From the IMG/VR virus record IMGVR_UViG_3300042301_002368, positions 1 through 41,104 of that record: 41,104 nucleotides of DNA; one strand, given 5' to 3'. The stretch comes from a virus. Positions within the stretch are counted from its first letter, which is position 1. Each line of letters begins with the position of its first letter. Positions 1 through 41,104 of the stretch are shown here, one piece after another. Both the position numbers and the translations under genes were made by a program. Under the pieces are notes generated by a model. That model was not told the DNA's origin and did not search any database. It worked only from the letters and a program-made list of their open reading frames with translations.

Positions 1-88
1 CCTTCTTATAGGTATCTGGAGATTCCAGTGAAGTCTTGATAGCAAGCGCCATCAACTCACTGGGTTTGAGTTTACGTAGGCGTGTCAT
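1..88 (-). CDS. dCMP deaminase, N-terminal fragment (runs off the left edge)
   Basis: Twenty-nine codons are visible, from an ATG at 88 to the window edge. The ATG overlaps the stop of the upstream gene as ATGA, so translation is probably coupled. The peptide is a basic start followed by a helix ending in SLESPDTYKK. In the deoxycytidylate deaminase family (for example T4 cd) such a helix is followed by a KVGAV-type strand, which would lie beyond the edge. The right edge of the window holds a minus-strand reading frame that begins with AFGYNSI and carries the zinc motifs of the same family. I infer that the two pieces are one gene, split where a circular map was opened. On its own this fragment would be only a short unidentified N-terminus. 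Confidence 0.6.
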   Translation of the reverse strand, partial: MTRLRKLKPSELMALAIKTSLESPDTYKK

Positions 89-954
89 TGTTTGTCGTGA
101 GCCAACTTCTTGAGAGCATCTACAAGGAACGAGGCCTTGCATTGATGATAGACGCCATCCTTGAGGAAGGCGAGGTGCTGCATGAGGTCTTCAGGACTTT
201 TGAAGTCGTTGACGTCAAGCCAGCCATACTCGAAACAAGCCTCAGTCTTGTTCTCCTTGTATTCTCGAAGAGCGTTCTGAGCCTGGACCCAGTTCTGCTC
301 GTAGAGATGTTGAGACCCAGCATTCAGGTAGATGTTGCCTAGGCTCAACTTGTTAGGATCATCTGCATATACTGCACGACCATCCTCGTCACGATATAGA
401 TGACGCATATACAGGAGCATATACGTAGTAATCATCGTGAAGTTAAAGATGTCATAGGGCCACCCAAGCCAAGCATCTGAAGAACGCATGGTGAGTATGC
501 AGTGAAGCTTACTGTTACGGATAAGCCACTGGACATTCAACGAGCAAGGAACGTCTTTAGAACGGATAGGACGCTCACGCCATATGTTGATCACCGCCTG
601 ACGAGTTCCGAAATCTCCAAGCAGGGTGATAGCAGCCCAATAGAACTGGTCCATGATCTTAGGACCGTAGGCACCCTGGAAAGTGAGTCGGTCGTCAGAG
701 AACAGGGAGATGGTCTTACTGTAAGGAGCTATGGTCTTGACTCTGTTGTCACCAGACAGAATCCAGTGAGCCTCAGCAGCCAGAAACTTGTAACCAAGCT
801 TGCGACTCAGAAGACTCAGGACAGGCTGGCGCATGTCAACACAGGTCTGACTAGCCAGGATTTCAAGCGTAGGCTTGTGACGGGGACTTACAGGTTGACC
901 CTCATCGAGAATACGCTGAACGAGTGCGACCCAGGATTTGTTAGCTGATTGCAT
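85..954 (-). CDS. thymidylate synthase-family protein, probable dCMP hydroxymethylase (289 aa)
   Basis: Belongs to the thymidylate synthase / dCMP hydroxymethylase superfamily, which transfers a one-carbon unit from methylene-tetrahydrofolate to C5 of a pyrimidine dNMP. The catalytic Cys137 lies in DVPCSLNVQWLIR, close to T4 gp42 MCTNTVQYLIR. Arg157-Ser-Ser-Asp160 and LGWPYDI follow, and His216/Tyr218 lie in AGSQHLY. From Cys to Arg is 20 residues and from Arg to the specificity residue 11, exactly as in E. coli ThyA (Cys146, Arg166, Asn177). That residue is Asp168 here, the substitution found in T4 dCMP hydroxymethylase (Asp179), which favours cytosine over uracil. A dCMP methylase, as in phage XP12, is the main alternative. 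Start ATG overlaps the preceding stop (TAATG). Genes around it encode a dNMP kinase, a MazG-like enzyme and a dCMP deaminase. Confidence 0.8.
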   Translation of the reverse strand: MQSANKSWVALVQRILDEGQPVSPRHKPTLEILASQTCVDMRQPVLSLLSRKLGYKFLAAEAHWILSGDNRVKTIAPYSKTISLFSDDRLTFQGAYGPKIMDQFYWAAITLLGDFGTRQAVINIWRERPIRSKDVPCSLNVQWLIRNSKLHCILTMRSSDAWLGWPYDIFNFTMITTYMLLYMRHLYRDEDGRAVYADDPNKLSLGNIYLNAGSQHLYEQNWVQAQNALREYKENKTEACFEYGWLDVNDFKSPEDLMQHLAFLKDGVYHQCKASFLVDALKKLAHDKQ

Positions 955-1508
955 TAGGCGAGAAGGTAGCTGATGAAGTGGTTGAGTTCGTTGCTGGTCT
1001 TGGCATGCTGGGTGAAGTCATACAAGACTACATCCTTGCGCTTCGACATAGCCAGATACAGGGACTTATATCTCTGATAAACTTGACGAAAGAAGCCGTC
1101 ATCGTAAGGATGATCTGGGTCCACGTTCGCGGCATGGAGTTCTAGGCATTTGTCAGTGAGACAGAAGACATACATGCCTCCAAGAGAGCGCACGATCTCG
1201 TCCATCTTCTTGCCGTAGCCTTCAGCGTAACCCTCTTCGTTGGTGAAGAAAGAGTCAATGCCACCAGAGTTGTTGTAGCAGAGGTGCGACGGCCAGTGAC
1301 GATCGACAACCACATTGTGGCCGAACTCAAGATTCTTCTTGATGTCCGCCAACATAGACTCGTGGAAGCGAGCGTATTGAACAATCGTGGCACTAGAGCC
1401 TAGATGTGTGCCATGGAAATACACAAAGCCGAGCTCCATGAGTTGCTCTGCCAGCGTGGTTTTGCCGGAACAATCTGGACCTTCGAGGATGATGAGTTTG
1501 CCAGACAT
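954..1508 (-). CDS. deoxynucleoside monophosphate kinase-like P-loop protein (184 aa)
   Basis: Residues 6-18 form a Walker A P-loop (IILEGPDCSGKTT), followed by a thymidylate-kinase-like region with a VVVDRHWPS motif, equivalent to the DR(x) motif of dNMP kinases. Family knowledge suggests phosphorylation of a dNMP to dNDP; beside a dCMP hydroxymethylase-like gene it could act on the modified nucleotide, as gp1 does in T4. The frame extends upstream to 1604, but the ATG at 1508 is preferred: it lies 10 bases after the stop of the preceding gene, and the translated extension is low-complexity and would overlap that gene. No Shine-Dalgarno sequence is visible. Substrate cannot be read from sequence; a general thymidylate kinase is possible. 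Confidence 0.75.
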   Translation of the reverse strand: MSGKLIILEGPDCSGKTTLAEQLMELGFVYFHGTHLGSSATIVQYARFHESMLADIKKNLEFGHNVVVDRHWPSHLCYNNSGGIDSFFTNEEGYAEGYGKKMDEIVRSLGGMYVFCLTDKCLELHAANVDPDHPYDDGFFRQVYQRYKSLYLAMSKRKDVVLYDFTQHAKTSNELNHFISYLLA

Positions 1509-1518
1509 AGGAGTGTAA

Positions 1519-2028
1519 TTAAACGAATTTGTGGAGTTGGGGCTTGACGTAGGTTTCGCCCTTGTGAACAGTGTAACCATGCTTGCCTTCGCCTTTCGGA
1601 ACAAGAGACTTGCTCATGTTGCTGTTGTGAACTTCTTCCCAGACTTTGTTGAAGTCAACACCCATCAGGTAGAGGGTTCCGACAGCAACATAAACGAGGT
1701 CAACCAGACCATCGACTTGTTCGATGATCTTGCCTTCCTTAGCAGCAGTCAGGTATTCTTCAAGCTCCTCCTTGAGAAACTTGGACCTGAAAGCCTGAAG
1801 GTCAGGCGGCAAGGTTCGAGCATTGTCCTTATAGGTCTGTGCAAACTTCGTGTGGAAGTCAACAATGTCCTGTGAGATGTTAGGGTGACTGCGCACACCT
1901 TTAAAGCCTTCTTCAAGGGCTTTAACTTGCAGCGCAAGCATCTTGATGTTGACACCCTCTGGACTCATACCCTGAGTCTGGTCGAGAAGTTTTAGAGCTT
2001 CCTCGTAAGCTGAACTTTGTTTAATCAT
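1519..2028 (-). CDS. MazG-like nucleotide pyrophosphohydrolase (169 aa)
   Basis: Residues 80-140 look like the all-alpha NTP pyrophosphohydrolase fold (MazG/HisE/dCTPase superfamily): an acidic helix KEELEEY at 86-92, a second helix QVDGLVDLVYVAVG with Asp106 and Asp110, then a W-x-x-V-H-x-S-N-M-S-K motif at 130-140 typical of phage MazG-like proteins. These enzymes cut NTPs to NMP and pyrophosphate using magnesium held by the acidic helices. The first 75 residues are helical and unassigned. In T4 the corresponding all-alpha enzyme gp56 destroys dCTP and supplies dCMP to the hydroxymethylase; the same role is inferred here because the hydroxymethylase-like gene is two genes downstream. Start overlaps the upstream stop by 8 bases. 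Confidence 0.7.
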   Translation of the reverse strand: MIKQSSAYEEALKLLDQTQGMSPEGVNIKMLALQVKALEEGFKGVRSHPNISQDIVDFHTKFAQTYKDNARTLPPDLQAFRSKFLKEELEEYLTAAKEGKIIEQVDGLVDLVYVAVGTLYLMGVDFNKVWEEVHNSNMSKSLVPKGEGKHGYTVHKGETYVKPQLHKFV

Positions 2029-2437
2029 TGTCGTATTCGTAACGATCGAGTTGGGATTCGGTTATCTGATCTTGGCGATGGTCTGCAATCTTATCCAGGA
2101 TTTTGTCGTGGTTCTTATCGCAGAAAATGTTGGCTGCCTTCAGCTTGGAAGATGCAAGAACCTTGGCTGCTTCGACCATAGGAGCGTCGCTAGGGATAGC
2201 AACGGTGCTAGGTTTATTGATCAGAGCATCCATCTTGCTGAGAATGGGATGCATCTTCTCATTGAAGTTGATGTCTCCAATGTGGTAGTCAGGCGAGTCT
2301 CCAGGGTCAGAGTCTTCTGGAAGACCACCCATGCGAGCAGGCGTCCCATAAGAATCAATGACGATCTCGATGTCCAGATAGAACACTTCGCCGTCGACTT
2401 CGACCTCTTCTTCAGTGAATTCGATTGAGTTGCTCAC
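2021..2437 (-). CDS. hypothetical acidic protein (138 aa)
   Basis: Not recognised. It is a soluble, acidic protein with a predicted beta-rich N-terminus (EFTEEEVEVDGEVFYLDIEI) and a helical C-terminal half from about residue 55. It begins with GTG, and the start overlaps the stop of the preceding nucleotidase gene as GTGA, so it is very likely translated by coupling within the nucleotide-metabolism operon. The 3' end overlaps the MazG-like gene by 8 bases. Being wedged between nucleotide-processing genes suggests a role in the same process, but nothing in the sequence shows it. Confidence 0.65.
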   Translation of the reverse strand: MSNSIEFTEEEVEVDGEVFYLDIEIVIDSYGTPARMGGLPEDSDPGDSPDYHIGDINFNEKMHPILSKMDALINKPSTVAIPSDAPMVEAAKVLASSKLKAANIFCDKNHDKILDKIADHRQDQITESQLDRYEYDND

Positions 2438-3063
2438 TTGGTAAGGAACACAGCCAGTTGATCACGAAGCATCTTGAACGTCAGGTCAAGATTTCCTGCC
2501 ATGTAGGCTCTGCTGTTCCACTTTTGCGGCCATAGGAAACATGCACCGCCATTGCGGTGGAAGGCCGAGATGTTTTCGTCACAGTCATCAATCAGGAAAG
2601 TGCTTCCATTGGCCATGAGGTGCTTGTGCTTGCCAAGCATCACGTTGCCCTTCTTGATGGGAGTGTGGCGGTAAAGCCACTCAACCTTCTGAGAGTGAGC
2701 AAGAGGGTGGAACCCTGGAGACGAGCTAATGACGATGTCAACAGGAATCTGAGCGTTGTCAGCCTCCCATGTCCGACCAACGTAGCTAAGACCCTGGAGC
2801 TCTTTAAAGAGAGGAGCAAGCCAAGGGTAGGGACGAAGGTTGAGCCAGAATGCTCTCTCCTCAGTGCATCGGTTGATCTCGTTCCACATCTCGCTTGCCG
2901 AGATGGTTCGATCAAGCAGGCTGCTGATGTTCTTCTCAATGGCGTATTCCCAGGGAGCAGGGATGGTGCACTGAGCAAGGTTAACGTTATACAAATCGCA
3001 GACTCCTTGATGGAAGTCAGCGAGAACTCCGTCCATGTCTAACAGTATGGTCTTGTGTTTCAT
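2434..3063 (-). CDS. HAD-family 5'(3')-deoxyribonucleotidase-like protein (209 aa)
   Basis: The N-terminus ILLDMDGVLADF is HAD motif I, with nucleophile Asp9 and acid/base Asp11. The exact DMDGVLADF wording is typical of the 5'-nucleotidase, deoxy (NT5C) family. Motif II is the serine-rich stretch DIVISSSPGF, a lysine follows in the KKGNVMLGKHK region, and motif IV is FLIDDCDEN. These enzymes remove phosphate from dNMPs; in the phage it may adjust dNMP pools or clear unmodified nucleotides. The ATG at 3063 is chosen because it places motif I at residue 9 and lies 8 bases after the previous stop; the longer frame to 3090 overlaps that gene. No Shine-Dalgarno sequence is visible. Confidence 0.75.
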   Translation of the reverse strand: MKHKTILLDMDGVLADFHQGVCDLYNVNLAQCTIPAPWEYAIEKNISSLLDRTISASEMWNEINRCTEERAFWLNLRPYPWLAPLFKELQGLSYVGRTWEADNAQIPVDIVISSSPGFHPLAHSQKVEWLYRHTPIKKGNVMLGKHKHLMANGSTFLIDDCDENISAFHRNGGACFLWPQKWNSRAYMAGNLDLTFKMLRDQLAVFLTK

Positions 3064-3071
3064 AGGCTGGA

Positions 3072-3569
3072 TTAAAGCATAAAGGTGCACTGATCAAGTT
3101 CCCAGACACCGTCTTCGACGTTGAACTTCACAAGCTTCTCTTCCTTCAATTTGAAGAGAATGCTACGCACGTATTCATCGTTTGCCGTGGAGTATTGGCG
3201 AAGGTGGCGTAGGGTAGTGGAGAGCGATTTAAACGAGAGAGGCTGGTTATAAAGCATGAACAGGATGCCTTCCCTGACGCCTTGCGCGAAGTCTTTCTGA
3301 GCGACTGAAGCGCCTTTTCGACGCTCCTCTAATTCAGAACGATCGAACTCGGCTATGTCACACAGGATTCGCTCAGACAGCTTCTTGTCTAGGACTTCCA
3401 TCTGTCTGGCATAGGTGCGCATGGCACACCTTGAAGCGTTGCGAATCTGTTCGTTGGGGGAGTGGATATCAAACTTGATACCCCACGGCATGATAGAGAG
3501 CTCGGTTTTCTGAGCCTTCGTGTTTTGGTTCTGTGTCTGGGGACGACCAGACTTCTGTTGTAGCAGCAT
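3072..3569 (-). CDS. hypothetical protein with a winged-helix-like C-terminus (165 aa)
   Basis: Not assigned to a family. The first 30 residues are Gln/Lys-rich and probably disordered. Residues 50-100 are strongly helical and charged. The last 70 residues (LSFKSLSTTLRHLRQYSTANDEYVR, then FKLKEEKLVKFNVEDGVWEL) resemble a winged helix: three helices followed by a two-stranded wing. A DNA-binding or regulatory role is therefore possible. Start choice is uncertain: the ATG at 3569 is used here, but the frame is open to a TTG at 3614 just after the ligase stop, which would add 15 residues. It sits between the ligase and the nucleotidase in one continuous minus-strand operon. Confidence 0.6.
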   Translation of the reverse strand: MLLQQKSGRPQTQNQNTKAQKTELSIMPWGIKFDIHSPNEQIRNASRCAMRTYARQMEVLDKKLSERILCDIAEFDRSELEERRKGASVAQKDFAQGVREGILFMLYNQPLSFKSLSTTLRHLRQYSTANDEYVRSILFKLKEEKLVKFNVEDGVWELDQCTFML

Positions 3570-3617
3570 TGTTAGGACGGGTTGACTGGACGGATTGACT
3601 GGACGGAAAATCAATTC

Positions 3618-4601
3618 TCAGTAAAGGGCATCAGGGGCGATTGGCGCAACATCGCAATCTCTAGCGTCTCGAAAGCCGAGAAAAACTGGGTGGCGAGGTG
3701 CGACCTTAATTCCGAAATTTTGGAACTTGTATTTAACGAGGCGTCCCACGAGAGATTCACGCTCAGACCAATAGGTCTGTCTTTGTAAATCAGTGAAACC
3801 TGAGCCGACGTTAAATTCGACCCCATCACTGCGGCGGACACGTAGTGCTCCAAGGATACCTGCTGGCACTTTGTTTGCAGCATGGTCTGACCGCTCCGAA
3901 AGACCAAGAGCGTTAGTGGTGCTCTCATTAAGATTTCGGAATAACTCTTCGTATCCAACACACACAGCTTCTTCATCGGTGAATCGCTTGAGTTTCAGAA
4001 GCCAAGCCTGCTTCTCGGTCGATCGACCGAACTTGTAAGGACCATCGAAGGAGCGAATCATGACTCCCTCGAACTTCATCTCTAGGCAAGCACGCTCATA
4101 AGAGAGCAGTTCAGTGACGTTCTTGATCACCACTGGATACAGTGGCTTGATGTGAGGGTGCTGATCGAGTTTCAGGTCAATCAGTTGCTGAACTCGCTCG
4201 AAGTGAGTCAGTCCAGGAGCAATGATGTCAAAGACATGAAAGACGAAGTTGGGCTGACCATCCTCTGACATGATTGCAGAGGAAGCATTCTGGAAGGTCT
4301 CGCCTACGATCAGTTCGCCATCGAGGTTGGGCAGACCCAAATCCCCAATGATCTGACGTATGAAGTTGTTGGGTATAGGCTTGAGGTTTCGCGAGAGAAC
4401 TTGGACCTTGTTAGGGTTCTTAGGGTCGATGAAGTCCTGGTCCAGTGTTACACACCGGATGCCGTCGATTTTAGGTGTGCAGAGAACAGGGAACTGTAGC
4501 GTCTCTGCATCTCGGCAGAGTGCCGCAAGCATGGGGCGAAAACCCTCATGCCGCTTAATCTTAGTCTCTTTCAAGACCTTGTCAAAGGAAGAAGAATCCA
4601 T
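3618..4601 (-). CDS. ATP-dependent DNA ligase (327 aa)
   Basis: Seals nicks in duplex DNA using ATP during phage replication. The adenylation motif KxDGxR is PKIDGIR with nucleophile Lys44. Motif III is NLDGELIVG, motif IIIa FVFHVFDI, motif IV EGVMIRSFDG and motif V LLKLKRF. The remaining C-terminal part (about 230-327) fits the OB-fold domain. Length is close to the T7 ligase class (about 360 aa). The ATG at 4601 is chosen because the longer frame to 4667 adds a serine-rich tail not seen in ligases; that tail region overlaps a small membrane ORF instead. It follows the promoter-proximal gene of the operon that starts at 5197. Confidence 0.93.
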   Translation of the reverse strand: MDSSSFDKVLKETKIKRHEGFRPMLAALCRDAETLQFPVLCTPKIDGIRCVTLDQDFIDPKNPNKVQVLSRNLKPIPNNFIRQIIGDLGLPNLDGELIVGETFQNASSAIMSEDGQPNFVFHVFDIIAPGLTHFERVQQLIDLKLDQHPHIKPLYPVVIKNVTELLSYERACLEMKFEGVMIRSFDGPYKFGRSTEKQAWLLKLKRFTDEEAVCVGYEELFRNLNESTTNALGLSERSDHAANKVPAGILGALRVRRSDGVEFNVGSGFTDLQRQTYWSERESLVGRLVKYKFQNFGIKVAPRHPVFLGFRDARDCDVAPIAPDALY

Positions 4602-4803
4602 ATGCGATGCAGGTGAAGAGGATGATTTCAAGAAGCCAGACGATTGCCCAGATAACAGAGTAGTCACGCCACTTAATCACGAACCACAGTGTCCATACTG
4701 GTATCAACGCGAGCGCAAGTAAAGAACGAATTAGCTTCAGCGCGCTGATCCGACGGCAACGGTATGTGGCTATAGTGTTTGTCGTGAGCAAGAAACGCCT
4801 CAT
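4582..4803 (-). CDS. possible small membrane protein overlapping its neighbours (73 aa)
   Basis: From the ATG at 4803 this frame encodes a short basic start followed by two hydrophobic stretches of about 20 residues each (roughly residues 23-41 and 47-72, ending IAYGFFFL), separated by KWRDYS. It overlaps the end of the upstream gene by about 130 bases and the ligase start by 20 bases, and fills the 71-base gap between them. Two clean membrane spans in an otherwise cytoplasmic operon are unlikely by chance, but the heavy overlap and lack of a ribosome site keep this tentative. It may use a later non-ATG start. No family recognised. Confidence 0.35.
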   Translation of the reverse strand: MRRFLLTTNTIATYRCRRISALKLIRSLLALALIPVWTLWFVIKWRDYSVIWAIVWLLEIILFTCIAYGFFFL

Positions 4804-5197
4804 CCGCGGTTCTCCAGTTTCCATAAGAGTTGTTGTGTGCATCTTTGATAGTGTAGCCTCCATCGGGATGGAAGCAGATTCCTGGGCCATTTTGCTCGAA
4901 CTCCTGACAGAATTCTGAAGGAGTCAGAATACGGACGCAACCCTGATAAAGCAGGCGACGACGAGCATTCGTGATCAGTATCTGCATGTCCTGCTTGCTG
5001 ACAATGTTGCGGCAAGCAAGAGCAGTAAGTTCAAAGCGGTTGATAGGTCCATGCTCCTTGACTAGTTCGAGAAGCTGGGAGTCGTAACGCTCCTGCAATC
5101 TCTCAAGTGGTTCCTTTACGTAGAGCCAAATGGACCGATTCACCTGGCTCCAGCGTAGGCTGAAGCCAGGGATGGGTTGTTCAGATGTCGCGATCAT
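4673..5197 (-). CDS. hypothetical protein, probable winged-helix N-terminal domain, leaderless (174 aa)
   Basis: First gene of a long minus-strand operon. Residues 30-95 (LERLQERYDSQLLELVKEHGPINRFELTAL..., then ARRRLLYQGCVRILT) read as a helix-turn-helix with a wing, as in small winged-helix regulators. The remainder contains a short repeat-like segment (HPDGGYTIKDAHNNSYGNWRTADEAFLAHD) that is not recognised. The ATG at 5197 is preferred over an upstream start at 5233 because a strong sigma70-type promoter (boxes at 5228-5233 and 5204-5209) would place the first transcribed base exactly on this ATG, giving a leaderless message. The upstream extension lies inside the promoter itself. Function unknown; an early regulator is a reasonable guess. 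Confidence 0.6.
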   Translation of the reverse strand: MIATSEQPIPGFSLRWSQVNRSIWLYVKEPLERLQERYDSQLLELVKEHGPINRFELTALACRNIVSKQDMQILITNARRRLLYQGCVRILTPSEFCQEFEQNGPGICFHPDGGYTIKDAHNNSYGNWRTADEAFLAHDKHYSHIPLPSDQRAEANSFFTCARVDTSMDTVVRD

Positions 5198-5203
5198 ACT
5201 AGA

Positions 5204-5233
5204 ATTATAGCGGAGTCTATTAGGTTCAGTCAA
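5204..5233 (-). promoter_or_regulatory. sigma70-type promoter giving a leaderless transcript
   Basis: On the minus strand, TTGACT (5233-5228) is followed by an 18-base spacer and a perfect TATAAT (5209-5204). Six bases later comes the ATG of the 174-aa gene at 5197, so +1 coincides with the A of the start codon. It sits directly downstream of a terminator hairpin (5257-5285) and is the clearest promoter in the window. Confidence 0.85.
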
Positions 5234-5256
5234 TTACAACTCTGAACGAACATGTG

Positions 5257-5285
5257 AAAAATATTTGTGCACGATGCGCAAATAT
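5257..5285 (-). terminator. intrinsic terminator after the 98-aa gene
   Basis: Minus strand: ATATTTG pairs with CAAATAT, with one mismatch and then GCA/TGC around a TCG loop, followed by a run of T. It lies just past the stop at 5291 and just before the next promoter, so it separates two early transcription units. Confidence 0.7.
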
Positions 5286-5290
5286 GTGAA

Positions 5291-5587
5291 TCAAAAGCGA
5301 CGAGGCTTGGGTCTAACCGACACATGAACCTTCGTCGCCTGAGGAGCTACTTCTTGAACCTTCATCAGCGCAAGCTGTTGGGCTTTCCACTTTGCAAGCA
5401 GGTGATCATACTCAGGAAGCTTGTTCGCTGAGACAATGTCATTCATCTTCTTGTAAACGTCCAGAGGGAGTAGCTCCAGCATCTGAAGGCTCTCAAGCAC
5501 ATATCGACTCACGACTTGATGGTGAGCCACATACTTGAGATGCTCAGACACGCGAAGGAGGTGCAAAAGCACCTCGTCTTCAGTCAT
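5291..5587 (-). CDS. hypothetical helical protein (98 aa)
   Basis: Not recognised. It starts MTEDEVLLHLLRV and is almost entirely helical and soluble, with a histidine-containing central helix (KYVAHHQVVSRYVLESLQML) and a basic C-terminus rich in Arg/Pro/Lys (VRPKPRRF) that could bind nucleic acid. The ATG at 5587 overlaps the stop of the preceding gene by 8 bases, which favours it over the earlier Met at 5662 that would bury most of the extension inside the acidic tail of that gene. It is the last gene before the terminator at 5257-5285. Confidence 0.6.
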   Translation of the reverse strand: MTEDEVLLHLLRVSEHLKYVAHHQVVSRYVLESLQMLELLPLDVYKKMNDIVSANKLPEYDHLLAKWKAQQLALMKVQEVAPQATKVHVSVRPKPRRF

Positions 5588-6017
5588 TTTCGTCGTCGGC
5601 ATCATCGTCGTCATCCTCCTCGTTGTCAGAATCATCGTCCTCTTCTTCGCCAAGAGTTGCATCCTGCTCTAGCTCCTCACGGAACTTTGCCAGTTCTTCC
5701 TTAGTAGGCTTCTTCTTGGCCTTGCGCTCTGCCTTCTTTTGCTCCTCTGCTTCCTCACGCTCCTTGGCTGAGGGGACGAGGTCGACAATGAGTTCAAGAG
5801 GCGTGATTTCCAGGGAGTAAGTCTGATGTGTCTCCATCTTTGACTCACTTGGCAGTTTCTCCTCTTTTTGGAGCTTCAAGATAGCGTCACGCCATGCAGT
5901 GCGCAAGAGCACACCTTTGACGTAGTGCATCTCGAAGTTCGAGTGAATGAGCTTCTTGCCGCCGGCTTCAACGGCCAGCTTGACTTGGAATTTTTTAATT
6001 TTGACGTTGCGGATCAT
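5580..6017 (-). CDS. hypothetical protein with a very acidic C-terminal tail (145 aa)
   Basis: Residues 1-80 look like a compact beta-containing domain (KIKKFQVKLAVEAGG, then YSLEITPLELIVDLVP). Residues 83-118 are a charged helix or coiled coil rich in Glu/Lys, and the last 27 residues contain 19 Asp/Glu. Acidic tails after a small domain occur in single-stranded DNA-binding proteins such as T7 gp2.5 and in DNA mimics, but the N-terminal domain matches no family I know. Translation should be efficient: a perfect AAGGAGG lies 7 bases before the ATG at 6017, in contrast to most genes here. It is followed by the overlapping 98-aa gene. Confidence 0.65.
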   Translation of the reverse strand: MIRNVKIKKFQVKLAVEAGGKKLIHSNFEMHYVKGVLLRTAWRDAILKLQKEEKLPSESKMETHQTYSLEITPLELIVDLVPSAKEREEAEEQKKAERKAKKKPTKEELAKFREELEQDATLGEEEDDDSDNEEDDDDDADDEND

Positions 6018-6018
6018 G

Positions 6019-6294
6019 TTAGAGTCCTCCTTGAAGGTCTTCTTCAGTGGGATTGAGGTGAGTGTCAGGGTTCAGTTCTTCTTCAAACGCTGCGCCGACG
6101 ATCGGCTCTTCCACATTGGGAATGCAGAGAGGATACGTGGTGCGCGTGCCTTGATACTGGAAGTTGTCTTCATCAGTATTCTTGCCGTTGCTGTTGAGTT
6201 CCTGGACGATCAGGTCAGACATACGCTCTGCTGCCTTGCGGCAAGCCTCAGCGTCTTCAGCAACGAAATCAATCATTACGCGGTAGTTGTTCAT
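6019..6294 (-). CDS. hypothetical small protein (91 aa)
   Basis: Not recognised. The first 45 residues (NNYRVMIDFVAEDAEACRK, then AAERMSDLIVQEL) suggest a beta-alpha unit as in ferredoxin-like folds; the C-terminal half is acidic and Pro/Thr-rich and probably flexible. The start at 6294 is supported by an AAGGAG motif about 10 bases upstream, which is located inside the 3' end of the preceding gene. The stop is immediately followed by the next gene at 6017, so the three genes 6294-5291 form a tight unit. Confidence 0.6.
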   Translation of the reverse strand: MNNYRVMIDFVAEDAEACRKAAERMSDLIVQELNSNGKNTDEDNFQYQGTRTTYPLCIPNVEEPIVGAAFEEELNPDTHLNPTEEDLQGGL

Positions 6295-6295
6295 G

Positions 6296-6511
6296 TTATT
6301 TGCTCTCCTTCTTGCCAGTTAACCAGTGAGACATCCGATTACCAGAGTCTACTGCAATACAGTGACGAACAAATTCGGAGCGACCTTGGAGCTTCGACAC
6401 ACGACGGTCAGACTTCGTGCCGATAGGCTTCTTGCGACGCTTCTTGTTGGAAGCATTGGGCTTATGGTCGAAGGCAAACCGCTCCATGGACTTTCGGGAA
6501 ATGTTCTGCAT
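6296..6511 (-). CDS. hypothetical basic protein (71 aa)
   Basis: A short, strongly basic protein with a Lys/Arg cluster (NKKRRKKPIGTKSDRR) and a basic end (GKKESK). Such composition suggests nucleic-acid or ribosome binding, but no family is recognised. It is the first gene after the terminator at 6553-6578 and is spaced one base from the next gene. No Shine-Dalgarno sequence precedes its ATG (upstream CTTTTAAACAGCT). No clear promoter is seen in the 40 bases between the terminator and the start, so it may depend on read-through or on a promoter I cannot recognise. Confidence 0.55.
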   Translation of the reverse strand: MQNISRKSMERFAFDHKPNASNKKRRKKPIGTKSDRRVSKLQGRSEFVRHCIAVDSGNRMSHWLTGKKESK

Positions 6512-6549
6512 AGCTGTTTAAAAGTGTTGAAGTTTTGATAAGGCACTAA

Positions 6550-6578
6550 GAAAACCCTGGGCGGTGAAACCCAGGGTT
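6550..6578 (-). terminator. intrinsic terminator after the 206-aa gene
   Basis: On the minus strand, a perfect 9-bp stem AACCCTGGG / CCCAGGGTT (6578-6570 and 6561-6553) with an 8-base loop is followed by TTTTCTT. It lies about 20 bases after the stop at 6600. Confidence 0.85.
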
Positions 6579-6599
6579 CTCAGTGACGTTGATTGCTGA

Positions 6600-7220
6600 T
6601 TAGGCGTTCAGCTTGGCCACGATCTCGGCCTTCTGCTCCTCAGAGAGCTCGCTCACGCGGTCAGACTTGAAGAACGCGAGGATGGTCTCGATCTTGACCT
6701 TCGAGGCAGAGAAGCCAAGGCCACCGCCGCCGGTAGCAGACTTCTTGTAGCCGAAGGTGCCTTCCGGATAAACCAGTTCGCCCTTCTCGTCGGTCTTCTT
6801 CTCCAGGAACTGCTTGCGAGCCTGGATTTTCTTGATCTCCTCGGAGTGCCAGTCTTCAGCGGAGGTGTCAGTGAGACGAGCCTCAGCCAGAGCCTCAGCA
6901 ATCTCACGGGTCGTGTGAACGAAGTTGCCGTCCTCGTCCTTCTCCTGAAGCATGCGGTCGATGACCTCGAAACGCTGCTTGCGCTCGCTCACGACTTCCT
7001 TGCTCTTCTCCTTGAGCTGGTCCTTCAGCGCCTTCAGCTGAGCCGAAGAGAGCTTGGTGAGGTCGATCACCGGAACCTGAGGCTTGGTGTCCTCAGCGGA
7101 ATCGGTAGCCTCAGCAGCAGGCGTCTCGTTGTTGGGTTCAGCGACAGCGACGTTGCTGGTCTCGTTGAGGTCAGAAGGAGCGGACTCCTTGTTCTTCTTG
7201 GTCTTGTTGGACTTAGCCAT
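6600..7220 (-). CDS. hypothetical protein, paralogue of the 8707-9219 gene (206 aa)
   Basis: An abundant-looking, lysine-rich protein with no recognised family. Residues 1-50 are a low-complexity Lys then Glu/Ala/Pro/Thr region. The rest aligns with the 170-aa product at 8707-9219: IDLTKLSSAQLKALKDQLKE against VDITKLDKAQLAALKAQLDQ, a shared KDE(A/D)G(N/A)F motif, and a shared (Y/H)xEGTFGYKxxAT segment. A Gly-rich stretch (ATGGGGLGF) follows, then a helical end ELSEEQKAEIVAKLN. The ATG at 7220 is chosen because it matches the paralogue and follows an A/C-rich, SD-free leader (ACCATACCATC) resembling the capsid gene leader. It is monocistronic, ending at a strong terminator. Confidence 0.75.
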   Translation of the reverse strand: MAKSNKTKKNKESAPSDLNETSNVAVAEPNNETPAAEATDSAEDTKPQVPVIDLTKLSSAQLKALKDQLKEKSKEVVSERKQRFEVIDRMLQEKDEDGNFVHTTREIAEALAEARLTDTSAEDWHSEEIKKIQARKQFLEKKTDEKGELVYPEGTFGYKKSATGGGGLGFSASKVKIETILAFFKSDRVSELSEEQKAEIVAKLNA

Positions 7221-7519
7221 GATGGTATGGTGGATTCGTTGTTGAGTCGGATTTGTTGAACTGAAGGTAGTCAACCTATCCTGGTCCATAGCGTTGACCC
7301 TCGACCGCGCCGGAGTCAACACCCAAAACGCACAAAATTGCACTGAATATCATAAAAGTTTTGGTCGTAGCATGGACCAGAGTGTGAAGTTTGAGCTATT
7401 ATTTTCCAGTGGTGTCTCTGTATGTGGAAGAGCGCCGTGTTCTGGGTCGTGTCTCATGGCTCGCCTGAACAAACGTGGAACACAACATCGTTATGAGTTG
7501 ACCTGTTCCAGAATTTTGT

Positions 7520-7555
7520 TTTAAACAGGTGAATTGTGATTTCGTTTAAACAGGT
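7520..7555. repeat. direct repeat TTTAAACAGGT, 25 bases apart
   Basis: Perfect 11-bp copies at 7520-7530 and 7545-7555, just over two helical turns apart, so on the same DNA face. A partial inverted copy (ACCTGTT) begins at 7501. Related (C)GTTTAAA words recur at about 7962, 8075 and 8241 in the same non-coding region, consistent with a protein-binding array. Confidence 0.5.
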
Positions 7556-7878
7556 TTTGAACGGTCGAAAATAGGGTCGTGGTGCGTGTAACGTGTAACA
7601 TTGAACGCGTAACTGGGACGTTTTGTCTCACTCCGAGTTCGTGAACGTGCCCTGAACGGAGGGGTTGAATGGTCTTGTGGGATGTAAAATGCTGAATTGA
7701 TTGGTCTTGAATGGATCATGTGCCATGTGACGGCGTAGGCGTTGGGCGAAGTTGGTTTTTGAAGACAATTTTTTGAAAATGTTACTCATTGCTTTTTTCC
7801 TTAGGCGGTGATTTATTCGTGATTTCTTTTAAAGCTTCGATTACCAACGACTTACGTATAAAGGGGTCAGGGGTCTAG

Positions 7879-7927
7879 TCATTTCTTTTATCTGTAAGAT
7901 TTCCAAGGGTTTGCGTCAAACCTTAGG
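7879..7927 (+). repeat. 49-bp inverted repeat, left copy
   Basis: Pairs with the reverse complement of 8121-8169. Both copies read T(C/G)ATTTCTTTTA, then GTAAGATTT, then a short hairpin (GGTTTG...AAACC) ending CCTT. They differ at about eight positions and by a two-base gap, yet the internal hairpin is kept in both, suggesting it is functional. Confidence 0.65.
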
Positions 7928-8120
7928 ATTACAGAACTGGTTAACTGGCAAGAAGTTGTGCGTTTAAAAATTTCACGTTCGGAAAAAGTCAATCACGCCA
8001 AACAGCGGATCGTGAGTGCCTCAAAAATTTCTGCAAAAATGACCCTTTTCGGTGATTTCCGAAATCGTTTAAAACTGTAAACCCTAGCGGCCCTTAGAAA
8101 TAAAAGAAATGAGCACCGAA

Positions 8121-8169
8121 CGAAGGTTTTTACCCAAACCTTTGCAAATCTTACCTTTAAAAGAAATCA
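8121..8169 (-). repeat. 49-bp inverted repeat, right copy
   Basis: Diverged inverted partner of 7879-7927, with the same order of elements on the minus strand: TTTCTTTTA, GTAAGATTT, and an AAGGTTT/AAACCTT hairpin. It overlaps the outer right motif of the 350-bp dyad. Confidence 0.65.
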
Positions 8170-8215
8170 CCGGAAATTACCCCCCTTAAGGGAAAATTCA
8201 ATCACCACGGAAGCT

Positions 8216-8254
8216 GTTGACAGTCAACGAGTTTTGAGGCGTTTAAAACTCGTT
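8216..8254. repeat. adjacent palindrome and 10-bp stem hairpin
   Basis: GTTGAC-a-GTCAAC at 8216-8228 is a perfect 6-bp dyad of operator type. It overlaps AACGAGTTTT (8226-8235), which pairs perfectly with AAAACTCGTT (8245-8254) across a 9-base loop. There is no T-run, so this is not a simple terminator. Confidence 0.6.
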
Positions 8255-8295
8255 CGTATCCAGTTTTTGGATACACGTATCCAGTTTTTGGATAC
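8255..8295. repeat. tandem pair of identical hairpins
   Basis: A 20-base unit occurs at 8255-8274 and again at 8276-8295 (period 21, about two helical turns). Each copy contains GTATCCA / TGGATAC, a 7-bp stem with a GTTTT loop. Identical tandem palindromes in phase suggest an operator or structured initiator-binding site. Confidence 0.75.
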
Positions 8296-8346
8296 GAAAA
8301 TTGTGTTCATGACGCAAATGTCCTGATTCCTAGGGTGCTCGCGTCA

Positions 8347-8370
8347 ACGAGGTGCGGTTTATTACCTCGT
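8347..8370. repeat. hairpin ACGAGGT / ACCTCGT
   Basis: A perfect 7-bp stem (8347-8353 with 8364-8370) around a 10-base loop in the non-coding region. No U-tract follows, so it is structural or regulatory if functional. Confidence 0.4.
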
Positions 8371-8465
8371 CCTTGTTCCCTCCCATTCACGGTTCGTATT
8401 CCAGGTTCAACCCACCTCGCGCCTTAGTCCCTAATGCCATGTTTCACGATCCATGGGACTCTCGA

Positions 8466-8489
8466 ACGCGCCGCCATAGGGCGGCGCGT
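8466..8489. repeat. GC-rich 10-bp perfect hairpin
   Basis: ACGCGCCGCC (8466-8475) pairs with GGCGGCGCGT (8480-8489) around an ATAG loop. It is very stable, but no T-run follows on either strand, so it may be a structural element rather than an intrinsic terminator. Confidence 0.55.
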
Positions 8490-8649
8490 GCTGTTAGGTC
8501 AGTTACTGGAATCAACCGCCCCAGTTTCAGCTGATTTTTGAGCCTAGGTCCAACCATGGACCGACCCGCAAAACCGCGTTAAAACCGTGTTTAAAGGCCA
8601 CAAAATCGTGCCTCGCGAGCCGGAAACCCTACTCCCCGACTCCAGGACA

Positions 8650-8686
8650 CGAGAAAGCCCCGGAACCCTATGGGTTGCCGGGGCTT
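8650..8686 (-). terminator. strong intrinsic terminator after the 170-aa gene
   Basis: On the minus strand AAGCCCCGG pairs with CCGGGGCTT, and inside it AACCC pairs with GGGTT around an ATA loop with a single bulge. It is followed by TTTCTCG. It lies about 20 bases after the stop at 8707. Confidence 0.85.
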
Positions 8687-8706
8687 GATGCCTGAGACTA
8701 GAAACC

Positions 8707-9219
8707 TTACTTCTTGGCTAGAGTCTTGACGATGTCGCCGAATTGACCCTTGAGGCTGGTGATGATGTGCCCGACATCCTCAGCGGTCAACGCGTTGACG
8801 TTCTCAGGGTTCGCGAACCAAGCCACGACGTTCTCAGGCTTGTATTGGCGCGGCTGCAATGCCGTAGCAGTAGCCTTGTAGCCGAACGTGCCTTCAGCAT
8901 GGACCAGGTTGCCGGTCTCATCGGTCTCCTTCTCCAGCTTCTGCTTGAATGCCTGTATCTTCTTCAGGACGGAATCGCGCTGCTTCTGGTCCGTAGTGGT
9001 GGTAGGGTCAAGCGACTCCAGACCGTCACGGAACAGCAGGGACCATATATCAGCCGTCGTGTTGCGGAACGCCCCAGCCTCATCCTTGTCCATAAGCATC
9101 TGCTTGACCGTGTCCGCCCACAACTTGCGGGAATCGCGCTTCTGCTTGGACAACTGATCGAGTTGCGCCTTGAGCGCAGCCAACTGAGCCTTGTCCAACT
9201 TGGTGATGTCAACGTTCAT
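8707..9219 (-). CDS. hypothetical protein, paralogue of the 6600-7220 gene (170 aa)
   Basis: No known family. It has three recognisable blocks shared with the 206-aa paralogue: an N-terminal helical block (VDITKLDKAQLAALKAQLDQ), a KDEAGAFRNTT block near residue 50, and IQAFKQKLEKETDETGN followed by the EGTFGYKAT segment near residue 115. It lacks the paralogue's low-complexity first 50 residues and Gly-rich stretch. The C-terminus is helical and lysine-terminated. It is the first minus-strand gene next to the late block, has its own candidate promoter (TTGACA at 9316-9321) and terminator, and is thus a single-gene early unit. A structural or DNA-associated role is only a guess. Confidence 0.75.
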   Translation of the reverse strand: MNVDITKLDKAQLAALKAQLDQLSKQKRDSRKLWADTVKQMLMDKDEAGAFRNTTADIWSLLFRDGLESLDPTTTTDQKQRDSVLKKIQAFKQKLEKETDETGNLVHAEGTFGYKATATALQPRQYKPENVVAWFANPENVNALTAEDVGHIITSLKGQFGDIVKTLAKK

Positions 9220-9292
9220 GTAATGTGCCGGTCAGTCTCAGCAGAGGCGCGACGTCGTGTCGTGTTGCTCTGTCTTCTCTGATCGTGCCACC

Positions 9293-9321
9293 ATCTTCGC
9301 TCATTCCGTGTCGCGTGTCAA
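9293..9321 (-). promoter_or_regulatory. candidate sigma70-type promoter for the 170-aa gene
   Basis: Minus strand: perfect TTGACA (9321-9316), a 17-base spacer, and GAAGAT (9298-9293), matching the -10 consensus at 3 of 6 positions. It lies about 75 bases upstream of the ATG at 9219. Confidence 0.5.
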
Positions 9322-9500
9322 GCCTGAACCCTGCTCCTACTAGGCAGGCAACGAGTTGCGTGAGTCTTGAGCCATGCGTCCTGGAGCGTAGCGACCACGT
9401 AGCGTGTGCCGCGAACCTAGGCGCATGGCTCATGCGTCCTGGATTAAAGAATTCTTGTGCCTCGAAGGGTGGGGCCAGAGGGGAAGTTGCGGGACTCCAG

Positions 9501-9509
9501 TGTTATGAT
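9501..9509 (+). promoter_or_regulatory. candidate extended -10 promoter for the late block
   Basis: TGTTATGAT matches an extended -10 element (TGn plus TATGAT) about 130 bases before the small terminase gene. No good -35 box precedes it, so support is modest. Confidence 0.35.
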
Positions 9510-9578
9510 ACACGATCGCTCACATTGCAGAAACCATTTTCCAAGCTTCACATTCCAACTCCACATCAACCCAGAATC

Positions 9579-9614
9579 ATGGCACAAGCAACATTCGTTC
9601 CATTTCCCGCTTGA
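9579..9614 (+). CDS. possible 11-residue leader peptide
   Basis: ATG at 9579 opens an 11-codon frame (MAQATFVPFPA) ending at TGA 9614, 31 bases before the small terminase start. It follows an A/C-rich, SD-free stretch like those before several expressed genes. It could be a leader ORF or chance. Confidence 0.2.
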   Translation: MAQATFVPFPA

Positions 9615-9645
9615 CATCCTCCATGTTTTGAATCAACCACAATTC

Positions 9646-10050
9646 ATGTCACAGGCTCCAGCTACGCGAAGAGGCTTGCTTACGCAGCGAGAACGAGATG
9701 TAAGCATGGCAGTTGCTGCTTGCGAAGAGAAGAACTACAACCCGTTTGCAGAGCTAATTGAACTGGCTCAAGAAACACAGGAGGTAGAAGTCAAAGGCAA
9801 ACTAGTCAAGATTCACACAGCCTCCGTTACTGAGCGAATCAAGATTGCCTGCGAGATTGCTCAATACATCGATTCGAAAAAGAAGAACGTTGAGCCTGAG
9901 GGAACGAACAAAGGCGGCAACACTTTCAATATTACGATCAACAGGTTTCAACCTGCTGGCTCAAAAGAACTGAAGCCTGCTGAAGAAATCAAAGAAGCAG
10001 AAGTGGTCGTCAGAACGGTCTTACCAGATGGAAATAACGCTACCGTATAA
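9646..10050 (+). CDS. probable terminase small subunit (134 aa)
   Basis: Directly precedes, and overlaps by 23 bases, the large terminase gene, the usual place of the small subunit that recognises DNA for packaging. The sequence has an N-terminal basic helical part (ATRRGLLTQRERDVSMAVAA), a central helix with a charged surface (ITERIKIACEIAQYI-like), and a C-terminal beta-type segment (NTFNITINRFQ) of the kind used for oligomerisation. The family match is weak and rests mainly on position. The ATG at 9646 is preferred; the frame is open further upstream to 9457 but that part runs through the promoter region and reads as non-coding. No Shine-Dalgarno sequence is visible. Confidence 0.6.
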   Translation: MSQAPATRRGLLTQRERDVSMAVAACEEKNYNPFAELIELAQETQEVEVKGKLVKIHTASVTERIKIACEIAQYIDSKKKNVEPEGTNKGGNTFNITINRFQPAGSKELKPAEEIKEAEVVVRTVLPDGNNATV

Positions 10051-11326
10051 TTACGTTCCTCGCGACTACCAACTTCCTCTCTGGAACTATTTTCAGGGAG
10101 GCGGTAGACGTGCAGCTGTGGTCTGGCATCGACGTGCAGGTAAGGACTTGAATGCAGTCCATCTGATCAACGTCAAGGCTCATGAGCGTGTTGGAACCTA
10201 CTGGCATCTGTTTCCCACGTATGCACAAGGGAAGAAGATTGCTTGGGACGGCAAGACCAAAGCTGGAGTTCCATTTAGGGCTGCATTCCCTAAAGAACTG
10301 GTAGCTGCGGTAAACAACACTGAGATGAAGATAACCCTGAAAAACGGGTCTATCTATCAGGTAGTTGGAGCAGATAAACCAGATTCACTGGTAGGTGCAA
10401 ATCCTATTGGAATCGTTTACTCTGAATGGTCACTGATGAATCCCAGCATCCGTGATTTGTTGCGACCGATCTTAGCAGAGAATGGTGGCTGGGAACTGTT
10501 CATCTACACTCCTCGCGGAAACAACCACGGCAAGAAAACCATGGAACGTGCGAGGAAAGACCCTAACTGGTTTAGTCAAGTGTTGACTGTAGAAGACACG
10601 AATGCTATTCCATTGTCTGCGATTCAAGAAGACCGTGACGACGGCATGTCAGAAGAGATGATTCAACAGGAATATTACTGCTCTTTTGAAGCCCCGATTG
10701 TCGGCGCTTATTATGGTCAGCTAATGACCAAACTTGAAACAGAGAAACGAATCACTCAGGTTCCCTGGGAAGCTCGCATACCAGTTCACACAGTATGGGA
10801 CTTAGGTGTTGGTGACTCTACAGCCATCTGGTTTTACCAGCAAGTGAATGATGAGATTCGCCTGATTGACTACTACACGACTTCAGGAGAAGGTTTGCCT
10901 CATTACGCTAAGAAGCTTTCTGAAAAACCTTACGCTTATGGGAGGCATTACGCTCCTCACGATATTGAGGTTAGGGAGTTGGGCACAGGACGCTCACGCC
11001 TGGAAACAGCCAGAACACTGGGTATAAAGTTTGTTGTTATTCCGAAGCAAAGCATTGAGGACGGAATCGAGGCTGTTCGAAACATTCTGCCTCGCTGTTG
11101 GTTTGATTCAGAGAAATGTGAGAACGGTATCGAAGCTCTGAAGCAATACCACAAAGAGTGGGACGACACGAACAAAGTGTTTAAGGACACTCCCTGTCAC
11201 GATTGGTCTTCTCACGGCGCGGATGCGTTTAGATACCTGGCACTGTCGCTTAAAGACTCGCACCGAAAGAAGAACAACGGTCTTCCGGCTAAAGCTGAAA
11301 GCGACTATAACATGCTCAGCTATTGA
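10028..11326 (+). CDS. terminase large subunit (432 aa)
   Basis: ATPase and nuclease that packages DNA into the prohead. The Walker A motif is VVWHRRAGKD near residues 32-41 and the Walker B-like acidic motif is GIVYSEWS near 128-135. The C-terminal nuclease (RNase H-like) domain shows VWDLGVGDSTAIW with an acidic first ligand, then HYAPHD, and ends with HDWSSHGADAFRYLALSL, the usual last metal-binding segment. Length is typical of this terminase class. Its start overlaps the preceding gene and its last codons overlap the TTG start of the next gene. A short-tailed phage of this type normally uses it with the portal at 11867. Confidence 0.95.
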   Translation: MEITLPYNYVPRDYQLPLWNYFQGGGRRAAVVWHRRAGKDLNAVHLINVKAHERVGTYWHLFPTYAQGKKIAWDGKTKAGVPFRAAFPKELVAAVNNTEMKITLKNGSIYQVVGADKPDSLVGANPIGIVYSEWSLMNPSIRDLLRPILAENGGWELFIYTPRGNNHGKKTMERARKDPNWFSQVLTVEDTNAIPLSAIQEDRDDGMSEEMIQQEYYCSFEAPIVGAYYGQLMTKLETEKRITQVPWEARIPVHTVWDLGVGDSTAIWFYQQVNDEIRLIDYYTTSGEGLPHYAKKLSEKPYAYGRHYAPHDIEVRELGTGRSRLETARTLGIKFVVIPKQSIEDGIEAVRNILPRCWFDSEKCENGIEALKQYHKEWDDTNKVFKDTPCHDWSSHGADAFRYLALSLKDSHRKKNNGLPAKAESDYNMLSY

Positions 11327-11628
11327 ACATCTGGCTACAGGCATACAAGCTGTATGAAGACAACGGCTTGGATTTTCGGGCAGATTACGAATATTGTCAA
11401 CTGCATGGCTACATCTTTCAGGGTCCAGACTTTCTCTTAATGGGTCATGAGGTGGAAGACGGCTGGTTTGTTAAACTGGCTATAGGTAAAAATTGCATTC
11501 CGCTGTTTTTGAGATTGATGCCCTTTGAAAAGCCCTACATCTACTTCTGTCGCGTCCATCTAGGTCGAACAGAACCTATTCGCATACCTGTTTCAAAGTT
11601 TAGGAAACTCTATGAAAACCATCGATAA
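11323..11628 (+). CDS. conserved-type hypothetical protein (101 aa, TTG start)
   Basis: Not recognised. It encodes a compact mixed alpha/beta protein with many aromatic residues (YEDNGLDFRADYEYCQLHGYIF, GWFVKLAIGKNC, PYIYFCRVHLG). The frame starts with TTG overlapping the terminase TGA (TTGA), and there is no ATG before residue 40, so TTG is the likely start by translational coupling. It overlaps the following small gene by 17 bases. Its place between the terminase and portal genes suggests an accessory role in virion assembly or DNA packaging, which is an inference from order only. Confidence 0.6.
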   Translation: MNIWLQAYKLYEDNGLDFRADYEYCQLHGYIFQGPDFLLMGHEVEDGWFVKLAIGKNCIPLFLRLMPFEKPYIYFCRVHLGRTEPIRIPVSKFRKLYENHR

Positions 11629-11860
11629 GTTCGTAGGCTGGCTGTCTGGTGAGCAATTTCGCTGCTACTTTGGAGGTGGCGGTGGTTCTACTCCCAAAGT
11701 CGAACCGCCTCCGCCCGCTGCTCCTCCGCCTCCTTCCAAAGAGGTTGTTACCGTTTCCAATGACATGGCAAAACAAAATCGTCGTCGGGTAGGAGTCCAG
11801 TCCACCATTCTGGGTGGAGCTTTGGGTTCTGATCAAAACAAGAGCGTTCTGGGCGGATAA
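11612..11860 (+). CDS. short proline-rich virion-cluster protein (82 aa)
   Basis: After a short N-terminal helix come a Gly run (FGGGGG) and a proline-rich linker with PPPP runs. The C-terminus, RRRVGVQSTILGGALG...SVLGG, matches a recurrent pattern in small phage proteins encoded next to portal genes ((R/G)xxSTILTGPLG...KKTLLGG). The function of this group is not established; it may accompany the head-tail junction. The frame starts with ATG inside the end of the preceding gene and ends 7 bases before the portal start. Confidence 0.65.
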   Translation: MKTIDKFVGWLSGEQFRCYFGGGGGSTPKVEPPPPAAPPPPSKEVVTVSNDMAKQNRRRVGVQSTILGGALGSDQNKSVLGG

Positions 11861-11866
11861 TATCTC

Positions 11867-13489
11867 ATGAAAGAAGAACTCCAGTCTTTGGTTGAAAAAT
11901 TCAACAAGATGACGTCTATGCGTCATCCGTGGGAGAGCCATTGGCAGGAACTTCGAGACTTGATCCACCCCAATGCTTCCGACTTCAACCGTCGGACGTC
12001 TCAGGGTGAACGAGTTACAGAGCAGATATTTGAAGGAACTGCTCCTTGGGCTTGCGAGCAGCTTGCTGCTGGTCTGCACACGTTCTTGACTTCTCCGGTC
12101 GAGCGCTGGTTCAGCATTAACGTTGCGGGATACAACTCTGATCAAGACCCAATGGCCTTGGCTTGGTTGGAGGAAGTGGCTGATTTGATCTTTAGGGAGT
12201 ATTCTCGTCCTGAGACTAACTTCCATCCTTCTGTTCACGAAGCTTACCAGGATTTGGGTTCCATTGGAACTACTCCTCTTTATCAAGATTGGGACTGGGA
12301 TTCTCAGTCAATCACTTTCAAGGCTATTCCCTTGTCTGATGTGTGGATTGATGAGGATTACAAGGGCATGGTAGATACTGTGTTCCGTCGTGTCTATTGG
12401 AGCACTCGTCAGATTAAACAGTATTTCAGAAAACCTGCTGACATGCTTCCTCCCAAAATCCTTGAGGAGAAAAACGAAGACCGAAAGTGGGAAGTGATTC
12501 ATGGCGTGTTCCCTCGCGCTGATCGAAACATCTTCAAGCTTGATCCGAGCAACAAGAAATTCGCTTCTGTTTGGTTTTGCAAAGAAGCAGAGTGTGTTTT
12601 TCGTCGTGCGGGATACGATACGTTCCCTTACCACGTTGCTCGTTGGCAGAAGAAAGCTGGTGAGACTTACGGTCGTTCTCCTGGTATGACTTGCTTGCCT
12701 GACATCAAGCTCATCAACCAGATGGAAAAAACGCAGATTAAGTCTGCTCAGAAGCAGGTCGATCCGCCTCTACTTGTTCCTTCCGACGGCTTCATGATGC
12801 CTATTCGGACTTCTCCGTCTTCCTTGATCTTCTTCGAGAACGGTATCGGAGACAACAACATGATCAAGCCTCTGGAGACCCGCGGTCGTTATGACATCGG
12901 AGAGGACAAGATGTCTCAGAAGCGCGATCACATCATGCGTTGCTTCTACGCTGACTGGATTGTGCGTGATCGCAAGAAGGAGCGTCAGACTGCCTTGGAG
13001 ATTAGCGACGATCGAAACGAGATGCTTCAGTTGATGTCTCCTATTTTGGGACGTCTTCAGAACGAGTTCCTTGGTCCGATCATCGTTCGTTCTTACAACC
13101 TTCTTCTGAACGCAGGGAAGATTCCTCCGGCTCCTCCCCAGCTTCAAAATCGAAAGCTCGGTCTTTACTACACTTCTCCTGCGGCGAAGGCTCAGCTTTC
13201 TAGAAAGGCGCTTGGTCTGCGTCGATTCCTCCAGGACATCACGCCTCTGGCTCAGGTCGACCAATCTGTGCTGGATGCTGTTGACATGGATGCTGTTACG
13301 CAAGAACTCGCTCTCCACGACGAAGCTCCTCGTCGTGTTGTTCGTTCTCCTGAGCAGATTGCTCAGATTCGCAACGATCGATCGCAGCGTCAGCAACTCC
13401 AGGAAACCGCGCAAGCTGCGCAACCTTTGGCTTCTGCAATGAAAGACATTGCGACGGCCAAGGAAAAAGGACTTAGTCTAGGCTTATGA
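11867..13489 (+). CDS. portal (head-tail connector) protein, T7 gp8-like (540 aa)
   Basis: Forms the dodecameric portal at the unique vertex through which DNA enters and leaves and to which tail proteins attach. The N-terminal region (LVEKFNKMTSMRHPWESHWQ, then DLIHPNASDF) and the motif AAGLHTFLTSPVERWF are hallmarks of the T7-type head-tail connector family (Pfam Head-tail_con), as is PLYQDWDW. Length 540 is normal for this family. The C-terminus ends in a Gln/Ala-rich helix. No Shine-Dalgarno sequence precedes the ATG (upstream GGATAATATCTC). The stop overlaps the start of the Bbp19-like gene (TTATGATC). Confidence 0.95.
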   Translation: MKEELQSLVEKFNKMTSMRHPWESHWQELRDLIHPNASDFNRRTSQGERVTEQIFEGTAPWACEQLAAGLHTFLTSPVERWFSINVAGYNSDQDPMALAWLEEVADLIFREYSRPETNFHPSVHEAYQDLGSIGTTPLYQDWDWDSQSITFKAIPLSDVWIDEDYKGMVDTVFRRVYWSTRQIKQYFRKPADMLPPKILEEKNEDRKWEVIHGVFPRADRNIFKLDPSNKKFASVWFCKEAECVFRRAGYDTFPYHVARWQKKAGETYGRSPGMTCLPDIKLINQMEKTQIKSAQKQVDPPLLVPSDGFMMPIRTSPSSLIFFENGIGDNNMIKPLETRGRYDIGEDKMSQKRDHIMRCFYADWIVRDRKKERQTALEISDDRNEMLQLMSPILGRLQNEFLGPIIVRSYNLLLNAGKIPPAPPQLQNRKLGLYYTSPAAKAQLSRKALGLRRFLQDITPLAQVDQSVLDAVDMDAVTQELALHDEAPRRVVRSPEQIAQIRNDRSQRQQLQETAQAAQPLASAMKDIATAKEKGLSLGL

Positions 13490-13752
13490 TCAAAGATATC
13501 AAAGACATCATTCACGAAAAGCTCGTAGTTCGTGATGCCTACAAGAAACTTTTCGAATCCCCAGAAGGTAAGATTGTGCTTGCGCACATGATGAAAGCTG
13601 CGGGCATTCCGAAAAAGCAAGCATGCACTGACGCTCAAACTCTCCTAGTTCAAGAGGGGAAGCAGTTCATGGTTTACAACATCTTCTACATCTTGAACAA
13701 AGACCCTCAGGTCTTAGTAGAAGAAATCGAAAAACAATACAAAGAAGAATAA
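13486..13752 (+). CDS. Bbp19-like hypothetical protein (88 aa)
   Basis: A small, mostly helical protein with the arrangement YKKLFESPEGKIVLAHMMK near residues 20-38 and a second helix GKQFMVYNIFYILN. This matches the pattern of the Bbp19-type proteins of podoviruses related to Bordetella phage BPP-1 (YxxLFxTPEGxxVLxxL, then xGxRxxVxxI), which lie between the portal and scaffold genes. Function is not established. The start overlaps the portal stop by 4 bases, and the scaffold gene starts 4 bases after its stop, so the three genes are one unit. Confidence 0.65.
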   Translation: MIKDIKDIIHEKLVVRDAYKKLFESPEGKIVLAHMMKAAGIPKKQACTDAQTLLVQEGKQFMVYNIFYILNKDPQVLVEEIEKQYKEE

Positions 13753-13755
13753 GAT

Positions 13756-14688
13756 ATGAATATGTTCCGATACCAGGGTCGTCTCTATGCTCCAGAGGGA
13801 GACGGTAGCTCCGGTGGAGGTGGCGGAAATGCCACTGTCCTCGGCGGTGGCAACTCGAATAGTGGTGCAGGCGGCAACTCGAATGCCGGCGCTGCTGTCA
13901 ACATTCCCGACAACTGGCGTGACGCCTTGCCGGATGATCTGAAGGCTGATCCTTCCCTGAAGGATTACAAACCCGGAAAGGATGGTTTTGTCAATCTGGC
14001 TAAAACGCTCGTCAATGCTCAGAAGCTTGTCGGTCGTGAAAAGATTGCTCGTCCTGCCAAAGATGCTCCCAAAGAAGTTTGGGAAGCTTTTTACGAAGCA
14101 GGTGGTCGTCCCAAGACGGCTGGTGACTACCAGTTGAATCTTCCTGAGAACCTTAAGGGTGTTCAGCTTGACCAGAAGAAGATTGAGAAGTGGCAAGCCA
14201 AGTTTCATGAACTTGGTGTTTCTCAGTCTCAGTATGAGTCCATCCTGACCGAGTTCCTCGGTTCGACTCACGCTGAAATCACCGCCAAGAGCCAAGCTGA
14301 ACAGCAAGCTCGTGAGCAAGGCATTACTGCTCTCCGCACTGAGTGGGGCGACAAGACTGACACCAAGTTCAACGTTGCGGCTTCTGTGGTTGCAAAGTTT
14401 GGTGGTGAAGAAGCTCAGAAATACTTCACAGAGTCTGGCTTGGGCAATGATCCTAAGCTGATCAAGCTGTTTGCTTCTATTGGTGAAGCAATGCTTGAAG
14501 ACCGAGCCGACGGCAACGGTCTTGGTGCTCTTGTCACGGACAAAGCTCGCGCTGAGGCAGAAATCAAGAACTTGAAGCTTGACAAGAACTTCATGTCTGC
14601 TCTCACGACCCGAGGCGCTCAAGGACATAAGGAAGCTTTGGAGAAATGGACTCATCTCCACAAATTGCTTTCCGATCAAAAACCTTGA
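13756..14688 (+). CDS. scaffolding / capsid assembly protein (310 aa)
   Basis: Probable internal scaffold that guides capsid assembly. Residues 15-50 are a Gly/Ser/Asn-rich linker. Residues 50-130 contain IPDNWRDALPDDLKADPSLKDY and LAKTLVNAQKLVGREKIARP, followed by PEVW-like KEVWEAFYEAGGRPKTAGDY. These segments are characteristic of podovirus capsid assembly proteins (the same text pattern occurs in phage scaffold families). The C-terminal half is helical and charged, ending in KWTHLHKLLSDQKP. Position directly before the major capsid gene supports the call. A strong terminator hairpin begins 10 bases after the stop. Confidence 0.85.
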   Translation: MNMFRYQGRLYAPEGDGSSGGGGGNATVLGGGNSNSGAGGNSNAGAAVNIPDNWRDALPDDLKADPSLKDYKPGKDGFVNLAKTLVNAQKLVGREKIARPAKDAPKEVWEAFYEAGGRPKTAGDYQLNLPENLKGVQLDQKKIEKWQAKFHELGVSQSQYESILTEFLGSTHAEITAKSQAEQQAREQGITALRTEWGDKTDTKFNVAASVVAKFGGEEAQKYFTESGLGNDPKLIKLFASIGEAMLEDRADGNGLGALVTDKARAEAEIKNLKLDKNFMSALTTRGAQGHKEALEKWTHLHKLLSDQKP

Positions 14689-14698
14689 TTTTTCAGTT

Positions 14699-14732
14699 GA
14701 CTGGCCTAGGAGACTAGGCCAGTCCTCTTTTT
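14699..14732 (+). terminator. terminator-like hairpin between scaffold and capsid genes
   Basis: GACTGGCCTAG pairs perfectly with CTAGGCCAGTC (11 bp) around a GAGA loop, followed by CTCTTTTT. A full-strength terminator before the capsid gene implies that the capsid gene has its own promoter or that the hairpin is partial or an RNA-processing site. Confidence 0.8.
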
Positions 14733-14862
14733 AGGACGGGAGACCCGCAAGGGTTCGTCTGAACCGGCCTAGGCTGGCTGCCAACGACAGCATTCGTAGG
14801 AAGAGCCCGAAAGGACAACTCGACCGCTCACGTTAGGAACCAACAATACCCATACCATCGCC
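14733..14862 (+). promoter_or_regulatory. structured GC-rich leader of the capsid gene
   Basis: 130 non-coding bases with several short stems, for example GGTTC/GAACC (14752-14756 with 14761-14765), then an unstructured A/C-rich end (ACCAACAATACCCATACCATC) directly before the ATG. No consensus sigma70 boxes are seen, yet a promoter is expected here because a terminator lies just upstream. Confidence 0.5.
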
Positions 14863-15753
14863 ATGTCTCAGCAAATCGACACCGCATTGGTGAACCAGTA
14901 TCGGTCGAACATTGAGGTTCAATTCCAGCAGATGAACTCCCGCCTCCGTCCTACGGTGGTTGTGGAGACTCAGAACGCGGAATACGAATACTACGACCGC
15001 ATTGGTGCCACTGAAGCCCAGGATGTGCCTACCCGCCATTCTGACACCCAATACACGGATACGCCTCACACGCGTCGCCGTAATCAGACGAAGCCTAAGT
15101 TCTGGGCCGATCTCATCGACAAGCGTGATCGTCTCCGCATGCTCGCGGACCCGACTTCCGCTTACACCCAAAACGCTGTTGCGGCTCTCAATCGTTCGAT
15201 TGACCGCACCATCATCACCGCGTTTGACGCGACCGCCTACGCTGGCAAGGAGGGACAGACTGCTGTTACCTTCCCTGCTGCTCAGGAGATTGCCGTCAAC
15301 TACGTTGAGTCTGGTGGCGCTGCCAACAGCAACCTCACGATTGCCAAGCTGCGTCGTGCTCGATTCCTTCTCGACTCGAAGGAAGCCGTCATGGACGGTG
15401 AGCCGATGTATATTGCGGTCACTGCTGCTCAACTTCAGTCGCTCCTCCGGACGACCGAAATCACCAGCGCTGACTACAACACGGTGAAGGCTCTGGTCAA
15501 GGGTGAAATTGATACCTTCATGGGTTTCAAGTTCATCCGTCTGGAACTCCTTCCCAAGTCGGGCAACATCCGTTCGTGCTTTGCCTACCCGCGCAGCGCG
15601 ATCACTCTCGGCGTCGCTGAAGACATCTTCGTCAGCGTCGACCGCCTTCCCACCAAGCACTTCTCGGTGCAGGTCTATGTCTCCCTGGACATGGGTGCGG
15701 TTCGCATGTGGGAAGAGAAAGTCGTTCGCATCCTTTGCGACGAAACCGCCTAA
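14863..15753 (+). CDS. major capsid protein (296 aa)
   Basis: Expected to form the icosahedral shell. It lies between scaffold and cement genes, and its sequence fits the capsid proteins of BPP-1-like podoviruses: N-terminal helix (DTALVNQYRSNIEVQFQQM), a central region with DRIGATEAQDVPTRHSDTQY, an SIDRTIITAFDATAY helix/loop, and a beta-rich C-terminus ending SLDMGAVRMWEEKVVRILCDE. Codons are biased towards C at third positions compared with neighbours (ATC, CTC, GAC), as expected for a very highly expressed gene. There is no Shine-Dalgarno sequence; an A/C-rich leader precedes the ATG. It shares a terminator-bounded unit with the cement gene. Confidence 0.85.
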   Translation: MSQQIDTALVNQYRSNIEVQFQQMNSRLRPTVVVETQNAEYEYYDRIGATEAQDVPTRHSDTQYTDTPHTRRRNQTKPKFWADLIDKRDRLRMLADPTSAYTQNAVAALNRSIDRTIITAFDATAYAGKEGQTAVTFPAAQEIAVNYVESGGAANSNLTIAKLRRARFLLDSKEAVMDGEPMYIAVTAAQLQSLLRTTEITSADYNTVKALVKGEIDTFMGFKFIRLELLPKSGNIRSCFAYPRSAITLGVAEDIFVSVDRLPTKHFSVQVYVSLDMGAVRMWEEKVVRILCDETA

Positions 15754-15782
15754 CCTGTAACTAAACATAGGAGAACACTACA

Positions 15783-16268
15783 ATGGCTGCTATCGTTCCT
15801 GATTACAGTTCTACCCAGGCTACCAAGCTCAAGGATGTTGCCTTCAAGCCCCTCAAGTCGAATGAACAAAACGGACGAGTCCGTTGCGCTTACTTCGACT
15901 ACACGGTGCCTGCTGGCGGCATTGCTGCTGCGAAGACCATCGATCTGGTCAAGCTTCCGAAAGGTGCTCGCTACCTCAACGGCTTCCTTTACAACGACGG
16001 CGCTACTGCTAACGCAGTTCTTGACGTCGGTGTTCGTGCCGCTGACGGTTCTGACAACATCGACGGCGCTGGGACTGGTGATGATGGTGACTTCCTGGCT
16101 GCGGGAATCACCGCGTCTGCTACCACCGGCGCTTTCTTCTCTGCCTCTGCTCCGGCGCAAGTCGGATACGAGTTTCAGAAGGAACTCTGGGTGGTTGCTC
16201 AGACTCGCACTGCCGGCATTGGTGCCGGTAAGGTCATCCGCGGTTACGTTGAGTTCGTAACCGATTAA
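15783..16268 (+). CDS. probable capsid decoration / cement protein (161 aa)
   Basis: A beta-rich, Gly/Ala-rich protein encoded immediately after the major capsid gene and before a terminator. Alternating segments such as VRCAYFDYTVPAGGIAAAKTIDLVKLPKGARYLNGFLY and GYEFQKELWVVAQTRTAGIGAGKVIRGYVEFV suggest a jelly-roll-like fold, as in the cement proteins of BPP-1-like phages. It would stabilise the expanded capsid. Translation is supported by a real Shine-Dalgarno sequence (AGGAGA about 10 bases before the ATG), rare in the late block, in keeping with high output. Confidence 0.7.
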   Translation: MAAIVPDYSSTQATKLKDVAFKPLKSNEQNGRVRCAYFDYTVPAGGIAAAKTIDLVKLPKGARYLNGFLYNDGATANAVLDVGVRAADGSDNIDGAGTGDDGDFLAAGITASATTGAFFSASAPAQVGYEFQKELWVVAQTRTAGIGAGKVIRGYVEFVTD

Positions 16269-16273
16269 CCCTC

Positions 16274-16347
16274 GCTCACTTCTGGGGTGAGCTAAATGGC
16301 AGGCTATTCGCTTAAGGTCTTGGGCGAGTAGCCTGCTTCTTCATTTT
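16274..16347 (+). terminator. double-hairpin terminator after the cement gene
   Basis: A first hairpin GCTCAC/GTGAGC (16274-16279 with 16287-16292) is followed by a 13-bp stem GCAGGCTATTCGC/GCGAGTAGCCTGC (16299-16311 with 16324-16336, one G-T pair) and then TTCTTCATTTT. It would end the capsid-cement transcript. Confidence 0.85.
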
Positions 16348-16352
16348 AGCAT

Positions 16353-16946
16353 ATGGCTTCCTCTGTCACAGAAATCGCAAACTCTGCGCTCATCAAACTC
16401 GGCGGCAAGGTCATCACTTCACTGGATGATCCTGATAAGGAAGCCAAGCTGTGTAAAGTCCGCTACGCTCCATGCCGTAGAGCAGTCCTTCGTATGCACC
16501 CCTGGAACTGTGCTATGAGGCGAATTTCACTCGCTCCGGCTGCGACTCCTCCCGAGCACACCTATGGTTTCAAGTTTCTGCTACCTGGAAACTGCCTTCG
16601 AGTGCTGCCTTACGACTCTCTTCTGGATGAAGATTTTCAGGTTGAAGGTCGATACCTTCTCTGCAACATCAACGCTGTTGATATTCGCTATATTCAGGAT
16701 ATCGAAGATGTAAGCCAGTTTGATGCTCTTCTTGAAGAGTGCATTGCTTGGTATCTAGCTTGGGACATCTCGTATGCTCTGACACAGAGCGAAACAGTTC
16801 GTCAGGCTGCTTGGCAAGGGTTTAGAGCCACTCTTCCGAAAGCCAAAGCCACTGACGCCCAGGAAGGTGAGAAGCAGCAAGTTGATGCTAACGAATTTCT
16901 CGAATCTCGTCTGGTGTATGCTGGACGCAAAGCTCCTAACACCTAA
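16353..16946 (+). CDS. tail tubular protein A, T7 gp11-like (197 aa)
   Basis: Adaptor that joins the portal to the tail nozzle. The start SVTEIANSALIKLGGKVITSLDDPDKEAKLCKV is the classic beginning of the family (VT.IcN.AL..lG...I.sl.D.s..A..c...Y), followed by RRAVLRMHPWNCAMRRISL and YGFKFLLPGNCLRVL. Length is normal. It starts 6 bases after the terminator T-run, so its message either reads through or initiates nearby; no clear promoter box was found. The stop overlaps the ATG of tail tubular protein B (TAATG). Confidence 0.93.
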   Translation: MASSVTEIANSALIKLGGKVITSLDDPDKEAKLCKVRYAPCRRAVLRMHPWNCAMRRISLAPAATPPEHTYGFKFLLPGNCLRVLPYDSLLDEDFQVEGRYLLCNINAVDIRYIQDIEDVSQFDALLEECIAWYLAWDISYALTQSETVRQAAWQGFRATLPKAKATDAQEGEKQQVDANEFLESRLVYAGRKAPNT

Positions 16947-19453
16947 TGCCTGAAGGATTCCCAATTCAGACAAACTTCACCGCTGGTGAAGTTTCACCTT
17001 ACCTGAGAGGTCGCACAGACTTCAAGGGTTATTTCAATGGTGTTGAAACACTCAAGAATTTTGTTGTGCTTCCGCAAGGAGGCGCGATGCGTCGTTCTGG
17101 GACTCGCTTCATAGCTGAAGTCAAAGATTCGACTAAAGCTGTAATTCTTAAGCGTTTTGAGTTTTCTGCAAACGATGCCTTCATTTTGGAGTTTGGTGAG
17201 GGATACATTCGCTTTTTCAAAAACGCTGCTCCTGTTTTGTCGGGTGGAGCCCCTTACGAGATAGCTACTCCCTACACTGAGGCAAATCTCAAAGAGATGA
17301 AGTTTGCTCAGTCGGCTGACGTCTTGTATATTGCCCATAAGAGTCATCAGCCTCGAAAGCTTAGTCGTTTGGCTGACACTAACTGGACGCTTCAAACTCT
17401 TAACACAAAAGATGGTCCGTATCTTGACACCGATACGTCAGACACGACCATGTATTTGCAGAACATCACCGATCGTGCTACCGTCACAAGCACAAATAAT
17501 GATTTTGTCGTTGGCGATGTGGGCAAGTTTGTTGAGTTCGTTTATGAAGGCTACTTGATTCTTGGCGAAATCAAAGCCTACGTCGACGCAAAAACGGTTA
17601 CTGTAGAGCCAAAAGAGAATGTTATCTCGAATGATAGCATTGACGGGACTGCTGTGATCACCTACGCTGCGGCAAGCGGAGGTCTTCCAAACAGACTTCG
17701 TGCAACGGTGTCTATCTGGAGTGTCAAAACTCAGTATTCTTACATTAAGGTTGATACTACTTGGTATTACCTTGGTGAAAACATTGCAGCCTCTGAAGAA
17801 ATTGGAGAAGTTGCTGGTCCTCCGAAGCGACCCGCTTACACAGTAGACATTATTGCGGTTTCTTCGCAACCCACAATGGTTGCCACTACTGGTAAGCTTA
17901 CCTTTTCCAACAGGTTGACCACCGCAACTCTTAAAGCTTCTCAAAACACTTTCTCTAACGCAAGAGACACAGGACGTCTTATTCGTTTAAGCCTGAAGAA
18001 CAACCAGGTTGCAGCTAAAATAACTGCTTACACCTCAGCTACTGAGGTAAGTGTTACTCTTGAGGGTGCTGTTCCTAAGGACGTCAACGACCCAAGCAAA
18101 TATGTATCAAATGCAGAAACGCTGAATTGGAAATTCGGCGCGTGGTATGTCAACAACTGGCCATACGCCGTTTTGTTTCACGAAGGTCGACTGGTGTTCC
18201 TTGGGACTGACCTACAACCTCAGACTCTTTGGATGAGCAAGTCTCAGGATTTTGAGAATTTTGCTCCAACTGAGTCGGACTCTGGTGTTGTTGATGACAA
18301 CGCGATTACTCAGACGCTCAATTCTGGAAAAATCAACAAACTGATTTGGGGCGTCACTGGTCCTGTGCTTCTTCTTGGAACTTTTGGTTCTGAGTGGCAA
18401 GTCAAAGCTGATTCTATTAACGAGGCTTTGAGTCCTACCAACTTCAATGCCAAAGAGCAGACCGCCTGGGGTTCTGAAGACATTGCTCCAGAACGAATTG
18501 GTGTAAGCGTTTTGTATGTCCAGAGAAGTGGCACTGTTGTTCGAGAGCTCGTATATTCCTACGAAATCGACTCGCACGTGTCTAACTCACTGAATCTTGT
18601 CAGTGAGCACATTTTGCGTGAATCTCTGGGAGCCACCGACATCGCTTATCAGAAAGCCCCCTATAGTCGCGTTTGGATTGCCACCAATTCTGGAAGACTG
18701 GTCTGTCTTACCTTTGAGAAAGAGCAAGAGATTGTTGCCTGGAGCAAACACGAAATTGGAGGTTCATTCGCAGGCGGCATTGCTTCTGTAGAATCAGTCG
18801 AATGTGTCCCAGACAGTTCTGCGGACAAACTCTATCTCGTAGCTAAGAGAACTATCAACGGCGCAACCAAACGCTACGTTGAAATGATGGAGAACGACTT
18901 CTGGCCTACCAGCAATCAAGACAAGAACAATATGTTCTATCTTGACTCCTACAAGGCTTACGATTTCGGAGCAGGTCCGTATTCGACTACAATCACTGGC
19001 CTTGCACACTTAGAAGGTCAAACCGTTAAAATTCTTGTTAACGGTTCTCGTCGTCCTGATGCTGTAGTCAATGCAGGTCAGATTACAATTAACGGCACTT
19101 CTGGTCAATACGTTCGTGTTGGTTTGAAGTATCAATCTCTTCTAAAGCCAATGCCGATCGAGGCAGGAAGCTTGAACGGAACTGCGCAAGGAAAGACAAA
19201 ACGAATTCACAAACTTGTGTTCAGGCTTGTCAATTCTCTTGGTATGAAGTTTGGCGTTACAGAAGCTTCTGCTCGTGACGTATCTTTTCGAGAGACTTCT
19301 GGTCCTATGGATCAGTCACCGGATTTATTTACAGGTGACAAGGAAATTACGCTTGACTCGGGATACGATCTTACGGCACAGTATGTCGTAATTCAAGAGG
19401 AACCTTATCCTCTTCTTATTGCGGCAATTATGCCTCAATTGTCCACCAGCTAA
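16946..19453 (+). CDS. tail tubular protein B / tail nozzle, T7 gp12-like (835 aa)
   Basis: Forms the tail nozzle below the gp11-like adaptor. The N-terminus QTNFTAGEVSPYLRGRTDFKGYFNGVETLKNFVVLPQGG is the hallmark of this family (FtaGElSp.l.gR.D...Y..G...l.N..v...Gg...R.GT.f), followed by RRSGTRFIAEV. The rest is beta-rich, with a segment HEGRLVFLGTDLQPQTLWMSKSQDFENF typical of the mid-domain. Length agrees with relatives. Start and stop both overlap adjacent genes as TAATG, so A, B and the acetyltransferase are translationally coupled. Confidence 0.93.
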   Translation: MPEGFPIQTNFTAGEVSPYLRGRTDFKGYFNGVETLKNFVVLPQGGAMRRSGTRFIAEVKDSTKAVILKRFEFSANDAFILEFGEGYIRFFKNAAPVLSGGAPYEIATPYTEANLKEMKFAQSADVLYIAHKSHQPRKLSRLADTNWTLQTLNTKDGPYLDTDTSDTTMYLQNITDRATVTSTNNDFVVGDVGKFVEFVYEGYLILGEIKAYVDAKTVTVEPKENVISNDSIDGTAVITYAAASGGLPNRLRATVSIWSVKTQYSYIKVDTTWYYLGENIAASEEIGEVAGPPKRPAYTVDIIAVSSQPTMVATTGKLTFSNRLTTATLKASQNTFSNARDTGRLIRLSLKNNQVAAKITAYTSATEVSVTLEGAVPKDVNDPSKYVSNAETLNWKFGAWYVNNWPYAVLFHEGRLVFLGTDLQPQTLWMSKSQDFENFAPTESDSGVVDDNAITQTLNSGKINKLIWGVTGPVLLLGTFGSEWQVKADSINEALSPTNFNAKEQTAWGSEDIAPERIGVSVLYVQRSGTVVRELVYSYEIDSHVSNSLNLVSEHILRESLGATDIAYQKAPYSRVWIATNSGRLVCLTFEKEQEIVAWSKHEIGGSFAGGIASVESVECVPDSSADKLYLVAKRTINGATKRYVEMMENDFWPTSNQDKNNMFYLDSYKAYDFGAGPYSTTITGLAHLEGQTVKILVNGSRRPDAVVNAGQITINGTSGQYVRVGLKYQSLLKPMPIEAGSLNGTAQGKTKRIHKLVFRLVNSLGMKFGVTEASARDVSFRETSGPMDQSPDLFTGDKEITLDSGYDLTAQYVVIQEEPYPLLIAAIMPQLSTS

Positions 19454-19896
19454 TGATTCTCGGAGTTCAATCTTCCGATTTAGATTCTCTTGAACTGAAT
19501 CTAGGAAAATCTTTCTTTGAAGAGAAAGGTCTTCCTGGTTCGTTTAATCGTGACGTCTTCGTATCTACGTGGAAGAAACTTATCGAAGCTAATGTAGGTG
19601 CTCTTTGGGTTATTAAAGATGAGGGAAAAGTTGTTGGCGCTTTAGGAGGAACGATTTACCCAGACCCTAATGACGGAGAGTTGGTTGCTCAAGAAGCTTT
19701 TTGGTATGTTGACCACGAAAGACGTCACGGTGTTGAGCCCATTAGACTTTTTCTGAACTTTGAAGCTTGGGCAAAGACTATTGGAGCCAAGCGATTGATC
19801 ATGGTTGCTCTAATCAACTCTGATGTTCGTATTGGAAAACTCTACGAGGCTCGCGGTTACAAGGCTGTTGAAACCATTTATCTGAAAAACGTATGA
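19453..19896 (+). CDS. GNAT-family acetyltransferase-like protein (147 aa)
   Basis: Shows the GNAT layout: strand LWVIKDEGKVVGALGGTIYP, a central strand AQEAFWYVDHERRHG that ends in an RRHGVEP motif at the acetyl-CoA pyrophosphate site, a following helix PIRLFLNFEAWAKTIGA, and the last strand region LYEARGYKAVETIYLKNV. Such proteins are regularly encoded between tail tubular protein B and the internal virion proteins in short-tailed phages, but their substrate is not known. It might modify a virion protein or host target. Overlaps its neighbours by 1 and 4 bases. Confidence 0.75.
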   Translation: MILGVQSSDLDSLELNLGKSFFEEKGLPGSFNRDVFVSTWKKLIEANVGALWVIKDEGKVVGALGGTIYPDPNDGELVAQEAFWYVDHERRHGVEPIRLFLNFEAWAKTIGAKRLIMVALINSDVRIGKLYEARGYKAVETIYLKNV

Positions 19897-20429
19897 TCGC
19901 CACTACCACAGCATTGACTATTGCTGCTGTTGCGTCAGTTGCTGGCGCAGGCATTGCTGCTTACGGAGCTATTCAGCAAGGCCAGGCAGCTAAAAAGATG
20001 GGCGATTACAATGCTAAGATTGCGGCTAACAACGCAATTATTCAGCAGAACAACGCCAAGGCAGCTCAACAGCAAGCGTCACTAGAAGCTGATCGAAAGA
20101 GGCGTATTGGTAAGATTATTGCCGGGAAACAGCGTGCCGCAGCAACAAAGTCGGGAGTAACGTTTTCTGGGTCTGTTGAAGACGTAATGATCGACTCTTC
20201 TGTGAACGTCGAGATTGATGCACTCACCGAATTGTATAAGGGAAATCTATCTTCTCAAGACTACATCAACCGTTCTGCAAGTTCTCTAGCTGAGGGAGAA
20301 CTTTCTAAAATGCAAGGTCGTGCAGCTAGAACTTCTAGTTACTATTCTGCAGCTGGCTCTATTCTCAGTGGAGCAGGATCAGCAGCAGGCTATTACGGCA
20401 TGAGCAAGAGCCCACAATTTGCGGGATAA
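19893..20429 (+). CDS. internal virion protein B-like, T7 gp14-type (178 aa)
   Basis: Starts with a hydrophobic Ala/Gly segment (TTTALTIAAVASVAGAGIAAYGAI) followed by a long Ala/Gln-rich helix (QGQAAKKMGDYNAKIAANNA), then IGKIIAGKQRAAATKSGVTFSGS and a second hydrophobic Gly/Ala segment near the end. This is the usual pattern of gp14-like internal virion proteins, which leave the capsid with the DNA and insert into the outer membrane to start the ejection channel. Start ATG overlaps the acetyltransferase stop (ATGA). It is the first of three consecutive internal-core genes. Confidence 0.8.
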   Translation: MIATTTALTIAAVASVAGAGIAAYGAIQQGQAAKKMGDYNAKIAANNAIIQQNNAKAAQQQASLEADRKRRIGKIIAGKQRAAATKSGVTFSGSVEDVMIDSSVNVEIDALTELYKGNLSSQDYINRSASSLAEGELSKMQGRAARTSSYYSAAGSILSGAGSAAGYYGMSKSPQFAG

Positions 20430-20433
20430 CAAC

Positions 20434-22707
20434 ATGGCACTACCTTCTTACAACACTCAGGAATCGGCTACAACCGGAGGCATCTCCGGTTTTACTGCGT
20501 TTGGACCAAGCCAAGGCATCAGTTTTGGTGCAGGCTTGGCTGCGCTAGGTCGTGGTGTAGCTGACGCTGGAGCAGGTGTTGCTAATTATGCTGTTGCTAT
20601 TGACAGAGCAAACAGACAGCAGAAGGAACAGCAGAGCGTTAAAGAAGTCAACGAGAAATATTCTCAGCTTCGACTTGATTGGGCCAAGCGACAGAACGAA
20701 TATGACGTAAACCCTCAAGAAAATCAGCTCGAACTTTCTGTCAAAGAGTATGACGACTACGTAGGAAAGATGATTGAGGGTGCGTCTTCTCCTGAAGTCG
20801 CTCAGGCTCTCAAAGAGCGTGCTGACTCCTACAAAGTAGGATTAGCTGAACGCAATCACAAACTTCAGTTTGAGACCCGAGCAATGAATTTTGCTCTGGG
20901 TTTTGATCAGATGCTCACCAACGCTGGTGATGCCATTTTCACTACTAAGTCTCAAGACGAGTTGTTTGCTCAACAAGAGCTCCTCAATACTTATATTGAC
21001 GAAGCTGTTTCTACTGGTCGCATACAGAGCAAGCAAACTGTTGAAGCTCTTCGCAGTCGTGTTAAACAGCTTCCTGTGTCCTGGGCAGACACTGTCATGG
21101 GTCAAGACCCTGAGTCCGTGATTGCTGCCGTTGAAACTGACATGTTTGCTGGTGTAAAACCCGAAACACGTCAGACCATCAAGGAGCAGGCAGAGCGTGT
21201 TTTGAAGACTCGTAAAGAGGTTGACAAGCAAGCAATTGTTCAATCTTTTGAGTCTGATCGAGCCCAGCTAATGATTACTGGTGTTGGTTCTGCATTTAGC
21301 TACGATGCAGCCAAGGAAGCTTTTGGCGAGACCAAAGCTAACCAGATGAAGCGAGAGCTAGACTCTGCTGCTTCGCTTTATCGAGTTTCAAACAAACTCA
21401 ATGCTGCGGATGGAGATACTATTCGCACGATCATGGAAGAGGCTCAGCCTAAGTCAAATCCAAATTCTACGACCTATGCTGAAGAGTCTGAGTATTTTCA
21501 GAACGTCAGGAAACTAGCTATCGAAGCTCAGAAAGAGAAAGAGCAGGATGCTTTCAGCTTCTTCGCTAAAGACCCGATGATCGCTTCTGTTCTCCAGGAA
21601 GCTGCGAAGAATCCCGACGACCTTCAGGCTCAGAGAAATGTTCGGGAACTTATACTCGCTCGACAGAAAGCTGACAACAGCCTTCAGCCTTGGCAATATT
21701 CTGTGATGCCTTCAAGTGAAGCCAAGGAGTTTGTTACTCAGTTCAACACCCTGCTTGCTGTCGGAAACAAAGAAGACGGAATGGGTGTTCGTGAGCGTCT
21801 GCTCCAGTTCAATGAGCAATTCAAGGATCACGTTGACATCGCTCTCAGCCAACTGAATCGTGTTCCTGGTGGAGACAAAGTCACTCCAAAGATTAACCCT
21901 TTGATGTGGCACCTGAACAATCCTTCGACGTTCCGGTTGATCGTAGACGCTGTTCGTAAGGACGATCAGGAGGTGATGAAGCGTTTCGACAAAGCTCAGA
22001 AAGAAAGTTTCTTTGACGAGATTTCTACTGACCCTAATCTTGTCAACTACACAGAGTCTGTGTTGGCCACTAACAATTCCCCTGAAGCACAGGCCCAAGT
22101 TCAGGGAGTTATGGAAAGCTACAGAGCGTTTGCTCGCGACTGGAAGTTAAATGGCGGAAAATTGAAAGATGCTTCATCTGCGTTCTTCAATACGTTTTAT
22201 ACGTTTGGAGAGAGCAATGGTATTACTTATTCTCGTCCTCGCGAATACAAGGATGATGCTGGTAAAGCACACATCATGTCTGACGAGCAAGCTAAGCTTT
22301 CTAACGAATGGTTGAACATCGAGATTCGAGACATAGTGATGCGTCAACGTCAGGGTTCACCAAAAGTTGATCTTGACTATTCTACTGTTGTTCCTGAGTC
22401 TAGGTTTTTCACTCCTGAGCAACTCAAGGAAGACGTAGCTGACGCTCTCGAAACTAACTCGTTTTGGGCTGCTTCTCAAGCAGAAGACGGTGTTTACTTG
22501 TATGTGAAAGGCAACCTTCCTGGAACGTCTGTTATGGTCAAAGACAAGAGCGGTAAGCCTATTTTTGTTCCATTCAACAAGACTGTTACTGGTCGCAATC
22601 GTATCGGTAAAGATTTGCTCACTGGCCAAATGAAGGTCATTGATTCTCGAACCGACGACAGCTTCTGGGATAGATTCGGTCAAGCTCTCAACGCTCTTAA
22701 CGACTAA
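20434..22707 (+). CDS. internal virion protein, T7 gp15-like role (757 aa)
   Basis: A large, soluble, mostly helical protein with a Gly-rich N-terminus (GISGFTAFGPSQGISFGAGLAAL) and long charged helices (NRQQKEQQSVKEVNEKYSQL and onward). Order (after the gp14-like gene) and size correspond to the gp15 position of T7-like internal cores, which are ejected and span the periplasm. I see no direct motif for an enzyme. The ATG at 20434 is preferred to a TTG at 20419 inside the previous gene. The C-terminal 120 residues are beta-richer (SFWAASQAEDGVYLYVKGN) and end at the TAATG junction with the next gene. Confidence 0.7.
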   Translation: MALPSYNTQESATTGGISGFTAFGPSQGISFGAGLAALGRGVADAGAGVANYAVAIDRANRQQKEQQSVKEVNEKYSQLRLDWAKRQNEYDVNPQENQLELSVKEYDDYVGKMIEGASSPEVAQALKERADSYKVGLAERNHKLQFETRAMNFALGFDQMLTNAGDAIFTTKSQDELFAQQELLNTYIDEAVSTGRIQSKQTVEALRSRVKQLPVSWADTVMGQDPESVIAAVETDMFAGVKPETRQTIKEQAERVLKTRKEVDKQAIVQSFESDRAQLMITGVGSAFSYDAAKEAFGETKANQMKRELDSAASLYRVSNKLNAADGDTIRTIMEEAQPKSNPNSTTYAEESEYFQNVRKLAIEAQKEKEQDAFSFFAKDPMIASVLQEAAKNPDDLQAQRNVRELILARQKADNSLQPWQYSVMPSSEAKEFVTQFNTLLAVGNKEDGMGVRERLLQFNEQFKDHVDIALSQLNRVPGGDKVTPKINPLMWHLNNPSTFRLIVDAVRKDDQEVMKRFDKAQKESFFDEISTDPNLVNYTESVLATNNSPEAQAQVQGVMESYRAFARDWKLNGGKLKDASSAFFNTFYTFGESNGITYSRPREYKDDAGKAHIMSDEQAKLSNEWLNIEIRDIVMRQRQGSPKVDLDYSTVVPESRFFTPEQLKEDVADALETNSFWAASQAEDGVYLYVKGNLPGTSVMVKDKSGKPIFVPFNKTVTGRNRIGKDLLTGQMKVIDSRTDDSFWDRFGQALNALND

Positions 22708-24998
22708 TGCCTTCCTTTCGACTAGCTCCTAGGGACACTTCGTTCGATACTCCGGCGTCGTTTGACACTGGAGCGTGGGACTATTACAAGACACTGGCTT
22801 ACGATGCCTTGTATAACAGTCCTGCAGGTGTTTACGGAATAGGTGGTGGTCCAGTAGGCTCTGTTCAGCGCTTCTCTGAGTTGGCTCTCGAAAAGAATTA
22901 CGGCTCAGGCAAAAAGCTGACTCCTTCTGAGGCTAACCAAATGTATGGCCTCGATGGAATGCTGAACTTCGATGAAGACATTTACGAGTCTGCTGCGAAG
23001 TTAATGCGTGATCGTAAGATGGCGGAGTATCGACGCGATTATATACTCCAGAACGGTGCTACTGGTCTGATGCGTCAAGCTACTGGCATTCCTGTTAGCA
23101 TCGTTTCTTCTGTTGTTGACCCTGTCAACTTTGCGTCGATGTTCATTCCGATTGTTGGTCAAAACAGACTGCTTTCGGGAGTAGCTACTGAGGGTCTGGA
23201 GCGAGGTTTAATCAGTCCTCGACAACTGGCTAAGGTTGTTGGTGCAAGCAGAACCCGCATGCGTCTTGCAACAGGCGCAATCGAAGCTGGCGTAGGTCAA
23301 GCACTGGTAGAGCCTTTGGTTTTGTTTCCTAATATTTACGAGCAGTCTGATTACGGATTCAAAGACTCCATAGAAAACGTCGGTGCAGGTGTTATTCTTG
23401 GTTCTGGTCTTCATCTGACTCTTGGTAAAATAGGAGATAAGTTTAGCGAGATTAAGAGCAATCTTGGTAAGCAACTGGACGTAGGCAATCCGTTCAGGTC
23501 CGAGACTGGTCTTTCTCGTCATGAATGGGATGGTATTGACCTGGAGACCCACTCTGATGCAATCAAGGCTGCTATTGCTGACATAGTTCAAGATTCCCCT
23601 GTTACTGGTCCTTCTGACGTAATCGAGATGAGCCGAAAGGCTATCATGGAGGAACTCAAGTGGGACATTTTAAACAGGTCTCGTGAAGATGTCGCAGCCT
23701 ATCACCTTCGTCAGTCTCGTCAAGGCTACGATCTTCTTGTTGAGCAATACAAGAATCAAGGATCACGATTCTTGTGGGATCCAGAAGCTGCCAAAGCTGA
23801 AGTAAAGACACAGCTAGGCGGTCGTGAAGCTTTCCTGAAAATACGCGAAGACCTCACTGGTCAACCGTATAGGCCGATTGATTTCAACGAAGAGTCACTG
23901 GTCAAAGGTCTCGACAAAGCTTTGGGAGAAGCTCAGAAGCTTGCGGACGAGATGGAAGTTGACAATTTCTTTGATGCTGGTCTTGACGACCTTCATCCCC
24001 TTCAAGCTATCTTTAAAGACGCTGAGGGTAACAAGGGTTCAGAGTATGGCAACTTCAGAGATTTGTTCCGTGTTGCTCTTAAAAAGGGCTACGATTTGAC
24101 TAATGCTGACGTTCGAGTCGGTAGCGAATCTGTTGTTTTCATCACTAAGAATCGCGTAGTCAAGTTCTCTACTCAAGACCTTTCCGCTAACGAAGTTCGT
24201 GGGCTTACTTCTGTTTCTGAGTTTAAGGCAAAGCGTGGCGGTCTATACATGTCCGCTTCTGAGCGAGTAAAAATCATCAACGAGTCTGGCCCTATTGATG
24301 AAGCTTCTGCGGGAATTGCTCAAGCTTTCAATCTTGTAGGTAAGCAGTTAGGTCTTACTTTTGAAGATGCTTACGCCTACAACGTAGGCATCAATGAACG
24401 TGGAGACATCCTTCTGGTTGACACCGGCAAGATTTTTAAAACCAAGAAAGAAGTTCCAAAGACTCGGCTCGACAAGATTCGCGCAGCTAAGGAACGCACG
24501 GCTCTGTCTGCGGAGAACCGCCAAATCCTTGCCAAGCTGGAGCAGCAACTCAAGGACAACAATCCTCAAATTACCAAAGAGATGATCGACGCTGAATACG
24601 AGCGTCGCCTCAAAAATCTAATTGAGAAGAAACGTCGTCAGTATAAATCTGAGCAGAAAATTCTTGACAACCAAGACCGAATCCCTGAAGCTCGCGAAAC
24701 GATTTGGCTTGGACAGGAAGTCAAGAAGGAAGTTACTCCTATCGAGCCTCAGACCCCAGATAAAATCAAGGAAGATGTCTCATCCGTAAAGGAGCAGAGC
24801 GTTAAGGTTGAAAACGATCTTCGCAAGCCCCAGATGGAAGCTGACCCTAAAAAGGCTGAAGCTGGAGAAAATTACGGAGACTTCACCCCTGAAGAACTCA
24901 AAATTATCGAGGCTGCTGACGAGCAAGTCAAAAAGGCTCAAGTGATGAAGAAGTCTATTGAAAACGGAATCCGCTGCATTAGCGGTAAAGCTCTCTAA
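22707..24998 (+). CDS. internal virion protein with a protein-kinase-like core (763 aa)
   Basis: A large internal-core protein. Residues 1-250 contain hydrophobic Gly/Ala segments (GVGQALVEPLVLFPNIYEQ, VGAGVILGSGLHLTLG). Residues 470-575 show an arrangement like protein kinases: VVFITKNRVVKF with Lys486 as a beta-3 lysine candidate, Glu496 in the next helix, FEDAYAYNVG with Asp554 and Asn559, and ILLVDTG with Asp572. The Asp-Asn-Asp spacing of 5 and 13 is exactly that of PKA Asp166, Asn171 and Asp184. The N-lobe is short, so activity is uncertain. Residues 580-750 are charged helices. Kinase-like modules occur in phage polyvalent proteins that are delivered with DNA, which fits an ejected internal protein. 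Overlaps neighbours as TAATG. Confidence 0.75.
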   Translation: MPSFRLAPRDTSFDTPASFDTGAWDYYKTLAYDALYNSPAGVYGIGGGPVGSVQRFSELALEKNYGSGKKLTPSEANQMYGLDGMLNFDEDIYESAAKLMRDRKMAEYRRDYILQNGATGLMRQATGIPVSIVSSVVDPVNFASMFIPIVGQNRLLSGVATEGLERGLISPRQLAKVVGASRTRMRLATGAIEAGVGQALVEPLVLFPNIYEQSDYGFKDSIENVGAGVILGSGLHLTLGKIGDKFSEIKSNLGKQLDVGNPFRSETGLSRHEWDGIDLETHSDAIKAAIADIVQDSPVTGPSDVIEMSRKAIMEELKWDILNRSREDVAAYHLRQSRQGYDLLVEQYKNQGSRFLWDPEAAKAEVKTQLGGREAFLKIREDLTGQPYRPIDFNEESLVKGLDKALGEAQKLADEMEVDNFFDAGLDDLHPLQAIFKDAEGNKGSEYGNFRDLFRVALKKGYDLTNADVRVGSESVVFITKNRVVKFSTQDLSANEVRGLTSVSEFKAKRGGLYMSASERVKIINESGPIDEASAGIAQAFNLVGKQLGLTFEDAYAYNVGINERGDILLVDTGKIFKTKKEVPKTRLDKIRAAKERTALSAENRQILAKLEQQLKDNNPQITKEMIDAEYERRLKNLIEKKRRQYKSEQKILDNQDRIPEARETIWLGQEVKKEVTPIEPQTPDKIKEDVSSVKEQSVKVENDLRKPQMEADPKKAEAGENYGDFTPEELKIIEAADEQVKKAQVMKKSIENGIRCISGKAL

Positions 24999-27655
24999 TG
25001 AAAGTCAATTTCTCAGAATGCCGCAACGCAATCCTAGCGATTGCTAAAGACCAATTGTCAGAATCAGAAGCTGACGACTTGGTCAAGGCGGTTGAGCAGC
25101 GTCTGAAAAACATCCCAGAAGAATCGCTGATTGATGTTGAAGCGAAGATTGCTGAGATAGGTTCTGAACTTGCTGAAGAGATCGACAAATTTGCACAAAT
25201 CGAAAAACGCAATGCTCTGCTCACTGTGAGAGCTATGCGTCGTATGGAGAAGCATGCCAAGACGTTTGGTTCTCCGTATGAAGGTTTGCTGGGTTTTCTG
25301 GAAGATTCCCGTCGCAGAATCGAGGGTGCCGGTCGTGGCGTCAATGCTGTGATCGACGGATGGAAAGCCAAGTATCAAGGAGAGCTAAAAGCTCGACTGA
25401 TCGAAGCTGGAGTCTTTGATGATTTTCGCAAAGATACTCTTGAGAAAGAAGTGTTTATGGAGTTTTACGCTCCTGGCTCTTCTGGCTCTAAGAAGGCTGC
25501 TAAGATTCGTGATATCATGTTTTCGCTTAAGCAAGACATGGTTGACAAACAGAATCTTCATGGGTCGTTCATCAACTTTCTTCCTGAACACGTCAAGCGC
25601 CAAAGCTACAGCCCTAACCTGATCAAGCGCAAGTTTGGTCCTGAGCGTTTCAACAAGACACTTAACCTCAACAGGTTCTTGAGTCCTGAAGAATACGACG
25701 AAACTTTCAAGCGTTGGAAGGATTTCATCAAACCTCTTCTTGATTCAGAACTCACGTTCAAAGACAGCGACCCAGACAAGTTTCTTCGTGGTGTATTTGA
25801 CGGAATCATGTCCGGCAAACACGGTTCAATTGAAAAGGCTAGTGGTGCTGAAGTCAATGCGAAGTTTTTTCGCGCTGGAGCGTTAGCCAAAAAGGCTTCT
25901 ACTCAGCGTCTGATGCACTTTAGAGATGGACCTTCTGCTTATGCAGCCCATAAGATGTTCTCTGCTGATCCATTGTCTCATGGCTTTCTGTCTGAAATTG
26001 AGCATGCTTCGACCAATCTTGGTCTGATGCAAATGATGGGACCAAATCCAGAGAAAGCTTTGAACGAAGTTGTTAGCAAACTGGAATACGAATACTCTAG
26101 GTCTGGGGAAGAGAAGAAGCTTAAAGAACTTCAAGAAAACAAGAGCAAGCTGTTTACTGCGTTGAAGTTCCTGGATGGGGAGGCTCGTGTTCCAGAAAGC
26201 CCCACCCTACATACCGCGGTATCAACTGTTAGCTCTGTCATATCTCAGGCAAAGCTGGGCCAGATTTTGCTGTTTGCTCTTCCTGACCGCGTGCTCCTGC
26301 AAAGCACTCTCACTCGAAACGGAATCAAGAGCATGGAAGCTTTTGGCGCTGCAATTAAGCTGACTCGCCCAGCTAACGAAGCTGATCGTCTTCGACTCAT
26401 GGCTCTTGGCTCAGAAGTCAAGTCTTTGATTTCTGCTGTCAACGGTCGATTCACAACTGGAGCAGAAGGCAAGATTCCCTCTGCTCTGCACAAGTCTCAA
26501 AAATATTTCTTTGATTTTGCTGGTATCAACTACATGGATGATATTGGCACAGCAGCTATACTTGGAGTTCTGCCTCGTCATGCAGGAAATCTGAGCGGTC
26601 AGACTTTTGACAAACTGATGCCAGAATTTCGTAACTTGCTTAGCAATTATGGATTCACCGCTAAAGAGTGGGAAGCTATTCGTAAAACTTCATATGGTGT
26701 GGACTCCGCAGGTAAGGTAGTCGATCACAAAGGCAATCCCAAAGAAACCCTAGATAACTGGATTACGCCTGATCGTTTTAATCTCATCCCAGAAAATGAG
26801 CTAGACTCTCTGCTAGAGGCAGACGGTTTAAAACCCTCAGAAAACAACAGGAAACGCAAACTCACTGAGTTGGAATCTAAATATCGTTCTTGGCTTATTG
26901 CTCAGCGCGATGAAGGCGTGCTGATGCCTGGGTCTAAAGAACACAGACTTGCCGCTTTTGGCACTCAGGCTGGAACAGGAATCGGGTCTCTTACTCGAAT
27001 GCTGATGTTGTTCAAAAGCTTTCCTATTACGATGTATACCAAGATACTTCGTCGAGAAATGCAGGGTAATGGAGCACAAAGTTTCATGGACTGGGTTAGG
27101 ATGGAAAAGAACAGCAATTACCACACTGTCCAACTGGTAGCCATGATGACAGTTGCCGGGTATGTGAGTCTGACGATTTCTGACTTGCTTGGCGGCAAAG
27201 AACCTCGTAAGTTCACTAACGATCGAGGGGAGATTGATGAAGTGGCAGGCATCAAGCTTCTTCGTGATTCTTTCTTACGTGGAGGTGCCGGTAGTATTTA
27301 CGCAGATTTGCTTCTTCGTGAGTATGACAACTCTTACAACACAGTCGCTCGCGCTGTTGGTGGTCCAGTTCTAGGGGAGCTAGAAAAGGCTGCGTCTCTT
27401 GGCGTTGACGCTTACCAGGGAGAGTTGAAATCAGGCGACGCTGCGCAGTTCATAAAAGGCAACACACCTTGGATTAACTTGTTCTACATCAAGCCTGCTC
27501 TTGATCACTTGTTGTTCAACAACATCCAGGAAATGTTAGACCCTGGAACTCTTCGTAGGATGGAGATGGAGCAGCGACGCAAAGGGACTGAATATTGGAT
27601 GCCTCCCTCTGAAGTTAACGCTAACCTTCCAGACGAAATCAATCTTAAGAATTAA
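24998..27655 (+). CDS. large internal virion protein, T7 gp16-like role (885 aa)
   Basis: The biggest internal-core candidate: mostly helical, with no signal peptide. Residues 1-100 are charged helices (SEADDLVKAVEQRLKNIPEE), the middle contains LINFLPEHVKR-like and GQILLFALPDRVLLQSTLTRNG segments, and the C-terminal part has a few hydrophobic stretches (VQLVAMMTVAGYVSLTISDL) that could interact with the inner membrane during DNA ejection. No lytic transglycosylase motif is visible, unlike T7 gp16. The assignment rests on size and on being third in the internal-core gene cluster before the fibre. Its ATG overlaps the previous stop (TAATG). Confidence 0.65.
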   Translation: MKVNFSECRNAILAIAKDQLSESEADDLVKAVEQRLKNIPEESLIDVEAKIAEIGSELAEEIDKFAQIEKRNALLTVRAMRRMEKHAKTFGSPYEGLLGFLEDSRRRIEGAGRGVNAVIDGWKAKYQGELKARLIEAGVFDDFRKDTLEKEVFMEFYAPGSSGSKKAAKIRDIMFSLKQDMVDKQNLHGSFINFLPEHVKRQSYSPNLIKRKFGPERFNKTLNLNRFLSPEEYDETFKRWKDFIKPLLDSELTFKDSDPDKFLRGVFDGIMSGKHGSIEKASGAEVNAKFFRAGALAKKASTQRLMHFRDGPSAYAAHKMFSADPLSHGFLSEIEHASTNLGLMQMMGPNPEKALNEVVSKLEYEYSRSGEEKKLKELQENKSKLFTALKFLDGEARVPESPTLHTAVSTVSSVISQAKLGQILLFALPDRVLLQSTLTRNGIKSMEAFGAAIKLTRPANEADRLRLMALGSEVKSLISAVNGRFTTGAEGKIPSALHKSQKYFFDFAGINYMDDIGTAAILGVLPRHAGNLSGQTFDKLMPEFRNLLSNYGFTAKEWEAIRKTSYGVDSAGKVVDHKGNPKETLDNWITPDRFNLIPENELDSLLEADGLKPSENNRKRKLTELESKYRSWLIAQRDEGVLMPGSKEHRLAAFGTQAGTGIGSLTRMLMLFKSFPITMYTKILRREMQGNGAQSFMDWVRMEKNSNYHTVQLVAMMTVAGYVSLTISDLLGGKEPRKFTNDRGEIDEVAGIKLLRDSFLRGGAGSIYADLLLREYDNSYNTVARAVGGPVLGELEKAASLGVDAYQGELKSGDAAQFIKGNTPWINLFYIKPALDHLLFNNIQEMLDPGTLRRMEMEQRRKGTEYWMPPSEVNANLPDEINLKN

Positions 27656-27659
27656 AATC

Positions 27660-30548
27660 ATGGTCTCTAGCCAAAACACAATCATTGCGCATCTCGCGAA
27701 CGGTTCGGCAACGACGTTTGCTTTTGATTTTCTCGTTCAACGTTCGACTGATCTTCAAGTTGTCTTGCTGAATGCTGATGCTTCAGAAGCTACTCCAATC
27801 AGCTACTCTGTGACGGGTCTAGGACTCAACACTGGCGGAACGATCACGTTTGTTGGTGCTCCTGCTAATGGTCTCACAGTTGTTATCTACCGTAAATCTT
27901 TCAAAGACCAAGAAAAGGATTACGTTCCGAACGATGATTTTCCGGCTGAGACGCATGAGACTGCTTTGGACAGAAGCATTCTTCTTCATCAGGAAAACCA
28001 GCGAGACATTGGAACAGCGCTTCGTTTTCCTGTAGCTGAGAACGTTCAACTTGCTCCTCTTACCAAAGCTCTACGAGCTAATAAGATGATCGAGTTTGAC
28101 GCTAACGGAAATCTTACTCTTATTTCCAAACAATCTATTATTGACGCGGCTTCCGCTGCTTCTTCGGGATTTGCGCAAGCTGCTGCAAATTCTGCGCAAC
28201 AAGCTTCTGATTCTCAGGCTGCTGCTAGCCAAAGTGCAGAACAGGCGGCTCAATCTTTAGCTGATATTGGGAATGCTCTTTCAGAGGCTGAAGCTTCAGC
28301 AATTGCTGCTGCTGCGGCTGCGGCTGCGGCGGCTTCCTATCAAGCAAAAATTGAAGTCGCAACCATCTCGGCTCTTAAAGCGTTGTCTGTTGCTTCTTTT
28401 AATGACGGTGATGTTGCTGTTGTTCGAGGTCACGGAGTTGCTAATGACGGTGGTGGTGGAATGTTTTATCGTGTAGCAGCCAGTGCAGTTACAGACGATA
28501 ACGGTCTTGTGATTGCTCCCAATGCTGGAGCAGGTCGTTGGCACAGACTTGTTGATGGAAACGCAATTTCCGTCCGGTGGTTTGGTGCGCGTGGCAACGG
28601 CGTCACCGATGATCGCCCGGCGTTCCTCGCCGCCTTCACGGCGGCGGTCACGTCCGGTTTCACCGTGCGCGTCCCAGCTGGCACCTACTTCATTTCATCC
28701 ATTATGAACATGGACGCCGTGACGTTCACGCACCCGCTGCGCGTCTTTGGAGAGGGTCCGGGCAGCGTCATCCTCGGGAAGGGTCTGATTCGAGTGCGCA
28801 AAGACAGCGCGGGCGCCTTCAAAACCCTTGCGGCGGACGTGGCGGCTAACTCGCGCACCATTCAGCTCACGGACAACACAGGCGTCGCCGCCGGGCACCT
28901 GCTTTATTTTCGCACAAGCAATCAGGCCAACTCAGCGAACTTGGTCTACGATCAGCTTGTGCAGGTGCGCGCCGTCAACGGCGACGGCACCCTGACAATC
29001 ACGCCCGTCAAGTTTCCGTTCCCTGTGTCCCTGGCATTCTCGGCGCACACGATTGTTACAACGGTGACGCATTTCCCGGTAGCGACAGACCTGCACTTTG
29101 AGCGAATTACATTCCGGTCAATCCTGACGAATGCAATGGATAGTAACGCGAACGTCTTCCAGTGGATTGACCAATTCGTGGGACGCCTTAGCATCATTGA
29201 CTGCGGGCACACCGCCACTCTTGAGGCGCGCGATGTCTCGACGGATGGTATGTATTATCTCCCCGGTATCTGCATCGCACGCCAAGTCATGGGGGTCCGG
29301 ATTCACGGCGGGTTTTATGAAACCACCGGATACACCTTCTGGTTTCAGTGGAGCGGGAACGCTATCGTCAGCAATGTCGTCCTGCGCAATCAACGGCACG
29401 CCTTTACCACGAACAACGCGCATGATGTTATCGTGACGGACATCATATCGCAGGGCGGCGGAGTGCTCGATTCGCACGGGTCTTGGGACGTGCGCGCATC
29501 CAATATCAAGAGCACGGGCACCCCGAACCTAAACAATATCCGAAGCAACGGCTCAGTCGTCTTAAAGGACTCCGATTTGGATGGAGACGTTACCTTAAGC
29601 GGTGGAGCATCATCTGGCTATCTGTGGGATGCGTTCGTTGCGAACGCAGCGGATTACGCTTGGTTTGAAACCAACATCCGCAATCGCGCTTATGCTCACG
29701 TTGAAAACTGTGTAATTCAGGGACAACTGAACGCTTCGGCCCCGGTGTCGGAATATCGGCTCCGGGATTTGCGGGTGGGGTCGGTCGGGACATTGGAAAA
29801 CGTGGTGAACGGGACAACGCGGGCCGTTGCTGCCGTCTATTGGGAAAACATTCGGAGTCTGGACGGGCAGATTTTGCTCTATTCGGCCAGCCTTTCCCGT
29901 GGTGTTTCCCGCAATATCAACGCGGGGAACCCGATGAACCATGCACGGGTCTGGTTCGTTCCTGCGGCGTCCGCTGCGTCGGGACGCGATACGTTCATTG
30001 CCCTGATCGGAACGCAGGCCATGAACTGCGGCAAAACCCTGATGCCCTTCATCGCAGACTTTGCGCAACTGGGCCGCTATGTCGTCGGAGCAGGCGTAAC
30101 CAAGCAAATCACGGTTTGCTTCATGTTCGCCGGGGCTGGTAACGCTTGGCCAGCCATCGGAGGTTCCAACGACAAGGTAAGCACGGATGCAGCGTTTCAG
30201 GCGGGGGTTTATTCGCAGGAAAATATCGAGATGCACCTGAATGCGTTCGGGGCCATTTTTCACGCGAACAGCACAACGATTGCCGGTCACAATTTCCGGG
30301 ACACGGCGGACCTTTCAAAACAAGGCACCTTCCGAGACTTCGCCTACAACGGCGACGGCTACAAGGTTCTTACAATCACCGCGTTTCGACGCGCTGGCTC
30401 AACCGCGATTCCAACCGACGTGCAAGCACAGTGGCCGGCCGCAACGTTCAATCTCCGGCGTTACGAAATCGACGTGGCCGTGGTGGTGAATCGCACCTCC
30501 TCAACGCTTTGCCTCAGCTTTGCCGGCCATGTTCATCACGTTCCTTAA
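27660..30548 (+). CDS. tail fibre / tailspike with T7 gp17-like N-terminus and beta-helix body (962 aa)
   Basis: Receptor-binding protein. Residues 1-140 resemble the T7 fibre virion-attachment domain (GSATTFAFDFLVQRSTDLQVVL, then YVPNDDFPAETHETALDRS, then LHQENQRDIGTALRFP). Residues 160-235 are an Ala/Gln/Ser-rich coiled coil including a run of Ala. From about residue 302 (VRWFGARGNGVTDDRPAF) the protein switches to a pectate-lyase-type beta-helix, as in tailspikes that bind or cut surface polysaccharide; catalytic residues are not identifiable. At the same point base use changes: third positions become GC-rich from about 28570 to the end of the gene, pointing to acquisition of the body from another genome. 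It ends VHHVP. Confidence 0.88.
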   Translation: MVSSQNTIIAHLANGSATTFAFDFLVQRSTDLQVVLLNADASEATPISYSVTGLGLNTGGTITFVGAPANGLTVVIYRKSFKDQEKDYVPNDDFPAETHETALDRSILLHQENQRDIGTALRFPVAENVQLAPLTKALRANKMIEFDANGNLTLISKQSIIDAASAASSGFAQAAANSAQQASDSQAAASQSAEQAAQSLADIGNALSEAEASAIAAAAAAAAAASYQAKIEVATISALKALSVASFNDGDVAVVRGHGVANDGGGGMFYRVAASAVTDDNGLVIAPNAGAGRWHRLVDGNAISVRWFGARGNGVTDDRPAFLAAFTAAVTSGFTVRVPAGTYFISSIMNMDAVTFTHPLRVFGEGPGSVILGKGLIRVRKDSAGAFKTLAADVAANSRTIQLTDNTGVAAGHLLYFRTSNQANSANLVYDQLVQVRAVNGDGTLTITPVKFPFPVSLAFSAHTIVTTVTHFPVATDLHFERITFRSILTNAMDSNANVFQWIDQFVGRLSIIDCGHTATLEARDVSTDGMYYLPGICIARQVMGVRIHGGFYETTGYTFWFQWSGNAIVSNVVLRNQRHAFTTNNAHDVIVTDIISQGGGVLDSHGSWDVRASNIKSTGTPNLNNIRSNGSVVLKDSDLDGDVTLSGGASSGYLWDAFVANAADYAWFETNIRNRAYAHVENCVIQGQLNASAPVSEYRLRDLRVGSVGTLENVVNGTTRAVAAVYWENIRSLDGQILLYSASLSRGVSRNINAGNPMNHARVWFVPAASAASGRDTFIALIGTQAMNCGKTLMPFIADFAQLGRYVVGAGVTKQITVCFMFAGAGNAWPAIGGSNDKVSTDAAFQAGVYSQENIEMHLNAFGAIFHANSTTIAGHNFRDTADLSKQGTFRDFAYNGDGYKVLTITAFRRAGSTAIPTDVQAQWPAATFNLRRYEIDVAVVVNRTSSTLCLSFAGHVHHVP

Positions 30549-30780
30549 TCCATGAAAACGCTCGCCCTATTTGACGCGCAAGACCGCTTCCTGAACTTCC
30601 TAGAAGGGGAGATTTCAGACCATGCCCCCATCCCGGTCAGTGACTCTGGGCTTCTCTGTATCATCGAGGTTCCTGCTCCTATCGCCTACGATGCGGCAAC
30701 CTCGGACATTGTGTTCACCCGAGACGGCTGGCAGGTAATTCCGCGTCTCAATAACCCGGTGCCCGCATCGGTGCCAGCGT
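28570..30780 (+). other. GC-rich receptor-binding module of different origin
   Basis: Codon third positions shift abruptly to G/C at about 28570, within the conserved WFGARGNGVTDD segment of the fibre, and shift back at about 30780, within VPAWRIKAVA of the next gene. The interval spans the fibre body and the first half of the fibre-associated gene, consistent with replacement by recombination at short conserved motifs. Confidence 0.65.
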
Positions 30781-31004
30781 GGAGAATCAAAGCTGTTGCT
30801 GACATAAATGGCTTGACGCAAAGCATAGAATCTTTTTTGCAAAATTTGCCTCTCGAAATAAAGCCTGCTGCTGTTCGGGCATGGACTGATGGTAATATTG
30901 TGGAAAGACATTCTTCAACTACGCTTGCTGTTCAAGCGCATCTCAAACTTAATGATTCTCAGGTTGATGATTGGTTTCGTCAAGCTGCTAACCTAAACGT
31001 GTAA
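30552..31004 (+). CDS. fibre-associated protein, possibly a chaperone or accessory (150 aa)
   Basis: The C-terminal half (VPAWRIKAVADINGLTQSIESFL, then AVRAWTDGNIVERHS, LNDSQVDDWFRQAANL) follows a pattern common in short phage proteins encoded next to fibre genes (PAWRxRAxLxxxGL...W..GN.I.R.S....LxLTDxQxDxxFxxA). The N-terminal half (LALFDAQDRFLNFLEGEISD) is short and beta-rich. Its own gene is a mosaic: the first part shares the GC-rich codon use of the fibre body, the second part the usual codon use of this phage, with the junction at VPAWR. Function, perhaps fibre folding or attachment, is inferred from position. It starts 4 bases after the fibre stop. Confidence 0.55.
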   Translation: MKTLALFDAQDRFLNFLEGEISDHAPIPVSDSGLLCIIEVPAPIAYDAATSDIVFTRDGWQVIPRLNNPVPASVPAWRIKAVADINGLTQSIESFLQNLPLEIKPAAVRAWTDGNIVERHSSTTLAVQAHLKLNDSQVDDWFRQAANLNV

Positions 31005-31005
31005 C

Positions 31006-31677
31006 ATGAAAAATATCCTGCAATCCAAAACCATCTGGGGAGCCCTTGTCTCTCTGGTTGTCGCCATCCTCGCAATCTTTGACATTAAGGTTGCTGCCGA
31101 CGAGCTTCAGCAAGTAGCTGAAGCTGTTGGCCTCGTCATCGGCTTCGCGCTGACTGTTTACGGTCGCTTGAAAGCTAAGAAAGAGCTCACGATCAAGGTG
31201 CCTCCTGCTGCTCCTTTGATCGCTTTTCTTCTTACTGCAAGCTTCATGTTTCCTGGTTGCGCAACCATTCGATCAAATCCTGAAACAACCAAAGCTGTTC
31301 TGAAGGCTACGCTTCGAATCGGTCTGCAAGCTGGGCTACATGCCATCACTAAGAACAATCCAGACCTTCAGCCGTATCTAGCAATGCTGTCGAACACAAT
31401 CGTGTTTAGTGCAGAAACAGACGCATCTCCTGAAGCTGTTGAAGCCAGTGTCAAAAACTTTGTCGACAACAAGATTCCTGATCCGTTTTATCGGCAGCTG
31501 GTTCTGACTTCTATCACTGACACACTGGCTATCTACAAGGAGTTTTACCTGAAAAACCCGGAAGCCAAGTTTGACCCAGACAAGAAAGAGATTCTACTGG
31601 CTATTGCTCAAGCAATTGACAGTGTCTCTAAGCCCACTGTTCAATCTGAAGACAACAACGCTCTCCGACTGAATTAA
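31006..31677 (+). CDS. holin-like protein with a lipoprotein-type C-terminal part (223 aa)
   Basis: Residues 1-62 match a phage holin pattern: SKTIWGALVSLVVAILAIF, then ELQQVAEAVGLVIGFALTVYGRLKAKKEL (two membrane spans with a YGR-x-K/R-A end). A third hydrophobic segment LIAFLLTASFMFPGC (71-85) ends in a lipobox-like cysteine, although FPGC is an imperfect lipobox. The remaining 138 residues are soluble and helical. It could be one membrane protein or could hide an internal start giving a separate lipoprotein; a GTG codon just before PPAAPLIAF would allow this. It opens the lysis cassette directly after the fibre genes. Confidence 0.55.
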   Translation: MKNILQSKTIWGALVSLVVAILAIFDIKVAADELQQVAEAVGLVIGFALTVYGRLKAKKELTIKVPPAAPLIAFLLTASFMFPGCATIRSNPETTKAVLKATLRIGLQAGLHAITKNNPDLQPYLAMLSNTIVFSAETDASPEAVEASVKNFVDNKIPDPFYRQLVLTSITDTLAIYKEFYLKNPEAKFDPDKKEILLAIAQAIDSVSKPTVQSEDNNALRLN

Positions 31678-31678
31678 C

Positions 31679-32107
31679 ATGGACGCGAATCTCATCATGG
31701 CAAGCTTTCTTAATCTTCTTAAAAAGCTGCCTCCAACCTTCATCGTTGCAGACAGGACTTACGCTCCAGTCAAAAAGAAGTATCTTCTTGAGAACTTCTA
31801 CGACTGGTATCGGAAGTTTATGTTTAGTCAAGATGTGATCAAGTGGGATTCGCGTTTCGATTGTGATGACTTCGCTGCGCTGTATCGATCGCTTATCCAA
31901 CTGGCTCACTTTCAAGCCAAAGGTAACAACGATGAAGGTGTGGCAGTCGGCGAAGTTTTCTTCTGGCAAGAAGGTAATCCGGACAAGGGTCATGCTATCA
32001 ACTGTGGTATGACTGAAGAAGGCCTGATTTTCTTTGAGCCTCAAACCGGAAAGCAACTGCACCTATCAAATGAAGAACTTGCTTCGATATTCTTTGTTCG
32101 CTTTTAG
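31679..32107 (+). CDS. cysteine-peptidase-like protein, candidate endolysin (142 aa)
   Basis: Contains the Cys-His pattern of transglutaminase/NlpC-type cysteine peptidases: Cys62 in RFDCDDFAALYRS, His105 in DKGHAINCG, and an acidic residue in FFEPQTGK (Glu120). The surrounding segments (GVAVGEVFFW, EGLIFFEPQ) read as the central strands of such folds. It lies between a holin-like gene and a lipoprotein/holin pair, and no lysozyme, amidase or transglycosylase is visible anywhere else in the window, so it is the best candidate for the cell-wall-degrading enzyme. This is an inference; the catalytic type has not been verified. The ATG lies one base after the previous stop. Confidence 0.55.
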   Translation: MDANLIMASFLNLLKKLPPTFIVADRTYAPVKKKYLLENFYDWYRKFMFSQDVIKWDSRFDCDDFAALYRSLIQLAHFQAKGNNDEGVAVGEVFFWQEGNPDKGHAINCGMTEEGLIFFEPQTGKQLHLSNEELASIFFVRF

Positions 32108-32186
32108 CGTAGCTTTGGCGGTTGCACTGACGGGATGCACCACCAACGGAATCAAACCACCTCCCATCGAATATGCTACTCCGTAA
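32070..32186 (+). CDS. 38-residue lipoprotein, Rz1-like outer-membrane spanin candidate
   Basis: A very small gene overlapping the end of the peptidase gene by 38 bases in another frame. The product begins MKNLLRYSLFAFSVALAV and has a textbook lipobox ALTGC with Cys23, followed by a 15-residue tail containing PPP (TNGIKPPPIEYATP). A signal sequence, lipobox and short proline-containing tail are typical of Rz1-type o-spanins, which help disrupt the outer membrane at lysis and often overlap other lysis genes. This would imply a Gram-negative (two-membrane) host. Its stop is followed after one base by the next ATG. Confidence 0.75.
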   Translation: MKNLLRYSLFAFSVALAVALTGCTTNGIKPPPIEYATP

Positions 32187-32187
32187 C

Positions 32188-32424
32188 ATGCACGGGAAAT
32201 TAGTCCAGCTTATTATCGATCGTCCAAACGTAGGTCTCGCAACCTCTGGTGGCGTCACAGCAGCAGGCGTCATCAGCCTTGTTGAAGCAGCCACAAAGAT
32301 AGGAGGTTTCTTGATCGTTCTAGTAGGCTTAATAGCTGCGTGGTATAACCTTAAAGTCCAACGCCACGCAGCTAAGAAACTTGAGGAGCAGGTCAAGACC
32401 AAAGAACCTGCATCAATCGAGTAG
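32188..32424 (+). CDS. small membrane protein, holin or inner-membrane spanin candidate (78 aa)
   Basis: Contains a hydrophobic helix GGFLIVLVGLIAAWYNL preceded by a weaker one (SGGVTAAGVISLVEAATKI) and followed by a charged tail (KVQRHAAKKLEEQVKTKEP). The arrangement resembles small phage holins of the type ...GVT...L...GxxxGxxxxxxNWYxxxR. With the o-spanin-like gene just upstream, an i-spanin is the alternative, although the periplasmic coiled coil would be short. The ATG at 32188 follows the lipoprotein stop by one base; a Met at 32173 inside the preceding gene is less likely. Its 3' end overlaps the opposing helicase gene by 12 bases. Confidence 0.5.
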   Translation: MHGKLVQLIIDRPNVGLATSGGVTAAGVISLVEAATKIGGFLIVLVGLIAAWYNLKVQRHAAKKLEEQVKTKEPASIE

Positions 32425-33876
32425 GCTACGCGGGTCGTCTAAGACCTCATCAGCAAGGCGCTTCTTAGCACGAAGCGCCTTGACTATTTTCTCGTCAACC
32501 GTCTTGGGTATCAGTAAGTCAATGTAAGTAACATTCTTGGTTTGACCAATACGGTGATTACGGTCTTCGCTTTGAAGTCGAACGCCGAGGTTGTAATCCT
32601 GTGAGTAGTAGATGCTGTATGTTGAGTTGACCAGTGTGATACCCCTGGACCCAGCGGATGAAGTCACGAAAAATCTGCACGCGGAACTGTTCTTGAACTT
32701 CTGGATATTCTCAGGACGTTGAGCAGCACTGGTCTCCCCGTAATAGTGAACACAGCAATCTTCGCCATAAGCTTCTTTTAAAGCTTCGCAAATCATTCGA
32801 ATGTCCTGCTGAAAGTGAGCCCAGATGATTATGTTCTCAGTAGCTGGTATTTCCTCAATCACCTGAAGTAATGTCTTGATGCGGTTGCTGGGTATCAACT
32901 GTATCTTTCCGTCGTCATCTGATACGTGGCCACAGTTGATCTGGTGAAGCTTCATCATTGTCGTTAAGACTGAAGTAGAGCTAACCACTGAGCCATTCCC
33001 CAGGACCATCAGAGCTTCTTCTTTAAGACGCTCGTAAGCTTCTTCCTGTTCCTTGGTTGCTTCAACAAACCTAGTCATGTATATCTTCTCAGGCAAGTCA
33101 AGGCACTCCTGCTTCAGCAACCTGGAACTGAAAGGCTTGATCGTCTCTGTCAACTCGTCCAGATTTCTGTAGCCTACGATCTTTTCGTATGATCTAGTCC
33201 CTGCAGTCATGCGCCTTACAATAGCGTAATAGCACTTGAACTGAAGGAAGCTTGGGAATCTCATTACCCTAGGCTTAAGAAATTCACACTGAGCATACAA
33301 GTCCAATGGAGACTGGGTGATTGGAGTGCCGTCAGCAATTCTTCGATAACGACACTGATCTCCAAGTTTCTGGATGGACTTGGTTCTTGCTGCAGTTGGA
33401 TTCTTGATCGACACTGATTCGTCAACAACCAGCATCGTGTGATGATTCTTGATGAAGTTCTCAGCAACCATGTAACCTTTCTCGGTTGCCATTGCTTCGA
33501 TGTTGATTACCAGAAAGTCCAGTGTGTCGTCCTTAGCGGAGAGCACAGCCTGACATGCAGGAATGTCAGATTTCTTCATGTCGGCATTCCAGTAAGCTAC
33601 TCGATGCGGTATGTTCTCTGGCACGTGAGTTGGCAATTCTTCACGAACCCAGTTGAGAAACACGCCTTTAGGAGCTAACACAAGAACACCGTCAATCTTC
33701 CTGGTCATGAACAACCAAGCAGAAGTGTCAATGATGATCTTAGTTTTGCCTAGTCCCATCTCCCAGAAAAAGGCAAAATACTCCATGTCTCTCGACATCT
33801 TGAATTCTCTGGCTTGATGTGCGTAAGGTTTCCGTCGTGGTAGAAACTCTGGAATGGAAGTGTTTACTTTAAGCAT
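32413..33876 (-). CDS. SNF2-family helicase / translocase (487 aa)
   Basis: An SF2 ATPase of the SNF2 type. Walker A is WEMGLGKTK (38-46), the DExx box is VVDESVSIKN (151-160), motif III region is ADGTPITQSP, and the C-terminal lobe has IIIWAHFQQD, SAGSRGITL and the diagnostic LQSEDRNHRIGQ. Some phages carry such helicases, where they could remodel replication forks or remove bound proteins; the precise role is not known. The gene faces the late block, and its last 12 bases overlap the holin-like gene. A hairpin inside its 3' end (32454-32482) appears to act as terminator for late transcripts. Confidence 0.88.
   Translation of the reverse strand: MLKVNTSIPEFLPRRKPYAHQAREFKMSRDMEYFAFFWEMGLGKTKIIIDTSAWLFMTRKIDGVLVLAPKGVFLNWVREELPTHVPENIPHRVAYWNADMKKSDIPACQAVLSAKDDTLDFLVINIEAMATEKGYMVAENFIKNHHTMLVVDESVSIKNPTAARTKSIQKLGDQCRYRRIADGTPITQSPLDLYAQCEFLKPRVMRFPSFLQFKCYYAIVRRMTAGTRSYEKIVGYRNLDELTETIKPFSSRLLKQECLDLPEKIYMTRFVEATKEQEEAYERLKEEALMVLGNGSVVSSTSVLTTMMKLHQINCGHVSDDDGKIQLIPSNRIKTLLQVIEEIPATENIIIWAHFQQDIRMICEALKEAYGEDCCVHYYGETSAAQRPENIQKFKNSSACRFFVTSSAGSRGITLVNSTYSIYYSQDYNLGVRLQSEDRNHRIGQTKNVTYIDLLIPKTVDEKIVKALRAKKRLADEVLDDPRSLLD
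32454..32490 (+). terminator. late-block terminator embedded in the helicase gene
   Basis: CAAGGCGCTTC (32454-32464) pairs perfectly with GAAGCGCCTTG (32472-32482), an 11-bp stem with a 7-base loop, followed by ACTATTTTCT on the plus strand. It is 30 bases beyond the last late stop (32424) and inside the antisense coding region (codons for KALRAKKRLA). Confidence 0.7.
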
Positions 33877-33962
33877 AATTTTGAGGGTAGGTCTTGACCC
33901 TTACCGTAGGTTGATTTGCTATTTAAACAAGGTTTACAAGTGTAGATTTGCTAGTGTTCTGG
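33877..33962 (-). other. 86-base gap between the two helicase genes
   Basis: Contains a short palindrome GTTCT-gacc-AGAAC at the 5' side, AGCAAATC occurring twice, and an A/T-rich TTTAAATAG stretch. No convincing promoter boxes were seen; a weak promoter or processing site is possible. Confidence 0.3.
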
Positions 33963-35480
33963 TCAGAACTCATAGGCATATTTACTCTCTGCGGAAACAA
34001 CGTAGAGATTTTTCTTTGCTCGCGTCACGCCGACATACCAGACACGATGTTCGGAATCCATATCTTTCTCAGCTTCGTTGTGAGTTTTCCAAGACATGTC
34101 AGTGAACAGAACAACGTTGTCTGCCTCACCGCCCTTGGCTCCATGGATGGTGTTAATTCTGATTCGAGGTTCAGCCATAAGCTTCTCCTTTTTCTTCAAA
34201 GCCATGACTACGTAGTCTTGTTCTTGTTGGGTTAGCTTATCAAGAGCAACACGCCAGAGAGCGTCTGTCTGTAGTCCGTAGTTCTCCATCAAGTCGCTGA
34301 GACAAAGTCCCTGTTCATCGGGAACTTCATCCAATTTCTTCTTGCATCCCCACTTTACTCTGGTGCGGACTGACATAAAGGTATAGACTACTTTGACATG
34401 CTCTGCTCGCACGAAGTTCCCGCGTCTTAGTGTCTCCCACGTTTTGATTGCCAGAAGAGCTTCCTCCCGAATGGGCGACTGGACGCGTGAGGCGAAGAGG
34501 TGTCCGCGTTCGATGCAATGCAGAACATATCTTTCGAGGATGAATACATTTCGGGCGAGCAGGAGCCAGGTTCCTTCTGACATGTCAATCTGGTCAATGT
34601 CCTGGACAAAATGCACTCCTCCCTCTTCATCAGTTCGAGGGTGATACTCCTTGGTTCTGCGGTTACGTATCTTACTGGAAATTTTATTTGCAACAGCGTG
34701 AACTTTAGAAGGAATGCGGTAACTCTGGTTGAGCACTTCTGTCCTGTGATCGAGAGACAGAAACTGATCAACTTGAGCGCCAGCCCAATTATAGATTGCC
34801 TGATCGTCGTCACCCGCAACATAGACTTCATCGGAATTTACAGCAAGTTTCTCAACCATCTTCCACTGGATCATTGACAAGTCTTGAGCCTCGTCAACAA
34901 TCAATTTCTTGAAAGGCTTTACTTCACATCGTTCAATGAACCTGTAAAGCATGTCAGTGAAGTCCAGCTTCATGCGAACCTGCTTATACTGAGACAACAC
35001 CTGATGTAGATACTCAAGTTCACCAAACGAGACATCGTCGTCATGATACTTCCTGTAAGCTTCTTCTAAGCCTAAGCAGGTTATGCGGGAAAGATTTTCC
35101 AGAAACAGGATTCGATCACCTTTGGTGGACATCGCTCCAAAGGTTCCATCTTCATGAACCTTGTGGTTGCTAAACTCATAACCAGTAGTCTTGGAGATGT
35201 TCATGTAGTCTCCATAGGCCATGACTTCGTTCTTCTCCATTCGGAGTTCCCTGAAAGCAAACGAATGCAATGTGCGGAAATACTTAAATCCATCAGGAGG
35301 GAGACCAAACTTCTGGATAGCTCGGTCCTTAGCCTCGTCCGCAGCCTTCTTTGTAAAGGATACGTAAGCAATATCCTCTGGTTTAATGCCAGCTTGCAAA
35401 GACTCGTTTACAAGAGATAGAAGCTTGGTAGTCTTACCGGTTCCGGGAGGACCGAAGATTGTTGTGGTCTTGTGTTTCAT
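33963..35480 (-). CDS. UvrD/Rep-like superfamily 1 helicase (505 aa)
   Basis: A DNA helicase with the canonical SF1A motifs: Walker A IFGPPGTGKTTK (8-19), motif Ia YVSFTKKAADEA, Walker B LIVDEAQDLS, motif III VAGDDDQAIYNWAGA, motif IV LNQSYRIP, motif V NTIHGAKGGEADNVVL and motif VI VWYVGVTRAKKNLYVVS. It is shorter than UvrD because the 1B/2B insertions are reduced. Since no DnaB or T7 gp4-like replicative helicase is visible, it may drive fork unwinding together with the primase. Starts one base before the stop of the primase gene. Confidence 0.92.
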   Translation of the reverse strand: MKHKTTTIFGPPGTGKTTKLLSLVNESLQAGIKPEDIAYVSFTKKAADEAKDRAIQKFGLPPDGFKYFRTLHSFAFRELRMEKNEVMAYGDYMNISKTTGYEFSNHKVHEDGTFGAMSTKGDRILFLENLSRITCLGLEEAYRKYHDDDVSFGELEYLHQVLSQYKQVRMKLDFTDMLYRFIERCEVKPFKKLIVDEAQDLSMIQWKMVEKLAVNSDEVYVAGDDDQAIYNWAGAQVDQFLSLDHRTEVLNQSYRIPSKVHAVANKISSKIRNRRTKEYHPRTDEEGGVHFVQDIDQIDMSEGTWLLLARNVFILERYVLHCIERGHLFASRVQSPIREEALLAIKTWETLRRGNFVRAEHVKVVYTFMSVRTRVKWGCKKKLDEVPDEQGLCLSDLMENYGLQTDALWRVALDKLTQQEQDYVVMALKKKEKLMAEPRIRINTIHGAKGGEADNVVLFTDMSWKTHNEAEKDMDSEHRVWYVGVTRAKKNLYVVSAESKYAYEF

Positions 35481-35481
35481 G

Positions 35482-36996
35482 TTAATACGGGATGTCTCCG
35501 ACTTGCTGCTCTGGAACAGTGAATCGGAATTGGTCTGGGTTGAAATACTTAATCTTCATGACGCTACGGAACGTGCCCTTCTTGATGTTCAAGCCTTGGT
35601 GAAGCACACCATACTCACGAAGAATAGAGGTGATTTGATTGGATTTGAAGTAATTGAATCGTTTACGATCGAGGTATTGAAGAAAGTCTTGTAGTCTGAA
35701 ATGATGGAAGCCGTTGTAGTTGTAAATCTGCCCGCGTAGAAGACACTCAGGGTTTTCATCTCCAGGACGGTTGACGCAGAAGTCTTCGAGATGCTGCATC
35801 AGTTGGCCAGAAGGAGTGTTGTCTTTAGGAATCTCAACAACGTTGAGGTCTGTCATCAGGTTCATCAACAAGCCTTGCCATTGCTTGTTCTCGATCATAG
35901 GAGGTATCAGGTTTAAAGCCTCCATGCAGCGTCTTTGAAAGTGTCTGGGAGACTGAAGTTCTTCAGTCGTCAGTTCCACTCGGCCACCGTCATCGACATC
36001 AATGAACCACACTGGAGGTTCTGTGCATATCTTAGTCAAAGCACTAAGGGTTGGAAACCCACTGGACTCTCCTACGCCATACTTCCTAGTTCTGCAAAGT
36101 TTAGCGTTGCAGTGATCGCAGATTGGCTGCTTCCTGCAGGTGTAGTTGTAGTCTTTCTTATCCAGCGACCCTATGAGGGTAAGAACTTCCTTGGATGGAA
36201 GAGGCTTGGCCAGCTTGTTGTTGTATTCTTCGACCTTCTGTTTCCACTCATCAGGAAACTTCTTCTTGAAGTAGGTCGCAAAGTTGACCATACCCTGATT
36301 CCTGAAGCCTTCTTTGAGACCAAGGCTATCGATGTGTTGTAAACAGGGAGGACCGTCAGCAAACTCCTGAGACAACGGAATGTCAAAGTTCTCCAGGTCA
36401 TCCTCACTGATTTGATTCTTGTGAGCAAGTCGAATGAAGTCTACTAGAGTAAGCCTATCCTGCTCCTGAGTGATACAGAATCTTTCTGTCGCATCAGAGT
36501 TGAAGTATGGCATGTTGATCCACTGACCAACATCGCCTCTTTCCTTAAGAACTTCGACCTGTTTGGGAAATATTTCCGCTGTTCCTGAGCCAAGCACAAC
36601 CGCCATCTCTCTAAGTTTGCGCTGCATCAGAGAGGCTCGAACAAAATTCTGAGTGAAGCAATACAAGTGTGCTCCACCTGATTTGCTCCTAATCATGATA
36701 AGCGGAAGTTTGAACTTCTTTATTTTCTTGAGAAGAGCCTGATGGTCCAGTTTGTAGTCGTCGATGTCTATGGCTCCAAACCTGCACAAACTCTCAGGAT
36801 TAATGGGTATTATTCCCAGCTGAGACTTGCCGTTTAGATGCTCTGTCCAACGATCTACTGTCACTGGCTCCTTAACAGTCTTCCCTCCTCCTTTAACCTT
36901 GCCATCCTCACGGATGTCTCCGCTAAAGACAAATTTACCATGATACTCGTTGTTCCCCTCGAACAACTTCATTATGGTAGGAGCGTATTCGTTCAT
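35482..36996 (-). CDS. archaeo-eukaryotic (TOTE-type) primase (504 aa)
   Basis: Residues 70-170 show primase-polymerase motifs of the AEP superfamily: CRFGAIDIDDY with Asp77/Asp79 (motif I), RSKSGGAHLYCF with His110 (motif II), and AEIFPKQ followed by GQWINMPYF, the latter a signature of the primase domain of TOTE-type conflict systems. Further on is a cysteine cluster C-x6-C-x2-C-x4-C in YTCRKQPICDHCNAKLCRTRKYG, probably metal-binding. The C-terminal 150 residues include a small helical domain (HFRLQDFLQYLDRKRFN). It would make RNA/DNA primers for the PolA-type polymerase. No other TOTE component (nuclease-helicase fusion, for instance) is fused to it. Preceded by an 90-base gap with hairpins. 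Confidence 0.85.
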   Translation of the reverse strand: MNEYAPTIMKLFEGNNEYHGKFVFSGDIREDGKVKGGGKTVKEPVTVDRWTEHLNGKSQLGIIPINPESLCRFGAIDIDDYKLDHQALLKKIKKFKLPLIMIRSKSGGAHLYCFTQNFVRASLMQRKLREMAVVLGSGTAEIFPKQVEVLKERGDVGQWINMPYFNSDATERFCITQEQDRLTLVDFIRLAHKNQISEDDLENFDIPLSQEFADGPPCLQHIDSLGLKEGFRNQGMVNFATYFKKKFPDEWKQKVEEYNNKLAKPLPSKEVLTLIGSLDKKDYNYTCRKQPICDHCNAKLCRTRKYGVGESSGFPTLSALTKICTEPPVWFIDVDDGGRVELTTEELQSPRHFQRRCMEALNLIPPMIENKQWQGLLMNLMTDLNVVEIPKDNTPSGQLMQHLEDFCVNRPGDENPECLLRGQIYNYNGFHHFRLQDFLQYLDRKRFNYFKSNQITSILREYGVLHQGLNIKKGTFRSVMKIKYFNPDQFRFTVPEQQVGDIPY

Positions 36997-37086
36997 GAGT
37001 CCTGTTATTAAATAGTTGAAATTGGAGCCGTCTATCTTCCGGCTGTCACACCACTCAGCAGGTGACGCTACTCTGCCTAACCGATC
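36997..37086 (-). other. 90-base gap with two small hairpins
   Basis: On the minus strand, GTCACC...GGTGTGAC and then AGCCG/CGGCT (arms at 37044-37040 and 37030-37026) lie between the ssDNA-binding-like gene and the primase gene. No T-run follows, so termination is doubtful; partial attenuation or RNA processing is possible. Confidence 0.35.
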
Positions 37087-37881
37087 TTACTCCTCTTGCT
37101 CAGAGTGAGCAGGAAGAGCCAGGCTCTTGGCCATATCATTCGCCACCTTGCGAGCGTTCTGAACCATCTCAAGGTGCTGAGGAATGTTCGGGTTGAGCAT
37201 CAGGCTCACCTCGAAGTTCCAGCCATACCAGGAACCCTCGTTGTTCTTCTCAATGTCGGTCATGACATTGTAGCTGTGGGAGAACATCGGAGGAGTGACG
37301 CCGTTGATCTTGATGCTCTGCATCATGTTCAGCCAGCGACGACCGTTCTTGAGTTGGGTTGAGGTCATACCAATGATAACCTTTTCCCAGGCACCCTCGA
37401 TCTGAGCAAAGCCATAGAAGTAATGAGTCGTGATGATTTCATTGCCTTCTCCAGAACCACTTACCAGGATGTCTTTGTTCTTCTCGTTGCGCTCAGTGCG
37501 CAGGAGAATGTTCGGATCACGATGCATCTTGACAAAGCCACCGCCCGAATCACGAGTCTTGAATTCAGGGTAGAGCTTCTCTGCATAGCAGGGAATGAAC
37601 TTCAGGGGCTTGGTCTTGTCTCCCGAATAAACGATCTTGCGGGACAGGCTGTTGATGATCATACCAGGCTTGACTCCCTCGATGCGCTTCTTGGGATGGT
37701 CTTTGTGGGTCTCGTCGAATTCAGGAGAACCCTTCTGGATGATCTGGAGAAACGGAATCCCCAAATCTTCAGCCTTGGTTCCCTCGAATCCGGTCGAGGC
37801 TTCCTTCGACCAATCATAAGGCGCAACCTCAGAAGAGGGAGCGACGTTCTTGTTGTCTTCCTTACCAGTGCTCTTAGCCAT
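37087..37881 (-). CDS. putative single-stranded DNA-binding or recombination protein (264 aa)
   Basis: No firm family match. The N-terminal 25 residues are polar and disordered; then comes FEGTKAEDLGIPFLQIIQKGSPEFDE followed by VKPGMIINSLSRKIVYSGDK and a beta-rich middle (LKFIPCYAEKLYPEF, HYFYGFAQIEGAWEKVIIGMTSTQL). The C-terminus is acidic (SEQEE). This layout occurs in phage proteins annotated as ssDNA-binding and located beside primase and polymerase genes. High expression is suggested by an A/C-rich, SD-free leader with repeated CAACAA before the ATG. An alternative is a protein of unknown function in the replication complex. Confidence 0.45.
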   Translation of the reverse strand: MAKSTGKEDNKNVAPSSEVAPYDWSKEASTGFEGTKAEDLGIPFLQIIQKGSPEFDETHKDHPKKRIEGVKPGMIINSLSRKIVYSGDKTKPLKFIPCYAEKLYPEFKTRDSGGGFVKMHRDPNILLRTERNEKNKDILVSGSGEGNEIITTHYFYGFAQIEGAWEKVIIGMTSTQLKNGRRWLNMMQSIKINGVTPPMFSHSYNVMTDIEKNNEGSWYGWNFEVSLMLNPNIPQHLEMVQNARKVANDMAKSLALPAHSEQEE

Positions 37882-37916
37882 ATGCGTGTTGTATTGTTGT
37901 TTTGTTGCGTTGTTGA

Positions 37917-38438
37917 TTACTTGACTTTCGTTTGGTTAACAACGTGAACCCCAAACAAATCCATTGGAAGGGGCTTACCCGCTTCCAGACGCTGCTTGAC
38001 GAACGACTTCAGGGTCATGTGATGTATCGTTTCTTTAGCGTCGAAAATGATGCGACTCTGCTTCATGAACGTCATGAGTTTAACAGAATCTTCTAGCTCC
38101 TTGCGGCCTTTGCCGAAATCGGCAACGATCTTGGTCTTGATCATTGCGTCCTCCTCTTGCTCCTGAAGCCACTTCTTAGCGGCTTCCCAGCGTTCAGCAG
38201 AAATGGAAGCTGAATAATCCTTGGAAACTTTGACTGTTTTAATGCCCAACGACTCGTCGTCAAGTCTTATTTCGGTCAAACCCATATCCAAGAACAAGTC
38301 TGGGATGATGGTCTGATTAATCTCTTGGTGCTTCTTCTGAAGTTCAGCCAAGCGTTGTTCCGTCTGTTCGATCTCTCGCTCCACTGCAAGCATGTGCCTG
38401 CATTGAGCGGCTAGGTATTTTAATTTATCACTGCTCAT
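37917..38438 (-). CDS. hypothetical replication-cluster protein with N-terminal coiled coil (173 aa)
   Basis: Residues 15-45 form a charged coiled coil (EREIEQTEQRLAELQKKHQEI). Then follow PDLFLDMGLTEIRLDDESLGIKTVKVSKDYSASI and a helical region ERWEAAKKWLQEQEEDAMIKTKIVADFGKG, ending in a basic/hydrophobic tail (FVKQRLEAGKPLPMDLFGVHVV). This layout recurs in phage proteins next to nuclease and polymerase genes, but no function is established. Overlaps the upstream nuclease gene by 11 bases, so translation is likely coupled. Followed by a 35-base A/C-rich leader of the ssDNA-binding-like gene. Confidence 0.6.
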   Translation of the reverse strand: MSSDKLKYLAAQCRHMLAVEREIEQTEQRLAELQKKHQEINQTIIPDLFLDMGLTEIRLDDESLGIKTVKVSKDYSASISAERWEAAKKWLQEQEEDAMIKTKIVADFGKGRKELEDSVKLMTFMKQSRIIFDAKETIHHMTLKSFVKQRLEAGKPLPMDLFGVHVVNQTKVK

Positions 38439-38811
38439 GTCGGTCTTGATTTAGGTTAGCGTCAACAGCGTTCATGCTGATGACTTTTCCTGGGTGTTCA
38501 CGTATGTCTATCAGTTTATTGGGATACGGGAAATAGTATATACGAACTGATGAAGTCTCAGCTTCGTGGCGAGCCAGTAGGATTACGCGTCCGCCGTGTC
38601 GGTGTTCACGATGAGCGAACACATATTGCTCTGGTCTCACTTTGATGAAATGGTTTCCCTCAATTACCTTGAGTTCTAACCAATAGGAATGATTGTTGTA
38701 GGTGTAGTGAACATCTGGGGTTCCGCGGCCAATAGCGTTCTCAACCCTGACCGCGTTCCCCTGAAGCTTGGTCTTGAGCAAATTCCAGAACTTTGATTCC
38801 GGTCCTGTCAT
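38428..38811 (-). CDS. VRR-NUC / PD-(D/E)xK nuclease (127 aa)
   Basis: A small stand-alone nuclease of the VRR-NUC family. Glu5 in GPESKFWNLLK is the conserved N-terminal acid. RGTPDVHYTY gives Pro32-Asp33, and SYWLELKV gives Glu46-x-Lys48, the PD-(D/E)xK core; VRPEQYVFAHREHRHGGRVILLAR is the following helix and strand. Such enzymes act on branched DNA, taking a role like T7 endonuclease I. The ATG at 38811 (rather than the TTG two codons earlier) overlaps the polymerase stop as ATGA, and an AGGAGG sequence lies about 10 bases upstream, one of few good Shine-Dalgarno sites here. Confidence 0.85.
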   Translation of the reverse strand: MTGPESKFWNLLKTKLQGNAVRVENAIGRGTPDVHYTYNNHSYWLELKVIEGNHFIKVRPEQYVFAHREHRHGGRVILLARHEAETSSVRIYYFPYPNKLIDIREHPGKVISMNAVDANLNQDRHEQ

Positions 38812-40775
38812 TTCCAAGTTCCTCCTAGCTCCATCTCTGCAAGCATGGGAGTCGAAATGTCAACACAAGACTCCATGCACAACCGAATCTGCTCTGCTAC
38901 GTGCTCATCTGGAACAGAGTAGTTGAGTTCGTCATGCACCTGCATGTGCGGCACTAGACCCAATTCCTTCCAGACCTTCAGCATAGCCGCTTTAGTCATG
39001 TCAGCAGCAGACCCTTGAATCAAGGCGTTAAGAGCCTTGTAAGCGTAGGCTCTCTTTAGAGGTAGCCCAGGGTATTTTTTCTTGGCAACCTCATAAACGT
39101 AAGGAGTAGTGTCCTTACCCTGTTGACGCATCATGTAGGAGTCAGCAGGCTCATAGAGATTGAAATGACGGTGACGACCCAGTAGAGTCTTGATGTAGCC
39201 TCTGTTCTGAGCAGTCTTCATCACTGCATCTGACAGTTCCTTGATGTAAGGATTAGCTGTGTCGAAGGTGTGTGCAATGCGCTTGGCTTCCTCAATGTCG
39301 ACGCCTAGGTCATTGGCAATCTTAGCGATACCTTCACCATAGCACCGACCCAGGGTCAGGTCTTTAGCAGGCTTACGCTTCAGCTTGGCTTCATCAGCTA
39401 CCAACTGGTAGTAGTCAGCCTTGCGATTCACGAGCCACGCTTCACGAGCCTTGTCCGCACCGCGGTAGCCAGACTTGAAGGCGTAGTGAACCATGATGCG
39501 AGGCTCCTGCTGAGAGTAGTCATACTTGCCCCAGCGCATACCTTTATCGGGAATGAAAAAGCCTCGAATAATCGGAGCCATGTCAGGGTCACGAGAAGGA
39601 ACTTGCTGAAGGTTAGGACGAGTGCAGGAAAACCGAGAGCTACGAGCGCCTTCGCGTTCACCGTCTTCATCGTCCCTGGGCATCTGGTTGAAGGTAGCGT
39701 GAATGCGACCGTTAACTGAATATTCCAAGATGAGCTTGTCACAGAAGTCAGACTTGAGCTTACGCATACGCCTGATCTTTGCAACTTTGAGAGCAGTGGG
39801 ATGCTTACAGTGCTTGAAGAACAGTTTGTCGTAAGAATTGCGTCCTGTTTTGGTGGTCCCTACTTCGAGGTTTTGATTCTCAAAGATGCGGTCTAGATGT
39901 TCGCCGGAGTTAACATTGACCCAGAAGCCAAACTCCCTGAACATCTCATACTCCAGACGCTTGATGTCTTCATCCCACATCTTACTGCATTTCTCAGCCT
40001 TCTCCACATCGACACGGACGCCAAGAAATCTCATCTCCAGGACCAGCTTGCTCAACTCTGTCTCCATCTCGAAGATGTTCCAGAGACCTTGAGCCTTCAG
40101 CAAAGACTTCTGCTTTTCTAGAACAAGGATGGAGTTCTCAGGGTCAATCTCAGCGTAGGGACCAACATACTTAGGAGGGAGTTTCCATAGGTCTATCTTC
40201 GAGTCACAGCCATAAGTCTTGGCTGCGAGTTCGAGTAGTTCTTCGTTCTTACCCTTGCCCAAGTATTTGCGACTCAGCGTTTCGAGACCAAAGCTGTCAG
40301 CCTCTTCATCGAGAAGAGCTTCCGCAATCTGGGTATCCTGCCACGCTCCCCCAAGCCTGATACCGAGTGCACGTAGCCACTCTGCATCATAGAGGATATT
40401 TGACCCAACCTTATCTTCTGAGGATTCCAGTTGACTTTTTGCGTAGTCAAGAACTGTTTGACGATCAAGATTCCCTCCGCCTTGGTGAGCAATAGGATAG
40501 TAGGCTTTCCAGCCTCGATCGATAATTTCAACGCTTCCAGTTGAAACCTTGCCGGAGGGTGGGACACATAATGCAATGCCCACTGGATAGCCGTCTTTTC
40601 GGAATGTTCCAGGTCCATGTGTTCTTAGTTTAGGGTCTCTGGTTTCCAAGTCGACTCCAATGGACTTGCTCCCACGCAAGTCGGGAAACGAGGTGGGAGC
40701 AGTCCAACTGGATTCAGGCTCAAAGAGAACCAAATTCAGACCATCTTGAGGGTTACTGAACTTTTTCTTCGCCAT
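38808..40775 (-). CDS. DNA polymerase I family (T7-like) with 3'-5' exonuclease (655 aa)
   Basis: The replicative polymerase. The exonuclease domain has IGVDLETRDP (Asp42, Glu44), NILYDAEW (Asp130) and YAEIDPEN (Tyr207, Asp211). The polymerase domain has motif A YDYSQQEPRI (Asp419), motif B RKPAKDLTLGRCYGEG, and motif C QVHDELN (Asp615). In motif B the spacing R467-K471-L475-Y479 equals E. coli Arg754, Lys758, Phe762, Tyr766, so the residue at the 762 position is Leu instead of Phe or Tyr. Variation at this site is used in viral ecology and affects nucleotide discrimination. No 5' nuclease domain is present, as usual for phage PolA. The start overlaps the deaminase stop by 23 bases. Confidence 0.95.
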   Translation of the reverse strand: MAKKKFSNPQDGLNLVLFEPESSWTAPTSFPDLRGSKSIGVDLETRDPKLRTHGPGTFRKDGYPVGIALCVPPSGKVSTGSVEIIDRGWKAYYPIAHQGGGNLDRQTVLDYAKSQLESSEDKVGSNILYDAEWLRALGIRLGGAWQDTQIAEALLDEEADSFGLETLSRKYLGKGKNEELLELAAKTYGCDSKIDLWKLPPKYVGPYAEIDPENSILVLEKQKSLLKAQGLWNIFEMETELSKLVLEMRFLGVRVDVEKAEKCSKMWDEDIKRLEYEMFREFGFWVNVNSGEHLDRIFENQNLEVGTTKTGRNSYDKLFFKHCKHPTALKVAKIRRMRKLKSDFCDKLILEYSVNGRIHATFNQMPRDDEDGEREGARSSRFSCTRPNLQQVPSRDPDMAPIIRGFFIPDKGMRWGKYDYSQQEPRIMVHYAFKSGYRGADKAREAWLVNRKADYYQLVADEAKLKRKPAKDLTLGRCYGEGIAKIANDLGVDIEEAKRIAHTFDTANPYIKELSDAVMKTAQNRGYIKTLLGRHRHFNLYEPADSYMMRQQGKDTTPYVYEVAKKKYPGLPLKRAYAYKALNALIQGSAADMTKAAMLKVWKELGLVPHMQVHDELNYSVPDEHVAEQIRLCMESCVDISTPMLAEMELGGTWK

Positions 40776-41104
40776 TTGAAGGAACGAGGTCGTCGATTAC
40801 AAGTTTGAATACGTCGATGCCATAGAAGCGAGCGACGGCGAAGGCAGGCTTATCTTTTTCGTAAGCCTCGCCATATACCACTCTCTTAACCCCATGGACC
40901 GCAAGATTTTTCATGCAGTCAACACAGGGGAAGAGACTGGTATATACCTCATTGATCTGGCCCTTAGTCACCAATGAGCACATCATGGATTCAGCATGAA
41001 CCATGAATGGGCGTCGGACGTCTCGATTGTTCATGAACTCATCGAGGTCTTTGTAGCCCATCTTTTCAGGCTTGGCGTCAAGGATAGAGTTGTAGCCGAA
41101 AGCA
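40753..41104 (-). CDS. dCMP deaminase, central and C-terminal part (runs in from the right edge)
   Basis: Converts dCMP to dUMP. The frame is open to the window edge: AFGYNSI, then MVHAESMMCSL with the zinc-ligand His and catalytic Glu (HAE), FPCVDCMKNL with the two zinc-binding Cys, and VVYGEAYEKDKPAFAVARFYGIDVF, which aligns with T4 cd (LVYCETYDKNKPGWDDILRNAGIEVF). The N-terminal helix is missing, and its probable counterpart is the 29-codon fragment at the left edge. Joining them needs a gap of roughly 30-40 bases (n = 1 modulo 3) to keep frame and typical spacing. It lies upstream of, and overlaps, the polymerase gene. Confidence 0.88.
   Translation of the reverse strand, partial: AFGYNSILDAKPEKMGYKDLDEFMNNRDVRRPFMVHAESMMCSLVTKGQINEVYTSLFPCVDCMKNLAVHGVKRVVYGEAYEKDKPAFAVARFYGIDVFKLVIDDLVPSNGEEKVQ

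Follow-up and report, generated by a model that had tools for sequence, protein, structure and literature searches.

A predicted dCMP 5-hydroxymethylase in a conserved nucleotide-metabolism operon of an environmental podophage

Genome and operon organization

The DNA analysed here (the window, 41,104 bases) begins and ends inside one and the same gene, which codes for a dCMP deaminase. Contig L001, a separate assembly of the same phage that is 99.98% identical to the window, spans the end junction and supplies the 37 bases missing between positions 41104 and 1; the genome of the window is therefore essentially complete, and circular or circularly permuted. The plus strand carries genes for terminase, portal, capsid, a tail protein, internal virion proteins and a tail spike, a structural set that identifies the virus as a podophage; genes for replication and nucleotide metabolism occupy the minus strand. 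The phage is known from metagenomes only. The nearest portal protein found belongs to podovirus MW202510 (45%), followed by those of HTVC010P-type Pelagibacter podophages (~35%).

The gene under study, a homologue of thymidylate synthase (TS), is an ORF that begins with ATG and runs from 954 to 85 on the minus strand (the preliminary description had given no strand). It belongs to a tight operon with a fixed order, found across ~100 phage contigs: MazG-like NTP pyrophosphatase, thymidylate-kinase-like kinase, TS-like enzyme, dCMP deaminase and DNA polymerase (Table 1). The stop codon of the kinase gene overlaps the TS-like start by one base and the deaminase start codon overlaps the TS-like stop (ATGA), so that the three genes are coupled. 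The complete deaminase protein matches the PHROG dCMP deaminase family at 5.2e-20. The model of the kinase (pLDDT 89) shows a thymidylate-kinase fold, and its top fold matches are thymidylate kinases.

Table 1. Coordinates of the operon genes and of the diagnostic codons of the TS-like gene in the window.
Feature	Position	Strand	Basis
dCMP deaminase, N-terminal part	1..88	-	complete gene L001:8066-8542
TS-family gene, predicted dCMP 5-hydroxymethylase, 289 aa	85..954	-	PF00303; PHROG thymidylate synthase; MilA best by sequence profile and fold
Asp168 codon (GAC), pyrimidine-specificity site (EcTS Asn177, T4 gp42 Asp179)	451..453	-	alignment and HHalign
Ser158 codon (MilA Ala176), deoxyribose-type	481..483	-	alignment; PMC5175136
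Arg157 codon (EcTS Arg166)	484..486	-	alignment
Ser138 codon (EcTS His147; Thr in T4 gp42 and nearly all relatives)	541..543	-	alignment
Catalytic Cys137 codon (EcTS Cys146)	544..546	-	alignment; invariant in 61 sequences
Asp134 codon (EcTS Leu143, T4 gp42 Asp145), hydroxymethylase signature, putative water activation	553..555	-	alignment; PMC6400193
Arg118 codon (MilA Lys133), deoxyribose-type	601..603	-	alignment; PMC5175136
Thymidylate-kinase-like P-loop kinase, 184 aa, proposed 5hm-dCMP kinase	954..1508	-	PHROG thymidylate kinase 1.1e-12; fold search
MazG-like NTP pyrophosphohydrolase (PRA-PH), DR2231-like, proposed dCTP/dUTP pyrophosphatase	1519..2028	-	PF01503 2.6e-17; DR2231 profile 5.9e-15
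NT5C-type 5'(3')-deoxyribonucleotidase, same operon	2434..3090	-	PF06941 4.6e-12
ATP-dependent DNA ligase, same gene cluster	3618..4667	-	PF14743 7.6e-16; PF01068 6.9e-9
Family A DNA polymerase, after the deaminase, order as in relatives	38808..40775	-	PHROG DNA polymerase 4.3e-107
dCMP deaminase, C-terminal part, HAE and PCxxC zinc motifs	40753..41104	-	PF00383 8.1e-6; alignment

Among 100 relatives examined by BLAST, neighbours within 7 kb, always on the same strand and in constant order, included the kinase in 83, the MazG-like gene in 72, the DNA polymerase in 70 and the deaminase in 61 (75 by clustering), all of these counts being lower bounds since many contigs end early. The MazG-like and kinase genes, candidate members of a cytosine-replacement gene set, are adjacent and conserved, and their substrate assignments are predictions. 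The closest solved relative of the MazG-like protein is DR2231, mainly a dUTP hydrolase. We also considered whether this protein is a homologue of the T4 gp56 dCTPase and rejected the idea, as there is no detectable sequence kinship. Both points weigh against the hydroxymethylation reading set out below.

Elsewhere in the genome, a GNAT-type acetyltransferase gene (19453-19896, plus strand; PF00583, 8.2e-5) sits amid the tail and internal virion protein genes, and a small protein (31679-32107, plus strand) matches the Agglutinin C-terminal (lectin-associated) domain PF18021 at 6.4e-6, barely over the cut-off. The otherwise dense genome has a gene-poor stretch of ~1.36 kb (7344-8706), possibly an origin or control region, which holds the 20-base repeat CGTATCCAGTTTTTGGATAC in tandem at 8255-8295 together with several inverted repeats. 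On either side of it lies one member of a paralogous pair of unknown function (6600-7343 and 8707-9219, both minus strand; 40% identity over 159 aa). An Rfam scan gave no match.

Active-site residues of the TS-like enzyme

Residues 7-178 of the TS-like protein match Pfam Thymidylat_synt (PF00303) with E=8.8e-17 and 61.6 bits against a cut-off of 24.3. We used a 32-sequence alignment to map its residues on the numbering of E. coli TS (EcTS), taking the EcTS and T4 gp42 proteins as translations of the respective sequence records. C146, R166 and N177 of EcTS correspond to C137, R157 and D168 of the window enzyme, and their T4 gp42 counterparts are C148, R168 and D179; HHalign of the family profile likewise sets Asp168 opposite EcTS Asn177 and T4 gp42 Asp179. 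The spacing from Cys to the specificity residue (31) and from Arg to it (11) is equal in the three enzymes. These results bear out the preliminary description, which had placed Asp168 at the Asn177 position with these same distances, had named Asp179 of T4 gp42 at this place and had likened its VQWLIR context to T4 gp42, which reads VQYLIR. A chance, sequencing or assembly error at Asp168 was ruled out, given that contig L001 encodes an identical TS-like protein and that the residue is invariant in relatives.

The catalytic set of the TS superfamily is conserved: Cys, Glu58, Tyr94, Arg166, Asp169, His207 and Tyr209 of EcTS appear as C137, E61, Y96, R157, D160, H216 and Y218, invariant among 61 sequences. 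By contrast, the features of bona fide TS (Asn177, His147, Leu143 and Trp80/Trp83) are replaced by D168, S138, D134 and I82/F85, the TS C-terminal tail is absent, the enzyme ending in ...KKLAHDKQ with a different helical end, and the protein scores 43.8 bits in TIGR03284, a test for bona fide TS with a cut-off of 108. At the positions equivalent to 177, 143, 165 and 147 the window enzyme is of the T4 gp42 type (Asp, Asp, Met and non-His), where TS has N, L, Q and H; phage enzymes of the dUMP-hydroxymethylase type have N177/N147. The protein is a member of the TS superfamily that lacks the defining features both of TS proper and of the ribonucleotide enzyme described below.

Relation to MilA and T4 gp42

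Profile searches returned MilA, the CMP 5-hydroxymethylase of mildiomycin synthesis (PDB 5b6d/5b6e/5jp9/5jnh), as the top solved relative (E 1.5e-35; best TS 7.9e-22). Structure prediction, which the preliminary description had named as a check of the active site, led to the same place: the AlphaFold2 model (mean pLDDT 95.7) is nearest to MilA in Foldseek (2.1e-19 vs 8.3e-15 for TS, with probability 1.00 to both), seven MilA chains preceding every TS. MilA is also a TS superfamily hydroxymethylase that acts on a cytosine nucleotide and carries Asp186 at the specificity site, but it is part of an antibiotic cluster, whereas the window gene lies in a phage operon. It also differs in its preference for CMP, which rests on Lys133 and Ala176, and reversal of these to Arg/Ser makes dCMP the preferred substrate (PMC5175136). 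The window enzyme has this deoxy-type pair, Arg118 and Ser158, and dCMP rather than CMP is therefore the expected substrate; ribonucleotide specificity by analogy with MilA was ruled out from these two residues.

The enzyme shares with T4 gp42 (PDB 1b5e) the counterparts of Asp179, Asp145, Cys148 and Tyr96, a Met preceding the Arg-Ser pair, the lack of a TS tail and a setting in a phage nucleotide pathway with kinase and pyrophosphatase. In contrast, the T4 protein is strongly diverged in sequence (HHalign E 1.6e-12, weaker than the family match to EcTS; BLASTP E 4e-5), has Ser94 where the window enzyme has Gly, and occupies a long branch of its own in the tree. Orthology with T4 gp42 was ruled out by the tree and by the profile scores, in which MilA is closer. 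No glucosyltransferase was recognised in the window. In its presumed mode of action the enzyme resembles T4 dCMP hydroxymethylase (dCH) and MilA.

Conservation and spread of the family

Scans of viral contigs found 346 contig stretches encoding TS-like relatives, of which we used the best 80, together with further loci and named phages. Asp occupies the 177 position in all 101 close-family loci, the window's own phage included. Of the 101, 100 match the motif MRSSDx[WY]LG, which excludes the specificity Asp, and all carry it; 47 of those 100 fail the profile search motif that contains Asp, yet have Asp. Position 147 is Thr in the close family, Ser in a few members and never the His of TS. Asn177 was found in the SPO1-like, YuA-like, Rhodoferax-phage and Montesquieu homologues, always paired with Asn147; EcTS pairs it with His147.

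The same enzyme is carried by the cultured Pelagibacter phages HTVC119P and HTVC200P, by podovirus MW202510 and by hundreds of metavirome contigs. MW202510 (Manatee Spring, 41.7 kb) is short-tailed and has an orthologous enzyme and a shared replication cassette. HTVC119P and HTVC200P are also short-tailed, of ~40 kb, with orthologous enzymes, but they are T7-like (Autographiviridae), and near their enzyme the kinase is present and no MazG-like gene or deaminase was detected. Such a spread of relatives among environmental phages speaks against the earlier view that an enzyme of this kind is uncommon in a short-tailed phage of about 41 kb.

In the tree, the T4-type dCH stands on a long separate branch, and the deep branches are long and weakly resolved. 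Asp at the specificity site needs three changes, two of them forced by supported branches; with the deep branches poorly resolved, example origins are the T4 type, the window family and, among the TS-side sequences, Elanor. The homologue of Xanthomonas phage Elanor (L029:3884-4753) combines Asp177 with a TS-like Trp80 and Pro147, has a DHFR gene nearby and groups with EcTS. Here dCMP specificity seems to have arisen independently, and the Elanor protein is possibly a dCMP methylase.

Links to modified cytosine in related phages

The kind of enzyme is already known, and published work (PMC8670742) has also connected TS homologues bearing Asp177 with cytosine modification in environmental phages. 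In that study (MetaGPA, eLife 2021), environmental phage DNA was selected for modified cytosine, and the top two TS-homologue residues associated with selection were at positions 177 (Asp) and 147; in the modified contigs PF00303 co-occurs with PF01503 and PF00383. The window has the same residue switch, a change at 147, and the same co-occurrence of PF01503, PF00383 and a DNA ligase. The MetaGPA contigs differ in having been selected experimentally for modified cytosine and in that some carry a carbamoyltransferase; the window phage is without one and is known from sequence alone.

A second comparison is offered by Stenotrophomonas phage AXL3, whose gp27-gp31 (as in Pseudoxanthomonas phage PW916) keep the order pyrophosphohydrolase, kinase, TS-like enzyme and dCMP deaminase, with an Asp177 enzyme that in AXL3 is 40% identical to ours. 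AXL3 DNA resisted 35 of 37 restriction enzymes, and the two that cut both have AT-only sites (PMC7504290). AXL3, however, is a siphophage; its genome measures 47.5 kb and also encodes a methyltransferase and ThyX, and its kinase is longer (327 aa). Two points limit the comparison: its digestion does not distinguish modified C from modified G, and its methyltransferase is missing in the window. For modified cytosine in the window phage, AXL3 and the MetaGPA contigs thus give support of an indirect kind. In the AXL3 paper gp28 is interpreted as a dTMP synthase (PMC7504290), a reading against which its residues argue. Additionally, AXL3 (PMC7504290) and PW916 both encode ThyX, so that dTMP can be made without the TS-like enzyme. 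We searched the literature and found no podophage of this kind with a measured base composition, and none in which 5hmC had been measured.

Hydroxymethylation as the favoured reaction

The preliminary description had proposed dCMP specificity through Asp168, with 5-hydroxymethyl- or 5-methylcytosine in the DNA. A cytosine-specific TS homologue is strongly supported by the residues described above; as to the two products, the active site and the lack of a DHFR gene point to hydroxymethylation rather than methylation, and modified cytosine in the phage DNA would follow from incorporation of the product. Gene identity, residues, fold and operon conservation are direct results of the analysis. From the families and the literature we infer, with a probability of about 0.8, a dCMP 5-hydroxymethylase whose product would reach the phage DNA as 5hm-dCTP, an estimate that covers substrate, product and incorporation.

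In the ternary-complex study of the T4 enzyme (PMC6400193), the signature of hydroxymethylation comprises an Asp three residues before Cys, at the site of TS Leu143, for water activation, and a Ser two residues before Tyr96, in an enzyme without the TS tail; D145N abolishes activity and S94A retains ~25% of it. The window enzyme has Asp134 three residues before Cys137, in agreement with the Asp/Glu signature of dCMP hydroxymethylases. The site of T4 Ser94, where the signature calls for Ser (or Thr), is Gly94 here and Gly in all 61 aligned family sequences, as it also is in the YuA-type phage enzyme. This Gly counts against the reading; the enzyme carries most, though not all, of the published dCH signatures.

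Cofactor supply was also considered. Searches of the nearly closed window genome for DHFR, ThyX and a second TS found none, and a hydroxymethylase returns THF, so that DHFR is not required.

Further modification of the product has to be weighed against an unmodified 5hmC. Where a relative has a neighbouring kinase gene, the kinase ends, in over half of the cases, in a C-terminal domain resembling the UDG superfamily (e.g. L062:4888-5895, L041:6949-7980), a weak match to PF03167 (E 3e-4 and 0.03 in the two tested); the window kinase (954-1508) stands alone. In 66 of 100 relatives a SAM-dependent methyltransferase gene (PF13489) lies directly upstream of the MazG-like gene, e.g. L087:5405-6253, and at this place the window has the 5'-nucleotidase and an unknown gene.

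These fused kinases and extra methyltransferases, and the 5hmdU-DNA kinases that act on thymidine-modified phage DNA (PMC7653180), speak for a scheme in which 5hmC is a first step only and cytosine is hypermodified by unrecognised enzymes of the cassette, for example by the kinase acting on 5hmC in DNA. We consider this unlikely for the window phage: its kinase models as a thymidylate kinase and has no UDG-like domain, the relatives' methyltransferase, DUF932 and UDG-domain genes are absent from the window by tblastn, a search of the window for a carbamoyltransferase found none, and among the window ORFs scanned against Pfam there was no 5hmC-decorating enzyme of known type or other known modifier. 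The broader proposal is that podophages and siphophages that are small and abundant use the conserved cassette (pyrophosphatase, kinase with or without the fused UDG-like domain that is frequent in it, dCMP hydroxymethylase, deaminase and, in many cases, methyltransferase) to produce a new hypermodified cytosine, its kinase or fused domain acting on 5hmC in DNA and not on the free nucleotide. This is a speculative proposal to which we give somewhat less credence still.

Methylation would replace hydroxymethylation if the enzyme resembled the Xp12-type dCMP methylase of Xanthomonas phages, which is likewise of the TS family and acts on dCMP but methylates it by hydride transfer from THF, giving 5-methyl-dCMP and a phage with 5mC. 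A change of N to D is by itself enough to give TS the activity of a dCMP methylase (PMC8670742, citing Liu and Santi 1992 and Hardy and Nalivaika 1992), so that Asp alone cannot separate the two activities. We find methylation improbable nonetheless, because Asp134 stands in for TS Leu143, Ile82/Phe85 for Trp80/Trp83, the TS tail is missing and the genome has no DHFR. The Elanor homologue, our methylase-like contrast and stand-in for the Xp12 type, groups instead with EcTS; it retains Trp80, position 143 is Asn, and a DHFR gene lies close by.

Finally, although the gene adjoins a thymidylate-kinase-like gene and the gene of a dUMP-producing enzyme, dCMP deaminase, and although databases and authors call such genes thymidylate synthase, an ordinary or dUMP-specific homologue making dTMP or 5hm-dUMP, with Asp168 incidental, is very improbable: Asp is fixed family-wide along with Ser/Thr147 and Met165, D179N lowers the kcat of the T4 enzyme ~3600-fold (PMC6400193), AXL3 and PW916 have ThyX besides, homologues of the dUMP-hydroxymethylase type retain Asn177 with Asn147, and the nearest solved structure is MilA and not a TS.

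Proposed pathway and implications

In the pathway that we propose for a dCMP hydroxymethylase, the MazG-like enzyme would hydrolyse dCTP to dCMP, lowering dCTP/dUTP. Cys137 would attack C6 of dCMP, with Asp168 recognising the cytosine ring and protonating N3; methylene-THF would donate one carbon to C5, and Asp134 would activate the water that adds to the exocyclic methylene, yielding 5hm-dCMP and THF. The kinase would turn 5hm-dCMP into 5hm-dCDP, host NDP kinase would complete 5hm-dCTP, and the phage polymerase would insert it in place of dCTP, while the dCMP deaminase would provide dUMP for the host TS to make dTMP. Thus modified, the cytosine would probably shield the phage DNA, the likely benefit being protection against the restriction enzymes of the host and against other nucleases.

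Beyond the published work, the present analysis contributes the almost complete genome of a podophage that carries the cassette, the finding that Asp is fixed throughout a large family, the kinship with MilA, the conserved operon and the presence of the enzyme in cultured T7-like Pelagibacter phages, podophages that have both enzyme and kinase. HTVC119P, HTVC200P and AXL3 are available as isolates, so that the question can be tested now. If the proposal is true, cytosine replacement would extend beyond large phages of the T4 kind; four or five genes in a compact cassette would suffice in genomes of ~40 kb, and such cassettes would be common in environmental phages. It would also bear on whether assays that need unmodified DNA under-count such phages, and on which host defences shape them, be it restriction, modification-dependent nucleases or DNA-glycosylase defences.

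Follow-up and report, generated by a model that had tools for sequence, protein, structure and literature searches.

The archaeo-eukaryotic-type (AEP) primase of a water-borne phage sits in a conserved seven-gene replication kit without a ring helicase. The phage is represented by a viral record of 41,104 nucleotides (IMGVR_UViG_3300042301_002368), the whole of which was analysed and is here called the window, and its primase is encoded by the ORF at 35482-36996 on the minus strand. The module of AEP primase, UvrD-like helicase, SNF2-like ATPase and family A DNA polymerase (PolA) to which it belongs is real and widespread. The grouping of PolA, UvrD and SNF2 has already been published and most parts of the module are individually known; new are the tie of an AEP primase to the Leu762 Group II replisome and the systematic absence of both ring helicase and DnaG, together with a candidate single-stranded DNA-binding protein (gp34) and a candidate origin (7344-8706). 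We consider it fairly probable that the ORF encodes the replicative primase of a DnaB-less replisome, in which UvrD and PolA would open the fork and gp34 would coat single-stranded DNA.

The primase ORF has an ATG start and encodes 504 amino acids, comprising an AEP catalytic domain (residues ~1-207), a PriCT-1-like region (~215-285), a cysteine cluster (287-301) and a C-terminal domain with a winged-helix-like part (~390-487); these assignments draw on Pfam, PHROG, an alignment and a predicted structure. All the motifs listed by the first-pass annotation were recovered, namely DID (D77/D79), SGGAH (S106-H110), EIFPKQ (141-146) and GQWINMP (157-163), as was its cysteine cluster (C287/C293/C296/C301). 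Across 40 aligned relatives there is no variation at D77, D79, S106, G107, G108 and H110, nor at E141, P144, Q146, W159, C287, C296 and C301, with E141 probably representing the third catalytic acid; C293 varies. The Pfam AEP-TOTE family (PF22548) matches the protein with 47.8 bits (cut-off 27; E 1.8e-12) and the 'primase' family PHROG 21866 covers nearly the whole ORF (E 6.5e-95), which, along with a structural match at Z 21.0, confirms that it is an AEP primase. PriCT-1 is detectable in 34 of the 40 relatives (best E 3.6e-9), and its profile gives no match to the window primase itself at E 1. Searches of the PDB and PHROGs with the C-terminal part (~312-490) recovered no sequence relative outside its own family.

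As a gene this primase is not new, for it is already labelled 'primase' in both GenBank and PHROGs. Members of PHROG 21866 include Podoviridae sp. ct3Et533 (MW202510), Acinetobacter phage SH-Ab 15497 and Pseudanabaena phage Pan1; the isolate records are homologous over most of the primase at 25-44% identity, and these phages share UvrD, SNF2/SF2 and usually PolA as neighbours. The window primase shows no essential difference from them and is a new divergent member. The initial view that such primases are rarely seen in podoviruses was overstated, as one IMG/VR scan alone gave 58 loci with this primase, and an earlier survey, as cited in a passage of Kazlauskas 2018 (PMC5862659), reported AEPs in phages to be nearly as frequent as DnaG-like primases. 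A corresponding scan of genome contigs gave only seven MAG contigs, appearing to be viral sequence in MAGs. An apparent insert in one MAG primase (L068), considered as a possible intein, proved to be a run of masked N.

In the structure predicted with AlphaFold2 (five models, mean pLDDT 83) residues 1-207 adopt the AEP fold. Foldseek matched the prediction to the CRISPR-associated Prim-Pol (CAPP) at 4e-10, and VIA-align superposed it on CAPP 7nqf over 188 residues with Z 21.0 and an rmsd of 2.7, as against Z ~10 for the next AEPs. The winged-helix-like matches over residues 390-487 are weak, with Z at most 6.7 for the predicted structure. We also considered whether the C-terminal domain might correspond to the flanks of a Cch/SaPI-Rep helicase minus the ATPase (5dgk, Z 7.8; 8tch, Z 6.3), and set this aside as a lead only, given rmsd values of ~19-20 and no sequence support in the PDB or PHROGs.

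The Pfam name and the co-occurrence of SNF2 with an AEP had led the first-pass annotation to call the protein TOTE-type and to recall the conflict systems of that name (TPR, OB, TBP, Effector; PMC12458937). Comparison with a cellular sample of 595 bacterial genomes from two phyla traced this to a naming effect: PF22548 scores are 33-53 bits for the phage primases and 230-350 bits for most cellular TOTE AEPs, and in a maximum-likelihood tree (root unknown; leaf tote_L114 being a mislabelled viral contig) the TOTE and CAPP sequences are split from all the phage primases with 100% UFBoot. The three full-length cellular TOTE proteins examined have an SF2 (ResIII/DEAD) helicase fused to the AEP, whereas a Pfam scan of the 504-residue phage protein found no helicase domain. 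No TPR or TBP match was obtained by Pfam among the 13 window proteins scanned; an OB fold is predicted for gp34, but it stands in synteny with PolA. Tree, scores and architecture lead us to reject TOTE membership, and 'TOTE' is only a Pfam label on a primase of a separate viral clade, with SNF2 and AEP here forming a replication module and not a conflict island. What the phage primase shares with CAPP (PDB 7nqf) and the TOTE AEPs is the core fold (Z 21) and an EIFPKQ-type motif; it differs in its phage-specific PriCT-1 and C-terminal domain as well as in the lack of the SF2 fusion. A bacterial AEP of 357 amino acids (L097, 1105-2175, minus strand) falls between the phage and TOTE groups in score, reaching 107-111 bits with PF22548 and 80 bits with the phage profile.

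The neighbours of the primase, all on the minus strand, account for the remainder of the kit. A UvrD/Rep-like SF1 helicase of 505 amino acids (33963-35480), recognised by motif and profile matches, begins 1 bp past the primase stop and retains intact Walker A (GPPGTGKTT) and VDEAQD motifs; beyond it lies an SNF2-type SF2 ATPase/translocase of 487 amino acids (32413-33876; PHROG 62 and Pfam), so that both helicase-like genes first reported next to the primase are present. On the other side is gp34, a Pam3_Gp34-family protein of 264 amino acids (37087-37881; PF23977). Foldseek gave no significant match with its predicted structure (pLDDT 88.5); the VIA matches are mostly OB-fold single-stranded DNA-binding proteins, including BRCA2, T4 gp32 and PRD1 P12, the first being the phiC31 RDF and the best Z a weak 7.6. 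Our best guess is that gp34 is likely an SSB. It is followed by a Pam3 gp33-like protein (DUF7307; 37917-38438), a conserved module member by Pfam, PHROG and synteny, and by a nuclease (38428-38817) whose assignment as VRR-NUC stands in part: a PD-(D/E)xK pattern (GTPDV...WLELK) and a match to PHROG 2165 are present, and the Pfam VRR_NUC match is not significant. The PolA gene (38808-40775; Pfam and alignment) includes a 3'-5' exonuclease domain, and residue 475 of its product, equivalent to position 762 of E. coli Pol I, is a leucine, as in 54 of 54 PolAs having an aligned residue there. Elsewhere in the window, the portal belongs to PHROG 332 (head-tail adaptor), in line with a T7-like podovirus.

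Over 61 loci the order PolA, VRR-like nuclease, gp33, gp34, primase, UvrD and SNF2 is unchanged in 50, and UvrD directly follows the primase in nearly all. The order differs in DSL-LC04 and SH-Ab 15497, and hence the exact arrangement is not obligatory. Variants of the module are also carried by siphoviruses of Acinetobacter, Klebsiella and Salmonella, by Pelagibacter phages, and by one roseophage and one cyanophage. Scans seeded from the other genes of the module converge on the same association: among the best 80 loci each, which are near relatives and include a few contigs recurring in both scans, an AEP was found in 32/32 UvrD-seeded and 20/20 SNF2-seeded loci with enough flank, and no DnaB or DnaG in any of these. 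Among isolate phages, strong UvrD matches come from the same phages that bear this AEP primase. Two longer sequences, G027 (131,754 bp) and G028 (116,843 bp), carry the same primase and a second, weak AEP-TOTE match. Near PolA in module-bearing siphoviruses there is an adenylosuccinate synthetase-like gene (L003, 31689-32852; L118, 21478-22581), which we take to make 2-aminoadenine DNA possible in these phages.

The significance of missing genes depends on how complete the genome is. Both contig ends lie inside one dCMP deaminase gene (Pfam, ORF), with the N-terminus encoded leftwards at 1-84 and the C-terminal part at 40753-41103 (minus strand), where the contig end cuts off the 5' part. Comparison with relatives, which share the order TS-deaminase-PolA, indicates that ~18 deaminase residues, or ~50 bp, are missing between the ends. 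The nominally linear record hence represents a nearly complete genome in circular permutation, in which the absence of a gene is meaningful. In the same region a thymidylate-synthase-like protein (85-954, minus strand) has Asp at the Asn177 position (47/47 homologues having the catalytic Cys), presumably conferring a dCMP-hydroxymethylase-like specificity with 5-hydroxymethylcytosine DNA as a possible outcome.

Neither DnaB_C nor Toprim_2 (the DnaG/gp4 type) was found in the window. Across the records searched, DnaB_C was found in 0/38 (33, followed by 5 further complete phages), of which eight are publicly available complete phage genomes, and the T7 and 14 cellular control genomes scored positive; Toprim_2 was found in 0/9 records, T7 again being positive. 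A search of the window for Walker A motifs retrieved only thymidylate kinase and UvrD, plus an SNF2 variant, and likewise disposed of a hidden ring ATPase of that type in the window and three relatives. A DnaB hidden by truncation of the contig can also be dismissed, since its ends join inside the deaminase gene. The lack of a phage-encoded DnaB-type ring helicase is a well-controlled statement, and the first-pass claim that no DnaB/gp4-like protein is present is borne out by the near-complete genome and the related complete ones: with only ~50 bp missing, no DnaB, gp4 or DnaG was found elsewhere in the full genome. The wider claim, of an AEP primase and SF1 helicase in place of a T7-type primase-helicase, is supported in outline, with an SNF2 ATPase adjoining as well. 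By comparison, nearly all primase-bearing dsDNA viruses encode a replicative helicase too (Kazlauskas 2018, PMC5862659).

The polymerase places this module within a replisome known from viromes. Leu762 Group II PolAs have been described with SNF2 and UvrD neighbours (Nasko 2018, PMC6302109), and in one Chesapeake estuarine virome the UvrD/SNF2/Leu762-PolA combination was the second most abundant PolA replisome, with 16.4% of PolA-contig reads (PMC6302109). The phages studied here share Leu762 and the UvrD-like and SNF2-like genes beside PolA. The primase passages of Nasko 2018 concern DnaG only, with none named for Group II, and the word 'primase' is absent from Keown 2022 (PMC9069017), whereas an AEP is identified here. 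A second difference concerns lifestyle: the relevant passages of the two papers (PMC6302109, PMC9069017) lean to a temperate one, whereas an integrase of the tyrosine type, the type covered, was found in 0/21 records of the Leu762-PolA group, T7 aside, among them L002, L003, L004 and L115-L119. This casts doubt on the rule that Leu762 means temperate for this group. Keown 2022 also reported that 2/5 active Leu762 PolAs strand-displaced in vitro and put forward strand separation by the polymerase as a possibility in SNF2-carrying viruses (PMC9069017).

Starting from what is directly seen, that is the predicted fold, the motifs, the gene module, Leu762 and the absence of DnaB and DnaG, we propose the following scheme. 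The AEP domain, with D77, D79, H110 and probably E141, would lay primers on a single-stranded template, while PriCT-1, the cysteine cluster and the C-terminal domain may contribute to DNA binding or to positioning of the enzyme. The UvrD-like SF1 helicase encoded next to it would open the fork along with strand displacement by PolA, a tendency reported for some Leu762/SNF2-linked polymerases, and the phage PolA would extend the primers. Single strands would be coated by the OB-fold gp34 in its putative SSB role, SNF2 may act as a duplex remodeller or translocase, and the VRR-like nuclease and ligase may process ends and junctions. Such a scheme resembles herpesvirus UL52/UL5, where an AEP primase likewise goes with a separate SF1 helicase (PMC4538821); the phage helicase is of the UvrD type and the phage polymerase of family A. 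For the phage pair it is adjacency of the genes that is seen; the helicase subfamily differs, the herpesvirus polymerase is of family B and the herpesvirus helicase-primase matches the predicted primase structure with Z 5.9.

This reading of the ORF as a DnaB-less replicative primase is favoured by the AEP fold and family, the invariant catalytic positions (40/40), the conserved order (50/61) and Leu762 (54/54), by the AEP in all UvrD- and SNF2-seeded loci, by the counts for DnaB_C (0/38) and Toprim_2 (0/9) in conjunction with a near-complete window, and by the passages describing Group II with UvrD and SNF2 (PMC6302109) and strand-displacing PolAs (PMC9069017). It is drawn from sequence and predicted structure, and against it count the non-obligatory gene arrangement, the poor processivity of UvrD-type helicases, which are usually repair enzymes, the mere two of five active Leu762 PolAs that displaced strands (PMC9069017), the weak fold match behind the SSB call for gp34 (Z at most 7.6) and a possible, unseen recruitment of host DnaB. 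A bolder version, which we put forward tentatively and with more doubt than belief, is that a widespread lineage of tailed phages copies dsDNA with neither a phage nor a host ring helicase, by means of a two-part AEP and UvrD helicase-primase, convergent with that of herpesviruses, with a family A polymerase displacing strands behind it.

Foremost among the alternatives, though unlikely, is a ColE2-Rep-like initiator: a primase of AEP-PriCT-1-(w)HTH layout would melt the origin without an ATPase and lay one primer for strand displacement by PolA, leaving UvrD and SNF2 to recombination and repair. ColE2 Rep has just this layout and can unwind dsDNA (PMC5862659), its partner is DNA polymerase I, a family A enzyme (PMC5862659, PMC4538821), and the phage likewise has a PolA, with strand displacement known for some Leu762 enzymes (PMC9069017). 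The phage primase resembles ColE2 Rep and RepE/RepS/PrimHYQ in this ATPase-less arrangement, by virtue of PriCT-1 in 34/40 relatives and a weakly matched winged-helix-like C-terminus; it differs in that no sequence match to them was seen and in that UvrD, SNF2 and a phage-encoded PolA accompany it. A possible site of action is the longest non-coding gap of the window (7344-8706; 1,363 bp), which bears three exact copies of GTGATTTCNTTTAAA, found nowhere else in the window (chance expectation 0.39 at up to 2 mismatches), as well as long inverted repeats, one of 43 nt, and two tandem hairpin units CGTATCCAGTTTTTGGATAC at 8255-8295. We regard it as a candidate replication origin or control region. 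The repeats are few and lineage-specific, those in the matching gaps of two relatives being different in sequence, and origin binding is putative; moreover, an initiator of this kind leaves unexplained why UvrD is kept adjacent or close to the primase in podoviruses and siphoviruses alike. The gap is flanked by a paralogous pair of minus-strand genes (6600-7343 and 8707-9219) that share 101 nt at 77% identity.

Somewhat less likely again is that the phage supplies the primase but the host DnaB ring opens the fork, brought in through the primase, gp33 or some other small protein of the phage. Recruitment of host DnaB is common in phages without their own, and among the module and early genes there are several of no assigned function. 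Yet no dedicated loader appears among the module genes scanned, the Walker A ORFs of the window are SF1/SF2 proteins and a kinase only (a scan blind to a loader lacking Walker A), and no AEP is known to dock on bacterial DnaB as DnaG does. AEPs often serve in damage tolerance, and the CAPP-like predicted fold would suit a PrimPol that restarts priming or bypasses lesions while host DnaG does most of the priming; we hold this to be quite improbable, given that all through the group the gene stays tightly syntenic with PolA and UvrD and that no other phage primase was found (Toprim_2 0/9). A TOTE-like conflict or counter-defence cassette, suggested by the Pfam family name and a PADLOC PrimPol model at 30 bits, is scarcely credible for a separate clade that scores far below most cellular TOTE AEPs, has no SF2 fusion and is syntenic with PolA in the replication core.

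A primase, an AEP, is now assigned to an abundant replisome for which earlier descriptions had named none. The absence of DnaB and DnaG turns its replication into a concrete question, namely whether an SF1 helicase and strand displacement suffice to drive the fork of a dsDNA phage, and cultured relatives, for example the Acinetobacter phages Barton and JeffCo, offer a way to answer it.
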